Source of the DNA: Isoetes taiwanensis
Taxonomy: Eukaryota; Streptophyta; Lycopodiopsida; Isoetales; Isoetaceae
Assembly: GCA_021234155.1 (NCBI GenBank)
Contig: JAJEKV010000062.1
Span: 3,383,305 to 3,447,304 of the forward strand
Direction: 5' to 3'
DNA: 64,000 bases
The position numbers and the translations under genes are program-made. Every line of letters begins with the position of its first letter. The stretch's first letter is position 1. The notes beneath the pieces are model-generated. The model was given only the letters and a program-made list of their open reading frames with translations, ran no database searches and was not told the DNA's origin. Of this stretch, positions 1-64,000 are shown piece after piece.

Positions 1-1431
1 CTCAAAAGCCTTTGACACTGTGCCACGAAATGGTTTGGGAAAGAGAATGGAAGAACTTGACGTTCCAGTTTCGCTCAGAGGAGCAGTAGCTAAACTATAT
101 GAAGAGGTTCTTGCAAAAATTGCTGGTAATGTAAATGCTAAAATCCAAAGTACGATTGGAGTGAGGCAAGGCTGCCCATTATCGCCCACCCTTTTTGGAT
201 TGTACATCGATGAGTTGGAATGCTGGCTGCAACAAAATGTGTTAGCAGGCACTCGACTGGGTGAATATGTGATACAACTTCTACTCTATGCAGATGATGT
301 AGTTCTATTGGCAGAAACACCAGAAGGATTGCAAGAACACTTACATAACCTGGACAGGTTCTGCAAAAAAAAGGGAATGAAAGTGAATCTTTCTAAAACC
401 AAGATATTGGTCTAGTCGCGACACGATGAAACGTAACCGTGAATTTGTATATAAAGATGAAAAAATTGAGGTGGTAGATTGCTATAAATATTTGGGATTA
501 GAATTCACCACAAATTACAGGTGGAAAGAATGTGTAAAGAAACGGATCTCTGGAGGCAAGAAGGCATTATATGGGATGTTGCGTAAATGCTATAAGGCTG
601 AACTGACAGATTGGGAGATGAAGAAAATGTTGTTTAAAATATTAGTGCAAACAGTACTTCTGTATGAGGGCAGATTTGGGGACCCACATTATCGGCGGCA
701 CTTTGGAACCAGGTAGAGCGGGTACAAAAAAATCTTTCTGCAGGAAGAATTGGGAGTAAAGACACAAACCCCATATCCTATCACGTTAGCAGAGGCGGGT
801 CTATTACCCTTAGAAGTGGAGGCACTTATCCAGACCATTACATTTATCAATAGACTTCATGGACTAGATGACCATCGGTTCTCTAAGAACGCCATGGAGA
901 TCTCCAGGACATCAGGATGGTATAGGGATGTTCTAGTATGGGCTGAACGATGGGGGATAAGTGAGGAAAATTGGCCAGATACGGATATTGGGGTTAGAGA
1001 TCTAGTCCAGACTATCGCATTAAGGAAGATATGGGCACAACCGGGTTCCAGGATGCTGGTATACATGGCGGATATTAATCCAATGATAGTTTACTCTGAC
1101 CAATCCTATCTTCGAGCAAGATTACCGCGGTACATGAAGCAAACCATTGCCAGATATCGGACAAGTTCATAGGCTGAAAATAGAAACAGGAAGATGGTTT
1201 AAGATCCCAAAGGAAGAACGAACTTGTCAATTATGTGATCAAGGGAAGATAGAAGATGAGCAACATGTTTTCCTGAATTGCCCTGCTTACTTGGATATTA
1301 GATGTACATATCATGTGGAATATTCAAGTTTTCACGATTTGCTGGATATGGAGCCAAAAGCTCTAGGTAGTTATTTGAAAAAGGTTGAGATGCACAGATT
1401 GTTGTTGCTAAAAATAAAAACAGTTATGTAA
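1..1431 (+). pseudogene. LINE ORF2 reverse transcriptase, C-terminal two thirds, frame-broken
   Basis: Four consecutive open segments (to 415, 426-716, 750-1172, 1147-1431) in different frames read as one RT protein. The first carries the RT signature G-V-R-Q-G-C-P-L-S-P and the catalytic YADD box (codons at 287-298), so the active site itself is intact. The second has the K-Y-L-G-L-E-F block typical after the palm. The last has a CQLC...H...C zinc-knuckle-like motif close to the end. A stop at 413-415 and at least two frameshifts separate them. Upstream endonuclease sequence lies outside the window. Confidence 0.88.
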
Positions 1432-1476
1432 CTTGCCGCTCCATGACCTCAAGGTCCTATGAGGGCGTGATTAATA

Positions 1477-1477
<1 letters not shown>

Positions 1478-1549
<72 letters not shown>
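1478..1549 (+). repeat. (ATT)n microsatellite, LINE 3' tail
   Basis: About 24 uninterrupted ATT units directly after the LINE 3' UTR. The position and strand make it the element's own tail rather than an independent microsatellite. Just before it, CCTCA and TGAGG (around 1447-1464) can pair into a small stem. Confidence 0.9.
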
Positions 1550-1550
<1 letters not shown>

Positions 1551-1618
1551 CAAGCGTCAAAGCGAGCTTGGCATGCACCATGTACATTCCAGACCAGGAT
1601 CTTCAAGGCCCCAATTCC

Positions 1619-2332
1619 CTATGCTTTTTTCCACTTTGTCACGATCGCTTTGCCTCCTTGATCTAAGTATGCAATGAAACTGAGCTCTCTTGCCTCTTTG
1701 ACTTTAGCCCATTCCTTTCGTCTAGCATCTGATTGGGATGGAGTTAGATCATTGTCTAACCAGATCCCTTTAATCCCTTTGAGGGCACTCCTGTTATGCA
1801 GCACCCTGTCTTTGGCCTCAGCACTACGAAATTTCACAAGGATTGGCCTATTGTTGTTTCCCGGCTTTCCCAAGCGTCTACCATTGATGAACTGTGGCTC
1901 AAACAGATGCATTGTGTCTGTGAAGAATTGTTCAAGCACCTCTTGTAAGTTTTCATGTTCAGATTCTGGGATGCCTGTAATCTTCAGATTTTTTGCCCTG
2001 GCCAATTGCTCCTGCTTCTCTAAAGATACCGTCTCTTGATGGATGAGCATCTGTGATTTTGTAGTTTCCGCTACTACATTGGCAATTTTCGTATGCATCT
2101 CATCCAGCTGTTGTTCAGGAGGTTTTTTATGAAGAAGATCATGGAGCTCTTGGTTCTGAGCCTTTAAGGCTTCATTCTGTTTGAGGATCTCTGAATTCTG
2201 TTGTACTAGATTCTCTACTAGCTGCTTGAGAGAGCCTATGTCTCTCTGCATTTCTTTCATCGCTGCCAGAATGGAGGCAGAGTCGCCATCGTATTCAACT
2301 TCCGATTCAGAAGTTTTCTTCCTTCTGGACAT
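1619..2332 (-). CDS. LINE ORF1 nucleic-acid-binding protein (237 aa), intact frame
   Basis: A complete 237-residue frame. Residues about 20-75 form a strong heptad coiled coil (repeated L/I/Q/N-rich helices), residues about 110-190 look like the RRM-like fold of LINE ORF1 proteins (K-N-L-K-I-T-G-I-P, then R-R-L-G-K...R-P-I-L-V-K-F and D-R-V-L), and the C-terminal part has D-L-T-P-S-Q-S-D-A-R-R as in ORF1 partners of endonuclease-encoding LINEs. ORF1p binds element RNA in the retrotransposition particle. Its ORF2 should lie to the left on the minus strand, but that sequence is replaced about 70 bp downstream by the (ATT)n end of the plus-strand LINE, so this is a severed ORF1. A related but decayed ORF1 occurs at 36075-36940. 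Confidence 0.8.
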   Translation of the reverse strand: MSRRKKTSESEVEYDGDSASILAAMKEMQRDIGSLKQLVENLVQQNSEILKQNEALKAQNQELHDLLHKKPPEQQLDEMHTKIANVVAETTKSQMLIHQETVSLEKQEQLARAKNLKITGIPESEHENLQEVLEQFFTDTMHLFEPQFINGRRLGKPGNNNRPILVKFRSAEAKDRVLHNRSALKGIKGIWLDNDLTPSQSDARRKEWAKVKEARELSFIAYLDQGGKAIVTKWKKA

Positions 2333-3190
2333 CAGGTCGGGCTGATAACAGTTGCACCGTAGGCGCTTAGACGCTTAGGTTAGGCGCTAGTGATAAGTAG
2401 ATGCGGTTACATTACAAAAACAAATAAGAAACAAGAACCTTGCTGCCCCAGTCGGCCTTAACAACCTGCTAGAATTCTGGAAGAAACAAACGACGACGTG
2501 GGAAGTCCACAGACAAGCAAAAAAGAAAAGAAACTGACAGTGGGATCTGAACCTGCATTAATATCAACTATGGCAGGTGCTCAATGTAGCACGATTTTCC
2601 TGGTTTAACCTAGATTTCAATGATCTAGAAATTTAAGCCTTTCATAAAAACTCAAACACAAATTATGTGAGGAGTTCTAAATCCTTTTTGCTCGACTTAA
2701 GTAAGTATATTTCCTGTACACAAGCAATTCTATTTGTTCAGTTTTTAATTGTATTATGCTACAAAAATTGGAAAATAAGTCATAAATGTCTTCGTTTGAA
2801 TGAAGCAATTTTTCAATATACATGGATTGTTGTAATACGTGTATATTTTTTACGAATTGTACTACAAGCTATTATGGATCACTAATGTACTACAAGCTAT
2901 TATGGATCACTAATTTCCATTACCAGTTGTGGTGTATCACTAATTTAAATTTTGTGAGCAAAATAAGCGAAATGATTATTTACGACTAACGTGTTTCTAG
3001 TTCAATATTTAGAAAACTTTGAGCATCTCTTACATTCTACCTTTTCTAAATCGATTCTTGTAGAAGATATTTACTATTTCATAATTTGTTTCAAAAGCAC
3101 CATAGAGCCCCATTTTGCTTTCAAGGAGATTTTAAGTAATGTTGGAAGCAATTTTTAAATTGCATGCATGTTTACAAGTTAATGGTTCCC
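2333..3190. other. AT-rich intergenic stretch with a 28-bp tandem duplication
   Basis: No coding sequence recognised. The left end is presumably the 5' UTR of the minus-strand LINE. At 2859-2886 and 2887-2914 a 28-bp unit (beginning GTACTACAAGC) is exactly repeated in tandem. Confidence 0.5.
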
Positions 3191-3240
3191 CTAAAGAATA
3201 AATACTCTTCGTTTCATTCATACACCAGTTTTACATTTGT

Positions 3241-3687
3241 TCAAACAATAAATACTCTCCGTTTACTATCAGATACCAGTTTTACATTCGTTCCTGCTTC
3301 TCTGTTCACGAATTCAACGAGGTCTTTAGCTGTCCGGCCAGAATGATAATCTATTGGTTGTAAGGAGCCCTTGGGAAACCACTTAATGGTTGGAAATCCA
3401 GGAACCCTATATTTAGTGCAAAGACTTTCGTGTTCATCACAGTCAACCTTGGCTATCAAAACACCTTTCGTTTTCTTGAAGGCATTGCCAAGCTTTTCAT
3501 ATTCTGGTGCCAACTTTTTACAATGCCCACACCAGGGTGCATAAAATTCGACTAAAGCCTCCACATCTTTAACATTCTTCTCAAACGTATATGGGTTTAG
3601 GTCTAAAACGTCTGAAACATCTTCTGCATATACAACAAAAGGAAGCGCCAGAGCAAAAATGGTCCATAGAAGCATGACGCTTGTCAT
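3241..3687 (-). pseudogene. Protein disulfide isomerase, truncated after first thioredoxin domain, intronless
   Basis: From the methionine at 3687 the frame gives 148 residues: a signal peptide (about 1-21, hydrophobic core ending V-V-Y-A-E), then a thioredoxin fold with the active-site CGHC at residues 53-56 ([10 protein letters not shown]), the cis-proline block V-P-G-F-P-T and G-R-T-A. This is the first domain of a plant PDI of the two-thioredoxin, ERp38/PDIL2 type, an ER oxidoreductase of about 360 residues. The frame ends right after G-T-N-V-K-L, and the next 45 bp repeat that end (3197-3240 copies 3248-3294), so the second domain is missing. Members of this family are multi-exon while this copy has no intron, which suggests a retrocopy. 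An upstream in-frame ATG at 3747 adds 20 residues before the signal peptide and is less likely. Confidence 0.82.
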
Positions 3688-3689
3688 TT

Positions 3690-4051
3690 TGACACAACCT
3701 GTATGATTTTTTCTCGCAATTAAAGCTAGAAAAAAAGCTTCTCGCAATTAAAGCGAGCAAAAACTAGCAAACAATCTGTACGGCTTTTACGGCTTTTAAT
3801 TAGTGAACTGGTATTTTATATAACCTTACCCTTTGTGTGAAACTTTATCCTAAACAATTTTCACAGCTTTTAGTTAGTGGACTCTTATTTTATAGAAACT
3901 TAAAGCCACTTTAGGCTATGCGAAACTTTGTCCAAAAAAGTTCCTTTTTAAAGGAACCTCTATAAAAGGCAACCTTTTTCTAATAGAATTTTACGCTTTC
4001 AACGTTTTCTACAAAGTTGGCGCTTCACAATATTGGATCCAACAAAGCAGT
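3690..4051. promoter_or_regulatory. Divergent promoter region between the PDI copy and NHX
   Basis: The 364 bp between the two start codons carries a canonical TATAAAAGG at 3961-3969 pointing right (about 85 bp before the NHX ATG) and TTATATAAAAT on the minus strand at 3813-3823 pointing left (about 125 bp before the PDI ATG). An imperfect direct repeat of about 75 bp (3790-3858 and 3865-3942, starting GCTTTTAxTTAGTG) contains the leftward TATA, and a short repeat TCTCGCAATTAAAGC occurs twice at 3711-3753. Function is inferred from position and motif only. Confidence 0.5.
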
Positions 4052-5545
4052 ATGGACTCGATGGCAATTTTTTTGTTTGTTGCTCTGATCTGTGCTTGCA
4101 TTATTCTGGGGCACTTGTTGGAGAAGAACATATGGATTAAAGAATCCATCGTTGCTCTCATTCTTGGCTGCGCTGCTGGTTTCATTGTGGCGCTCAAAAA
4201 TGGAGGTACCAATCATCACCTTCTAGAGTTTGACGAGGAGCTTTTCTTCATCTACCTCCTACCTCCCATAATCTTCAATGCAGGTTTCCAGGTAAAAAAA
4301 AAGCAATTCTTTAGGAACTTTACCACCATAATACTCTATGGGGTGCTTGGTACCTTCATATCATTTGTTGTAGTTGCCCTTGGCTCCAGATTCATCTTTC
4401 CCATGTTGGGGATCGAGAACCTTTCCTTGGGCGATTATTTTGCTCTTGGTGCCATCTTTTCAGCAACAGATTCTGTATGCACTTTGCAGGTGTTGAATCA
4501 GAATGAAACACCTTTGTTGTATAGTTTGGTCTTTGGTGAAGGAGTGGTCAATGACGCAACCTCAGTTGTCCTCTTTAGGACACTCAAGAAATTGACATAC
4601 AGTGATATGAATGCCATGACTATTTTGCACGTCTTTAGCAACTTTTTCTATCTCTTCATGACAAGCACTGCACTAGGGTTAGCCACAGGATTAGTGAGTG
4701 CATATATCACCAAGACATTATACTTCGGCAGACATTCGACAGATCGAGAAATTGCAATCATGTCCATGATGGCATATTTCTCTTATCTTTTGGCAGAATT
4801 ATTGCATCTGAGTGGAATTCTTGCAGTGTTCTTCTGTGGCATTGTCATGTCCCATTACGCTTGGCATAACGTGACTAAAAGTTCACAGGTTACCACAAAG
4901 CATGCCTTTGCAACAATGTCCTTCATTGCTGAAACTTTCATTTTCTTATATGTTGGTATGGATGCATTTGATGCGAAAAAGCGCATGACTAATTACCTAA
5001 CAGCATACAAGACGTCAGGAGTTCTGTTCATGCTAATATTGGCGGGCCGTGCAACATTTGTATTTCCATTGTCAGCAATTTCAAACATTCTCCTCAGAAT
5101 GTCTAAAACAAGGATCACAGGTAGGCAACAATTTGTAATATGGTGGGCTGGCTTGATTAGAGGCGCTGTCTCAATGGCATTGGCTTATAATCACTTTACT
5201 CCATCTGGTAGCACCCTGATACCAGAATACTCTAGTGTGATATCAAGCACAATACTACTTGTACTATTTAGTACATTGGCCTTCGGAATTGTGACAAAAC
5301 CATTGATTTGTTGGGTATTACCTGATAACATTTATGATCCAGAATCTTCATATGAGGACCTTCATATGCCTTTTCTACAAAGTGAAGATATGAAGAGCCT
5401 ACAAAGTGAAGATTTGAAGCGCAGTGCAAGAGCCAATTTCTGGGCATCTATTGGATTTTTATCCAATATTGACATGTACTGGAGACAATTTGATGATTCC
5501 TATATGCGCCCTATTTTTGGGGGTCGAAGATTTGCTCAAGTTTGA
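4052..5545 (+). CDS. Vacuolar-type Na+(K+)/H+ antiporter, NHX class I, intronless
   Basis: A single uninterrupted frame of 497 residues covering nearly the whole NHX1-type exchanger, which swaps cytosolic Na+ or K+ for lumenal H+ at the tonoplast. Visible motifs: the amiloride-binding segment L-F-F-I-Y-L-L-P-P-I at residues 64-73, A-T-D-S-V at 138-142, the transport-site N-D pair at 167-168 within V-V-N-D-A-T-S-V, F-G-R-H-S-T-D-R-E, and the C-terminal Y-W-R-Q-F-D-D-S-Y-M-R-P. About ten membrane segments are evident. The tail ends F-G-G-R-R-F-A-Q-V, a little shorter than usual, and contains a small repeat L-Q-S-E-D-(M/L)-K twice. Plant NHX genes normally have a dozen or more introns and this has none, although MetE, SWEET and carrier genes in the same window keep theirs, so a retrogene is likely. 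All diagnostic residues are intact. The start is the first ATG, aligned with the family N-terminus and preceded by a TATA box. Confidence 0.93.
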   Translation: MDSMAIFLFVALICACIILGHLLEKNIWIKESIVALILGCAAGFIVALKNGGTNHHLLEFDEELFFIYLLPPIIFNAGFQVKKKQFFRNFTTIILYGVLGTFISFVVVALGSRFIFPMLGIENLSLGDYFALGAIFSATDSVCTLQVLNQNETPLLYSLVFGEGVVNDATSVVLFRTLKKLTYSDMNAMTILHVFSNFFYLFMTSTALGLATGLVSAYITKTLYFGRHSTDREIAIMSMMAYFSYLLAELLHLSGILAVFFCGIVMSHYAWHNVTKSSQVTTKHAFATMSFIAETFIFLYVGMDAFDAKKRMTNYLTAYKTSGVLFMLILAGRATFVFPLSAISNILLRMSKTRITGRQQFVIWWAGLIRGAVSMALAYNHFTPSGSTLIPEYSSVISSTILLVLFSTLAFGIVTKPLICWVLPDNIYDPESSYEDLHMPFLQSEDMKSLQSEDLKRSARANFWASIGFLSNIDMYWRQFDDSYMRPIFGGRRFAQV

Positions 5546-7149
5546 GAAGAGCAATTGTGTAAGTTGAGAAGATTAGGCTCTGAATTTGATAATTTGTTTT
5601 TTCATTAAGAAAGCTTCTTGGAGCCCGATCCTTCAAGCCCAGAATCAGACCATGATCTCAGTGACAATGGCAGGTTCTATTTGGCCTGTTCTGTCTGGCT
5701 GCAAGGGCAACAGGTAAAGGAAGTCTGGTTGCAAGGGCTCAGTCCAGTGCCAATGTTAGAGAAGGCAGGTTAGCCAAAGATGCTGGACCTTGTGCAACAC
5801 TCCAAAGCTCACTCCAGAGCCAAACTTAGCATCCTTGCTACTCATAAATACAAGGTGGCGTTAGAACAAAGATGTTTTTCAAAAATTTCTTATAATGTGA
5901 TACTGCTATAGAGAGGCCATCAAATGCCTTTCTTGTTCAGAATAATCGTGTGGAAGGCCATATTGAGGCTGATGAGTAGAACTATAGTACAAAGTAGAGT
6001 GCGGAACGCCATAGTTGAGGCTGATGAGCAGAACTATAGTACAAAGTAGAGTATAGTACGTCTGCACCATCTCAAAGCGCAGCGCACAATTTTGAAGGTT
6101 AGACGATGATGGTAATCTAGTACCTCACACTCTTGTAGCTGGTAACTGGACAACTACAGAGTACTTCAAAATCCATGCCAGGTTCCTTTAGCATGTGGTC
6201 CATTGGTCCATTTGGGTTATGCAGTGGAAATGGACAGTGCCAGTGTCTCATAGCTGAGAATGGCACTGTCAATAATGCCAGCCTCACATGGACAACAGAT
6301 AAGTGCAACTCCCTTGCTGCGACACAAGCTTTTTACAACCATTTTTAGTTTACAAGCAAGCAGCATAAATATACCCAAGATGATTGTAAAGAAGCTTGCC
6401 TCAATTACTGTTCTACCTGCGAAACGTACTTCTATGCCGGGTTATTCCTTTTATTTATACCAAAGCCAGCAACATGATCATGATATTATCTTTTCTGTGC
6501 TGCTACTCAGACCTACAACTTCCAAATCTCTATAGGACCATGTACTTGTCGATTATCCATCTTATCAGGTACCTTGTAACTATCTTGACTTTCGAAGTGC
6601 TAAGGTAAGTTTTCTTACTTTCTTACCGTGCATGACTAGTTTGTGCACTAAGTGGCAAAATCATGCAGTTGATCTCTGCTGGCTCTGCAATTTTTTCAGC
6701 AAATGCACTTGAAAGATGTTCACTTTTGGAAGCATTCTTCATGCTTGTAGTTGTAATGGCATGATAGGAGGTGGTTGCCACCACTTGATTATTATGATAT
6801 GAGTGGCAATTACTATGTTATCTTAACTCCAGAGCATTGTCTAGCTTTCTTGGACTGTGTGACATGGTTGGATGATACATAAACCTTATTAAGCGGCATA
6901 TCCTTCTTGTTTGATGTTAAAGCATTAAAAACGTTCTTGGTTCGTGCAGTTGTGGTGCTCTAAGCCAGGGTATGATCTTGTGTTTCATATAAGCAGGGGA
7001 TATACACAATCAAAATTTTGGGATATACACATTCCTAAATGTTAGATGATATACCACGTGTACATGTCGTTTTATTCTTAATCATATGAAAACTGATATC
7101 CTTGAGAAAACTGAGTGTCTCAGGTGCTTGCACGCTAAGAATTTAGCAT
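5546..7149. other. NHX 3' flank and unassigned sequence
   Basis: No gene recognised. A segment (GAGGCTGATGAG, then AGAACTATAGTACAAAGTAG) occurs twice, at about 5964-5998 and 6013-6048. A 10-bp inverted repeat GACAGTGCCA/TGGCACTGTC lies at about 6232-6271. No poly(A) stretch marks the end of a retrocopied NHX mRNA. Confidence 0.4.
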
Positions 7150-7530
7150 TGAACTCTTGAAGTGGGGAGGGGATAATTTGATTTCAATAGTCACACACAA
7201 ATTGAATGAAGCGATCATCCATGGCATACCACAAGCTTGGCATGAACACAGAATAATTCCAATCCACAAGTCTGGCAGCAAACTAGAAGCCAAGAACTAT
7301 CGTACAATCATGGTGGGCAGAATGTTTTCCATGCCGTTAGGCAGTTTGTTGGAGCCAAATTTGAGCCGATGGGCCGAAGAGAATGGCTAAAGGGCCCTGT
7401 CTCAAGCAGGTTTTTGGCAGAATCAAGATGGGCCGAAGAGAATGGCAAAAGGGCCCTGTCTCAAGCAGGTTTTTGGCAGAATCATAATACTCTAGACCAT
7501 GCTCTAACCCTAAGTGTCCTGTGAGAAGAG
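7150..7530 (+). pseudogene. LINE reverse transcriptase N-terminal fragment
   Basis: The 77-residue frame at 7157-7390 reads as the RT entry region of the same LINE lineage (G-I-P-Q-A-W, then R-I-I-P-I-H-K-S-G and N-Y-R-T-I-M-V-G), continuing past a stop into S-Q-A-G-F and D-H-A-L-T-L. A tandem duplication of about 57 bp (7368-7425 and 7426-7482, beginning GATGGGCCGAAGAGAATGGC) breaks the frame. Only this piece remains; it is cut at 7530 by a palindrome. Confidence 0.8.
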
Positions 7531-7632
7531 GAGGTTAACCCTCCCCTTGAGGGGATTATGGGAAATAACCCTCGAGGCCGAAGGCCGAGAGGGTTATTTC
7601 CCATGATCCCCGAGAGGGGAGGGTTGACCTCC
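7530..7632. repeat. 103-bp palindrome (hairpin element)
   Basis: Two 44-bp arms (7530-7573 and 7589-7632) pair at about 39 of 44 positions around a GGCC-GAA-GGCC mini-loop. It sits exactly where the LINE RT fragment ends, so it looks inserted rather than part of the RT. Confidence 0.75.
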
Positions 7633-8116
7633 CTTAAACCCATGTCCGAGCAGGTTCTGTTAGGTGTCAGCAGAAATGGGCAGAAACGGGTTAGCTATGG
7701 CAGAAACAAGCTTTTCGAAATGGGTTGGCTATGGCAGAAACAAGCAAAAGCAACAAGCAAAAAAATATGAAGAAATCGTGAACATAAGCGGGGATTTTTC
7801 TGGGCTTAAGCACTGATCAGAAATATGATTTTGCTGGGTTGGAAGAGCGGCCCACGATACAGGTCCTATAGTCAGAATTTGTAGCAGGATACCATGCAGT
7901 TATCAAAGAAAGGGCGAGTTTCAAGTTGATGAATCCTTGGTCCTCTGTAATGACTAGATATGCTGCCGGATTAGGAGATGTAGCTGCGACCCATCTTCTA
8001 CAGATAGCTATGCATGAAGAAACCGTCGAACTACTTAGAAACTTTTCCTTATTTGAGAGAAACTATCAGCATCCTTCAAAATATTGTCCTGTTTAGGAAA
8101 CAATTTGCCCTGTTTA

Positions 8117-9208
8117 GGCCCTTTTTCCACAGCACTAGTGTCTCATATTTTTAAAGATATTATTGGGCCACATAAGCATTTAAGACATGCTGGTTTTTCC
8201 ACTGCAACTTATAAGACATGTCTTATGAGCATTCCGTACAACTAACGTGTCTTATTTTCTTCCGGGGGAAATCCCCCGCCACAAAATAAGACGTGTAATT
8301 TTATCCAATGGGAGGGTTTTTTCCCCGAAAATTTAGGGTATCCATAAAAAAAAGCTCGAGTCATGGAATCGCCGGAATGGAAAGCTTCGATTCTTGCTCT
8401 GGGCGTGCTGGGTGGAGCTAAGTCGCCTTCACGGTTTGGCTGAGTCGTCATCATGGCTGAGTCTTCATGGGCGTGAACCAGATTGCGTGAAGCAGAGGCG
8501 TTTTGAGACTTGCCCTGTTCCGTGAAGCTTCGATTCTTGCATGAAGCTTCGAAACAGAGACGTGAAGCTTCGATTCTTGCTTCTAGGCTTCCTGTTCCGG
8601 TAATCATTCAAGCTTCTAGGATTCCTGTTCCGGTAATCATTCAAGCTTCTAGGCTTGTAGGATTTCTTTTTTAAAAATCATTCAACTGGCTTGTTTTTTG
8701 CAGGTTGAAGCTCTTGCAAGTGGCTTTGCAGCTAGGAGAAGCCGTGGATCAGACTATTTTCAGAAGCTGCAGTCCGCTTGTTCCCACTTAAATCCCTTCC
8801 ACCACTAAGAAATCAACCCGCAATGGCAATCAGATAACAGCAAAAACAACTGGATAGACTGTTACTATTTTGTATATAAGACAATCTCTCTACTATATGA
8901 AAATAGGGGGTTGCAGGTTTCCAGATATGCTACCTCCTGAGAGAAGAAATTGTTTACCCAAGTTTTCACACAGTTCCTCTTGCGCAGTTCCTCTTGCCCA
9001 TCTATTTTCAGAAGCAGTGGATCAGGAAAACTACGAGTAGTGGAAAACCAAATTTATGAGACATGTCTTATATTATAAGACACCTCTTATAATCAAGCCA
9101 TGGAAAACTAATTTTTTTAAGACATGCCACAAGAATGACGTGGCACCTAAAATGCTGTCTTATAATTATAAGACAGCCATATTTTAAGGCAACCGTGGAA
9201 AAAGGGCC
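8117..9208. mobile_element. Non-autonomous TIR transposon, PIF/Harbinger-like, 1092 bp
   Basis: 16-bp terminal inverted repeats match at 15 of 16 positions: GGCCCTTTTTCCACAG at 8117-8132, and the reverse complement of CCGTGGAAAAAGGGCC at 9193-9208. Both ends are flanked by the trinucleotide TTA (8114-8116 and 9209-9211), the target duplication favoured by PIF/Harbinger elements, whose TIRs commonly begin GGCC or GGGC. Sub-terminal blocks rich in AAGACATG/CATGTCTTAT are also inverted at the two ends. No transposase is seen inside. The middle has repeats of GAAGCTTCGATTCTTGC and CTTCTAGG(C/A)TTCCTGTTCC (about 8520-8650), and a hairpin around GGGGGAAATCCCCC at 8264-8277. Confidence 0.8.
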
Positions 9209-10590
9209 TTAGTGTAAGCCTGCTGTAAACTGTTCGAAATTTCCCCTGTTTGGGGCGAATTATTTTGAAGGCATCATCAAAGAAGAGATTAATTGGGCCT
9301 GTAAGCTTTGATACCAGAAGCTTACCACTGCCAAGAAGATGTCAGTAAGCTGAAAGGGCTGCTTCCAAAAAGAATATTGCCGGAAGAGCGGAGCAGAGCG
9401 GAGCGGAAGAGGGCTGCAGAGCTATGAATGCGACAGAGAATATTCTTTGAAAAAGAATATTCGGGAGGTTATTTTTAATAATCACTGGAATATACCTTTG
9501 AAAAGAATATTCGAGAGGTTATGCGATATAACCACTCTCTGATCCAACGGCCAATAGCGGTTAGATCCTTAGAACCTGCGAGGACAGGGGTTTAAAGATG
9601 GCAGAATAGGAAGTCACTCATCCCAGTTCTATTCCAGTTCTTGGGATTAACTTGAGGCATGTTGTGAGGTCTTTACAAACTTCCCTCACTTTCATTGGGC
9701 AAAAACTTTTTGTGGTACATTCTCACTTTGTAGTTTAGAATAGAATCCCACCTTAGAAAGTGAGGTCCTAGGGCATCACTAGGGACAACACTGTTAGCAC
9801 TGCCATCCAGGTGTCACCCACCATGCAAGAGGGCATTCTAGGACTTTGGAAAGAAATACAAGTTTACTATACTAGCTTGGAATTTTTTTTAACTAGTTAG
9901 CTTATCCTATCACTAGATGGAGGATGAAATCCCCCATAACTAGTGGACAAACTGAGCACATTCCAGACAGAAGTTCTACCAGGTTGGGGGTTATCATTGG
10001 TAGAGTCCCTAGTTACAACCAACAACATAGTGTGTTTGAAAAAATGGGAGGTCACCTTATCCCAGTTCTATTCCAACCAAAGCGCACTTAACTTGAGCCA
10101 CGTTGCGAGGTCCTTACCAACTTCCCTTGCTTCCTTTGCAAAACTTTAGCAGTACATGTTAAAAGTATTTAGATTAATGTATTTAGTATGTTAATTATGT
10201 GTGCATTAAAAACATGAACAGAAGCATTAACGGTAATAAAATTTGAGAATATGGAATAGGAAACATAGAGATGACAATAATGTGACCATTATGATATCTA
10301 TACCTACATATAGACATGTGGTAGTCTGCATGTGAACATGCTATCAAGCACATGTTGCATGCATGAAAGTTTACATGCTGCATGCGTGAAAGTTCAAAGA
10401 GGATGATGTAATGTGTCTTAATATAATGATAGGAAGATAGAGTAGTATATGAAGCCGAGACTTGAACCTATCATATCCTAGATTGAAGATGTTCCATCTT
10501 TAACCCCATGATGCAGTTTAAAATTGAAATCATGTTTTGTTATAAAGAAGCTGCTTCATGTCTTTGACGAAGGCTTGTATTCCTAACTAG
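9209..10590. repeat. Unassigned sequence with a diverged ~115-bp direct repeat
   Basis: Segments at about 9608-9722 and 10047-10158 are related (ATCCCAGTTCTATTCCA, then TAACTTGAG and GAGGTC(T/C)TTAC). A small perfect inverted repeat GAATATTCTTT/AAAGAATATTC lies at about 9441-9465. No protein recognised; the repeat could be remains of an LTR pair, but I see no supporting internal domain. Confidence 0.4.
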
Positions 10591-11700
10591 AATTGTGACA
10601 CACCCAGAATCTATACGATGCTCCCATCGTACAGATAGAGGGGATTCCTCTCTCATGGCAACTACATCACCATGGAAAGGCCCTCCGTCTAACTCAGACC
10701 ACTTAGGATGGCCAAGTGTCCGGGTGAGGAACACGGAGGTGTCATTCGTCCCACGTCCTCTATGGCAATCCTATACAGCGGAAGCATACATGCATGTTAG
10801 CACCCAGCAATCATGCTCAAAATAATATACCACCACGAAGGGTGGTCCATCTGTCATCATCATCTACATGGGAACACAAGTACAAGATAACATAAGCAGT
10901 ATATCATAAACAAGGGCTCTATTCTAGGCTCAGACTCCATGGGGTCGACCAGCGGTCAGGGCATCAAGATATCAGCAGACAGAGGTATAACATGGCATTG
11001 GGTGGCATAGAACAATGGCTAGGGTAGTCCATCCATCTGCCCCTCCTGTGCACACTTTGCAGATAGACTGAAACATGCTATGGCGTGATTGTAGCCTTCC
11101 AGAGACACAATCCCATAGAATTACCCTATGAGACTACTCCAGGTTACATCTCCCTGGTCCGCGAGGCAGGCCAGGGAGGCATCCCCTCTCGAGGCATGAC
11201 GGATCCTTGGATGTGCTAGAAAACACGTGCCACATCAAGGACCCTCACATTCGTACCCGACTTACTCCCATAAATCTAAAGGCCGGCTCGCCGCGCCCGT
11301 TCGAGTATGTCCATATAGGCACGTCGCCTGCGATTCAGGTAGTGTCAGACCCATACCCACTCAGTGACTGACTATAAGCCTAGCACATTATAGGAGTCCT
11401 GTAGCCAAGCTAGGCAAGATCCCATCCCCGTTTCACCATCATGCCCATTGTCTGATGTTGAAACACACAACATAGCATCCACAGCCAGGTGGGCTCTTGT
11501 GCACAGGCCGCATTTACTGGGTCTTAGGGGTTCTAACTAGAGACATCTCTACTTCTAGGAAGCTTTTAGATCTCTACCCTCCCTTAACACCAAATACACG
11601 GCAGAAACAGAAAGAGAGAACACAATCATACTCAAAGTATCCATCATCATCTTCGTGTACCATATATGCATCATTCAGCTATACATAGACTGTCATATCT
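10591..11700. other. Non-coding, possibly LTR-like sequence
   Basis: Moderately GC-rich sequence without open frames of recognisable character, starting near TGTGACACACCC (10596). That start recalls some plant LTRs, but no second copy, primer-binding site or protein was found in the window. Treat as unclassified. Confidence 0.25.
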
Positions 11701-13320
11701 GCATTCTCATATCCATGCATGCACTATATGTTCACAGATACATGATACTCTTTGTTAAGGTTGTCAAGAAAAGCAGTTCCAAGACCTGCTTTTGAATCCA
11801 GATCTTATGTGTAAATTAACATAACAATTTGGCACCTATTAACATTTGTCTTACGTATGTACATAACAGAATGTCGTTCATTTGCATTTGCGGTAACTTA
11901 TGATTCTGCTGTACCGCACTGCTCCAACTATGAATGCACTATGATTCTTCTATAACATACTGTGGCTGCTTCAGTCCGACCAGTTTCAAAAGCACAATGT
12001 AAGCCAATTTTGTCTTTAGACGCAGATTCAAGTGTTCGTTTTTAATCGTCATTTACTTGTGAATTAGATGTGTCTCTTCCACAGGTCCAAAGAACATTTG
12101 AAGATCTTTGTCGTGTGTCACATCATGTTGTTGATAGTAATAGCCCCTGTTGAACTTCTTGAATGGCACATCCCAATGGGAAGTCAAACCATTATTAATA
12201 ACTTTCAGCTTGACATGTTGTCAAGATTACAGCATAAATGGAGTTTGGCAAATCTCAATGTTTTCTTTTTGGAATGCAACACGAAACATACTTTTTGGTA
12301 CCCTGCATATTTTATCTTAGTTCTACGACCAAACTAAGATGATTCAACTTGATCAAGCTTGTCAAACCAGGTGCTAAATTGTGAGTTCAATATTTGTGTG
12401 CAATATAATATACAAATAATTGATAGTGCCAAGGTCATCCATGAGCACCATCTTACTTGTAGCAACTGCATTCCTGTCCTGGTAGTGAGAAACCAAGATT
12501 CAACAACATTCAGTACTTGGATGCATTTTTCTATTGAGACATCTGAACGTATTTACAGATAACAGACCTATTGATGTAAACCAGTTGCTTTATTATTGTT
12601 TCTATAATGATATTTGTGTTGTGTGGGAGATTGTTTTTTTCTTTATTTGGCTTGTAGAGAGAACGAAGCCCTCTTATGAAGATGACATTGGTGGCTGAAC
12701 CTTTTCTGTTGGACATTCTTGAACAGCTTGGAGGTTCTAGTTTTCAACAGGCAAGGCTGCGGCAAGAACTGTAATATTCCTATTTTGGATCCCTTTGTTC
12801 TAACAACATATTATAAGTCTAAGTCAAATTGCAGGCTTTACAATGCAAGTCTATTTATCCTAAAGTTACCAGGGAAGGTCATTAACAGAGTGTGTGTTCC
12901 TCCAAAGGATCCAAAGAGGAATAAAATATGGGAACTTGCCACGGTTTCTAGCAATGGTGCAGGTTAATGATCACCTAATCTCTGACCTGTAAGTGGATCA
13001 TCATGGGATAGCATAAAGAAACATAATCCTTTCTAATTGAGAAATCAATCTCATTTATTCTATCTCGCATCATCGTTGAACCTCTAGGTATAGCTATTCA
13101 TAGACAGTTAAGCATATTGCATCCCATACATGGGTAGATTGACTGAGAGCAGCCAAAAGTTATGCAATTTAGCTCTGTTATCTATGTTGCTATTTGGAGA
13201 TTTGTCGAACAAGGCGTGCCTTCAATTATTATGAAGAGGTGGGTTGACAATCATCAAACTTAAGGTGTGTTTAGCATGCTTATTGATGCTAAGAAATAGT
13301 TCATTATCAACTCCCAAAGT
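11701..13320. other. Unassigned AT-rich intergenic region
   Basis: No gene, repeat array or element ends recognised. Short open frames here (for example 12719-12967) resemble nothing I know. Confidence 0.3.
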
Positions 13321-13359
13321 TCTAGATCAACTTCATGTGATTATCACTTCGGATGCTGA

Positions 13360-14018
13360 TAATCCAGGCTAGGACTTGATAACCGAGCTCTGGACTCCTG
13401 ATAACCGATCTCTGGCCTTCCGCGTGATAACCGAGCTCTGAATAACCGATCTCGGCCCTCCGGCGTGATAACCGAGCTATGGAATTTCGTGATCCTAGGT
13501 ATGGATGAGGCGGCTTTCGCCGGTTAAAAGGATAAACACCCACCTTTCGCCCATTACCTCGGATAAATGGGCTCGCCCCGAGGGCTCGCCCATTTATCTG
13601 AGGTAATGGGCTCTCAGGGGTGTTTATCCCCTTCTTAACCGGCAGGCGTTTGGATCCAAGCATTCCTGGCCATTGATTCATGCCCTGTGATAGGGCATAA
13701 CAGGCAATCAAAACTTCGGGAGGCACAACGGCGTGCACAGCGATTGGGCGGGGCAAGCGGAGACTTACGGGAGGGACATCCCGAACCTATGATAATCGAT
13801 CCGGACAACCCGAACCTCGATAAATGCGGCCTCCCAAACCTCGATAACCCATCTGGGCTGCCAAGAACCTCGATAATCCGAGAACGGATGAGGCAACTTT
13901 GCGCAGGTTAAAGGGATAAACACCCTGCTGCGCCCATTACCTCGGATAAAGCTGGCTCGCCCCTCCTGGCTCGCCAGTTTATCTGAGGTAATGGGCTCTC
14001 AGGGGTGTTTATCCCCTT
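13360..14018. repeat. Two related palindromic elements with GATAACCGAG-type flanks
   Basis: 13519-13643 is a 125-bp palindrome whose ends are GCCGGTTAA and TTAACCGGC and which folds through CCCATTACCTC/GAGGTAATGGG and ATAAATGGGC/GCCCATTTAT. A second copy (about 13899-14018) shares GGATAAACACCC...GGGTGTTTATCC and the CATTACCTCGGATAAA core but differs at its tip. The first is preceded by five short repeats of TGATAACCGAGCTCTGG type (13364-13480). The second is preceded by a diverged version (ACCTCGATAA repeats, 13790-13880), so the unit is larger than the hairpin and was duplicated. Confidence 0.75.
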
Positions 14019-14542
14019 CTTCCACACTTGCTGACAGTATTAAAGAGCTTTATTACAAAATTTAAGCAGTACCAGTGCCACTCAGTTGCTTTCTTTGCAA
14101 TCGACTCTTCAATTTTAACAGATTTTGATTTTGTTAAAGATGACACAACGCAATTGTTTCTAGAAGACAATTACCATTTCGTTGGATATGAAAGCTGAAG
14201 CAGTAGAACTCGTATATGTATAATTCGTATATGTAATGTATAAGGGTATGAAAATATGTATAAGGGTATTCAAGATAAAAATAACACGAAGATACTTTCG
14301 ATCCAAGAGCATGTGTCATAAACATAAGAATATACTACACTCTTAAAAGGACGGGCAAGAATATGACAGTACAAAACTTTGAATATGACAGTACAAAACT
14401 TTCAATCAGAAGACACAAAGGAGACAAAAAGGAACACCAAAAGTAGATTCAACTTCCAAAAATTGGCAGCGTGCCAACAATATAGCAACAGTTATTTAGT
14501 TAGAAAGAATTGACGTAATGAAATAGCTAAGGCATAGCTTTT
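14019..14542. other. MetE 3' flank
   Basis: Sequence downstream of the minus-strand MetE stop, including its 3' UTR. No other gene seen. Small tandem repeats occur at 14221-14270 (CGTATATGTA, then TATGTATAAGGGTAT) and at 14363-14403 (AATATGACAGTACAAAACTTT twice). Confidence 0.5.
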
Positions 14543-17500
14543 CTAAACACGTGCAAGCTCAGCACGGAGGGTCTTGGCAGCATTGACCATGTTTGTTAAT
14601 GCAGGAACAACCTCAGTATACTTCCTTGTCTTGAGACCACAGTCGGGGTTCACCCACAACACCTTTGATTCCAAAACAGCAAGCATCTGCACAACCAAAC
14701 AGCATAAAGAAACGGAACCAGAGAACTGCAAACAGAATTCTACTTCACAAATATTTTACCTTGCGGATGCGATCTGCCATCTCCTCTGTATCCGGGACTC
14801 GTGGAGAATGGATATCATACACACCAGGGCCAATACCAGCACCATAGTGTACTCCCTCCCTAAAGACAGACAGCAGCTTCTCATCCGATCTTGAGTTCTC
14901 AATGGTGATGACATCGGCATCCATGTCAATGATGGAGTGGATGATGTCATTGAAGTGTGAGTAGCACATGTGTGTATGGATCTGCATTGTGGACAACATT
15001 ATTTACCTTAACCTGATTATTTACATTATTTAGCAACTTAAAGCAGCAGAGCTGCTGCCCACCTGAGTTGTGTCCTTAACACCAGAGGTAGTTATGCGGA
15101 ATCCATGCACTGCCCAGTCCAAATAGTCAGCCTGCTCTGATTTGCGCAGAGGCAAACCTTCTCTCAGAGCAGCTTCATCAATCTGGATGACCTGTAAGTA
15201 CATGCTTGTGATTATGAGAACACGGAACAAGAGATGAACCACCATTTTGAAATGTAAAGACACAACAAGTATCTTACATTAATTCCAGCAGCCTCAAGGT
15301 CCTCCACTTCATCCTTGATAGCAAGAGAAATTTGCAGGCATGTCTCTGACCTATGAACATGCACAATAAATAATTAGGTATGATATCTGATAAATCAGAA
15401 TAGGCAAGAAATTACAGCTACGAACCTAGGCTGGTCATTGCGGACAAAGGACCAGTTCAAAATTGTAACGGGACCAGTAAGCATTCCCTTCATGGGGCGT
15501 GCAGTTAAGCTTTGAGAATACTTGGACCACTCAACAGTCATTGCATTGGGCCTGCTGCAATCTCCATAGATAACTGGAGGCTTTACGCAACGGGAACCAT
15601 AAGATTGAACCCACCCATTTACAGTGAATACAAAACCCTCAAGTTGCTCTCCGAAGTACTCAACCATGTCGTTTCGCTGCATTAAAGATAATTAGGACAT
15701 TTCAAACATATCCAACCTTGCTAATATCATTTAGTTATGAATTATACTTCTGGTTCTCCATGGACAAGAACATCAATGTCCAAATCTTCTTGCAGCCTTA
15801 CAACACTGGCAATCTCAGTCTGAATTGCCTTTTTGTATTCCTCCTCTGAGATTCTGAACATAGTTCCAGTAGTCAGGGAAACTGCCATGATAAGTATAGA
15901 AGGATGAGAACATTCTCAAAAGTTTATACTTACTTGCCACTTTTTACTTCTCGGCGAACACGTCGAAGCTCAGGAGTTTGAGGGAAAGACCCGATAGTGG
16001 TGGTTGGCAGGATTGGCAACTTAAGGTGCTTTTGCTGCTCTTCAAGACGTTTTCCAACTGGTGTAACACGGCGATGTTCTGAACCATGTAAACCAGCAAC
16101 CTAATGATACAAATAATCCTTGTCACCAACATACCATGGAACATAATGCCTAAGACACTGTCACATGAATATTTATATGGCATAAAAAACAAACTCATGT
16201 TCCTTACAGCTTTTTTAACAGCGTGATTGTGGACTCTAGAGGATGATTTTCTAGAGGCCTGAGCGGCTGCATTAGCAGCAAAAAAGTCCTGTTAAATTAA
16301 TTTAGAAAACGTTAAAACTACAATCATATCAAAACATTACAACATATATTAAGTTAGAATAAAACGCCCAAACACGGCATGTACCTCGTTTTTCTTTCCA
16401 TCAAGAGCATTAGCAAGTGCAACAACTTCCAAAACCTTTTGGGCTGCAAAAGCTAGCCATGACTTGAGCTCAGCATCCAGTTTAGTTTCATTTTTCAAGT
16501 CCACAGCTGTGTGCATCAAGGAGCAAGAAGTAGATGCAACTACTCGTCCTGAAAAAAGAAAGCACAAAAGATCATTCAATGCTTTCAACCAGAAAGGAGT
16601 GCAGCAAAATCTCAGGTAAGTGAAAACAAACAATAAGTACCTTCACCAAGGAAGGTCTTTAAATCCGTTAAGACTTCGTATGAAGCTGCAAGGTCATTAG
16701 CCCAAATGTTCCTTCCATCCACTACTCCAGCAAACAATGTCTTCCCCTCTGGCAACCCAAATTGCTTAATTACACCAAGAGTCTTTGTTCCACGAACCAA
16801 ATCAACTCCAATAGCAGCCACACTTTGCAAGCCAGTCAACGTCCTGAATTGCACCACAGTTGAGTTAAATTCCCTGGAAAGTTCATAGACGCATTTGCAA
16901 ATTACACAGAGATAATCACTCACTTGTATGTTTCAGCAGGAATGTCAGCAAAGTATGTCTCAACCAAAAGCTTCACACCACTCAGTTCAGTGGCAAGGTA
17001 ACCATAAGCCTTCTCAAAGGCTTGCAATTTAGACGCTTCAAGGTCAAGCACAAGTGCAGGTTCATCAAATTGAATCCATTTTGCACCCGCTGCTTTCAGC
17101 TCACCTATGACTTCCCTGCACATATAACGCCAGCTTAAATAACCTGAAACAATAGGAACTACTATCTAGGATAACAGCTTTAAGATTACCCATAGACTGG
17201 CAGCAAGGAGTCAAGCAGAGAAAGAAGATCAAATCCTTTAGCCACACCCTTTGCTGGCTTTGCAAATAACAGATACGTGAATGGGCCAACAATAACAGGA
17301 ACGGTCTCAATACCAAGCTGTAATAAAATGATATAAATAAGCACATGATACGCATGCACGCAGGAAAGGAATGCTTGCATCTTAAATTATTAAGCCACCT
17401 GCTTAGCTTCCTTGTACTCTTGAACAACTTTACGAGAGGAAAGGGTGAACTTCACATCTGGGCCCAGCTCTGGAACAATGTAGTGGCTGCAAAAGCAGTT

Positions 17501-17916
17501 AATCATTCAGAAACAAGGTTCTGAGTAAGCCTAGAAACAGCTGAGCTTTTGGGATATGTAACTTACTAGTTGGTGTCAAACCACTTAGTCATTTCCATAG
17601 CAGGCTGCTTTGCATTACCGCGGGCCATAGAGAAGTAAACATCAAAATCCACATCTCCACCAGTCCAGCCATAACGAGGTGGGACAGCTCCAACCAGTGC
17701 GGTTGTATCAAGCACTTGGTCATAATAGGAGAAGGTATTGCTTGGAATGTATGTCACGCCAGCATCAGACATCTGTTGCCATATGGATGCCCTCAAATCC
17801 TTGGCAGTCTTCTCCAGATCTTCAGCAGTCGTCTTCTTGTCCCAGAAAGACTCCAGGGCAAATTTCAACTCCCTCTTTGGCCCCATACGGGGATAACCAA
17901 CCACATGAGATGCCAT
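14543..17916 (-). CDS. Cobalamin-independent methionine synthase (MetE), 14 coding exons
   Basis: Catalyses methyl transfer from 5-methyltetrahydrofolate (polyglutamate) to homocysteine, giving methionine; in plants it works in the cytosol and chloroplast. I assembled coding exons at 17567-17916, 17399-17486, 17190-17317, 16924-17115, 16641-16843, 16385-16548, 16208-16288, 15934-16100, 15748-15853, 15426-15676, 15278-15350, 15063-15191, 14760-14981 and 14543-14686. All junctions are GT-AG and the phases fit without a break. The product is 765 residues, the standard plant length. It begins [16 protein letters not shown], a folate-site landmark. The zinc ligands are present as H648 and C650 (T-H-M-C-Y), E672 (I-E-N-S-R-S-D) and C734 (N-P-D-C-G-L-K). 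No transit peptide is evident, so the cytosolic form is most likely. This is the best preserved gene in the window. Confidence 0.97.
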
Positions 17917-18745
17917 TCTGATAGTGCAGACGAACTAGGAAAAAACCAAAAACAGGGGTTATCAGTTTGAAACAAATCACAAGCATAGGGAAACGAAATT
18001 AAAGTGGGACATTAAATAATATCTAACAAAGCCTTAAGCTCCATACATCAGAAAATGACAAGAAGATAAGCAATGCTAGCTTACTAAATAATGCAGATCG
18101 GACAGAAATATATACAACAGAACAGCATTTCCACTTTCCTGGTATATTACAGTAGACAACACGGATCTAAAATAAAAATAAAATTCATTGCCAAATACAG
18201 ATCCCAGGACATATGAATAGGATAGTGATGTCTCCATGCAGATCTGAGAAATGCAAGATTTATGGACTGCTATATGCATTCTCCACATGTGTAGCCACAA
18301 TGCACTTCGAAAGCCAAAATCTATTCACAAATCTCGAGACTATCATCGTCAGTTATGCAGATCCATGACAATATGGACAAACACCAATTAAAAATATCAC
18401 AAGCATCGTTGGAACTGCTTCGAACAGCTTAGAAAATCAGTAAACACCTGAAACAGCTAAAACTCGACATAATTCAATACAAATTGGACAAGAATAACCG
18501 AAAATGTGAACAGCTATTGGCAACATGGATAAATCAGAGGAAAATAAAAAAAGAGAAGACGATTTGATAGATCAAATAAAACACGGTAAGACCACAAGTA
18601 CAGAGCTACCAAAACCTTACCGAGGTGGAAGAACAACGGGATGCGCGAGGAAGAAAAGATAGGCCCGAATGAAATCTACCGCCGGAGCCAAGGGAGAAAC
18701 AGAGCAATGAAAGCTCCAAAGATCTGTTAAGAAATCCGGCTATGG
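17917..18745 (-). promoter_or_regulatory. MetE 5' leader with a 5' UTR intron
   Basis: Upstream of the ATG on the minus strand, an acceptor (TTTTTTCCTAG, exon resuming at 17934) pairs with a good donor (CACCTCG followed by GTAAGG, donor at 18619-18620). This implies a 686-bp intron in the 5' UTR. The pyrimidine-rich stretch just upstream (about 18625-18720) is a plausible first non-coding exon. The donor and acceptor are seen; transcription is inferred. Confidence 0.6.
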
Positions 18746-18759
18746 CGACGGAGCAAATA

Positions 18760-19915
18760 TGCTTGGCTCTGTAAGCTCCTCGACGAAAATGCTAAAACAC
18801 AGGGACTTAAGAAGCCAAAAAACAGGAAGGGCCGTGTCACGTGTACCCAAGGTCCGAGATTGCATCGCCGAGTTCTGGACGGTTCAGATGCGAGGTAAGA
18901 TAGTCTGTCCCAGATCCGTGCATCGTGCGGGGAGGATGTGCAGTGGTATGGGAACTTTTATGAGAACAACATCCAGCACGTGTAAAGTATTATTTAACTT
19001 TATTTTTATATTTTAGCTTTATATTACAGCGTGGCGCCCTCGTGGAGAGCACGATGAATTGTTTATTCGCTAATGGTTCAATATTATAATATTTGATCTT
19101 TGTGTTGAAATCGTTTATTCGCCTATGGTTCAATATATTAGTATTTGATCTTTGTGTTGCAAAGACCTTTCCATGTTGGAGTATGCCATCTGGCTCTGGG
19201 CTTGCAAATAATCTTGTCGCTGCAAAGACGTTCCGGTGGGATGCACCGACAGCATTTCTCATCAGCATTTAGATCTAGTAGTACATGTTGAAGCCTTTTT
19301 CAAATGGTTTGTCTAAGGACATTAAATCTCCATTTTTGTCTCATTCTGGTATCTTTTAGCATTTTGCTAATCTCATAACTAAATCATAAATAACCTCCTA
19401 AATCCCTAGGTTGATGTCCCACTTTGGACATAATTCGAACCCAATTCAAAAACAAAAGACAGGCATAAGAGGATTAATGTTTGCACTGCCCAATAGTTGA
19501 TGTGCTAGTAAGATTCTTTTTTTAAATGAGGGCTTAAAGCTATCTGAGATCCTTGAATCTTTTTCTCCTTGGCCACTTCTCAACTCTTTGGGGCCCATCC
19601 TTGGCCACTTCTCAACTCTTTGGGGCCCATATAAAAGCTTGTTGCTTGTGAAGGAAGGTTGTCTATGTTGTTAGGGAATTATATTGTTTCTATTCTATTC
19701 TATTCCTAACACAACATATACCATATTCTTTTCTTCTTTACGTAATCGGGTAAATGAGATTCATGGGCGTCAACCAACCATACCTTGCCATGTAATAAAT
19801 TCTTTTAAGGAACACTAATATAAAATTTAGATCACGTCAAGAATTTATTTTTTAATGCATTCTTGTTTTTCTAAACATAGTATTCTCATTTGTTACATTT
19901 TTTGCTCACATATTA
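18760..19915. repeat. Intergenic region with two tandem duplications
   Basis: No gene recognised. A roughly 53-bp unit starting GTTTATTCGC is tandemly repeated at about 19058-19160. A 32-bp unit (CCTTGGCCACTTCTC...) is exactly repeated at 19567-19598 and 19599-19630. A short TTCTA run at 19687-19706 resembles the LINE tails of this window but no LINE body adjoins it. Confidence 0.55.
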
Positions 19916-19916
19916 T

Positions 19917-20960
19917 TATTTTTTTGGAGTGATGTATAACTTATCTTAAAGACTCAAAAAAGTTACAACGAAGTATTAGATGAGACGGAGATAAGATCCC
20001 CAAACCTCATCTTTATCAATCATCACATAATGTGGAAACCAAATACTGATCATATAGTCTATCCTTAATCTCCTGAAGTACTTGATCTAGAGAACGTTTC
20101 TAAATACTATGTGGCACCGTCTTTTCCAAATGACCCAGCAGGCCAGTGCTCGTGCAATATGGAATGCCAACTTCTTGAGGCTTGGCCATCATCCAGGAAG
20201 TGAGCCAAGGAGAATTTGCTGACTATTAAGATGCGACCGAAAATGGGGCTGAATCCATGCCCATGTGGCTTGAAAATTGTCACACGAGACAAAGCAATGT
20301 TCAATCGTTTCGGGCAACCACTTGCATACAGGAAGGGCAGAGTGGGCTCACTCGTAGCAGCTTCGCATTTACCCTAAGTGATTGATGAACAATCTGTCAA
20401 AGAAGCACAGAGTGTTTTGGGAATGATATTCTTATCCCAAATGCAGTTTCGCATGCGATGGAAATGTTTCTCTTGGACCATCAATGCCCAATGCGAGGAT
20501 GGGAGCAAGGGTGGAGAAGACGTTAGGAACCTGTAGCAGTGCTGAATCAAATCCTTCCCCAATGAAATGTCTCCATTAGTTTTCCAGATCCGCTCCTCTT
20601 CATGATTAGGAACAAGAGGGATATTGTTTGCAACGATCTCTTATACATGGAAGTCCTCCACATGCAGATGATATTTTTCATGAAATGCTGGCCAGGTCAG
20701 CAGCCATTCATTGTGATACCACGCCCCAAGCATGGAAACATCAGTGTCTTGCCACCTCTTCTATGTTCTATGGTGCAGAGAGGCCACAAGCGAGAGGCGG
20801 TCAAGAGGAAGCCACGAAAAAGGGAAAGAAGTCTGCATGCAATGTAGCGGATCAATAGCCACCAAGGGCCTCACGTATTTTGCTCGCTCACGTTGCAACA
20901 ATCTCCTTTTCAGGAACCATTCTTGGCTTGGTAGCTAAACCAAGCATTCTCATTTTCCAC
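19917..20960 (-). mobile_element. L1-type LINE relic with zf-RVT domain
   Basis: Conceptual minus-strand translation across several frames gives the RT-associated zinc-binding region: I-W-K-T-N-G-D-I-S-L-G-K-D, then C-I-W-D-K-N-I-I-P-K, a C-P-S-C knuckle, E-H-C-F-V-S-C and the closing A-C-W-V-I-W-K-R-R block. This domain follows RT in plant L1-clade LINEs, a different clade from the other LINEs here. A run of T on the plus strand (about 19918-19925) may be the remains of a poly(A) tail. Frames are broken throughout. The same end block recurs in the LINE piece at 44999-45447. Confidence 0.68.
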
Positions 20961-23000
20961 ATGGGGCTCCTATTATTGTTTCATTGCCAGATCTGGCTTA
21001 GGAACATGAGGCGATGCCGTCCATTAGTCATGGAGGTGTGGAATGGACATGTTTACGTTTGTAGGTGAAATAAAGAGCAGGCATTAAATAATAACATTAT
21101 TAGATTAATAGGTGTAATAGGATTTTGGGAGGTCACGCATTATCATGGGCACGGGGATAGGCAGGAATAATAGAATAAAATATGAATGAGTAGGTTAGGG
21201 TAGACGGTGGAGCGTATAGAGTTTAAGGTATTAGTTGATGCATAAGATAGTCTAGGATTTTGTGGAAAATAGCAAATGTGGTACATACTCAACTGAAGTG
21301 CAGTGAAGAATTGGAATTGGCAATGTAGACACATGTAATTGCAATGGGTGTGTGTGGAATTGCAACAAATACATCATGCCCTTAAAGTTGTTGTGCATGT
21401 GAGAGAACATAGTCTGATAACGTTAATCTCCACACCCTAAACCAAGTTTTCGGAGTTGTCCCTGTCTGTGAATATCTAACGTAATAACAGGGGGTTTCTT
21501 TTGTGTTTTTTGTATACTTTTTAATATGGTTTTGCTATGATTTCGTTGATGTATTTGTTTGACTATACTAGATAGTATTTCTAGAGTGCACCCTTTTTCA
21601 GCCGATTTCAGAAAGAAGGAGAGACCTATTATTATGCTAGATATTTAGGCTGAGATTTCACTGGCACAGTTATGGGCATGTCAATTAACTGAACATCAAT
21701 CCTTTGGTGGCATCTCAGATTTGAAGCTTCGATGATGATTCCACATTGAAAACTCTCACATCTAATTGCAAAACACTCGGTTAACTATCAGGAGGGCACT
21801 GCCGTAACTTTCAGATTATGATAATTGTCGTGGGTTGGATGCCTGCCAAGTAGAGAACAGATGCCATAGATTTTCACCAAGTTTGATTTTTTGAAAGTCT
21901 TGAACTAATTGCCGTTGCCGTGAGTGGAATCATCGCCTATCTTAGGTCACAGAAGGAAGCCGCAGTAGAGATTTTGCTCCTAAGTGCCATTGTCGATAGT
22001 AGAATCTGGTCCATAAGTAATGGAACTATTTTATTTTATTTTCATTTCTGTGAGCATGCAGAGGCACTTCATTTCAGTTTAGGGTTTCGAGGCCCTTCAG
22101 TTTAGGATTTGGAGGACTACAGTTCTGGCTTTCATCTGTGAGCCCAGACCCACAGTTCTGGCTTTTATCAGTGAGCCCATAGATTAATTTCAATTCATAT
22201 GATTTGGTTTGGTATATTGGGGATTGCATCATCTACGTCAATGTATGCTATGGCACCGCCAGATCTAGCAGGCGGCGAGTTATCCATTAGGTATGTCGGA
22301 CCCTTATTTGTGTGCACATATCAGGGAGGCAAAGGCAAAGGCAGGTTACAAGCAGCTCCACATAAGGTCTGTGATACGAATTAGAGTATTTATAGAGCTA
22401 GGAACATCGAATTTATAGCTTAAGACAAGAGCTAGAGTAAAGAGATAAGTTGCATTCCACAGGTTATATACTAAAAATAGGCTTATCGACTTAGCAATGC
22501 ACTCCAAGTAGAAATCCATTAAAACCTTCTCTTATGGACAAGGAATTAGGCTTGGGATCAATTCCGGACCCTGATGTTTCTTTTATGCCTTTTATGCTTG
22601 TCTCCAAGCTCTCGTTTTCTTTAGTAATGATAAACATAAGTCTTTTTGTGAGACTCCAATTTTTTATCATTCAAGATTTGTCAGTGCAATGTTGAATTGG
22701 CTAGTTAAGAATGGCAACGCAGTCTTTGGATAGAGGAATCAGAAGAAATGTTGTAGGCCAAGTCAGTTATACTAAATCCAGATGACAACAAGGTAAGCAA
22801 TTTGGCCTTTATGATTTATTTATGCAAATAAAAGGGAAGGGAACGAAGGATTTGGAAGCAATGAAGAAGAAAAGAAAAGCATGCTTTAGATGTTTTTTGG
22901 TAGGCTGAACATTAGAAGCAGTGTCACCTCTGAAGTAGACTGCAATGGCGAATGGGTGCAAACTGTTATTTCTGTATTCATGGTGTTAGAAGCAAGGATT
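20961..23000. other. Unassigned intergenic region
   Basis: No recognisable gene or element. AT-rich with small direct repeats only (for example, a phrase ending in AGTTCTGGCTTT(C/T)ATC(T/A)GTGAGCCCA occurs twice at about 22118-22180). Confidence 0.3.
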
Positions 23001-23239
23001 AAGAATAGAATAGAATAGAATATGATTTTATCGTCCACGGAGACCAACTGGCCTATGGGACCCAAGTACAAAGAGAGAGCAGCAGGCGTATTACTACCGT
23101 GATTAAAACCTCACCAGAAGGGTTTTCTGGGAAAAACCTTAGTAGCAATAAGGATGCCGACATACCGCACGCTTATATACATAATCACAAGTCTGGTGAG
23201 GTTAATGCCGGACCGTGGGGGCATAAGCGAAGTCCGCGC

Positions 23240-25050
23240 GATCCATTACCTCCCTGAGGTAATGATCACAACAAGCCTACAGAGGCCGCGGCTCAGTAGC
23301 TCATGCAAGGCCCGATGGGGCACAACTAACCGAGCATACCGAGCAGCCGGATATGCTCTGGCCGGCGCCCGAGGGGGCGGACTTTCATCCTCAATGGCTC
23401 GCTGACAAAGATCGATGACTCTGTCCTCACGCTGCCCGAATCCATCTCCCCGTCTCAACGCGGAGGTGGTGTGCACTGTCGTGATAATGGAAGCACCACC
23501 CCGCTTTTCATGGGTAGATGGGTGCTTGAGCAGTAGTGGTGTGGGCCCCTCGTGAGCATGGGATTAACTGTTGTCGATAATTTGCCACCTTGACATGTGA
23601 CAGGGGCCTCAAGATCCCAAAGCTTGGCCATGAAGCAAGCATCCAAGTATCCGCTTCAAGGCGCCCCAGCGTTCCTTCGGTGTATGCACCCGGTCCACAT
23701 CGTGCGGTGTCTGCACATTCCATAGCGAACCAGCGGGCTTGCTTGTCTTTCCAAAGAGGCTTTGACTCGCTTGGGCCCATCGCCTTGCCAAAAGCAAGGT
23801 TGGGCAGCCGGGCTTCATCCATAGCCACCACCTTACGGAAGTAAATAATGTGACGTTCAGTAGCAGACCCTCTCAGAATGGAAGGAAGCCTGTCTCTTGG
23901 AGCAAGATCGATATGGGACCGTGGATTTCACTCCGGTGCGGGGCCAAGAAAGCCTATCAGTATCTCATTTCTAGATCGTTCCAAGTGGTGAGGGATATCA
24001 GCCCCACACTTACGCCCCATAGAGGGAGGACGGTTCAACCAAGGCCCCGAACAAGTGTGCTGGTGATCCCATGCATACAACTCGCCTTGTGGACTGTTGT
24101 TTTGCATTGCATACGTGGCTTTCCACCGCTGCGGTGACCCGTAACCCGATGGATGCATCCCGGTGTGTGGTAGTAGAAAACTCAATGCCCAAATACTTAT
24201 AAGACCGAGCCACCTCCACTACACCGCCCGGTAAGTGAATGCACCCTTGTCTTGGCCAAGTTAACTCTCATGTCGGTGAATTGGCGTAAAGTGTCCAAAG
24301 CATCCGGTGGCGTTGCATGTCCTCCGGGGTATATCGCGGCAGGTCAACATCATCGCGATATATGAGTTGCCGGATTATGTGGTGCATCAACCGGCGCCTT
24401 CCCCGTGCTTTCGCCTAGCCATTCTTCTAGCCTGGTCAATGTACAAGCCGAAGAGCCGCGGGGATAAAGGGCAGCCCTGCCGCACCCCAATGCTACTAAC
24501 AACGGGCTCCCCGACAATTATTGAGACGAATCGAGCAAGCCCTCAGATGCGTCAGATATAACATTCTCAGAAGTCAGCGGGGGTCCCTAGTCGCTGTCTC
24601 AATCCGGTCCCACAACTTATCCCCGAGGCACCGTGGTCAAAAGCCTTTGCGAAATCCACAAAGCAACAAAGAGACATTTTTTGGCGTCGATTCGGCTATC
24701 CTCTATGAGTGTTCGGGCAGAGTGAAGATATGGTCAATAGTAGAATGCCGGGCGGAAGTCACCAACTGGCAGCTTGAGCGCGACTTCTCCATCCCTCGCC
24801 CAAAGTGTCAATGGCTCAAGAATCCGGCAAGCAACTTGGCAAAGCGTAACCGACCATAATGGTACGATAGTTGGCCGGGTGGGGGTCCCTTGCTTTGTAT
24901 ATGGGCACAACTCTACCGGTAGTCCAAAGTCGGGGAAGCCTTCTTGCAATGCCCCCGTTGAAGAGTCTTGAAGAACCCAGGCACCATTGGGGCCCCGCCC
25001 ACTTGAGAAGCTCACCAAGATACCATCCAAATCCGCCTTCCCGCATGTAG
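23240..25050 (-). pseudogene. LINE copy A reverse transcriptase and zinc knuckle, broken, YADD changed to YRDD
   Basis: RT entry block R-V-V-P-I-Y-K-A-R and N-Y-R-T-I-M-V-G-Y (25046-24816), palm, then the K-Y-L-G-I-E-F-S block (24219-24010). The catalytic box reads Y-R-D-D at 24349-24360 (plus coordinates) where the plus-strand LINE at 287-298 keeps Y-A-D-D. The C-terminal L-C-Q-R-A-I-E-D-E is a worn version of the knuckle. Confidence 0.78.
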
Positions 25051-25674
25051 TTGCAGCCTATTATGACATCCCCTTCAAGAATGACCCGGTGCTAGGCCGC
25101 TCTGCGGAGGGGCGGTGCCCGGCTCCCATTGGGTCATACAACCGGCCGCGCAAGTATCTCACCCATTGTTCGGGGTAATATTTCCCCGGGTCGCATGCGG
25201 GCTTACTCAAGACCTTTCTCCGAAGGCCCTAGGATGGCGGTCTAGAAGACCAAACATCATTCTTTGAGCTCATAAGGTACCCGGCTTTCTTGGTCTTGAG
25301 GAAGGAGCGGTATTGACGGGACGGACTGGCGAATGGTGGGGTCCAAAGACTTGGCGGAGCCATCGTTTTCAGCTCAGGACATTCGTCATCGAACCGGTGA
25401 TTGCGGGGAAGGTGGTTGCAGCCCCGTGGATCGCCGAGAGCGATCTCTCCCAAAGCATCTATCCCCTACCCTCGAAGGAGCCGGGTTGGGGATGGGCCGC
25501 CCGATGTTGAAGTGTGGGGAGTTGCGGCCTCCCGGCAGCTCATGCTCAAGCATCCTCGCATAGACCGGGCCGCGATGATCATAGTCCGACGCAACCGTGG
25601 TACATGGGGTGTTGGGGCAATGGGTGCTTTCGGTTGGCTCGCCAATCTATTCAAGCAGAAGGGTGATGGTCGAG

Positions 25675-26433
25675 TTACTTCGTCCCTACCACCGTCCCCG
25701 AATGGGGCAAGTGATCAAGTGTAGGCATTGCTCGCCCTACGCAGCACGTAATCCACCACACCGGTGTCAGCCCCCTGGTTCTCCCGTCACCACAAGTGGC
25801 GGTGGAGAACGCCACGCGGTCTTGACCATTGCAAATGACCAGGTCAAAGATCTTGCCCAAACCTTGGTCACGGGCCATATGCGGTGTCCGCTCAGCGTCA
25901 TCCGACGCCTTTGGCCAAACCATCTCTGCGGGGTCCATTTGCAACACATCCTCGACTAGAGGTGCGAATTTTGGGATGCTTGCCCCCGGCGGCGCATTGA
26001 AATCTCCAAGCAACATGACCTTGCCCAATTAATGCATCACGTATGTCATCATATAGATCGACATAGGGCTCTGCCGCCCACATCCGATGCGTGTGGTAAA
26101 GTTGCTCGGCATCGAAGTAGCAAGCCGCCACAAAGAGAGGGCCATGCCGTTTCCTCGCACTGCACTCCACGGTGTATCTGCCTTGCCGTCAGCCTACACG
26201 GGGAGACCGATTGGGCCAAAGGAATGCGGTAATAACACGCAATTCCTCCGGCGGTCCTCGTTTCCGGTGCACTCATTGAAGACGGAGTAGCTGGCGGTAT
26301 CCCGCAAATCGTAGCTGTGACCGGCATGTTCCCATGTTTCCATGAGGAAGATAAGGTCCATGTCCATGGCGACCGGAATTTTGATCCCCCTTCGCCATGG
26401 AAAGTTACCGCGGCAATTCCGGGATACCACCAC
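25675..26433 (-). pseudogene. LINE copy A endonuclease (EEP/APE fold), broken
   Basis: Segments show N-C-R-G, M-E-T-W-E-H-A-G, F-N-E-C-T-G and L-L-G-D-F-N, the hallmark blocks of the LINE endonuclease that nicks target DNA. The matching protein in copy B (35206-36059) has W-N-C-R-G, M-E-T-W-E-H-A-G-H and G-D-F-N-A. At least two frame changes disrupt it. Confidence 0.8.
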
Positions 26434-26445
26434 GAGGCACGATCC

Positions 26446-27210
26446 CTATTTAGTGGCATGCATCGCCACTTCAGTCGGTGGTAGTGGTGGTCGTGGGGAG
26501 CGGAAGATGTGGATGCCTCGTCTGCCTGGGGCCCCTCGAGGGGACTCGAGGGGCCTGAGTGTCAGATCCCCGTTTGGCTGCTGAACTGGCAAGCATCCTT
26601 CCGGACCACCCCGCCCGCCCCTCCATGTCTGCAAGGGGCGGCCCACGACTTTGGGCTCACGCCTTTGGTCTCTTGTTGTCTTTGGGGTCAAGTCCAACGC
26701 GTCTGAGCCGTCCCCTTCAACTTCCGGTACGACGCGGGATGGCCACCTCCTGCACGCTCTCACTCTGTGAAGATGACCACCCGGGGCGCATCGTGGTGCT
26801 GAATTCCATGACGACTTCGCCTTTCCAATGGTCACAGGTGCTAGGAACATCATCGGTCCAAGATCTGTATCGGAGTCGGGAAGTGAGATGTTCTCCGACT
26901 CCTCCGTCGGCCTCGCGACTACCACATTGCGGCTCCCGCCTCTGTTCTCGGTTCGGCGGGGCCGCACCGTGTTTGGTTGAGGTGGGTGAGGCATAGTCGG
27001 GCCCGGGCCGGGTGGTGGCGCCCGGCGTGATCCCGATGTCCGCAGCATGTGTTCGAGGTTGACGCCCCTGTAGGTTGGTGGGTTCGGGGTTGGTGTGTTC
27101 TTTTTTGTGGTTTTTGTTCTCGAAATCCGGGCTCGGCTCTTGCCGGGGCGTTGTCATGTCTTGACATCTCAGCGTGCAATGGCGGAGTTGCTCATGTGCC
27201 ACCGGCATGG
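26446..27210 (-). pseudogene. LINE copy A ORF1-like region, broken
   Basis: H-E-Q-L-R-H-C-T at the N-terminal side matches H-E-Q-L-R-Q-C-T in copy B. Further on, N-V-V-V-A-R-P and D-L-T-P-K-T-T-R-D-Q-R-R-E parallel N-V-V-V-R-G-L and D-L-T-P-M-Q-Q-E-S-R-R of copy B and the C-terminal block of the intact ORF1 at 1619-2332. Confidence 0.65.
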
Positions 27211-27480
27211 AGGCCCTTGCCTTCGGGCAGCAGCGCCGAAGCTCACAGCTCGATCTCGTGCTAAATCCCTTTACTCGGCGCGTTCGCTTTGGCTAGCTTC
27301 AAAGCGGCCACGGAATCCTTGTCTCAGTGGCGGCCTCGCAACCTCGGCTGAGAGGCTGCTGTGCTCACCGTCGTGGCCTTAGCCTCCTCAACCTCGTTTG
27401 GATCAGGGAGCGGGTTCTGTGTCTCTGCTCTACCCAGGTTCTGTCTGCGTCCCGGCTTCCCGCCAACCGCCAACGGTGTC

Positions 27481-28016
27481 TACGCCCCCTCATATCGCAA
27501 GCTCTTCGGCGGTATTCTTTCTGTCAAATTGTAACAAGTGGATGCTATCTCTGCACGTAAATGCAGCGATCCTCAATTACGTGATTAGATGCGTTTTCCG
27601 CACTAACCGCTCACAAGCAATATCCAGAGATGTTATGTTCTCCACTGCCGGGAGGCCCGCAAAGGCGTAATCGTTGGCCTCAACCCTCGCTCGATGCGGC
27701 TCCAAGGTTCGACCGGGCGGATTGCCCGTGTGGCCCGCCTGTGGGTGTCGGGCCTTGGCTCGGGCCTCCCTCTTCATGGAAGACGCGTCTCCCCGCCTCG
27801 CAGGCCTCTTCCTTGGTGGCCCCGCTTCATGGTCTTCCTGCAGGGGCTCGCTGTGGGGTCAACCGTGGTTGGTGTGTTTGGGCCTTCCTGTGATGGGTTG
27901 GTGTGGTGGGAGGTAGCTCACCAACCAAGTGTGGGTCCACACACGGGGGGTGGTCTGTGGGCCATGACTTGGGGTATGACTTGGGCGACGACTCTGGATA
28001 TCGGTGTGTACCGGCC
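27481..28016. other. GC-rich unassigned stretch flanking LINE copy A
   Basis: Composition like LINE A but no protein homology that I can recognise. It may be LINE 5' UTR or a different element. Confidence 0.3.
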
Positions 28017-28375
28017 GCCACAAAACCCTAGCACACAGCCCGGAAAAGTGCAGATTTGAGCACTGAAACAAAGACAAGCATGCAGGTATCATACACCGTT
28101 GGAAAGATCTCTGAACCAGCTTTCCAACAAGCCCAAGCACATAAAAATATGACACCGGATGTGTGAGATATAGTCGGTCGGAAGTGTCTACCAATTGCCA
28201 CGTAAAACCCTAGCACACAGCCCGGAAAAGTGCCAATTTGAGCACAGAAACAAAGCCAAGCATGCAGGTACCATACACCGCTGGAAAGATCTCTGAACCA
28301 GCTTTCCAACAAGCCCAAGCACATGAGAATCTGACACCGGATGCGAGAGATATGACTGATCAAAATTCTGCCGCA
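28017..28375. repeat. Tandem repeat, two units of ~180 bp
   Basis: Units at 28017-28196 and 28197-28375 are about 90% alike, both containing AAAACCCTAGCACACAGCCC and GAACCAGCTTTCCAACAAGC. Two copies only; possibly a satellite-like seed or an element terminus. Confidence 0.85.
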
Positions 28376-29216
28376 AGACGAGAGGAAGGAGTTTCAACTC
28401 TATCTGTGGGTTCTAGCAAGAGATTAAGCCATTATGTTGAATGGCTACATTATTTTTTGCATTTCAGTTTGAATGGCACTTTTTTATATTGTCGTTCTTT
28501 TGCATGGCTATAAAATGAAGTGCCGTTCTCTGCATGGCTGGAGGACTCCAGAATGGTACTGCAACATTCAAATTAAACCCTTGCATAGGTGATGCTATAG
28601 ATGCCACAATTTATGTTACCTATAGCCTCACTAGTTGTATCACAGATAATGTCATTAACTTTGTTATGACACTATACGTATTGCTATTAGCATCAATTAT
28701 AGCGTCATTAGTTGTGACATATATAGCATCAGCATTAGTGCCCTCTGCTAACATTATAGGTGTTGTTATTAGCATCAAATATTTGCATTTTTTGAGTCAC
28801 AACTTATGTCAATTTTCGTTTGGCCATAGTTTATTCCACCATAGATGTTTAGCATCACCAAAATTGTCAGATGTTGTCCCATCAGTCATGTCAAGCTTTA
28901 TGTCAATTCATGTAATGACACTATGAGTGTTAATATTAACAATATGATTGAAGATGCAATATTTTGATAACTACTTTCACTTATTGTACAATCTATAGTA
29001 GTCCATCTCGTTAACATCAGAAGTAATGTCATACTTCAAGTATTTTTTTCCTACAATGACATTGTTTACAGGCAGAACATCTCAATTCTAGTTTGTATAT
29101 GCTGGTCTAAGAGGTGCCTTTTCAGATGGATTGTTGAATTACTGTTCATATGGTTTGTGGATCTTGCAATGGCAGAGATATGTACTTCATTTCCCTTGTC
29201 TCTTGCAGTTTTTTAG
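28376..29216. other. AT-rich stretch with scattered GTCA/TGAC words
   Basis: No gene recognised. 28590-28930 is internally repetitive at low level (TTAGCATCA, TGTCATTA, TTATGACA), which yields a spurious 130-codon frame. Confidence 0.35.
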
Positions 29217-29299
29217 CGCAATAGCCTAACCTAGAGTGGCGCATTATCTCGATAGACTAGGCTTCGAGATAATGCGCCACTCTAGGTTAGGCTGTTGCG
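29217..29299. repeat. Near-perfect 83-bp palindrome
   Basis: Arms 29217-29252 and 29264-29299 pair at 35 of 36 positions with an 11-base loop. The high identity implies recent origin or active correction between arms. No TIR transposase or target duplication is evident. Confidence 0.88.
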
Positions 29300-29896
29300 A
29301 TTTTGATCTAAAGAAATAAAGGGTTGAGAAAAATAAAGAAGTCGATGCTGGTTGGAAACGTCCCGCCCTCAAATGCTTGCGGTCGTGCTCCGACCTTCAT
29401 CAGGCAGAGAGATCTTTAACCTCTTTAAGATATCTTTTTTTACAGAAAGATCGAACCATAGCGTAGCTTTAAGCAAGCCAGCCATTACGGCAGAACATGA
29501 TGGCCTTCGCCGTAATGCACCCACAATTCAACCTCGCCTTCCTTCCTTGTATTTATTAATAAATATCTGGCCGTCATCAACAAGTAGTCTTCTACCTTCT
29601 CTGTTCTGTGCTTCGAACCTCAGGAGCGTGGTTTTTTTGTTTGCTGATTTCTCCCATTTCTTCATTGCCCCTTATCTTGATCCTTAATTTCATGAGTTAT
29701 CTGCTCTTCTTTTTCGTGTCCAGTGCTTGGATGCAAAGGGTAATGAGTGTTTTTGATTTGATTCCAACACAAAACAGGCCAGGTCTAGCTGATTATCCAT
29801 GGGATGAAGGTTTGACGCTTGTGGGTTTCTGTCTGAAGCTGGAACCATCGTAAGTTTCAAGATTGGTGTTATGCTTTTTGGAAATTAGAAAGGAAC

Positions 29897-31560
29897 ATGG
29901 AATCCCAAGCTACTACTTTGACGGCTGCGTCTGCAATGTCTCATGAAATGGAAAAAGCCAATAGTGCTCTGTCATTAACGGATAGCTTGCCAGTTTATGC
30001 CAAAGAACTTATTGCCGGGGGTGTTGCTGGGGTATTTGCTAAGACAGCAATAGCTCCTCTGGAATGCCTTAAGATTTTGTTTCAGGTAACCAAATAGTTG
30101 TTGCAGTTTACAAATTTTTGGTCTTGCAAACAATTCCATTGGTAAGAGATGTTTTTGATGGATATTATATTCAGACACGAGCTGGCAATTTTCAAACTTT
30201 AGGGATAAGTCGTTCCTTGATTTCTATATTTCGAACAGAGGGCATTTGAGGCTTTTACAGGTATGTTAATTTTGGTTAAAGTTATTTTGTTAACCTACAA
30301 ATTTAGAAAATATTTTGTTAGAAAAGAAGGCGAATATGTATCTTCAAAGGCTTATCAATTAGTGTCGACCAACTTCTTCACGAGACGCAAGACAGATTAT
30401 GTTCTCAGCTTACTCCTGAGGAAAAACGTTTGATTTTTGAGGAATATTTGGGTATCTTATCTTATGCATAGACAGGTGGCTACACTCAGTGGATTATCTT
30501 TGTCTGCTGGGATTTTATTCCTGTCTCTGCATCTATGTGTGTACTTCTTCTGGAATATTGAATAAGAATTTGTTGTCCTTCAAAAAAAAATAAAACAATA
30601 TGCCAATTTATCTACAGCAGGAAAACTAGTTTGTTTCCCCAGTGTTAGGACATAATGCTACAGGATCACCATTGTTTCCCATGTAAACACTGGTCATCAA
30701 TGGATTGGGGGCTTTTTTTTCCTTTGATTTATTAGGGGAAATGGTGCTAGCATTTCTACTAGAGATCTAGTAGGGGTTCTAAGAGTACAAGGCTCTGAGT
30801 ATGGACTTCTATTCATGGATCAGAGAAGTGGTAGCAGTTTCATAATCAACTGTATGTATATAAATGTTTTATCATTCGAATATAATACAGATTCTTGCCT
30901 TCAAAAAAGAAAAAAAAAAAAGGTGCTAGCATTGTAAGAATTGTCCCGTTGTAAGAATTGTCTCGTATGCTGCATTGCACTTCATGACATATGAGCAATA
31001 TCGGAGGTGGCTAATAGAAAACCATCCAGAAACTGGCACTGGGTCTGTTGTTGACCTGCTTGCTGGATCCTTAGCGGGAGGGACAGCTGTTCTCTGCACA
31101 TATCCATTAGACTTTGTTCGAACTAGATTGGCATATCAGGTTGTATATCTTTGCTTTTGTTCTTTTATATCTTAGATGCCCTTTCTCTTCTTATTTTTAC
31201 ACTCGGAAAGACCTGATACACACTCAAAACAATTTACAGTTGGTTACGGAATAAATATAGCATTGAGTATATCCATTATTAAGTTGGAGCAAGAATTGAT
31301 TTTATACTTCCTCTTTTGGAACAGGGAAATTTACTTCCTATGAGAAATGACTGTAGTTGCATACATGTTGCTCCTAATATTGAGTTGTCTCTTTTGTGCA
31401 TTTGTCTATTTCCATATCTAAATTTTAATAAGGGAATTCATAGATTCCAGATACTCCAACTGAATCTGCCATCAAGTATACTGGCATACGGAGTTCCTTT
31501 GATTCTTCATGTTCTTCATCGGAGGTAATTGCCATGTTCTTTTGGCTCTCACCATTGTCT
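29897..31560 (+). pseudogene. Mitochondrial carrier (SLC25, CoA-carrier-like), decayed
   Basis: Exon 1 (29897-30085) encodes an N-terminus and the first carrier signature ([11 protein letters not shown], then [11 protein letters not shown]). Exon 2 (30175-30260) continues T-R-A-G-N-F...R-T-E-G-I-stop-G-F-Y-R, where a TGA at 30247-30249 replaces an expected leucine. Exon 3 begins G-N-G-A-S-I at about 30737, is interrupted by a retroposon (30755-30921), resumes V-R-I-V at 30934 with an extra 17-bp duplication, and runs to 31139 through [15 protein letters not shown] and [14 protein letters not shown] worn exon 4 starts near 31450. Sequence is close to plant CoA transporters of the inner mitochondrial membrane. 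The stop, the insertion and the duplication make it non-functional. Confidence 0.85.
30755..30921 (+). mobile_element. SINE-like poly(A) retroposon, 167 bp
   Basis: The insert is bounded by a 12-bp target duplication GGTGCTAGCATT (30743-30754 and 30922-30933) and ends in an A-rich tail (30903-30921) after CTTGCCTTC. It splits carrier exon 3 exactly between codons for G-A-S-I and V-R-I-V. No tRNA-like box A or B was evident, so it may be a short 5'-truncated LINE instead. Another tail of the same kind (TTGTCCTTC then A-run, about 30574-30590) lies in the preceding intron. Confidence 0.85.
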
Positions 31561-31599
31561 GTCTTGGCTTGTTTTGTTGGACTAGTGGATTTAGCTCTG

Positions 31600-32500
31600 G
31601 AGTACCTAGCATTGTTTCATCACTAAAGGTTGTTGGCCTGCATTCTACCACTATCTCTAAATCCGGCGATCTCTTCTCAACTGCGAATCCAAAATCAACC
31701 ATCTTTTTTGTTTCTCTGTTGTATGGGACTGAAGTGAGGTTCTTGCAATATCTATAGCATGGCTATTGGAACACGTCTTTAGCATTTCCTCAGAATTCCT
31801 AATATTTTCTAACTTGATTATGCTTGGAATGTTTGGAATGTGCCCAATATTCCTGGTTTTTGCTGCTGCTATTCAGCAGAGGCAACTCATGCTTATCTCA
31901 GACAAGCATAAAAATAGTAAAGCCCTTAATTGTTTCATTATGCAATTGGTTTTGTTTTGCCTTAAATTCTTTACTGGTATTACCCTGTCTATAGAGCTTG
32001 CTAAAGACTGGTCTGTAACAAGGTCTCATGAGTCAAAGACAGAACTTCTTGCTCCATCATGATATATATCAACTACTGAATAACTTGACTTGCACTATCT
32101 TGAGTAGCAGCAGCAAAAGATTTTGAAGTTTCTGAATCACATTTTGGCACGTATAATATCTACCTGGACATCAAAATACGTACAGATCCAATTCCTTTTA
32201 AGAGGTTATCAAGGCCTCAATATTGCTGTCATAGACCTCTCGAAAAGAACACATTTGGCATGCTAGATTTGGTCTCATAGGAGGCAGAGCTATAAGAGAG
32301 CTATCTAGCCTGTCTTTAATTGAAGGCATGCCCCACTTGCATTGTCGAGTCTTTAATGTGAGACATGTCATTTGGGAAAGCAAATTCAAGTTCTTTATCT
32401 TACACATGCTGCAGACAGAGCTGAAACAGTGTTTGAGGTCATTGATTTGGGTTTCTACATTTATGGCGTGGAAGTATGGGGACATCTTACCTGCACTTGG
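31600..32500 (+). pseudogene. Ty1/Copia polyprotein relic (gag-pre-integrase region)
   Basis: The frame from 32241 to about 32502 reads H-I-W-H-A-R-F-G-L-I-G-G-R-A-I-R-E-L and S-L-I-E-G-M-P-H-L, matching the gag-pre-integrase box of Copia elements (W-H-x-R-x-G-H...G-L-P). The CxxC partner of the zinc finger is not convincing and there is no integrase core or RT. The preceding 600 bp (31600-32200) may be worn gag or protease sequence but I cannot identify it. Confidence 0.5.
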
Positions 32501-32975
32501 ATAGATTATTTGCTAGATTCCATATGGAGGACTATAGAAAGGCTCACATCAATGGCTAATGAGAGTTCAGCCACTACAGCAGACTGCACACATATGTTCT
32601 CTAATTCTTTTCTTTTTCAGTTAGAATAGAATAGAATAGAATAGAATAGAATAGAATAGAATAGATTAGATTTTTTATCGTCCACGGAGACCGATTGGCC
32701 TATGGGACCCAAACAAAAAGAGAGCAGCAAGTGCATTACTGTCAGGATTAAAAAACCCCCCACCCCGAAGGGTTTTCGAGGGAAAAACCTTAGCAGTAAT
32801 AAGTATGCTGCCACGCTGTACAATTGTATAGGACAGTTCAATCCCGTCCCGAAGGACACAACTGAGTCCGTGCATCCATAACCTCCTGGAGGTACGACCC
32901 CAACAAACCCACTGACGCCGTATTCAATAACTCATGCAACGGTTGGCCAGGCACTAGTGATCAAACATACCACTC

Positions 32976-34650
32976 TCAGATATGGGCAAACGCCGAACAG
33001 ATCTGGAGGGCATGACATTCATCCTCAATGGCGCCCTGGTGGCAACACTGGAAAAGCCTTTCCTCCCGTGCTTCCCGAGCCCAACGTCCTGTCTCAATGC
33101 GGAGACGATGTGCACCCGTGCGAATGGAAGCTATAAGTCTGCGCTTCTTCATGGGAAAATGGGTGTACAAGTATTGGTGTGGGCCTTTCGTGAGCCTATG
33201 ATTGACTTGCTGCTGATAGTGTGCCCGCTTAATGTGCGTCAGAGCATCTACATCCCAAAGCTTGCGAAGGAAAGTAGCATCTAGGTACAGCTTAAGTGCC
33301 TTGTGATCTTTCTTTGTCCTCACATGTACGCATCTGTTTGCTTGACACCCCGGGCCAAGGAGAACCATCGAAGCTTGCTTGTCCTTCCAGCAGGCTTTGA
33401 GGTGTTGGGGACCCATCGCCATGGTCAAAGCAAGGTTGGGCAAATGTGTATCACCCATAGCGACCACCTTCTGGAAGTAAATGATATGGCGTTCCAATGC
33501 GCCCTGAAGGGGTAGAAAACCTGCCTCGAGTAGGATCTAGTATGGAACCGTGGACTTTACCCCAAGGGCTCGTGCAAGAAGGCTTTATGCACCGCCGAGG
33601 TCATTCCATGTGTTGAGGGATATCACTTGGGACCCACACTTCTGCCCCATACAAGAGGACCGGCTCGACCAAGGCCCAAAACAAGTGTGGATGGTGTTCT
33701 GCATGCCATATAGTGCTTTCCAACTCGCCGTGACCCGCAACCTGATGGCAAAGATCCCGGTGGGTGGTAGCAGAAAACTCGATCCCCAAGTACTTGTAGG
33801 TCGGAGCCACCCTACATCTTGTCCCCGGTAAGTGAATGAGGGAAGCCTTATCGGTGACGGGATGATGAAACTAGCAAAACACCCTAGTTTTGGCCAAGTT
33901 AACTCACATGCTGAATCGGCAAAAAGTGTCAAGAGCATCCAGTGATGTTGCATGTCCTCCGAGTATAGGCCAAGAGGTTGACATCACAAGATATATGAGT
34001 TGCTTGGGATTGTGTGATACATGAGATGGGCGCCAGATCTCCATGCTCGAGAGCCAATCTTCCGGTGGTCAATGTATAGGCCAAAGAGTGTGGGGAGAGG
34101 GGGCAACCCTGCACGCACTCCAATACTACCGACACCGGCCCCCGACGATGTGATATGGCCCGAAAGCATGCCTCAGATAGTCTATATAATCGCATTATTC
34201 GTCAAGGGGTCCCTACCGCCCGCAGTTGTCCCATACCGCCCTGGGGCACTTTGTCAAAGCTTTTGCGAAATCCACTAAACAACAAGTACAAGTTTTGTTT
34301 GGTGATTTCGCTATCCTCAATCAATGTGCACGTGAGTGAAGATATGATCAATGGTGGAATGCCTCGGGCCTAAAGCCCGCTTTGTGTGAGAGCTCGCGAC
34401 ATCCGCCTCCTCTCGCCTATATTGTCGGGCCATCGCCAAGGATGCCGACCAACAGTTTTTGCAAAAGAGAGTTGACCATAATAGTAATCGATAGTTGGTC
34501 GGGTATTGAGGATCCCCGCCTTGTATATGGGCACAACTCTATTAGTGGTCCACCGCGGACGGAAGCCGCCTTGCAATGCTTTATTGAATAATGTCGCGGA
34601 GGACAAAGGCACCGATGGAGGCCCAGCCCATTTCGTAAGTTTTGTCGCAT
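32976..34650 (-). pseudogene. LINE copy B reverse transcriptase and C-terminal zinc knuckle
   Basis: RT segments in several frames (T-N-R-V-V-P-I-Y-K-A-G near 34530, K-Y-L-G-I-E-F-S-A-T-T near 33800), then a continuous 174-codon frame (33497-32976) ending H-R-L-R-I-E-T-G-R-W and C-C-H-Q-G-A-I-E-D-E-C-H-A-L-Q-I-C. The region of the YADD box (about 33974-33990) is frame-shifted and no longer encodes it. Confidence 0.8.
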
Positions 34651-35205
34651 GCCATCTAAATCGTTGCCTTCCTATTAGCTAGACGCTGTAGGCCCATGAT
34701 GACATCCCTCCGTGGATGACCGAGCCATGCCTATCGTGGGGATCGTGTCCACCGAAAGCAGTCGTAAAAGCTGTTGTAAATACCGCACTCCATTGTTCCG
34801 AGGTGATGTTCCCCGGGTCGCGGTGCTTTGCTCAAGACCCTCCTCCGTAATGTCTTTGGATGTCGATCCAAGAGACCAAACATCTGCGTGATGCTCATGA
34901 GGTATCCGGGCTTTCTTGTTCTCGAGGAAGGAGCGGTATTGGACCGATGGCCTCGCGGGTTGAGAGGTGGGATCGCTGACTTGTCTGAGTTCGCGTTTGA
35001 GCTCCCCGGACACTCATCGAACCATCTGTCGCAGGGAAGGTGGCGGCGTCCCGAGGTTCTCCGTGGACGGCCTCTCCCAAAGCATCTCTCGCCACCGCCG
35101 GGCCGAAGTGTGAGTCACCAATGTATTGATGTTGAAGTGTGGGGAGTTGCAGCAGTCCCGCCAGATCATGATCAAGCAGCTGGGCATAAGTCCCCGTGAC
35201 GGTCA

Positions 35206-36059
35206 TTAGTCCAGCGCAACCGGGCACCTAGGGTGTTGAGGCAGTAGATGCACGAGGAGCTTGCCAATGGAGATGCACGAACAGGGGCTGGTGGTCTGAG
35301 TCCACTTCCTCGTCCCGAGTGTCTGTTCCAATGGAAAAATGGGTAACCAGGTGCAGATCCTGTTCCTCAACCAGCAGATAATCCACCACACTGGAGCTGC
35401 CCCCTTGGTTCTCATGTCTACAAGTGCAGCGGCTGGAAGACGGCCATTGTGCCAACCCATTACAAATAACCAGGTTAAAGATACTACCTAGCAACAATAA
35501 CTGCCTGCCACAGCGCGAAATATGGTTGTCGTCTGATATCCTTGACCAAGCTACCTCTGCGGGATTCAATTGCAAGACCCCTCTGCCAGGGGCTCAAATT
35601 TTGGGACCTGCTCGCTCCTGTGCATGCATTAAAGTCGCCAAGCAACATAAGCTTGCCCAACCGTTTGTGCTGATGTATGTCATCATCTAGATCGACGTAG
35701 GGCTCCAATCTATCCACACCCGAATGAGTGTTATAGAAGTGGCTTTCGGCATGTGGAAAGTAGCATGCTAGGATGCTGCCACTGTCATGCTGCACGCGCA
35801 CCCACAAGTAGCAAGTGTACATGTCTGTTTTGTGCAGCGAGACTGAGTGCCCCAAGGTTGCACGATAGTAGCAGGCAACTCCCCCATGTCCTCCCTTGCC
35901 TGTGCACTCATTGAATACAGAAAAGTGCAGATAGCCTGGGAGGTTCGGCAGTCTGTGCCCTGCATGTTCCCATGTTTCCATGAGGAAAATGAGATATATA
36001 TCTGGTGCAATAGAGTTGAGACTCTGCCAAAGGAAGCCCCGACAATTCCAAGATACCAT
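35206..36059 (-). pseudogene. LINE copy B endonuclease
   Basis: A 191-residue frame starting M-V-S-W-N-C-R-G (36059) with M-E-T-W-E-H-A-G-H, G-G-V-A-C-Y-Y, and K-L-M-L-L-G-D-F-N-A is a good EEP-family endonuclease. It loses frame after about 35484 and continues in other frames (N-L-V-I-C-N-G, S-D-H-Q-P-L) to about 35228. The S-D-H block is the usual C-terminal catalytic motif. Confidence 0.85.
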
Positions 36060-36074
36060 CCGGAGGCATAGTTC

Positions 36075-36940
36075 CTATTTGTTGGCATTTGATGTCGATG
36101 CTCGATGATCTGTTCCGGTTGCAGGGGGAGCAGTGTGTGACGCCTGAGCAGCAGTTGCAGAGGCAGTTGGAGCAGCAGGAGCAGGAGGTGCAGTAGGGGT
36201 ACTGGTGGCAGTAGCAGGAGTGGCAGCAGCTTGACACATTGCATCGGTGACCTCAGCAGGTGCCAACCTAAAAATGCGAAGATTGCCTCGGACCAGGCCT
36301 GCAATGCCCCCTCGACGGCAGACGTCCCTGACTTGAGCCAGCTGCTGTCGGCGGGACTCCTGTTGCATTGGAGTTAGATCTTGGTCGACATACAGGGTAG
36401 TCCCCTTCAATTGCCTACCCTGACGCAAAATTACCTCACGCACTCGCATGTCTGCCACCGTGAAGATGACAACGCGTGGACGATCTGTTCGTTGAGCCCC
36501 AAGGCGGCTTGCTCGAACAATGTGGACTGTGGTCTGAAATGCCATGCGAGATAGGATCTGATCCTGGATGCGCTTGGCGAGATTCTCTCCTACCTCCTTT
36601 GAGAGTCCACGTACCACCACATTATGACGTCGGCGGCCCCGCTCTTGCTGTTCACTGAGTCGCGGGGCAACATTAGCTGCCCCAGCAGGTGATGCCTGTT
36701 GTCTGGATTGTGTGGGTTGTTCACAGCAAGGGCAGTGTGGTATGTGAGGTGGAGCAGGTGGTGTCTATCTACCTGTTTGGCGACTTGTGGGCTGTGGGGC
36801 ATGTGGGCTTGTCTGGCCCCCTGTTGCGGTCTCTGTTGCCTGGAGTCGGGAGCCGAGCTCCTGTTGAAATCTCTGCTGCCTGGCCAACTCATTCGTGCAC
36901 TGCCGTAATTGTTCATGGACTTCGGCATGGGCTTAGCTCG
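36075..36940 (-). pseudogene. LINE copy B ORF1-like protein
   Basis: Two frames cover it: a coiled-coil, Q-rich N-terminal part (H-E-Q-L-R-Q-C-T-N-E-L-A-R-Q-Q, about 36930-36780) and a 181-residue segment (36620-36075) with N-V-V-V-R-G-L, R-P-R-V-V-I-F-T and D-L-T-P-M-Q-Q-E-S-R-R-Q, the last three corresponding to the RNA-binding part of LINE ORF1 proteins. It ends in a proline/alanine/threonine-rich tail. Confidence 0.68.
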
Positions 36941-36989
36941 AAGAAGCTTTTGGAATATGATGGAATGAGATTGGACACAAGAAAGAAGC

Positions 36990-37700
36990 AGAAGGTGACT
37001 CACCCTGCATATTGGACACAAGAAAGAAACAGAAGGCGATTCACCCTGCATATTTTGAGGGTGCTAGAAGTTGGCGCATCCTATTGGCACACCATGAGTC
37101 GTATCCGGCGACTCACCCTGCATATTTTGAGTGTGCTAGAAGTTGGCACATTCTATTGGCGCACTATGAGTCGTGATCCTACACTCACCCCGCAAAGATT
37201 TTGATCGTGGCTAGAAGTTGGCACATCCTATTGGTTGGCGCATTCATGAGTCGTGATCCGGCGACTTTGGCGCACTATGAGTCGTGATTCCGGCATTCAC
37301 CCTGCATATTTTGAGTGTGCTAGAAGTTGGCACATCTTATTGGCGCACCATGAGTCGTATCCGGTGACTCACCCTACGTATTTTGACTGTGCTAGAAGTT
37401 GGCACATCTTATTGGCGCACCATGAGTCGTATCCGACGACTCACCCTGCGTATTTTGAGTGTGCTAGAAGTTGGCACATCCTATTGGCGCACCCTATTGG
37501 CATTGTGTCGTCTTGGTCAGAGAGAGAAAGTCGTGAAGCATTAGAGAGACACCGAGGTATTTTCGTCTTGGTCAGAGAGAGAAAGTCGTGAAGCGTTAGA
37601 GAGACACTGAGGTATTTTGAGTGTGCTAGAAGTTGGCACATCCTATTGGCGCGCCATGAGTCGTCTTGGTTAGAAAGTCGTGAAGCGTTAGAGAGACACC
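36990..37700. repeat. Tandem array of ~70-80-bp units
   Basis: At least six imperfect units, each with GTGCTAGAAGTTGGCACATC, CTATTGGCGCACCATGAGTCG and ACTCACCCTGCATATTTTGA. The right end grades into GAGAGAAAGTCGTGAAGC repeats (37515-37690) and a GAGA-rich tract (37780-37840). It abuts the 5' end of LINE copy B. Copy A has no equivalent array. Confidence 0.88.
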
Positions 37701-38532
37701 GAAGTAGCTAGAAAGTGTGGTGCAAGGCTAGGGAGACCATAAGGTAGCTAGCGAGTTGGTAGGGATAGAGAGACCATAAGGTGGCTAGAGAGAGAGAAGA
37801 GAGAGAATGTGGAGAAGGAGGGTTAGAGAGAGAAGGAGGGTAAAATTGCAAAAAAGGGATGTTAGAGTTAGTAAAATGTTTTATTCTGACTCCTCCTAGA
37901 TAATATGATGCCATGGCATGCGACATCATCATATGTGACCATACAGTAACCTCATTTTTTCATTTCTTGTTGAGAATGTTGGCACCTTCCTCCCATTCTC
38001 ATGATATAAACCAATAAATCTGTGCTTTATTTACAGGAAGATTAATTATAACTTTTTTGCTGCTAGCTTACAATAGGCTTAATAGGTAGGCCTCTTCGTT
38101 CAAATGAGACAAGGTTGGATCTGGAAAATAAGAGTTCACATTAATGGGGTTGAGGGGTTGAAAGCAAGGAATGTATCGTTTTAGTGATGATGACTTAAGA
38201 GAGTGAAGATATGATGAATATATGACGAAGATACTCCATCTTATAATCCTATTTCTCAATATCGAAGACATCATAAACACTTTTCTCCCTTTGCTGCTCC
38301 TCTTGAGGTCTTCAGTCCATGGGTAGTCAAGAGGATGACTACCATCATGTAACATCTCCATGCTTATCGTTGACCATGATTATTATTGACATGTTAAACT
38401 AATAATAAGGTAGTGTATGGGTGAATTTAAATTTATTTTATAAAAAACATTTTTTAGTTTGCAATACCTCTGTTGCTTTTAGAGCTGGTTTTTATAATGC
38501 ATTTCCTTTATAACTAAATTTCCTTCTTCCAG
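37701..38532. other. Unassigned AT-rich sequence
   Basis: Nothing recognised apart from the GAGA-rich tract at its left end. Confidence 0.3.
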
Positions 38533-38583
38533 ACATGGGACCATGCTACTGGTGTAATTTGCGTGCTTGAAGCTGGAGGGAAG
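38533..38583 (+). pseudogene. Orphan exon of an inositol-monophosphatase-superfamily phosphatase (SAL1/HAL2-like)
   Basis: A 17-codon exon between a good acceptor (TTCTTCCAG) and donor (GTAAGT) reads T-W-D-H-A-T-G-V-I-C-V-L-E-A-G-G-K. This is the second signature of the IMPase superfamily, W-D-x-A-(A/T)-G...E-A-G-G, whose aspartate binds catalytic metal. The W-D-H-A-A-G wording is typical of plant 3'(2'),5'-bisphosphate nucleotidases. No neighbouring exon was found on either side within several kb, so it is an isolated remnant or a captured exon. Confidence 0.65.
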
Positions 38584-38703
38584 GTAAGTCCGAAACTTTG
38601 ACTTAAAATTGCTTTATACACTTGGGGTCATTCTTGCAAATGTTTCATTAGTGAATGATTTAATGCAAGTCATAATAATCCCATCGATCCGAGACATCGG
38701 ATC

Positions 38704-39666
38704 GCCATTCTAGAATGGGGCGAGCATGCATGTCTTGCATGCATGCATGCGGCGCATGCCTTCTCGGGTTGGGAGTTCGCTATTTTAGGCGTGGTTCTGC
38801 ATCAACGTCTCATCGGCGCTTCCTCTTCTCTCTCAGCAGTACCTTATCTCTTTGAATTGAATCCAGGCAGGGGATGGGCTTCTCTCTGCTTGGTTTGGCC
38901 AATTTGGCGTTTCTTTCATGCTGTGGCATGTCCTTTCTCGGCCTTGGCTCTTCTTTAGCCTTCATCCTGTGATCTTCATCCTCGATCCTAGTTTTGTTAA
39001 GGAAGTCCTTTGGTATTCGGGCATGTCTTGCATGCATGCATGCGGCGCATGCCTTCTCGGGTTGGGAGTTCGCTATTTTAGGCGCAGTTCTGCATCAACG
39101 TCTCATCGGTGCTTCCTCTTCTCTCTCAGCAGTACCTTATTCTCTTTGAACCCACCCTCCCCCCCTTCTTTGTTTATTGTATTTGTCGCCTGGCACGCGT
39201 GACCAGCCCCTCTATTTGACGAGGTTTTTGTTTTTCTGTCGCGTGGCCCGCGTGATCAGCCCCTCCCTCTGGGAGGTTTGTTTTGTTACGTTTGTTTGTG
39301 TTGGTGATGTGTAGGTACAGGTTGACGAGTGGCATCTGTTTCGACTTCTCCATTCGTGGGTTTTGGGAGTGATTTCTCTGCCTTACGTTTGTCCAAGCCC
39401 CTTGCCGAAGGCTTATCACTAGGATTTTTCCTCGAAAACCCGAAAGGGCGGGGTTTTTTAATCCCGGTGATAAGCTTTCGGCAGGTACTCTATTAGCATT
39501 GTATTTTCTGGGGTCCAAATCATATAATTGGATATTCCCTTTATTTTTCATGGGTAGTTCGCATGTGTGCGGCTACCCACTATCCACCATTGTAGAAAAT
39601 CTGCTGAGATGAATGAGAAGCCTAGGGCGGTTTGTTGGTTTCATGCGAGCCCCATTCTAGAATAGC
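38704..39666. mobile_element. TIR-bounded element, ~963 bp, with internal direct repeats
   Basis: The ends 38704-38728 and 39642-39666 are inverted repeats matching at 22 of 25 positions (core ATTCTAGAATGGGGC). Inside, a block of about 135 bp beginning GCATGTCTTGCATGCATGC is directly repeated (about 38727-38864 and 39022-39152). No transposase. No convincing target duplication, so the family is open. Confidence 0.6.
39403..39483. repeat. Hairpin resembling the LINE 3'-UTR hairpin
   Basis: Outer arms TGCCGAAGGCTTATCAC (39403-39419) and 39467-39483 pair with one mismatch. The interior GATTTTTCCTCGAAAACCC ... GGGGTTTTTTAATCC closely matches the minus-strand 3'-UTR hairpins of LINE copies A (23090-23149) and B (32735-32800). 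Confidence 0.7.
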
Positions 39667-42566
39667 CACTAACAATATCAGTCCTGTTTTTAGCATGTTA
39701 AGCTAAGTTTTAGAGGAAGTTTGCCCCCACTTTGTACTTGCATAAGGAATGGAAGGGAAATTGTGCAAAGTGAAACTTTATGTGCCTTCATAGTTCTCTT
39801 TGTATCAGAGCATAATTTTTGGTTTTTAAAACATCGTTTTAGGTTTCGGATACTATGGGCAAGAATCTAGAAGATCTCATAGTATGTGGAAAGAGAAGCT
39901 TTGATTGCAACAGGAGGGGATATTATAGTTAGTAATGGTGTAATCCATCACGACATCTTGAAGATATTAAGAGAATATATGCACCATAATTAGCATCACA
40001 TAAAGCCACCATAATTTCTACAAAAGTAGATTACATGATGGATATTCATTCTTCCATGCACATTAAACATGCTCATTCGCCTTTTCAAAACGAGCAAAGT
40101 AGCAGAAATTCCAATCTATAGACGTAGTGAAGTCAATGCCTGAAGCAAAGATATAGAAGAGCTCTCGAATTTGTGCGCAAAATGAATTCCTAGAATTCAA
40201 GCTCCTTTCATTCCATGCTCGTCTTTAGAATTGAAAAATATAGAACTTCTAATATAATGTATTCTCCTTCTAAAACCTGCATAAATTGTTGTAATATTGT
40301 ACGCACATGTTGACTGACTACTTTGTGCAATTGCTCTTATGCTTGTTACCTGCCCGGGTCATGATGCTGCTGGAAATGTTTGGAAGGAATTATGTAAAGG
40401 AGCAACTCGGCAACTCGGCTTTTCTTTCTATAATATATTTATTGCAGATAAAACTTCTCTATCATCCTTTAGTTGTGACCAGTATGAAGTGATTATTTAT
40501 GTGGAAAAATTGTAATAAGGGAAGCAGAAGCTTGCATAGGGTTGTGTGTGCTTACAAAATGTTAATAATGACGAGTAGTCTTGCAAAATGACTATGTTGC
40601 AAAGAGAAAAAAAGGGTCAAAATGGTGTTGGAGGTAGCTTGAGAAATGGAATTATAATGCATCAGGATGGGCAGACAAATGGAGCCAGATTGATCCAGAA
40701 ACTTGCCTAGCAGCTGGTCATGTTCATGTTTGGCATGTAAGATACATTAAGCCCTATAATCCAGTTAACACTGTTTAACCCGACTTTATGTCAAATATGA
40801 AATGCTCTAGAATAATCTTCTTTACAGAACATAGCATTTGACACAATGATGAGGTTACCCAAGCATGATGTTTTAATCGCTAGGTTTCTTTATTTACTTG
40901 CTTAATGGATTTGGCCTGTTACTTTGAGCCCAAAATGATTGTTGATTTGGATATTTAAATAGCATAAATTCTCCGTAACGTCAATGAATTTCCATCGAGC
41001 ATTTACTTAATATAGTGTATTCTCCTTCTAAAACCTGCATGAACTGTTGTAACATTGTACGCACATACTGGCTGACTACTTTGTGCAATTGCTCTTATGT
41101 GTGTTACTTGCCAGGGTCATGATGGTGCTGGGAATGTTTGGAAAGAATTCCGGAATCATGTATAAAAGTTAATGCAAGTGGCCCACTTAAAATAATATTC
41201 CAAGTGGCCTTTAGACATAGAACAACTAAGTTAAATAGATTTCAATGTTGAGTCATGCGTTAAGCAATGCCATTTGAAGTTATTGGATGTGCCAATGGAA
41301 GTGGCTATAAGTTAATGTATTGTTAACATTACTAGGTCCAATACGTAACTGTTAAAATGGCATTTTTCCTTGGTTAATGAGGTTTTATTTAAATGTTTGC
41401 TTTTAAACACACTTCTAACTAATGGAGCAAATTGAATCACAAAATTTGAACCTCATTTTGAGAGCCTTGAAACAACATTATTATCTTCAACATTCGTTAC
41501 GAAAGAGGTTTTGCATTAAATCAAAAGAATCTAAGTTCCGAACATACAAAAATTGAACTGTGTTTGAGCATGGGGAATTCCAACCTCTGTAGTTTAAGGA
41601 GCCCTATAAATACTATTCCATGGCCGCGAACACAAGGCAACAAAATGCAGGTTCAAATTCTGCATGTTCTAGCATGTATAGACGAGTTGGGAAGAGAATG
41701 TTTTAGGGGCGCCTTGGCCTTGGCGCGATAAGTTTCTTGTAGTTATAAAAACGAATAACAAGAAATGAATTTAAGGAAAAGTACAATTTTTATTTCAGGC
41801 AGCCATGAAGTTGCAGATGTATGTACGTTACTTTGCTAATTTAAAAAAAGGCTACATTACCATGTATAGACGAGTTGGGGAAGAGAAACGTTCGCGGCGG
41901 CCTTGGCCGCCGCGATAAGTTTCTTGTAGTTATAAAAACGAATAGCAAGAAATGAATTTAAGGAAAATTACAATTTTTATTTCAGGCAGACTTTGCTAAT
42001 TTAGAAAAAGGCTACATTACCTTGTTAATTCAGGTGTACATTACTAGGGCTTCATATAATTTAGGTGTACATTACCAGGGCTTCATAAAGTTTTCATGCT
42101 CTCAACTCATTCTATATTCAACGAAAGAAAGTTTTTCAAGAATAGAGTTGTATTGTGGTATAAAATAACGCAAAAGATAAGCTATTACTTGATCATCCTA
42201 AAAGAGAACACATATGCACAAAAACCCTTATCCTCGAAGTTTGCAGTCGCAAACATTTTTTTTCTTAAGTCTACCTAATCCCTGTAATGAAAAACTCTCC
42301 AGCTATCCACATGCTTTTCTTTTGTTTGATCTACTCACTTCTATTCTATAATCCTTTGTCTTTCATCTATTTCCTTCTATGCAACAAATAATGTATAGAA
42401 CTCAATATCGGTACATCCAGAATTTGTTTTTTGTGAAACATACGCTATGCATACAATACTGCCTGCTTTCATTATGGATAATGGTTAGAAGAAAGCTTTT
42501 GTCTTCAAGGCTACTACAATGTTGCTTCAATATCAAGGGTTGTCACAACCCATGACAACAAGAAGG
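39667..42566. repeat. Unassigned AT-rich region with two repeat sets
   Basis: A segment of about 148 bp is directly repeated at 40253-40400 and 41011-41158 (GTATTCTCCTTCTAAAACC...). A 188-bp unit is tandemly repeated at 41674-41861 and 41862-42021 (ATGTATAGACGAGTTGG...). Its GC core has become a perfect 22-bp palindrome in the second unit (41893-41914). No protein recognised. Confidence 0.6.
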
Positions 42567-43710
42567 CTACTTTGATGTTGCTTCAATATCACAAGGTCCA
42601 ACAGGAATCAGTTCAACATGAGTTGTTTTGTTGGTGTGCTTTCTATACACAAGATAAAGGACCAATTGCACAACACCACCAATTAAACCCACTATATTAG
42701 GGCTCTGCAAATGACCAACACAACAAGTTAAATTCCATTCAAAACCGCAAACAACAACACAAACACAACAACAATACGTACAAAGATGTACCAATCCTTT
42801 GTGACCAGTGCGTAGAACAACCAAACAATGCTGTTGAGAAACACAAAAAGAGAGAGATAGAAGGGCATATATTCCGTGCTCCTTGTCTTATAAACTTGAT
42901 ACTATTTAGAATGCAACGAGCTTGGTTAGTCTTGAGCAAATAATAAACTATGCGAAAAGCATAAATAATTGTTTTAATTAATGGCATTACCATAATGCTC
43001 AAGGGAGAGAGATTCATCAAACTATTTAGCGCAGCACAAATCACACCGAAGAAATACATGCGAATATGATGATGGTGAGTGGCAAAAAATCCTATGAATA
43101 TGATAGGAAGGATGCATGCAAGACTGGAAAGTACGTATAGGCGTAGTTTACCCTGCGGACATTGTAAACATTGTTACAATTAAGAAAAAAAAAGAAAAAA
43201 ATAAATAATCTAATGTCTAATGAAGGCAAGATGTGCTTAGTTACCATTGGAGAGAATTTCTTGTTCTCCCTTGGAACTGTAGGAGCATAGTACCAAAACA
43301 AGCTAAGGTAGACCAACTCGATAAAACAACCAAAGCCATTGATAGTGAGAATGAGTGGACTGTGGCCTTTTAAGATGCCATAAACAACCCACAAGATACA
43401 ATTGGCTAATGTGGAGATGTAAGGGAAGGAAGAAAAATCCTCAGTAGACTTTCGCTTCCGAATCTCCAAAAACTCCGAATCTCCAAAAACGTGGGACTGC
43501 ACAAAATTAAAACAAACATGAGAAAGGAAACAAACATAATACTTAAGAAAAACATCAAATAAGGAAAAAAAACCATCAAAATAAAATATAGATATATAGA
43601 AGAATGAATAAAAAGAAAGGTGCTATTTACATTGGAGAAACAAAAAGGCATACTGTTGTGGCATTGCCCACAACACCAAGGGTGGTTTTCAGTACTGTTT
43701 TCAACACCAT
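42567..43710 (-). pseudogene. SWEET sugar transporter, five exons, frameshifted by a 17-bp duplication
   Basis: SWEETs are seven-helix (MtN3 x2) sugar uniporters. Exons: 43631-43710 (M-V-L-K-T...L-G-V-V-G-N-A-T-T), 43245-43496, 42991-43152, 42782-42901 and 42567-42704, all with GT-AG borders. Family landmarks include R-K-S-T-E-D-F-S-S-F-P-Y, N-C-I-L-W-V-V-Y-G, L-T-I-N-G-F-G, N-L-S-P-L-S-I-M, S-T-E-Y-M-P-F-Y-L-S-L and P-N-I-V-G-L-I-G-G. In exon 2 a 17-bp unit (TTTTTGGAGATTCGGAG) is tandemly duplicated (plus coordinates 43457-43489), just after the expected P-T-F-L-E-I. Without it the exons sum to 735 bp (244 residues, normal length); with it the frame is lost near residue 40. Everything else looks sound, so the lesion is probably recent. 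A possible TATA (TATAAGAGG) lies on the minus strand at about 43847-43855. Confidence 0.85.
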
Positions 43711-44469
43711 GGTTAAACTTAATCTCAATAATAATCAATAAAAAAAACCGACTAGTGTGTTAGAATTCGACAGATAAGATGTTGGATGCCCAAATAGTAG
43801 AATGATGAAAGCAGAAGAATACTGAATACCATAGAGTGGGTCTGCCTCTTATATTACTAAGCCTGGCTAAGATTATAAGCATTGGGATAAGTTTAGGGCA
43901 TAAAAAAGGGCAGCGCTAAAATCTATTATACATTCCGATAAAAAGGCGTAAAAAAAGGCACATCTAAAATCTATTTTTAAGTTGTCATCTTATCAAAATA
44001 TATATATAAGTCAGTTTATAATTATTCTTTTTCTTTTCTTAAAATCTAAATGCAGCTGAGCATGGGACGTGTGCATCTGAGCACCGCCATCGCCAGAAAG
44101 CTTTGAGGTCCAACTGTCAGAAGCAACGGGCTTCGGGCAGCGGGCTTCGGGCAACGGGCTTCCACAGAAAATTTCTTTCACAGCTGTGCAAACCATAGCT
44201 GATCCCTCTCTTCCTTAAGCCATCGCCAATGGCTCTCTTCCTTAAGCGGAAGAAGACTGCAGAGATGGAATGGAAGCTGCAAATGCCCATTTGTTTGGTT
44301 GTAACAAACCAGCAGGGTGGTTTACCCCTTCATCGCTTTTCTTTCTCTCTCGACATGTTTGGGTTTGGCATCGGGGGTCTCGGGTAAGATCTCCCTTTTC
44401 TTCTTAATCTCTCGTAGTTTTCAGTAGAGTTTTCTTGAGCTTTCTGAGTTTGCATTAGTAACCATTAAG
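43711..44469. other. SWEET upstream region and unassigned sequence
   Basis: Holds the presumed SWEET promoter and a short GGGCTTCGGGCAxC repeat (about 44126-44163). No other gene seen. Confidence 0.4.
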
Positions 44470-45895
44470 TATGCTCTAAGTGGCGGAAGATTTTGAGCAT
44501 GCATCACTAAAGAACAGTTCTTATGAAGCGCAACTACTTTATCTACACATTCAAAGCAACACAGGTACATGTTTTGAAGTAGATACACATGCATATGCAC
44601 ATGTAATTACATAAGCACAAGTCTGCATACGTCTTCTACCCATATTTCCTTATATCTTCAGGTATCTATTATTGCTGTAATTACATTGACAGTGTTTCTT
44701 CACACACAGTATCATAGTACAGTGGGAGATGGAACCATATTAATGGGTTCCCTTTTCTTTGGCCTCTCCGTTTATCATGTTTAATGGATTTGCAGAGCTA
44801 TCCTTAACAGCCATGAGGCTGCCTGTCTTCTATAAGCAGCAGGACGTCATGTATAAGTTCATGTATAAGTTCCAACTAATAAATTCTCAAACCTGTATAG
44901 TGTGTTGCTTCATTTCAATCTCAATGAAAATTTGACACGTGTAGTTTAATAAACATTCAAATGCAGGTTCAGGAATGGACAAAATGCAGATAGGAATGTG
45001 GGATTGGGTCAGGGCTCTGTTTCAGGTGAGATTGAATAGCCAACAATTGCTGCTTCATGTATATCCTGGTGCTTATCAGCCAGACGGGCAGCAAGCCTTG
45101 CATCTGTCGCGTGGCCTGGTTGGTGTGGTTGATTTGGAAGCGGCGGCATGTTGTGGATCTTTTCGGGGATTCAGCGGCTGCGGCCTCTCGATTCCTCGAC
45201 TCAGTACAAGCTATTTCAAAGCTTTTGGTGTTCCGGGATTAGTAGAGCGGAAGTTTTCCATTTGGCGGGACTTCTTGGGTGTGGTAGATGGTGATGGGCG
45301 GTTTGGCCGCCAGAGAGTTGCAGTTGTTGTGGAGTGTCGAGGTATCACTGTCTCTTTGGGGCAGTTCTCCTTCCTCCTCACTTGCTTTGTAACATTACCA
45401 TTCTTTTAATATATTGCTGACACAGTTCTTCAAAAAAAAAAAAAAAAATGCAGATAGGAATGATCTTGCCTTTTCAGCCACTATCATTAGTTTTCCATCA
45501 CATAAGCTATTACATTGACATGCTTGTGAGTTATAGTTCACAGACAATATGTTCCCTTTGAAGTTGGAAGGCCAGAGTTAAACCAATTTTATTGGAATGC
45601 CAGGAGATGAGACAACAAGGCGAGACACAAGGCCGCCTTCGACTTCTACACGACATTAATGGGGCATTCAGACTAGGTGTGCTCACAACCCTAGTTGGTG
45701 TTAGTAGTGGAGGGAAGACAACACTCATGGATGTTCTAGCTGGAAGAATAAGTGGAGGTTATATTGAAGGCAATGTCACCATCTCTGGATTCCCGAAAAA
45801 ACAAGAGACATTTGCACGGATTTCAGGATACTCTGAACAGACAGATATTCATTTACCACATGTTACAATCTATGAGTTACAGAAGGGCATGTGCA
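44470..45895 (+). pseudogene. PDR-type ABCG transporter fragment
   Basis: Full-size plant ABCG (PDR) transporters have two NBD-TMD halves. Pieces here, in order: an exon end M-K-R-N-Y-F-I-Y-T-F-K-A-T-Q closed by a GT donor at 44563; an exon starting about 44663, V-S-I-I-A-V-I-T-L-T-V-F, then T-V-G-D-G-T-I-L-M-G-S-L-F-F-G-L; after a frameshift, N-G-F-A-E-L-S-L-T-A-M-R-L-P-V-F-Y-K-Q-Q-D; and from about 45540 the start of NBD2 with [20 protein letters not shown] and [14 protein letters not shown]. The region between TMD1 and NBD2 is mostly missing and holds an inserted LINE. The Walker A reads G-V-S-S-G-G-K-T-T, with serine in place of the fourth-position glycine. Similarity stops near 45890. 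Clearly a pseudogene. Confidence 0.85.
44999..45447 (+). mobile_element. 5'-truncated L1-type LINE with 15-bp target duplication
   Basis: ATGCAGATAGGAATG occurs at 44984-44998 and again at 45448-45462, directly after a poly(A) tail (45432-45447). The 449-bp insert encodes in one frame the last part of a plant L1 zf-RVT region (V-A-W-L-V-W-L-I-W-K-R-R), like the relic at 19.9-21 kb. Insertion split the ABCG pseudogene. Confidence 0.92.
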
Positions 45896-45969
45896 TTATA
45901 GGCCTTTTTGCTAGGGGCAGATTCATATTTGGGCTATTTCTGTGGAGAATCCACTCTTTGGTATAATTT

Positions 45970-47090
45970 ACCGCTGAAAACACCACCATATAAATTACTC
46001 ACCAGCAACCTTCTTACGTTCTGCATGACACTGGGCCATTTTTCTATACAAAGAAGAATGAAATGATCGACAGGTTTTTACAACCTTGCTGAACGAATCT
46101 CAGCTGCTAAGAAAATTGCAGCCTTGAACTTGAACTCAATTGTACAATTCATGCAGCATGTAAGAATTTGCTCTGACAATAGAGTTTGAAATGAAAAAAC
46201 ATTAAGATATCAAATTGGAATTTGCTCTGACAACAGAGTTTGAAATGAAAAAACATTAAGATATCAAATTGGAATCGATGCCGGGTCTTCGAAAATAATA
46301 AAATAAAGACTATTATTAGTCTAGTCAAGTGCAATAGCACAAATGCTCTATAGGACCCAGGAATAATAGAATAGGGTATAAAGGTCACAAGGCGGAGATG
46401 CTCAGCGCATCAAACATGCATGGACATGCATGGACAAATGTCAAAATCTCTGATTTCGACACTGAGAACTGCGGGATCTAATGCAAATGCTTCAAATTTG
46501 CAAAGCCCATAAGCATCAGAGCTTCAAAGTCAAAGACAACTGATTTCAGAATCTCAATGCCGGGACCAGGAAACAGAAAAATCTTCTTTTGCAGACGCAA
46601 ATCATTCAATCGTTACCCGAAAATAAGTGGAGGATGCCAATTCCGACCCCTTCACCTCTAGACTTACCAACCTCTACTACAAATAAAAACATGGAAGCAA
46701 CATAGAGCGCACCTGGGCAATTCATGTTGCAAGTGTCCAATGACCCCATTGTAAACTTAATCCAGAACCATTCATCATTTGTAAGCTTAGCTTTCAATGA
46801 TATTAAGTGGACATCGAGATGAATTCTAGTAGAGAGCATATATGTAAGACAAACATATACATAACACTTAAACATTAAAATCTGAATATGTTTAAGATTA
46901 GGCTATATAAGAAAGGTACATCCATTATGTTAAATTCTGAATATGTTTAAGATTAGGCTACATAAGAAAGATACATCCATTATGTCTTACTTTAGACTTA
47001 AGATTAGGCTACATAAGAAAGGTACATCCATTATGTCTTACTTTAGACTTATCTGATCAATTTGGGGAGAATATAGATTAGAATTTTTCG
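45970..47090. repeat. Unassigned sequence with two tandem repeats
   Basis: A 57-bp unit (AATTTGCTCTGACAA...) is repeated at about 46156-46275, and a 55-bp unit (TCTGAATATGTTTAAGATTA...) two to three times at about 46881-47055. No gene recognised. Confidence 0.6.
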
Positions 47091-47492
47091 TTGGATTACC
47101 TAATAGTGATTCAGCTGGACATGCAAGCTCGACCGGACCGTTACCATGCAGAATTGCTTCGAAGGATTACGGCCCGACATTTTGCGGAAGTGGAAGAGAG
47201 CATGGCTGCCGCCCGTGCCGCGCGGGAAGAGGCCGAGAGAGCTGAGCAGCAGCGGCAAGAGGAGGAGCTTGCCAAGCAGACTCAAGACCAGCAGCAACAG
47301 CAGGCCAACACAGAACAGGAGGCCAGCGCGGTCCCGACCGGACAGAGAAGCCTCCCATTAAGAGACGGCGGAAGTCCACCGCCCATAAGTCGGGAAGCCA
47401 ATATAAGGAGAAGCTCAAGGCTGTCGGGAGCATGGGGAAGCACACGAGCTCGAGCCGTCGGCAAGAATCTTTCTCTTCACAAAACTGACTAG
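47091..47492 (+). CDS. Hypothetical coiled-coil protein (133 aa), not recognised
   Basis: The frame is GC-rich relative to its AT-rich surroundings and has a coding-like composition. Residues about 14-70 form a charged helix (R-P-D-R-Y-H-A-E-L-L-R-R-I, then a run of E, A, R and Q with heptad spacing), ending in a Q/N-rich stretch and a basic R/S/P-rich tail. I do not know a family for it. It may be a fragment of a retroelement gag-like or ORF1-like protein, or an exon of an unrelated gene. The start is the first ATG in the frame, but similarity cannot confirm it; the true start may be the second methionine (residue 11). Confidence 0.35.
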   Translation: MDYLIVIQLDMQARPDRYHAELLRRITARHFAEVEESMAAARAAREEAERAEQQRQEEELAKQTQDQQQQQANTEQEASAVPTGQRSLPLRDGGSPPPISREANIRRSSRLSGAWGSTRARAVGKNLSLHKTD

Positions 47493-48907
47493 GCTCATAT
47501 TATCTCAGAGGCAGATTCTGGATATTTTGTTACAGAGTACCTTTTACCATGCCTTTTTCCTCTCTACAGTTGGCATCTCCGCAGATCATCCAATCACTTC
47601 AAGAACCCATCTGATCGCAGCTACAAATCTTAATGAATCAGGAAAAACAGCTCAGAGCTCCAGTTTTTTTACGCTCCAATGGCATTCCGGGTTGTGTCAT
47701 AGCATGATTCGACCTTATCTTGCTTGCCTTCGTTGTTTTGTTCGCCACGAATTACTACCAAGAGACAAAAACTAGCTCCACATCTACCATTGCCATCGGC
47801 CCTCCTAGGGTTGAAGAAAACCACGATTTGTGTCAAGGGTAGGGCTATTGGGTGGGTTTGAATCCCCCCTTCAATGCATACCTCTATATGGGGGGGAGGG
47901 GGGGGGGACACTATAGTTGCTAGTGTTATTTTAGGATTCGAAATTCATCTTAAGGCAACAAGATGACCTAGAGAGAACTGTTATTGGAGTTATAATAATG
48001 CTTACATTATTTAGAGGTTAAGGATGCAGACCTAACGTTTTTCTCTGAGATGGAGCTAAGCTCTACCTTAAAACCTTGTTATAAGCTTCGAATTTTGTCC
48101 TGATGGACTCGGGAAGAATTATTCTATATTTAGTTGTGGTTTAGCAACGAGTGAGTTTTAAGAACTCATGTATTTCTATGGGGGATGACCCAAGATTAAG
48201 TTCTAATTTTAAAATCTAAAAAGTTGAAAAGCTTCACGGTAATGGTTCAATGCTAACTAAGTTCACTTTGGCATATTGGGTGGGAAATTTTCGTGAACTT
48301 ATGTTAGATGATACATGCAGTTATTGGCATAACCCAAAGTACCATATCATTTGGTTGGGTTTGCAGGTTCTAAAGTCGTGATTGAGTTTTCGCAGGACAT
48401 GGACATTACGATGTAAATGAGACTTGCGGAGGAGTATGAGCGAATTTTGCCAGAATAATAAGCAAAGTTAGGAGACAACCAAGTTTTGGAATTCTTTAAT
48501 ATTAAAATTGCAACTGCTTTATCCATGGAAATATCTAAAGATTGATATACATAGTAAATTGAGGCCATTTCTAATAGAACTGAAATGACAGCCTTTATCG
48601 GATAACAAATTACTGGAAATTCTTAGCCTAAGAGGGCTGGACTTAGAAATTTTTAGCCTAAAGGGCTGGACTTAGAAATTTTTAGCCTAAAGGGCTGGAC
48701 TTGGAAATTTTTAGCCTAAAGGGCTGGAGTTGAATATTCTGATTGTGGATTCAATCAGGGTTGTAACTATGGACTTGGTTATGTTAGTTTGTCATATACT
48801 TTCTTGATCGAGGACGATCAATCTCGGGAAGGGGAGGAATTGATATGGTGGTGCTTCGGGGAGTGGTTTGGAAAGCAAGAACAAGATAGATTCATGGAAA
48901 ATGAACA
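47493..48907. repeat. Unassigned sequence with a 28-29-bp tandem repeat
   Basis: At about 48622-48727 a unit GCCTAAAGGGCTGGACTT...TTTTTA is repeated four times. No gene recognised. Confidence 0.6.
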
Positions 48908-48936
48908 CTAGAAACGTGTGCCCGGCGATGCTGGGC
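48908..48936 (-). mobile_element. Helitron 3' terminus (partial element)
   Basis: On the minus strand: GCCCAGC-ATC-GCCGGGC hairpin, eight bases, then terminal CTAG followed by host T. This is the standard Helitron 3' end (hairpin plus CTRR). A worn second version lies at about 49022-49060 (GTGCCCGATGATCCTGAAC). The element would extend rightward from here; its 5' end was not found. Confidence 0.65.
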
Positions 48937-51900
48937 ATTAGTCATCGAAGTGTGGAAGGGACAGATGCAATGGACTTTGAATTGTTGTTGTTTCTGTCCA
49001 CTTTCAATGTATCAAACTTGTAGTAAAAGGGTGCCCGATGATCCTGAACATTATCCAAAGAGACAGACATTGATGCACGTGTGATTTGATGTGATTCAAT
49101 ACTATTTTTTTGTAACTTAAAAACCCTTCCTGATAAGGTATTACCTGGTAACTCAACCCTTTGGGGTTGCCTCCAAGTTTAAGAGCTCTTGATGCAAAGT
49201 CATAACATCCATCTTTTGTCCATTCTCTATGTGTTGGTAATTGTGTCTTAGTTTGTTAAATCATTAAATAATGGTTAAGGTAGGGGGTGAGGGAAAGTGG
49301 AAAATGGTCATTATGAGAAATAAAGCATGGATGTATCTTCTCTTGTTATTAAGAATAAGTCGCATATTTTGTGCAAATTCTACGTTGGTAGAAGAGCCAA
49401 CAAAGTACTAAATGTGTGTGAATAGGAAAGGTTTAAATGCTTGAATGCCCCGTAAGAAACTATAGGCTGTTTAAAAGCAACCATAGTAGTGAGAAGAAAC
49501 CCTCCGAATATTTATATACAAAGACAATGACTACTAACAAATCTTTGAAGGTCAGAGATTCCTTTAAGATTCCTTGAGTGCAACCTTCTTTCTTTTTCAT
49601 CTTCGCCTGTTATGCAAATCCTCAGTCATCAACAAAATACAAACTTAATGAAATATTGAACCCGTGCGCATACGTTTATAAACTATCGATTTGTCACAAA
49701 TCTTCTTAAGCCATTTCTCATGGTGTTTTTGAAATTTAGACATTGAATACAACTCTCTTTCAATTGCCGCATTTCTTCATAAGGCTCATGGTGTTATATC
49801 AGCTTAGACCAAATTTACATTTGCGTCAACACAGAAGGGCATAAGTAATTTTATGTTATCCCGAAGGAAATTTGGAATAATCCCAGGGCAGGCTGCCATG
49901 CCTCATTCCATGCTCAGTCGGAACAGTGTTATGTAATTGGCATAGTTTGTCAATGTAATGTGCTTGTTCGTTTAAAACTAAATACTAAAATCCATGTTCT
50001 TGGTCTAGAATGCTCAAGATTTCACACATGATCAAATGGCTTGGCAGTTCTTCAATACTAACAACTCTGTCTAGCTCTGTGTTGCATAGGAATACAATAA
50101 TCAAACAATAATAAAATGCTTTGCATAAACTTAGTGGTTAGTAGGATTGCTTTGTGGGTGTATGGTAGCAACCTTTAACATTACATATTGATGTAGACAT
50201 TATTAACCACTATTAACAAAACTATGACTAACAAATTGCTAGCCTCATCTCCTTACGAATTGAGACCTATTTCCAAATCAAAAGAGCGCGCTGCAGATTT
50301 AAAGTGCCATAAAAGAGCTGATGTGGGCAGAGGCTGCAATTCTGAGTATTTGAGCTCTCGGTGAATCGGTTGTTGCCATTGATGCTTTTCAGGCTTTTGT
50401 GCGAAGGTACCAGAGCTACTTGGCTCTTTGGACGAAGTAGAAGCTAATCAGGGTTTCCATCTGCAAACCTGCAAAAAAAAGGCAGACTTTGAGCTGCAAT
50501 TGGTTTTCGACACCTTTGTAGAAAGCATGGGTACAACATTGAAAAGTAAAAGACAGGGCAAAAATAGTATCAAATTCTGAAGAATGCATATTGAAAATGA
50601 TGTACAACATTTGTACAAATCTTGTGGCAGTGCAGCAGAGAAATAATGACATTAGTTCAACTCTTTTTGTAAAAGTGTAATGCCGCTGCAAGAAATGGCA
50701 AACTTTAGCTAATGGTTCCTACATGCAAAGAAACTTTGGCAAAATCAGATCTATGTATTGCAATCAGATCAAATGCTTTTAACAATCTGGAAAGTAGTAG
50801 ACTGCAAACAGAAAGATCATGTACATATAATTTGACCTTGCAAAGATTTTGCACTGTACAAAGATCTTGCACAGTCCATACAAAGCCACATTTGGCAGCA
50901 GGATAGAAAGCCATTCAGCAAAGCAAGGCATGACTCTAGAAATAGCATGGCATTTTCTGAGGCTTAATTTTTTAGTTAAAAATCTTGAAAGCATGAACTT
51001 GTTGGAAAAAAAAGGCACAAAAAGGAGCACGACAACACTTGGATGCTAAAGTAATACGATCTTTTAATACCTGCAAAGTGGCTTGATGCTCTTCAATCCG
51101 GTAGAAGATGTGAAGGAAATGTCTAAAGAAAGATGGAGGAAGCCAGCATTGAACACCGTTTGATGAAAATGAGTTACACTTTGTTTCTTATCTTCGTCGG
51201 CATGCATACCCATGTCAGCAATGCTGGTTTGGAGATGATCAGTAGAGCAAATATAAATCCTGTGGACACATTTTTAATCCCTTTGGAACCATAAATAACA
51301 CGGTTCGCTGTGAAATGGATGTACGAACCAAAGAATGAAACCTCTTTTTTGAAGCAACCACCAATATAAAAAATTCTCTATGCAATTTTTTGCATTGAAA
51401 ATTACAAAGCGTCAAGTACATTACCTGAAACTACATTTGAGCAAAAACAAAACTCCAATGGAGGAAAAACGCCCTATAAAATTTGCAATGAAAAAACGTC
51501 AGCATCATTCTTAGACTTGCAAAAGCGCCTTAGATTGCAAATCTTACCTTAGAAAACCCTGGATCCAAGATCTTAAGCACCTTCAAAACCTTGGATCGCA
51601 GTTATTGCAGCAAAATCATGGGTGTAATGGGCCTGCAGCAATACAATATGTAATCTGCCCATGCAAAATACAGGAAACATATTCAAAGGAAGGGAACGAA
51701 TATACACTGACCTTCTTCTTCCACCGTGATCATAGACCTGCATTTAGGGGAACTTTGCTCATCCAATCTGTTCATCTAGTCTGTTCTCATTTGGCTGCTT
51801 ATATAAAGAGGCAGCAACAATAAGATTATCCTGCACTCAAAATATATGGAAATCCATTTCAAAATAGCAAAAGCGTATCACCTGCTCAGATGTTTACAGT

Positions 51901-53360
51901 CCTCCTGGACAATCTTTCAGTCACGTCTCGTCTCTTAGAATTTAGATACCAGCTGCTAGATGCCAGAGGGCACTGCAAAAGTTGGTTCTTAGAAGATTAC
52001 AAAGATGCCAAAACATTAATTGCCTCTAACAAATCAATCTAGCATTTATATTTATGACATGGTATGACCAAATGCTCATCATGGCATAAACAATAAGAAG
52101 GTCCAACTGGTCTAAATATAAATAAATGAATACATTGGCTTTCATCCTATATTTATCTCCGGTGGCATGAAAGCATAACCGAAGATCCTAATAATTTGCT
52201 TGTAGCATAACATTCTAAAGATACATGATAAAGTATGCAGATCATATGAATAGCAAGTGGCATATAGACTGAGTATTGAGAGAGAAATAAAAGGAAGAAA
52301 TAGCAATAACTTGAACCAGCTCATAAGTAGATTTAAGACAAAGGAAAACTGGATGTCCACAACGAAATAAACCAAAAAATAAGCACAAATAATGGGCATA
52401 AATGTTTATCACATTTCGTCAGTTGAAACTGTATTAAGATGAAAAAAAAGAAAAGCCATTTTGGCAAATGCCAGCGCATATCAGAGATTGCATGAATAAC
52501 CGCCACACTTCATCCTTCTGATGGCTCCGATTCATGTAGGCCATACCTGTTTCTTGTCCGCTACATACAAAATAGTATTATGGATAAAAAAAGATGAAGG
52601 AAAATGATGGAGGATCAAAAATCAAACTGGATAATGCGCAAGGGCTGCTGGCCAACCCTTACATCGATGAAGCTGCACTAATGTTGCGATGGCGATTGGC
52701 AGCTTCGCACGGCGGTGGCCCGAAAGGACAAAAACGCAACAGAAGAGATTTAGAGTAGTTTAAAATTGACGCACCCGACCAAAAAAGTCCCGCGAGGGGG
52801 AGAGGGAACGCCGCATGTGTCTGCACATGCGGCGTTCCGGCTCGGAAATCAAATCCATTCCATTTTAATAAATAGAATAGAATAGTTTTTTTATCGTCTA
52901 AGAAGATGCTGATATTACAGATGCTAATATTGCACGAACAAATCTACAGCCTCTAATATTGTGATAGCTTGGACACAAATCTACGGCCAGAAGAAGAGCT
53001 ACTTGCAGGATCTAAGCCATGATCTGATAAAACACCGTTAAAAATATGCTCTCCAATCTTGAGAGGTTCATGCCAATGCTTTCAATTCTCCCTACCAGTT
53101 AGTTTTCTTTGGAACCAGCACTGCATGCAATTGACTGCTCAGTGTACCATGGACAACATTTTATAAAGGAAGACAATCAACATAACAGGTACTTCAAAAG
53201 CATTCTTCAAAAGCATTTTGAAGAAATCTATTTTGGAAGTATATATTCATGTGGTATGTTTACACGCTTGCAAAGATATAGATGGGCAGACATAATGGGT
53301 TCAAATCCCATATTATAAGCTCACATAATAAATTATATTATATTATTTTATTATATTATA
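48937..53360. other. Unassigned region, probably decayed Helitron sequence
   Basis: No protein recognised in 4.4 kb. Contains a perfect hairpin with 15-bp arms at 52805-52838 (GGAACGCCGCATGTG and its complement, 4-base loop). It also contains a stub of the pentanucleotide-tailed LINE 3' end at about 52868-52900 (AATAGAATAGAATAG then TTTTTTTATCGTC). Confidence 0.4.
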
Positions 53361-54921
53361 CTAGAAAAAGTGCCCAGCGTTGCTGGGCTTTCCGTCAGGC
53401 ATAAATTGAAGGCAAATATTGGATTGGTGTGAAAAGATTAAGGAATATTAATTTTGGAATTTGTACAAATGTTAATGAGCCTGGATTATGTCAAAATGCC
53501 CATAAGCTCAAGTTCAACATTTCTACTGTAAATGCTCACACCTTGGCATGGAAGACAGATAGACACCCATTGTTAAATGGTCCCATGTGGCACTCTTCAT
53601 TCAAACAAAGATTCTGCCATGTGGCACAATGCGAATTGCACATGGCTTCAATGGCATTTCATGTGCAAAGGACACCAATGAAAGCAAACATACACTCCAT
53701 AGTTTCAAGGATGAAATAACTAAAGTTCTACTTTAGACTTATAAGGGATTTTGTGCATTTACTCTTTAGATTTTGTATCATTGTTTACAATATAGATCTA
53801 ACACGCAGTCTTGCAATATGAACTTAGAAGATGCCGAATAGTTCATCGTCTATAGGAACACTTGCAGCAACTGAAAGAGATTTTTGAGGACGTAATGCAA
53901 AAGGCTATGCCTGCTTATTATTATGGCTATAGTCAATCCATGCCCGAAAGGCAAGTGATAGCGGGGCATTATATACTCATGTCTCTTTTGTTCAATGGCT
54001 TTGCTTATTCAATGCTTAGCAACAATGGAAATATAACATTCTTTTACATGTGTGTATTGTGTACTGTGAAAAATGGCATATGCACTATATTGTGAAAAAT
54101 TGTCCGACATACACTGCCAAATAGTGGGCATTAAGCAATGTGGATTAAAGATGTTGCAATGCAACCAAACAATGCTTTTGAAATGCCAGGGTGCTAGGCT
54201 AAGTGCAAAAGTGAATAATTAATGATAAGTTCTTTAGAGATTAAAATGTTATTCTGTTTTTCGGAATCAGTGTGAGAAAGATGATATGACTTTACATGCT
54301 CAAACAAACTTATCTATCTCATCAAGTCCTCCTCTTTCAAGCATCTCCAGTCCAAGTAGGGTGTGGCTACATCTGGGAGTTCAACAATACATGGAGCGAA
54401 GGGTATTTATACCGAATTAAAAAAAAAACATACCTTGCTACTGCATTTTGAAAACCTAAGGCTACTTCCTCATTTGTTTTGGAAAGGACAATTATGCTAC
54501 TTCCCCATTTGTTTTACTCTTTGATCGAGCCTGTGATTCCATAGGCTTAACTAATTATGATGATCGTGCTAATTACGATGATCGTGGTAGGAAATTATGG
54601 AGATCAATGACCTAGGCTTAATTAGACGCACATCGAGAACTCAAAAAAAAAAATTGGCACTCAATTTAGGCAATGAAACAAAAATTATTATGGTCTCATA
54701 TACAAATTGACTACATTCAACTCCGCCATTAACCTTACCTAGAATTAAAAAACCACAAAATGGTGACTTGATAGAAAAATGGAGGTGGTTTGCACTGCAC
54801 AATCAGATTATTAACAATGACTGCTGAAGCTTACAAATGAACAAAAGCTTGCAAGAAACATTTTTCATCATCTACATTCCACATTATCATTTCTCTACGG
54901 TAAATCAATCGATGTATTCTT

Positions 54922-55824
54922 TCAGATTTCTAGAATACTTGCAAATTTTAAGTTCTTATCCATTGACCCTTCAGGCTTCTTGATGTAGTATATCGCATGC
55001 GATTTCATGAAACCTAGACCATGCTCAGCACTAACACTTCCTTTATGGGATGCAGTCCATTCATAAACAAATGGTTCAACCTGCAGAAGTACCTGCGGAG
55101 AACACCAAAACAAGAGTTAAATGAAAGGATTTTTTGGTGCAAAATAATTAACATTGTGCTTTTGAGCGTTTACCTCAGCAGTATATATGGGTGCAGAGAC
55201 ATTAAGGTGCAAATTTCCATCTCCAAGATGACCATAACCAACCACTCTAACACATTTATCTTCCACTGTTTCGAAAATTTATGCAGATTTTGTGAACGGT
55301 CCTGAACTGTGGAGAGAAAAAGCATAAAATCCAATACCTAAGCGTTGTCTGATTTCCTCAACAAGGTCGTACATGTGATTTACAGAAACTGAAAGATCAT
55401 ATTTGTAGACAGCACCTGCTTTTCCTAAGGCTTCTGCAATGCCCTGTAAACATAAGTATCCAATAAGTACAATGAATCATGTACTCCATCACATTATTTA
55501 CCACTGCCTGTTGACCACATAAGCTTTGAAATTCATGATAATTAAACACAAATAAAGGCACATTCCAATTCAGAATAATATCTGAAACTTAGTTAATTCA
55601 AAAATATTATCATTTACCCGATCTAATGGTCTACTATCCTTATTTTTACGTAACAAGAAACTCTGTATTTTTTATTCACAAGATGTCAATGGAAACATGT
55701 TATCAGTGTGGCATACCTCACGTATATTCCAGAAAGCAATGGCCTGGAGTTATCTTGGGCAACTGCACCATCAGAAAGTACCCCCTTCTCTAAAACATGC
55801 TCCAAAAAGGAGTCCAATTTCTCT
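54922..55824 (-). pseudogene. D-2-hydroxyglutarate dehydrogenase, last exons, captured
   Basis: FAD-linked oxidase family, mitochondrial. Exons: 55717-55824 (E-K-L-D-S-F-L-E, S-D-G-A-V-A-Q-D, then F-W-N-I-R-E after a 1-base loss), 55338-55443 (G-I-A-E-A-L, Y-K-Y-D-L-S), 55174-55265 (G-Y-G-H-L-G-D-G-N-L-H-L-N, whose two histidines are metal ligands in this family) and 54922-55092 ([19 protein letters not shown]). Splice sites are GT-AG. The C-terminus departs from the family after K-K-P-E and stops early. The N-terminal FAD domain is absent. Frameshift and truncation indicate a non-functional fragment. Confidence 0.87.
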
Positions 55825-55861
55825 CTGAAATGCACAGACTCAATTTTAATCTACACTATAC

Positions 55862-56293
55862 GAAGCAAGCCTGGTACCAGCATCAGCTTAGATTCCAGAG
55901 AAGAACGATCCTTGTTCCTGAGTAGGATGATATGTTTATATTTCTTCCAGAGCACCATATAACATGCAATGGACAACCAGTAAACACCAACAATAAATGC
56001 CCACATTTTTGGATCTTTTTGCTGCACCAAGATGACAAGAAAATATGATAAGGATCAATGTCTTAATTCAATAAATTGAAAATTAATCCATAATATCACA
56101 ACATCAACCTTCAAATTGGCCATATCCAGTGCGTCAAAGCCACTAAAGGTAGAATTGACATCGGTGCATCTTGTCGAATTATTTGCAGAGCTTGTGGTTC
56201 CTTTAGATCTTTGTTTCAATTGGTTGCCAGTTGCTGCCAGTGGTAGAAGCACCAGAATGCCAAATATTGCAGTGCAGCCCAAAATCTTCAAAG
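55862..56293 (-). pseudogene. OSCA/CSC1 (ERD4-like) calcium channel, two N-terminal-half exons, captured
   Basis: Exon 56109-56293 reads A-L-K-I-L-G-C-T-A-I-F-G-I-L-V-L-L-P then F-S-G-F-D-A-L-D-M-A-N-L-K; exon 55862-56021 reads K-M-W-A-F-I-V-G-V-Y-W-L-S-I-A-C-Y and W-K-K-Y-K-H-I-I-L-L-R. These are the first membrane segments and following linker of hyperosmolality-gated channels of the OSCA/DUF221 family. The borders have AG acceptors and GT donors. The rest of the gene is missing: 37 bases after the second exon, D2HGDH sequence begins on the same strand. Confidence 0.78.
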
Positions 56294-56724
56294 CTACAAA
56301 TTGGTATAATTTTGACAACATATCGACATCCTTCATGTTCTTTTTTAAGAAGAGCTAGAAAGCAGACAAGCATAACCTAGGCTATGCTTATCATGTCCTA
56401 ACCTATGCGAAAACCTCTAAATGTTCCCTCAACATTGGAAAGCACAAAGATGGTCCTATTCCTAGACATCCTGCTTAAAAGCTAGAGCTACAAATATCTA
56501 CCACTCTAAATATCAATTACTATTCTATTCTATTCCATGCAACACCATCTACGAAGAAGAAGATGATTTTAAAAAACAGAAATATATGTTCTAATGAATA
56601 GAAGAGCAGTCTAAAAACAGAAAATATCTCCAATTAACAGAGCATTAGTCTTCGTCCTTAATAACGATAATAAGCATTGTGAGTCTAGAACTTCCTATAC
56701 AAGCTTAAAGGAAAACGAAAGGTA

Positions 56725-57535
56725 TAGAAAATTTTGAGCAGAGATTTCTACAGAAGATTTCGAAGAAAGAATTTCTAGAAGAAAAAGAAGGAATACCTTG
56801 CAGATCTGAAGCGATGATCTGGAGGCTACCTTGTCAAAAGCTAAACCTCTGATGCGCATTTCAAAAATTTCCCGATAGGGCTGCTTCTTGTGCAGTCATT
56901 AACGCCAAAGGTGGGCTTATAGACCGCAAAAATATGGAACAGAACAAGAAATATATAGAAACGGCCTTTGTACTGCGGCAGGATTTGCACTGGGTCTTAG
57001 CATTGCACAGACAAACAGAGTTCTTCATTTAAAGAAGTTACCCTATCGTTTTAGCCAGTGTGCATGTAAAAAGAACGATATCAAGTACAGTCCCCGCCAT
57101 ACTAAACCACGCAAGTTGTGCCCCAAAATAGAAAATTTTGAGCAGAGATTTCTACAGAAGATTTCGAAGAAAGAATTTCTAGAAGAAAAAGAAGGAATAC
57201 CTTGCAGATCTGAAGCGATGATCTGGAGGCTACCTTGTCAAAAGCTAAACCTCTGATGCGCATTTCAAAAATTTCCCGATAGGGCTGCTTCTTGTGCAGT
57301 CATTAACGCCAAAGGTGGGCTTATAGACCGCAAAAATATGGAACAGAACAAGAAATATATAGAAACTGGCCTTTGTACCGAGCAGGGATTTGCCTTGGGT
57401 CTTAGCATTACCTGCATAAAACAGAGTTCTTCATTTAAAGAAGTTACCCTATCGTTTTAGCCAGTGTGCATGTAAAAAGAACGATATCAAGTACAGTCCC
57501 CGCCATACTAAACCACGCAAGTTGTGCCCCAAAAT
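56725..57535. repeat. 404-bp tandem duplication inside the Helitron
   Basis: Units 56725-57128 and 57129-57535 are nearly identical. Each contains on the minus strand a short open exon-like stretch beginning ATG (M-R-I-R-G-L-A-F-D-K-V-A-S-R-S-S...) closed by a GTATTC donor. It is arginine/serine-rich like an organellar transit peptide; its gene of origin is unknown. Confidence 0.88.
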
Positions 57536-57999
57536 ACATCAACCGACTCAAAATAGACTAAGAAAAATCAATCGTTTTAATCCAAGAACGTTCCTGCTTA
57601 GACCCAAGAACCCCATTCCGGCATTCAAGAACTGGAAAGGGGAGATGCGCGGATTTGCAGAAGAAGAGAGCTAGAACCGTTGCATCAAACAAAACCGCTA
57701 AAATCAACGAATGAAAATAAGTTAAAAAAATTCAAAGGCCAAGATCGCGCACAGACTTTCACAAAACGCCTTTATTATTATATATAGATAGATAGATAGA
57801 TATCCTTCTATATATATTATTACTAAAAAAAAAACCGGTTACAAAAGTGGCATTTTGGAATTAGCTATACTGATTTTCAGGCAATTGTATTAAAGCAAAA
57901 TTGCATTTGTTTAAGCCGGAATAAATTTTGAGCTGCCGTACCCCCTGCCTCCCTCTCCCTTCTCCGACGAAGAGCGCCTTTCTATATGCACTCGGCCTC

Positions 58000-60700
58000 A
58001 CTCTCCTCGGAGCAAAAGCGGCGGCCGCGAGGCCCAAGATTTTTGATTTGCCTCGAGCCTATAAACCAGGTACTCTTTTCCTTTTTTGCTGAATTCGATT
58101 TGAGGCTTGAATTTAAAATTTCCTTTGGCATTTGCAAGTAAGCCGGCTCTCCCAGCAAGCAGGGACTCCGTTTGCACGAAGTGGGCTAATAAACCTGTTG
58201 TACTGCCCGCCCAAGTGCTATCTGTGGCTTGAATTCTTAAAACAAGGAGCCCTTAGCTATTCCGTCCAACGAACGTCCAGGTAAACCTTCTATTATTTGG
58301 CTATTCATGAGCAATCTAGGCTGTCCGGGGCAATAATTCTGAGGCTAGCCTATTTTAAATCCGAACACAGAGCGATTGTTTAAAAGGGATAGCTAGCTTC
58401 CTGAGGCCAGGCACGATATCCAGGTATGTTTCCCCCATCTGCCAGTAATATTTACATGCAAAACATTAGTTAGTTCTAGATTCCGAGGCAAAGTTAAGAT
58501 AAAATTATAAGCGAAGTGTTGAAGCCCTTCAAGCCTGCTTGGAAGATTTTGGAAGATTTTGAGGTTGTTTTCCAATAGTTCCAATAGAAATTCTAATCTA
58601 AAATACAGTCCCCTGTCAAATATGAAGAACAAAAATTAGAGGCGGAACCCTTGGAGATACCTATGGGCGTAATTTGCCTTGAAAACAGAGGTCTGTACCA
58701 GCAACCCAGCACAGCGGAGCAATGCTATACCATATTTTGGCTGTAAAAACTAAGGACTCTTTAATATCAAAGGGAAACAGCTGTGTATTTGAAAGCGGTG
58801 ACATTAAACATGGCCCATGTCAATATTTCTGTAGTCCAATTGTTGCTAAAAATTAAAGCATCGATTTACCCGTGAGAGTGCAGTGACATGCCCCCAATTC
58901 TGGACCTCAAAGATAAAGATTGACCTCTGCAATTTTGTGGTTTATAGACCCAAATTTGGGTGTGAATTGATAGATTGTCGGAATAAATTCTTAAATCCGA
59001 GACACAGACAAGGGAAAGGCTCGCCGGTTTCTTCATGCTCTACTCAAAATAGCAAAGGTGCATATAATGATTCTTGAGCCGAATTAAAACTGTAAAATTT
59101 GGTGGCAGTTAGGAAAGACAGCATGAGATTGAGCCGAATTAAACCTCTAAAATTTGGTGACAGCTGGGAAAAACGGCATCAGAGTTAAAGAGTGTGTTGC
59201 TTAGTCATGGTTTGCTCAGGCGTTCGCCATAACTTGGCAGATTGTACTGTCAGATTGAAAGCAGAATCTCCAAATTTGTACGTTGCAGCTCTTTGCAAAG
59301 GGGTACCTTCCAAAGATGCGAGTTCGCCCAATTGGATTCAGACCAATTTTAATCCAAGTAGTTTAAAGCCTCAGCCCGAAAACACGAGATCGCCTCTGAA
59401 TTAAATCCATTTGTGAAGAGGTAATTTTTGTTAACTTCCTTTCGGTTAGGCCACAGTTTGCATTACGATTAATAAAATTTACATATGGGCTAGCAACGAG
59501 CTTTGTAGAACAGTGAACAGGATCGTCATGTATACTTCTTGCAAGGCGAGAAGTCACAAATTAAAATTCAGTCCAGATGGGACTGTTGAAAGGCACACAG
59601 TTAGCTTAGTGAATATAGATGAAAATTGCACCAAGTTGATGTAAAATCTGAGTAGAGTTTGCCCTTTCCCAAGCAGCATTGAACAGGTTGATGATAGTGA
59701 TAAAATTCTAGTTATGAGGATGGATAAATAGAGTAGAAACATACCCATAATATAAGCATGAAAACTTCACTGTCCGACCTCTTTTTTGAACCAAATGAGA
59801 TTGCTCATGTCGGAAATTTATGCAAACCCAGTGAGAGATAAGCAACAGGTTACATCGGTGAATTATAACTTGAGACACCCTGCATTGGACCTTTACTTCG
59901 CAAATGTGGCATTGCAGAGGATTTATTTGAAGGACAACGAGTCTATCAGCGCACAATTCACAATGGGCTGAATGTCAAGAGAATGTTCATATTTCTGTCG
60001 CAATTGTTGACACATGCAGGATGCCATCTGAATCTTGGCTTTGTGTTACATAGAAACCCATGACATAGACTTAGACTTAGCCAGAATTTGTCCATGGCTT
60101 AGAAACCCGCCGAAATAATGGTTATAATTCATGCCATGTCCATACATCTTCCATGCTACTGCAGCCTAGCCAGTGAAAAGCAGGCTTGAAAGTGCCTCGC
60201 TTACCAATTTCATTGGACTTTAAACAATAAAAGCCTAATATAGGCTAGCAGGTCTGATTTTGGGTTGAAACTAGCCTAAACACAGCTATTGATTGAATCT
60301 AGCTATCAAATGGAGATTGAATCCCTGACTTTGCATTTGATTCAGATTTTCCTTTCCCCATTTTGGTTACAGATTCATGGTGGTAGATGCATGACGAGCT
60401 ATGATGTTGTAATGGTACGGCCATGTTGTTTAGATGATTTAAGGCCTCGGCCCTACATGCTGTTCACAACCCATGCATCAAAATCACGCTGCTTACTTTC
60501 CAAGGTGCCACAAAAAGTTGACATACCCTTCAAATTGAAAGACTCACTGTGACAACTGTCACAGAGATTTGAGTAATATACATGCTTGAATTTAAGGAAT
60601 TTGAAAAGAAATCAGGAATATTTTGTAACTATCAGGCAATAACGTAATATTACTCATCTTCCTTTGGACAATTTGTTAATAGTGCTAAGCAATTGAAGAG
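58000..60700. other. Non-coding stretch between candidate Helitron 5' end and its first exon
   Basis: No protein recognised in 2.7 kb. A unit of about 75 bp (TTGAGCCGAATTAAA...AAAATTTGGTG) is tandemly repeated at about 59077-59185. Confidence 0.35.
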
Positions 60701-60707
60701 TTACAAC

Positions 60708-61730
60708 ATGAAGGGCCAAGGTGGCCAGAATCAATCAGTGACAAAAAAGAGGGGCCGCCCAAGGCAAGTACAATGAATATATATCTTAAATAAGCTCCCT
60801 TCATTCATGTCCATTGTTTATTGAACTAATATTTCTTGCGTTTCACTTTTGACAGATTGCCCCTACCTCTTTCAAATGATGTCACGATGAATGATGGAGA
60901 GAAAATTTTGAAGCATCGTGAACACCAACGAGAATACCAAGCTAAAAAAAAAATGAAAAAGACTGATACAGAAAGAAAAGACGAACGAATTCCTATACCC
61001 CTAAAGCTCACACCCAGGTATCAACTATAGATTTAGGTTCTCAATTCATTATCATATGTGATACTACTAACTATGTTACACATATAATAGCAGTCAAGAG
61101 CCAAGCCCAAACAGAACAAAACCGGTGCAACCACCGATACTAACTGCGAATCCAACAAGAAAAAGGCAAATTCCAGGTGTGTATATATACTAGTTATATA
61201 ATTCAATCTTTCAAACACATGAAACGTCATACTTTTTTCTATTGTCAATTGACAGCACTAAGACATTACACAATTCTTTTATAAGAGATGAGGATATGCA
61301 AAAACCATCCGTCATAAAGAAAAGAGGTCGTCCAAGGTGAGTGAAAATGCTATTATTTAATAGAAGTTTGCAAGTTTATTCAATTATATTTAAATTAAGT
61401 AGATCCTATACATTTGTTTGGTAGGAACGTTTCTATTTAGTTTCCTATTCTTTGTATGCCGTGAGATTTAGTATAGCCACTTAGCTTAAACTCTAAATAG
61501 TTAATTTACATTCCCCGTATATATGATCTATGTCCGGAAATCTTATTACATTTATTTAGCATCTCGTTAATTCTATCTTCAATAGGCTACCTATAGCTGC
61601 ATTAGAGGGCTTCCTCGGGATGAAATGGAGAAGATCCTCGACCGCCGAAAATACCAAAGAAGAATATAGAGCTAAAAAAGCTAAAGAACCTTTGTTGCAT
61701 CGCCGGCCCAAATGCTAACGTGCTTTAAAG
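60708..61730 (+). CDS. Helitron Rep N-terminal exons with two AT-hooks (multi-exon, partial)
   Basis: Five exon-like blocks: 60708-60763 (M-K-G-Q-G-G...K-K-R-G-R-P-R), 60856-61017, 61094-61176, 61256-61336 (...I-K-K-R-G-R-P-R) and 61586 onward (L-P-I-A). K-K-R-G-R-P-R is an AT-hook, seen twice. The second block has H-R-E-H-Q-R-E-Y-Q-A-K-K-K, and the last shows a frame-broken R-K-Y-Q-R-R...A-K-K-A-K-E. Such R-x-Y-x-A-K/R-K helices are common at the N-terminus of plant Helitron proteins. The first intron would use a GC donor (AAG then GCAAGT at 60764) and an AG acceptor at 60855; the others are GT-AG. The third acceptor and phase are uncertain, and the last block has a frameshift. Confidence 0.55.
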
Positions 61731-61839
61731 CATTAGACTCTGTTAGCTCAACCAGCAAAGAAGAGAGTCATGTATGTAATGTATTAAGAGATGTCGCCGA
61801 TATACCAAAAACTCAAATACAAAAAACATCTAGAATTGC

Positions 61840-61878
61840 GTTCCACGGAGGTCATATCGGATGTGGCCTCCGTGGAAC
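61840..61878. repeat. 12-bp perfect inverted repeat in the Helitron
   Basis: GTTCCACGGAGG (61840-61851) pairs perfectly with CCTCCGTGGAAC (61867-61878), 15-base loop. Role unknown. Confidence 0.8.
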
Positions 61879-62179
61879 AAAGTTGCCAAAGTACAGTAAC
61901 CATTAAACCCGATTCGTCGAATTGTAATACCGTACATGGCCATTGGCAAAGGCAAATTGCTATGATGCAACAAGACATGAAAACCGGGCGGGACATGAAC
62001 CACTAAGGTGGACGAAAAAAATGCTTTGCATATGTCGAATTGACTTACCGGATTCCGAGAGCATGTCATTTCATTTGCAATAATGGCCGTCGTTATTGCC
62101 ATCCCTTGAGCCTCGGCTCGAACCCCGGAAGAACTTTATTCGACACATGAATTTTCCGATAACTCACGATAGTGAATAA

Positions 62180-64000
62180 CTTATTTCGTTTCACCGCCCT
62201 TGGCGTGAAAGGCGCATTTCATGAACCTAAAGATGCCATCGTCTCATTTGCGATCATGGGTCGCACATACCATCGGCCCTATCTCCGGCAGCACCAACAA
62301 GTACTCTTCACTGGTACATATATGACAGCTCGATGAGATATACCATTGCTGCCGACATGCAGGTACCGTCTACATGGATCATGCAGGTTGCTGCAGCTTT
62401 GAATGTCGTCAATCCATAATGCGTTAGAGAATTGAGAACAATAAAAGGTTACATCCCGCACCCACAAAACTCACCCTTGCAGATCCTCCCACATCGGACG
62501 AAATAGCTGCTATCGTGCATGCCAATAACAGCGTTACCATAAAACCTAGAACGGCGATGATTTGGATGCGGCATGACCACGAGCCCGTATTCCTGAGTAT
62601 CCTCGACCCTACATACGAGCCACTTCAATATCCGTTATTCTTCCCACATGGAACACTGGGATGGCACCCACACAATGACCAAAACATGTCCCAAATAGAT
62701 TGGTATCGAACTAGACTACTCCATGAACCGCGGTTTTCACAACTAGGCAGATTGTGTGGTGAGTACCTTGTCGACATGTACTCCAGAGTCGAAGAAGAGC
62801 GCCTTAACTATATTGTAACTGAGGGATATCGACGAAACCTGACGCAACACGAAGACGACTTCAATGACGATGAAGATCCCGATGCGCATTACAAAACCCT
62901 ACCAGCATCCTTCCTAGGTTCTAGACGATGGTGTGCTGTTCAAGTAGCAGATGCTCTTGCGCTTGCAAGGGTCAAAGGAAGACCAAGCTTCTTCATAACA
63001 ATGACGACGAATCCAGCATGGCCAGAAATAAAATGTAGACTACGCCCAGGGCAAAATGCATCCGACAACCCTATGGTGGTTGTTCGAGCGTGTCATGAAA
63101 GAGTCCAACATACAAAAAACATTATTCGAAAGTATCTCGGACCCTTATCCTATATGATGCACGTCATTGAATTTCAAAAACGCGGATTGCCCCACGGACA
63201 TATCGTTGTAAAAACAGAGCACGAGATCCCAATAGACATGATCGATAATCTAATCTCTGCAGAACTACCGGCAGATCCCACACTGAGAGCTCAGGTCGAG
63301 AAGTATATGATTCATAGACACACGAAACGTTGCCTTAAAGAAAATAACAAGTGCTGCTACAACTACCCAAAACCGTTGAATCCAACAACATACATCGACG
63401 AGAAAGGATACGTACAATATAGACGACGAACAGAAGCAGACGTGAACGTTGTTCCATACATCCCATTTCTATTAAGAGAACTGGACTGTCATGTCTATGC
63501 AGACATTGCATCAACCGTACATGTATTTGCATATCTCTATGGCTACATATACAAGGGCTTCGACATGACTCGTTTTCACATCGATTCTGGAAAACAGACA
63601 TCCACCACAAATATTCCGAACCAACCTACTGTACCCAACAGTGCTAGCCAAAACCACACCAAGAACGAAATCCAAGATTATATCTCTGCACGATACCTAT
63701 CATCCATGGAGGCCACATGGAGAATCATGTCTTATCACATGACAGAAAAGCATCCTTCCGTAAAATGTCTTCCCCTACATTTAGAAGGGTACAACAGACA
63801 TTGTTTCAGAAACACATCCACGAACACTGGGATCTCTTTATTAGACAGATACTTCTTACGACCACTTGATTCCAGATTTGATCACATTACTTACATTGAA
63901 TATAACGAACAGTATACCTCGACCATCTACAAGCCAACCATCGCCCTTAGACCAACAGATTATCTAGAACAAAAAGCCACGGGTGCAATCCAAAATGTCA
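62180..64000 (+). CDS. Helitron Rep (Helitron-like N domain), partial
   Basis: Rolling-circle initiator of Helitrons; the helicase should follow beyond the window. From 62428 to 64000 one frame is continuously open. It shows P-L-F-F-P-H-G-T-L-G-W, E-Y-L-V-D-M-Y, P-A-S-F-L-G-S-R-R-W, F-F-I-T-M-T-T-N-P-A-W-P-E-I, then F-Q-K-R-G-L-P-H-G-H-I-V-V with the HUH metal-binding pair (codons 63193-63201). The catalytic tyrosine region is Y-L-Y-G-Y-I-Y-K-G, its two canonical tyrosines at 63532-63534 and 63544-63546. Upstream (62180-62420), F-T-A-L-G-V-K-G-A-F, F-A-I-M-G-R-T-Y-H and, one frame over, I-G-P-I-S-G-S-T-N-K-Y belong to the same protein but are split by a frameshift and a stop at 62425. Motifs intact, upstream part damaged. 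Confidence 0.87.

Follow-up and report, generated by a model that had tools for sequence, protein, structure and literature searches.

Helitrons are inserted between A and T, start with TC, and end with CTRR (accessible text of PMC4528327). For a bat Helitron, a functional role is reported for a hairpin close to the 3' end (PMC4778049, in the portion available). In maize, several gene fragments have been captured by Helitrons in a stepwise manner (accessible part of PMC3288121). Captured pieces are mostly dead and sometimes transcribed (accessible text of PMC4528327), and about 2,791 transcribed gene-carrying Helitrons are reported from maize in the available part of PMC13317346. That Helitrons can capture several genes is well established, and the element described here is ordinary in kind. 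Like the gene-capturing Helitrons of maize, as the accessible sources describe them, it has an A|T insertion site, TC and CTAG ends, a hairpin, and several gene fragments; unlike them, it is found in another plant, carries other genes, and has a variable TCTA 5' end. Pack-MULE and CACTA elements also capture and spread gene fragments, whereas this element belongs to a family with Helitron ends and with empty sites that lack a target duplication.

The window, i.e., the whole stretch of DNA analysed, covers 64,000 nucleotides of Isoetes taiwanensis (C1070:3383305-3447304). At 48123-48221 (+) of the window, a tRNA-Leu (taa) is called by ARAGORN. The subject of this analysis is a unit on the minus strand, which we consider, with a probability of about 0.94, to be a non-autonomous Helitron that contains fragments of two unrelated host genes and has moved as a unit. 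The fragments come from an OSCA (CSC1/ERD4-like) gene and from a gene for D-2-hydroxyglutarate dehydrogenase (D2HGDH). The ends and the interior of the element were compared with the whole genome (1.66 Gb), and 17 places were retrieved and then aligned. From 5' to 3', the order is backbone, OSCA intron and exons, filler, D2HGDH exons, and backbone:

53361-57800, minus strand: putative whole non-autonomous Helitron, 4,440 bp, delimited by family termini (conservative 5' limit, 57788)
57769-57800, minus strand: 5' terminus, (TCTA)4 then TATATAATAATAAAGG, from family comparison
56650-57788, minus strand: 5' backbone, of which 57788-57237 is common to other family members (98% to C1068)
56724-57536, minus strand: tandem duplication of about 405 bp within the 5' backbone, single copy in C907
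55886-56649, minus strand: OSCA fragment, 95% to C1031, consisting of a partial intron, exon 56293-56109, an intron, and the cut exon 56021-55886
55880-55885, minus strand: 6-nt filler TGATGC between the captured genes, identical in the window and C907 and present in neither donor
54371-55879, minus strand: D2HGDH fragment, colinear with C1107 (L020) in three blocks of 85%, 93%, and 76%
About 55824-55717, 55443-55338, 55306-55174, and 55092-54970, minus strand: D2HGDH exons (read by hand), then a damaged last exon and 3' flank
53361-54372, minus strand: 3' backbone, about 95% to the C1045 and C919 copies, which differ before the joint
53372-53388, minus strand: subterminal hairpin GCCCAGC-AAC-GCTGGGC with a 7-bp stem
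53361-53364, minus strand: terminal CTAG, then host T at 53360

The initial annotation had placed the hairpin, CTAG, and the host T at the 3' end; all are present and are common to the family. CTAG followed by T is found in all eight copies shown, and the hairpin stem is perfect in seven of them, L009 having one stem change. The 29-mer running through CTAGT at this end has 2,037 matches in the genome with up to two mismatches (1003+1034), against 0 for the reversed control. The last 40 nt of the element fold at -8.9 kcal/mol (z -2.79; 4 of 200 shuffles are equally good). At the other end, A is followed by TCTATATATAATAATAAAGG at 57788 in the window element, and the 5' 27-mer has 458 matches (222+236) at the same threshold of up to two mismatches, with none for its control. 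The A|TCTATATATAATAATAAAGG start is seen with at most one change in 6/8 copies shown. L010 has it also when its start is shifted one base earlier, and L012 has a variant 5' start. Other copies with these ends, which the same annotation had predicted, thus exist in the genome as thousands of 3' and hundreds of 5' matches. On contigs C1-C712, the range covered by both listings, 14 of the 16 listed 5' ends have a correctly oriented 3' end downstream at a distance of 3.2-11.2 kb (the totals of 2,037 and 458 are complete counts). Both ends therefore define one family. An inverted-repeat search of 52800-58400 (minimum 20 nt) gave eight pairs, none of which links the two ends of the element. The reading frames of the family members L018 and L025 contain stops.

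Insertion is further documented by empty sites. For L009, L010, L018, L025, and L012, 130 nt of each flank were joined, and in all five the joined flanks match uninterrupted places elsewhere (95, 97, 97, 100, and 97%, respectively). The chimera copy on C907 is among the five copies with paralogous empty sites, its best match being C1046 at 95%. The empty sites of L010 and L025 show the exact A|T joint, with neither duplicated nor missing bases, those of L009 and L018 show it if one TCTA unit is assigned to the element, and that of L012 fits with a hand-set start and one change beside the joint. Together with the termini common to family copies, these sites of its relatives bear out the Helitron identity first proposed for the window unit. 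For the window copy itself, the flanking A and T are seen, but an empty site, as had been looked for, was not found: no match extends across the joint of its 401+400 nt flanks (40 scored of 204 candidates). Its right flank is an AT-rich dispersed repeat. The single long relative of its left flank (C1066, L030) continues differently. The missing empty site and the matches of the two flanks to different repeats count against the Helitron reading.

The two boundaries first assigned to the element fare differently. The 3' end at 53361 stands; the 5' end at 57788 probably lies 12 nt further out, at 57800, with the host A at 57801. Three more TCTA units precede 57788 in the window copy, with GGATA ahead of them. 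The longer start is the likelier one because the empty sites of L009 and L018, the two copies in which this could be tested, lack the extra TCTA unit. In the genome there are 57 exact ATCTATCTATATATAATAATAAAGG versus 209 exact TCTATATATAATAATAAAGG, i.e., at least one extra TCTA unit follows A in 57 of the 209 exact 5' cores; therefore the number of TCTA units varies within the family. Since the extra unit is absent from both tested empty sites, units may be gained or lost at or after transposition, and we tentatively suggest that the 5' end of the family is not fixed and can hold anything from a single TCTA unit to perhaps four or more, an idea we hold to be possible rather than probable. If the change occurs during copying, it would point to slippage or to a relaxed choice of the 5' nick in a run of TC dinucleotides. 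If the 5' end is at 57800, the empty allele at C1070:3436664-3441105 would read GGATA|TATAATATAAT. The literature searched, which was mostly that outside subscription journals and was accessible in part, gave no description of a TCTA 5' end that varies.

A sister chimera is found at C907:28669250-28673339. Between different flanks, it carries the two ends and the two gene pieces, with the same joints and the same filler. Among the 34 matches (30 candidates, all of which were scored), only C1070 and C907 have the two gene pieces together. The same joints at two loci imply that the chimera was assembled a single time and has since moved, or been copied, as a whole. The window and C907 copies share an ancestor that postdates capture. 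In the OSCA piece, the window, C907, and the donor can be aligned over 750 gap-free columns and 29 columns with gaps. Among the gap-free columns, 718 are identical in all three, ten separate the window and C907 from the donor, three are private to the window, 18 are private to C907, and all three differ in one. Many of the changes private to C907 are clustered and resemble consensus errors. Between the window and C907, OSCA has 9 differences in about 760 aligned positions, D2HGDH 25 in about 907 and 6 in about 600, and the 3' backbone 7 in about 996; the window and the OSCA donor differ at 14 of about 750. Such low divergence suggests a recent event. Part of the 5' backbone (about 57737-57240) is missing from C907, which counts against the Helitron reading. 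The joint between D2HGDH and the 3' backbone consists of AT common to both sides (54371-54372).

The OSCA piece corresponds to the gene on C1031 (L019) with introns included, and the open frames of that gene extend beyond both sides of the captured stretch. A total of 106 amino acids match the chains of CSC1-like ERD4 in PDB (E about 5e-17; Pfam RSN1_TM). In OSCA exon 3 the splice donor has been cut off, and the frame continues to a TAG stop at 55853-55851. The D2HGDH piece is represented by 144 amino acids matching D-2-hydroxyglutarate dehydrogenase 6lpn in PDB (E 8.9e-43; Pfam FAD-oxidase_C). In the window copy, exon A is frameshifted by the loss of 1 nt, and the 144-amino-acid string therefore uses a second frame at the end of the exon. 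The window copy also lacks about 70 nt downstream of exon D. Most of the last exon, about 460 bp relative to C1107, is lost in both the window and C907. Same-sense capture is usual for Helitrons, and the same-strand orientation given for the two pieces in the initial annotation is confirmed, both being on the minus strand.

That annotation also presupposed a donor for each gene. For OSCA it is found at C1031; for D2HGDH an intact one was not found. A protein search with D2HGDH gives 18 places on eight contigs. These include the Helitron copies on C1070 and C907, C1035 (L021), which has stops, C1107, which has indels and stops, and a weak place on C984; exon A alone is found at C974, C1007, and C1054. 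A search with FAD-oxidase_C gives four places, those on C1108 matching the D2HGDH exons weakly. Intact C-terminal exons of D2HGDH were not found in the assembly, and a missing match does not prove their absence. The relative on C1107, L020 (C1107:1844257-1845187), is rich in small indels, and the identity of the D2HGDH donor is uncertain for this reason. Its alignment with the captured piece goes up to the 3' flank with many indels. In a six-way alignment of one stretch, C1107 has 29 private substitutions, 14 inserted columns, and ten deleted columns. C1107 may be the true D2HGDH gene with a poor consensus sequence; if the consensus is sound, the gene has decayed or is absent.

Exon A of D2HGDH, with a longer upstream part, also exists in three related repeats: L022:2453-2812 (C1054), L023:2501-2860 (C974), and L024:2459-2817 (C1007). 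The CACTA-like terminus CACTACAAGAGAAGGG closes L022 and L024, and the same D2HGDH gene may thus have been captured by a second type of transposon.

It could be argued that the two gene pieces were neighbours in the host beforehand and that the Helitron-like ends are there by chance or merely adjoin them. Such an origin would agree with the window flanks, which match two different repeats and have no empty site across them. It is hard to reconcile with C907, where the same ends and interior stand between other flanks and where these flanks, when joined, match whole places, the best being C1046. In addition, the best non-element relatives of the two genes are on different contigs, OSCA on C1031 and D2HGDH on C1107 and C1035. 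These locations uphold the capture of two unrelated genes, as first claimed, and we regard prior neighbourhood as extremely improbable.

The chimera could also be seen as an expressed fusion gene, its OSCA-D2HGDH transcript being useful or acting as a regulatory RNA. Its exons are on the same strand with several splice sites intact, and pieces captured by maize Helitrons are sometimes transcribed as fusions (accessible text of PMC4528327). Against this, OSCA exon 3 has lost its donor site and continues to a stop, the frame of D2HGDH exon A is shifted in the window copy, and both the stretch following exon D and the bulk of the last exon are gone. The chimeric transcript envisaged in the initial annotation is therefore its weak point. 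A protein from the chimera is unlikely because the frames are broken, and a functional fusion transcript appears highly improbable as well. The gene fragments in the window Helitron are, as far as their sequence can tell, probably decaying passengers, and a useful protein from them would be improbable.

As for how the non-autonomous Helitron moved, a RepHel protein encoded elsewhere (e.g., by an element on C1036) would nick at the 5' TC, peel off one strand, and stop at the hairpin and CTAG. Capture may have taken place through switches of copying or repair into the OSCA gene and D2HGDH, probably in several steps rather than one; it would have left the 6-nt filler at one joint and the 2-nt microhomology at another. 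At least 150 RepHel matches exist in the genome (150 listed, with 1,813 first-look candidates). Downstream of three of the eight RepHel loci read (L032, L033, and L038), GCCC(A/G)GCAACGC(C/T)GGGC and CTAGT are found on the expected strand. At one of the three, on C1036 (C1036:8550182 region), the exact 17-nt hairpin of the window element is located 789 bp past an ORF of 1,198 amino acids with Helitron_like_N and PIF1. The window element resembles such autonomous elements in the 17-nt hairpin and the CTAG|T end, on which the comparison is based, and differs from them in that they encode Helitron_like_N and the PIF1 helicase. The C1036 element is a plausible autonomous partner, and the family of the window element may be mobilised by one of these RepHel elements. 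The 5' end of the C1036 element was not found within 9 kb. L032 contains several hairpins, one of them on the opposite strand, so nested copies could be the source of the hairpins seen near RepHel genes. Also in L032, two identical GCCCGGCAACGCCGGGC...CTAGT ends (207-237 and 3743-3773) lie 3.5 kb apart downstream of the RepHel gene; they are perhaps tandem or nested Helitron ends. The 11.2-kb element on C101 (L028, L029) was rejected as an autonomous partner, its sole ORF of at least 120 amino acids having 126.

The window element thus offers a clean case of exon shuffling, with one chimera at two loci, joints at base level, a close donor for one gene, and empty sites of its relatives. The variable TCTA end is a small, testable puzzle on where Helitron transfer starts. 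More than 2,000 3' ends matching one 29-mer indicate a very large Helitron family in the genome of Isoetes taiwanensis, from which further capture joints could be collected.
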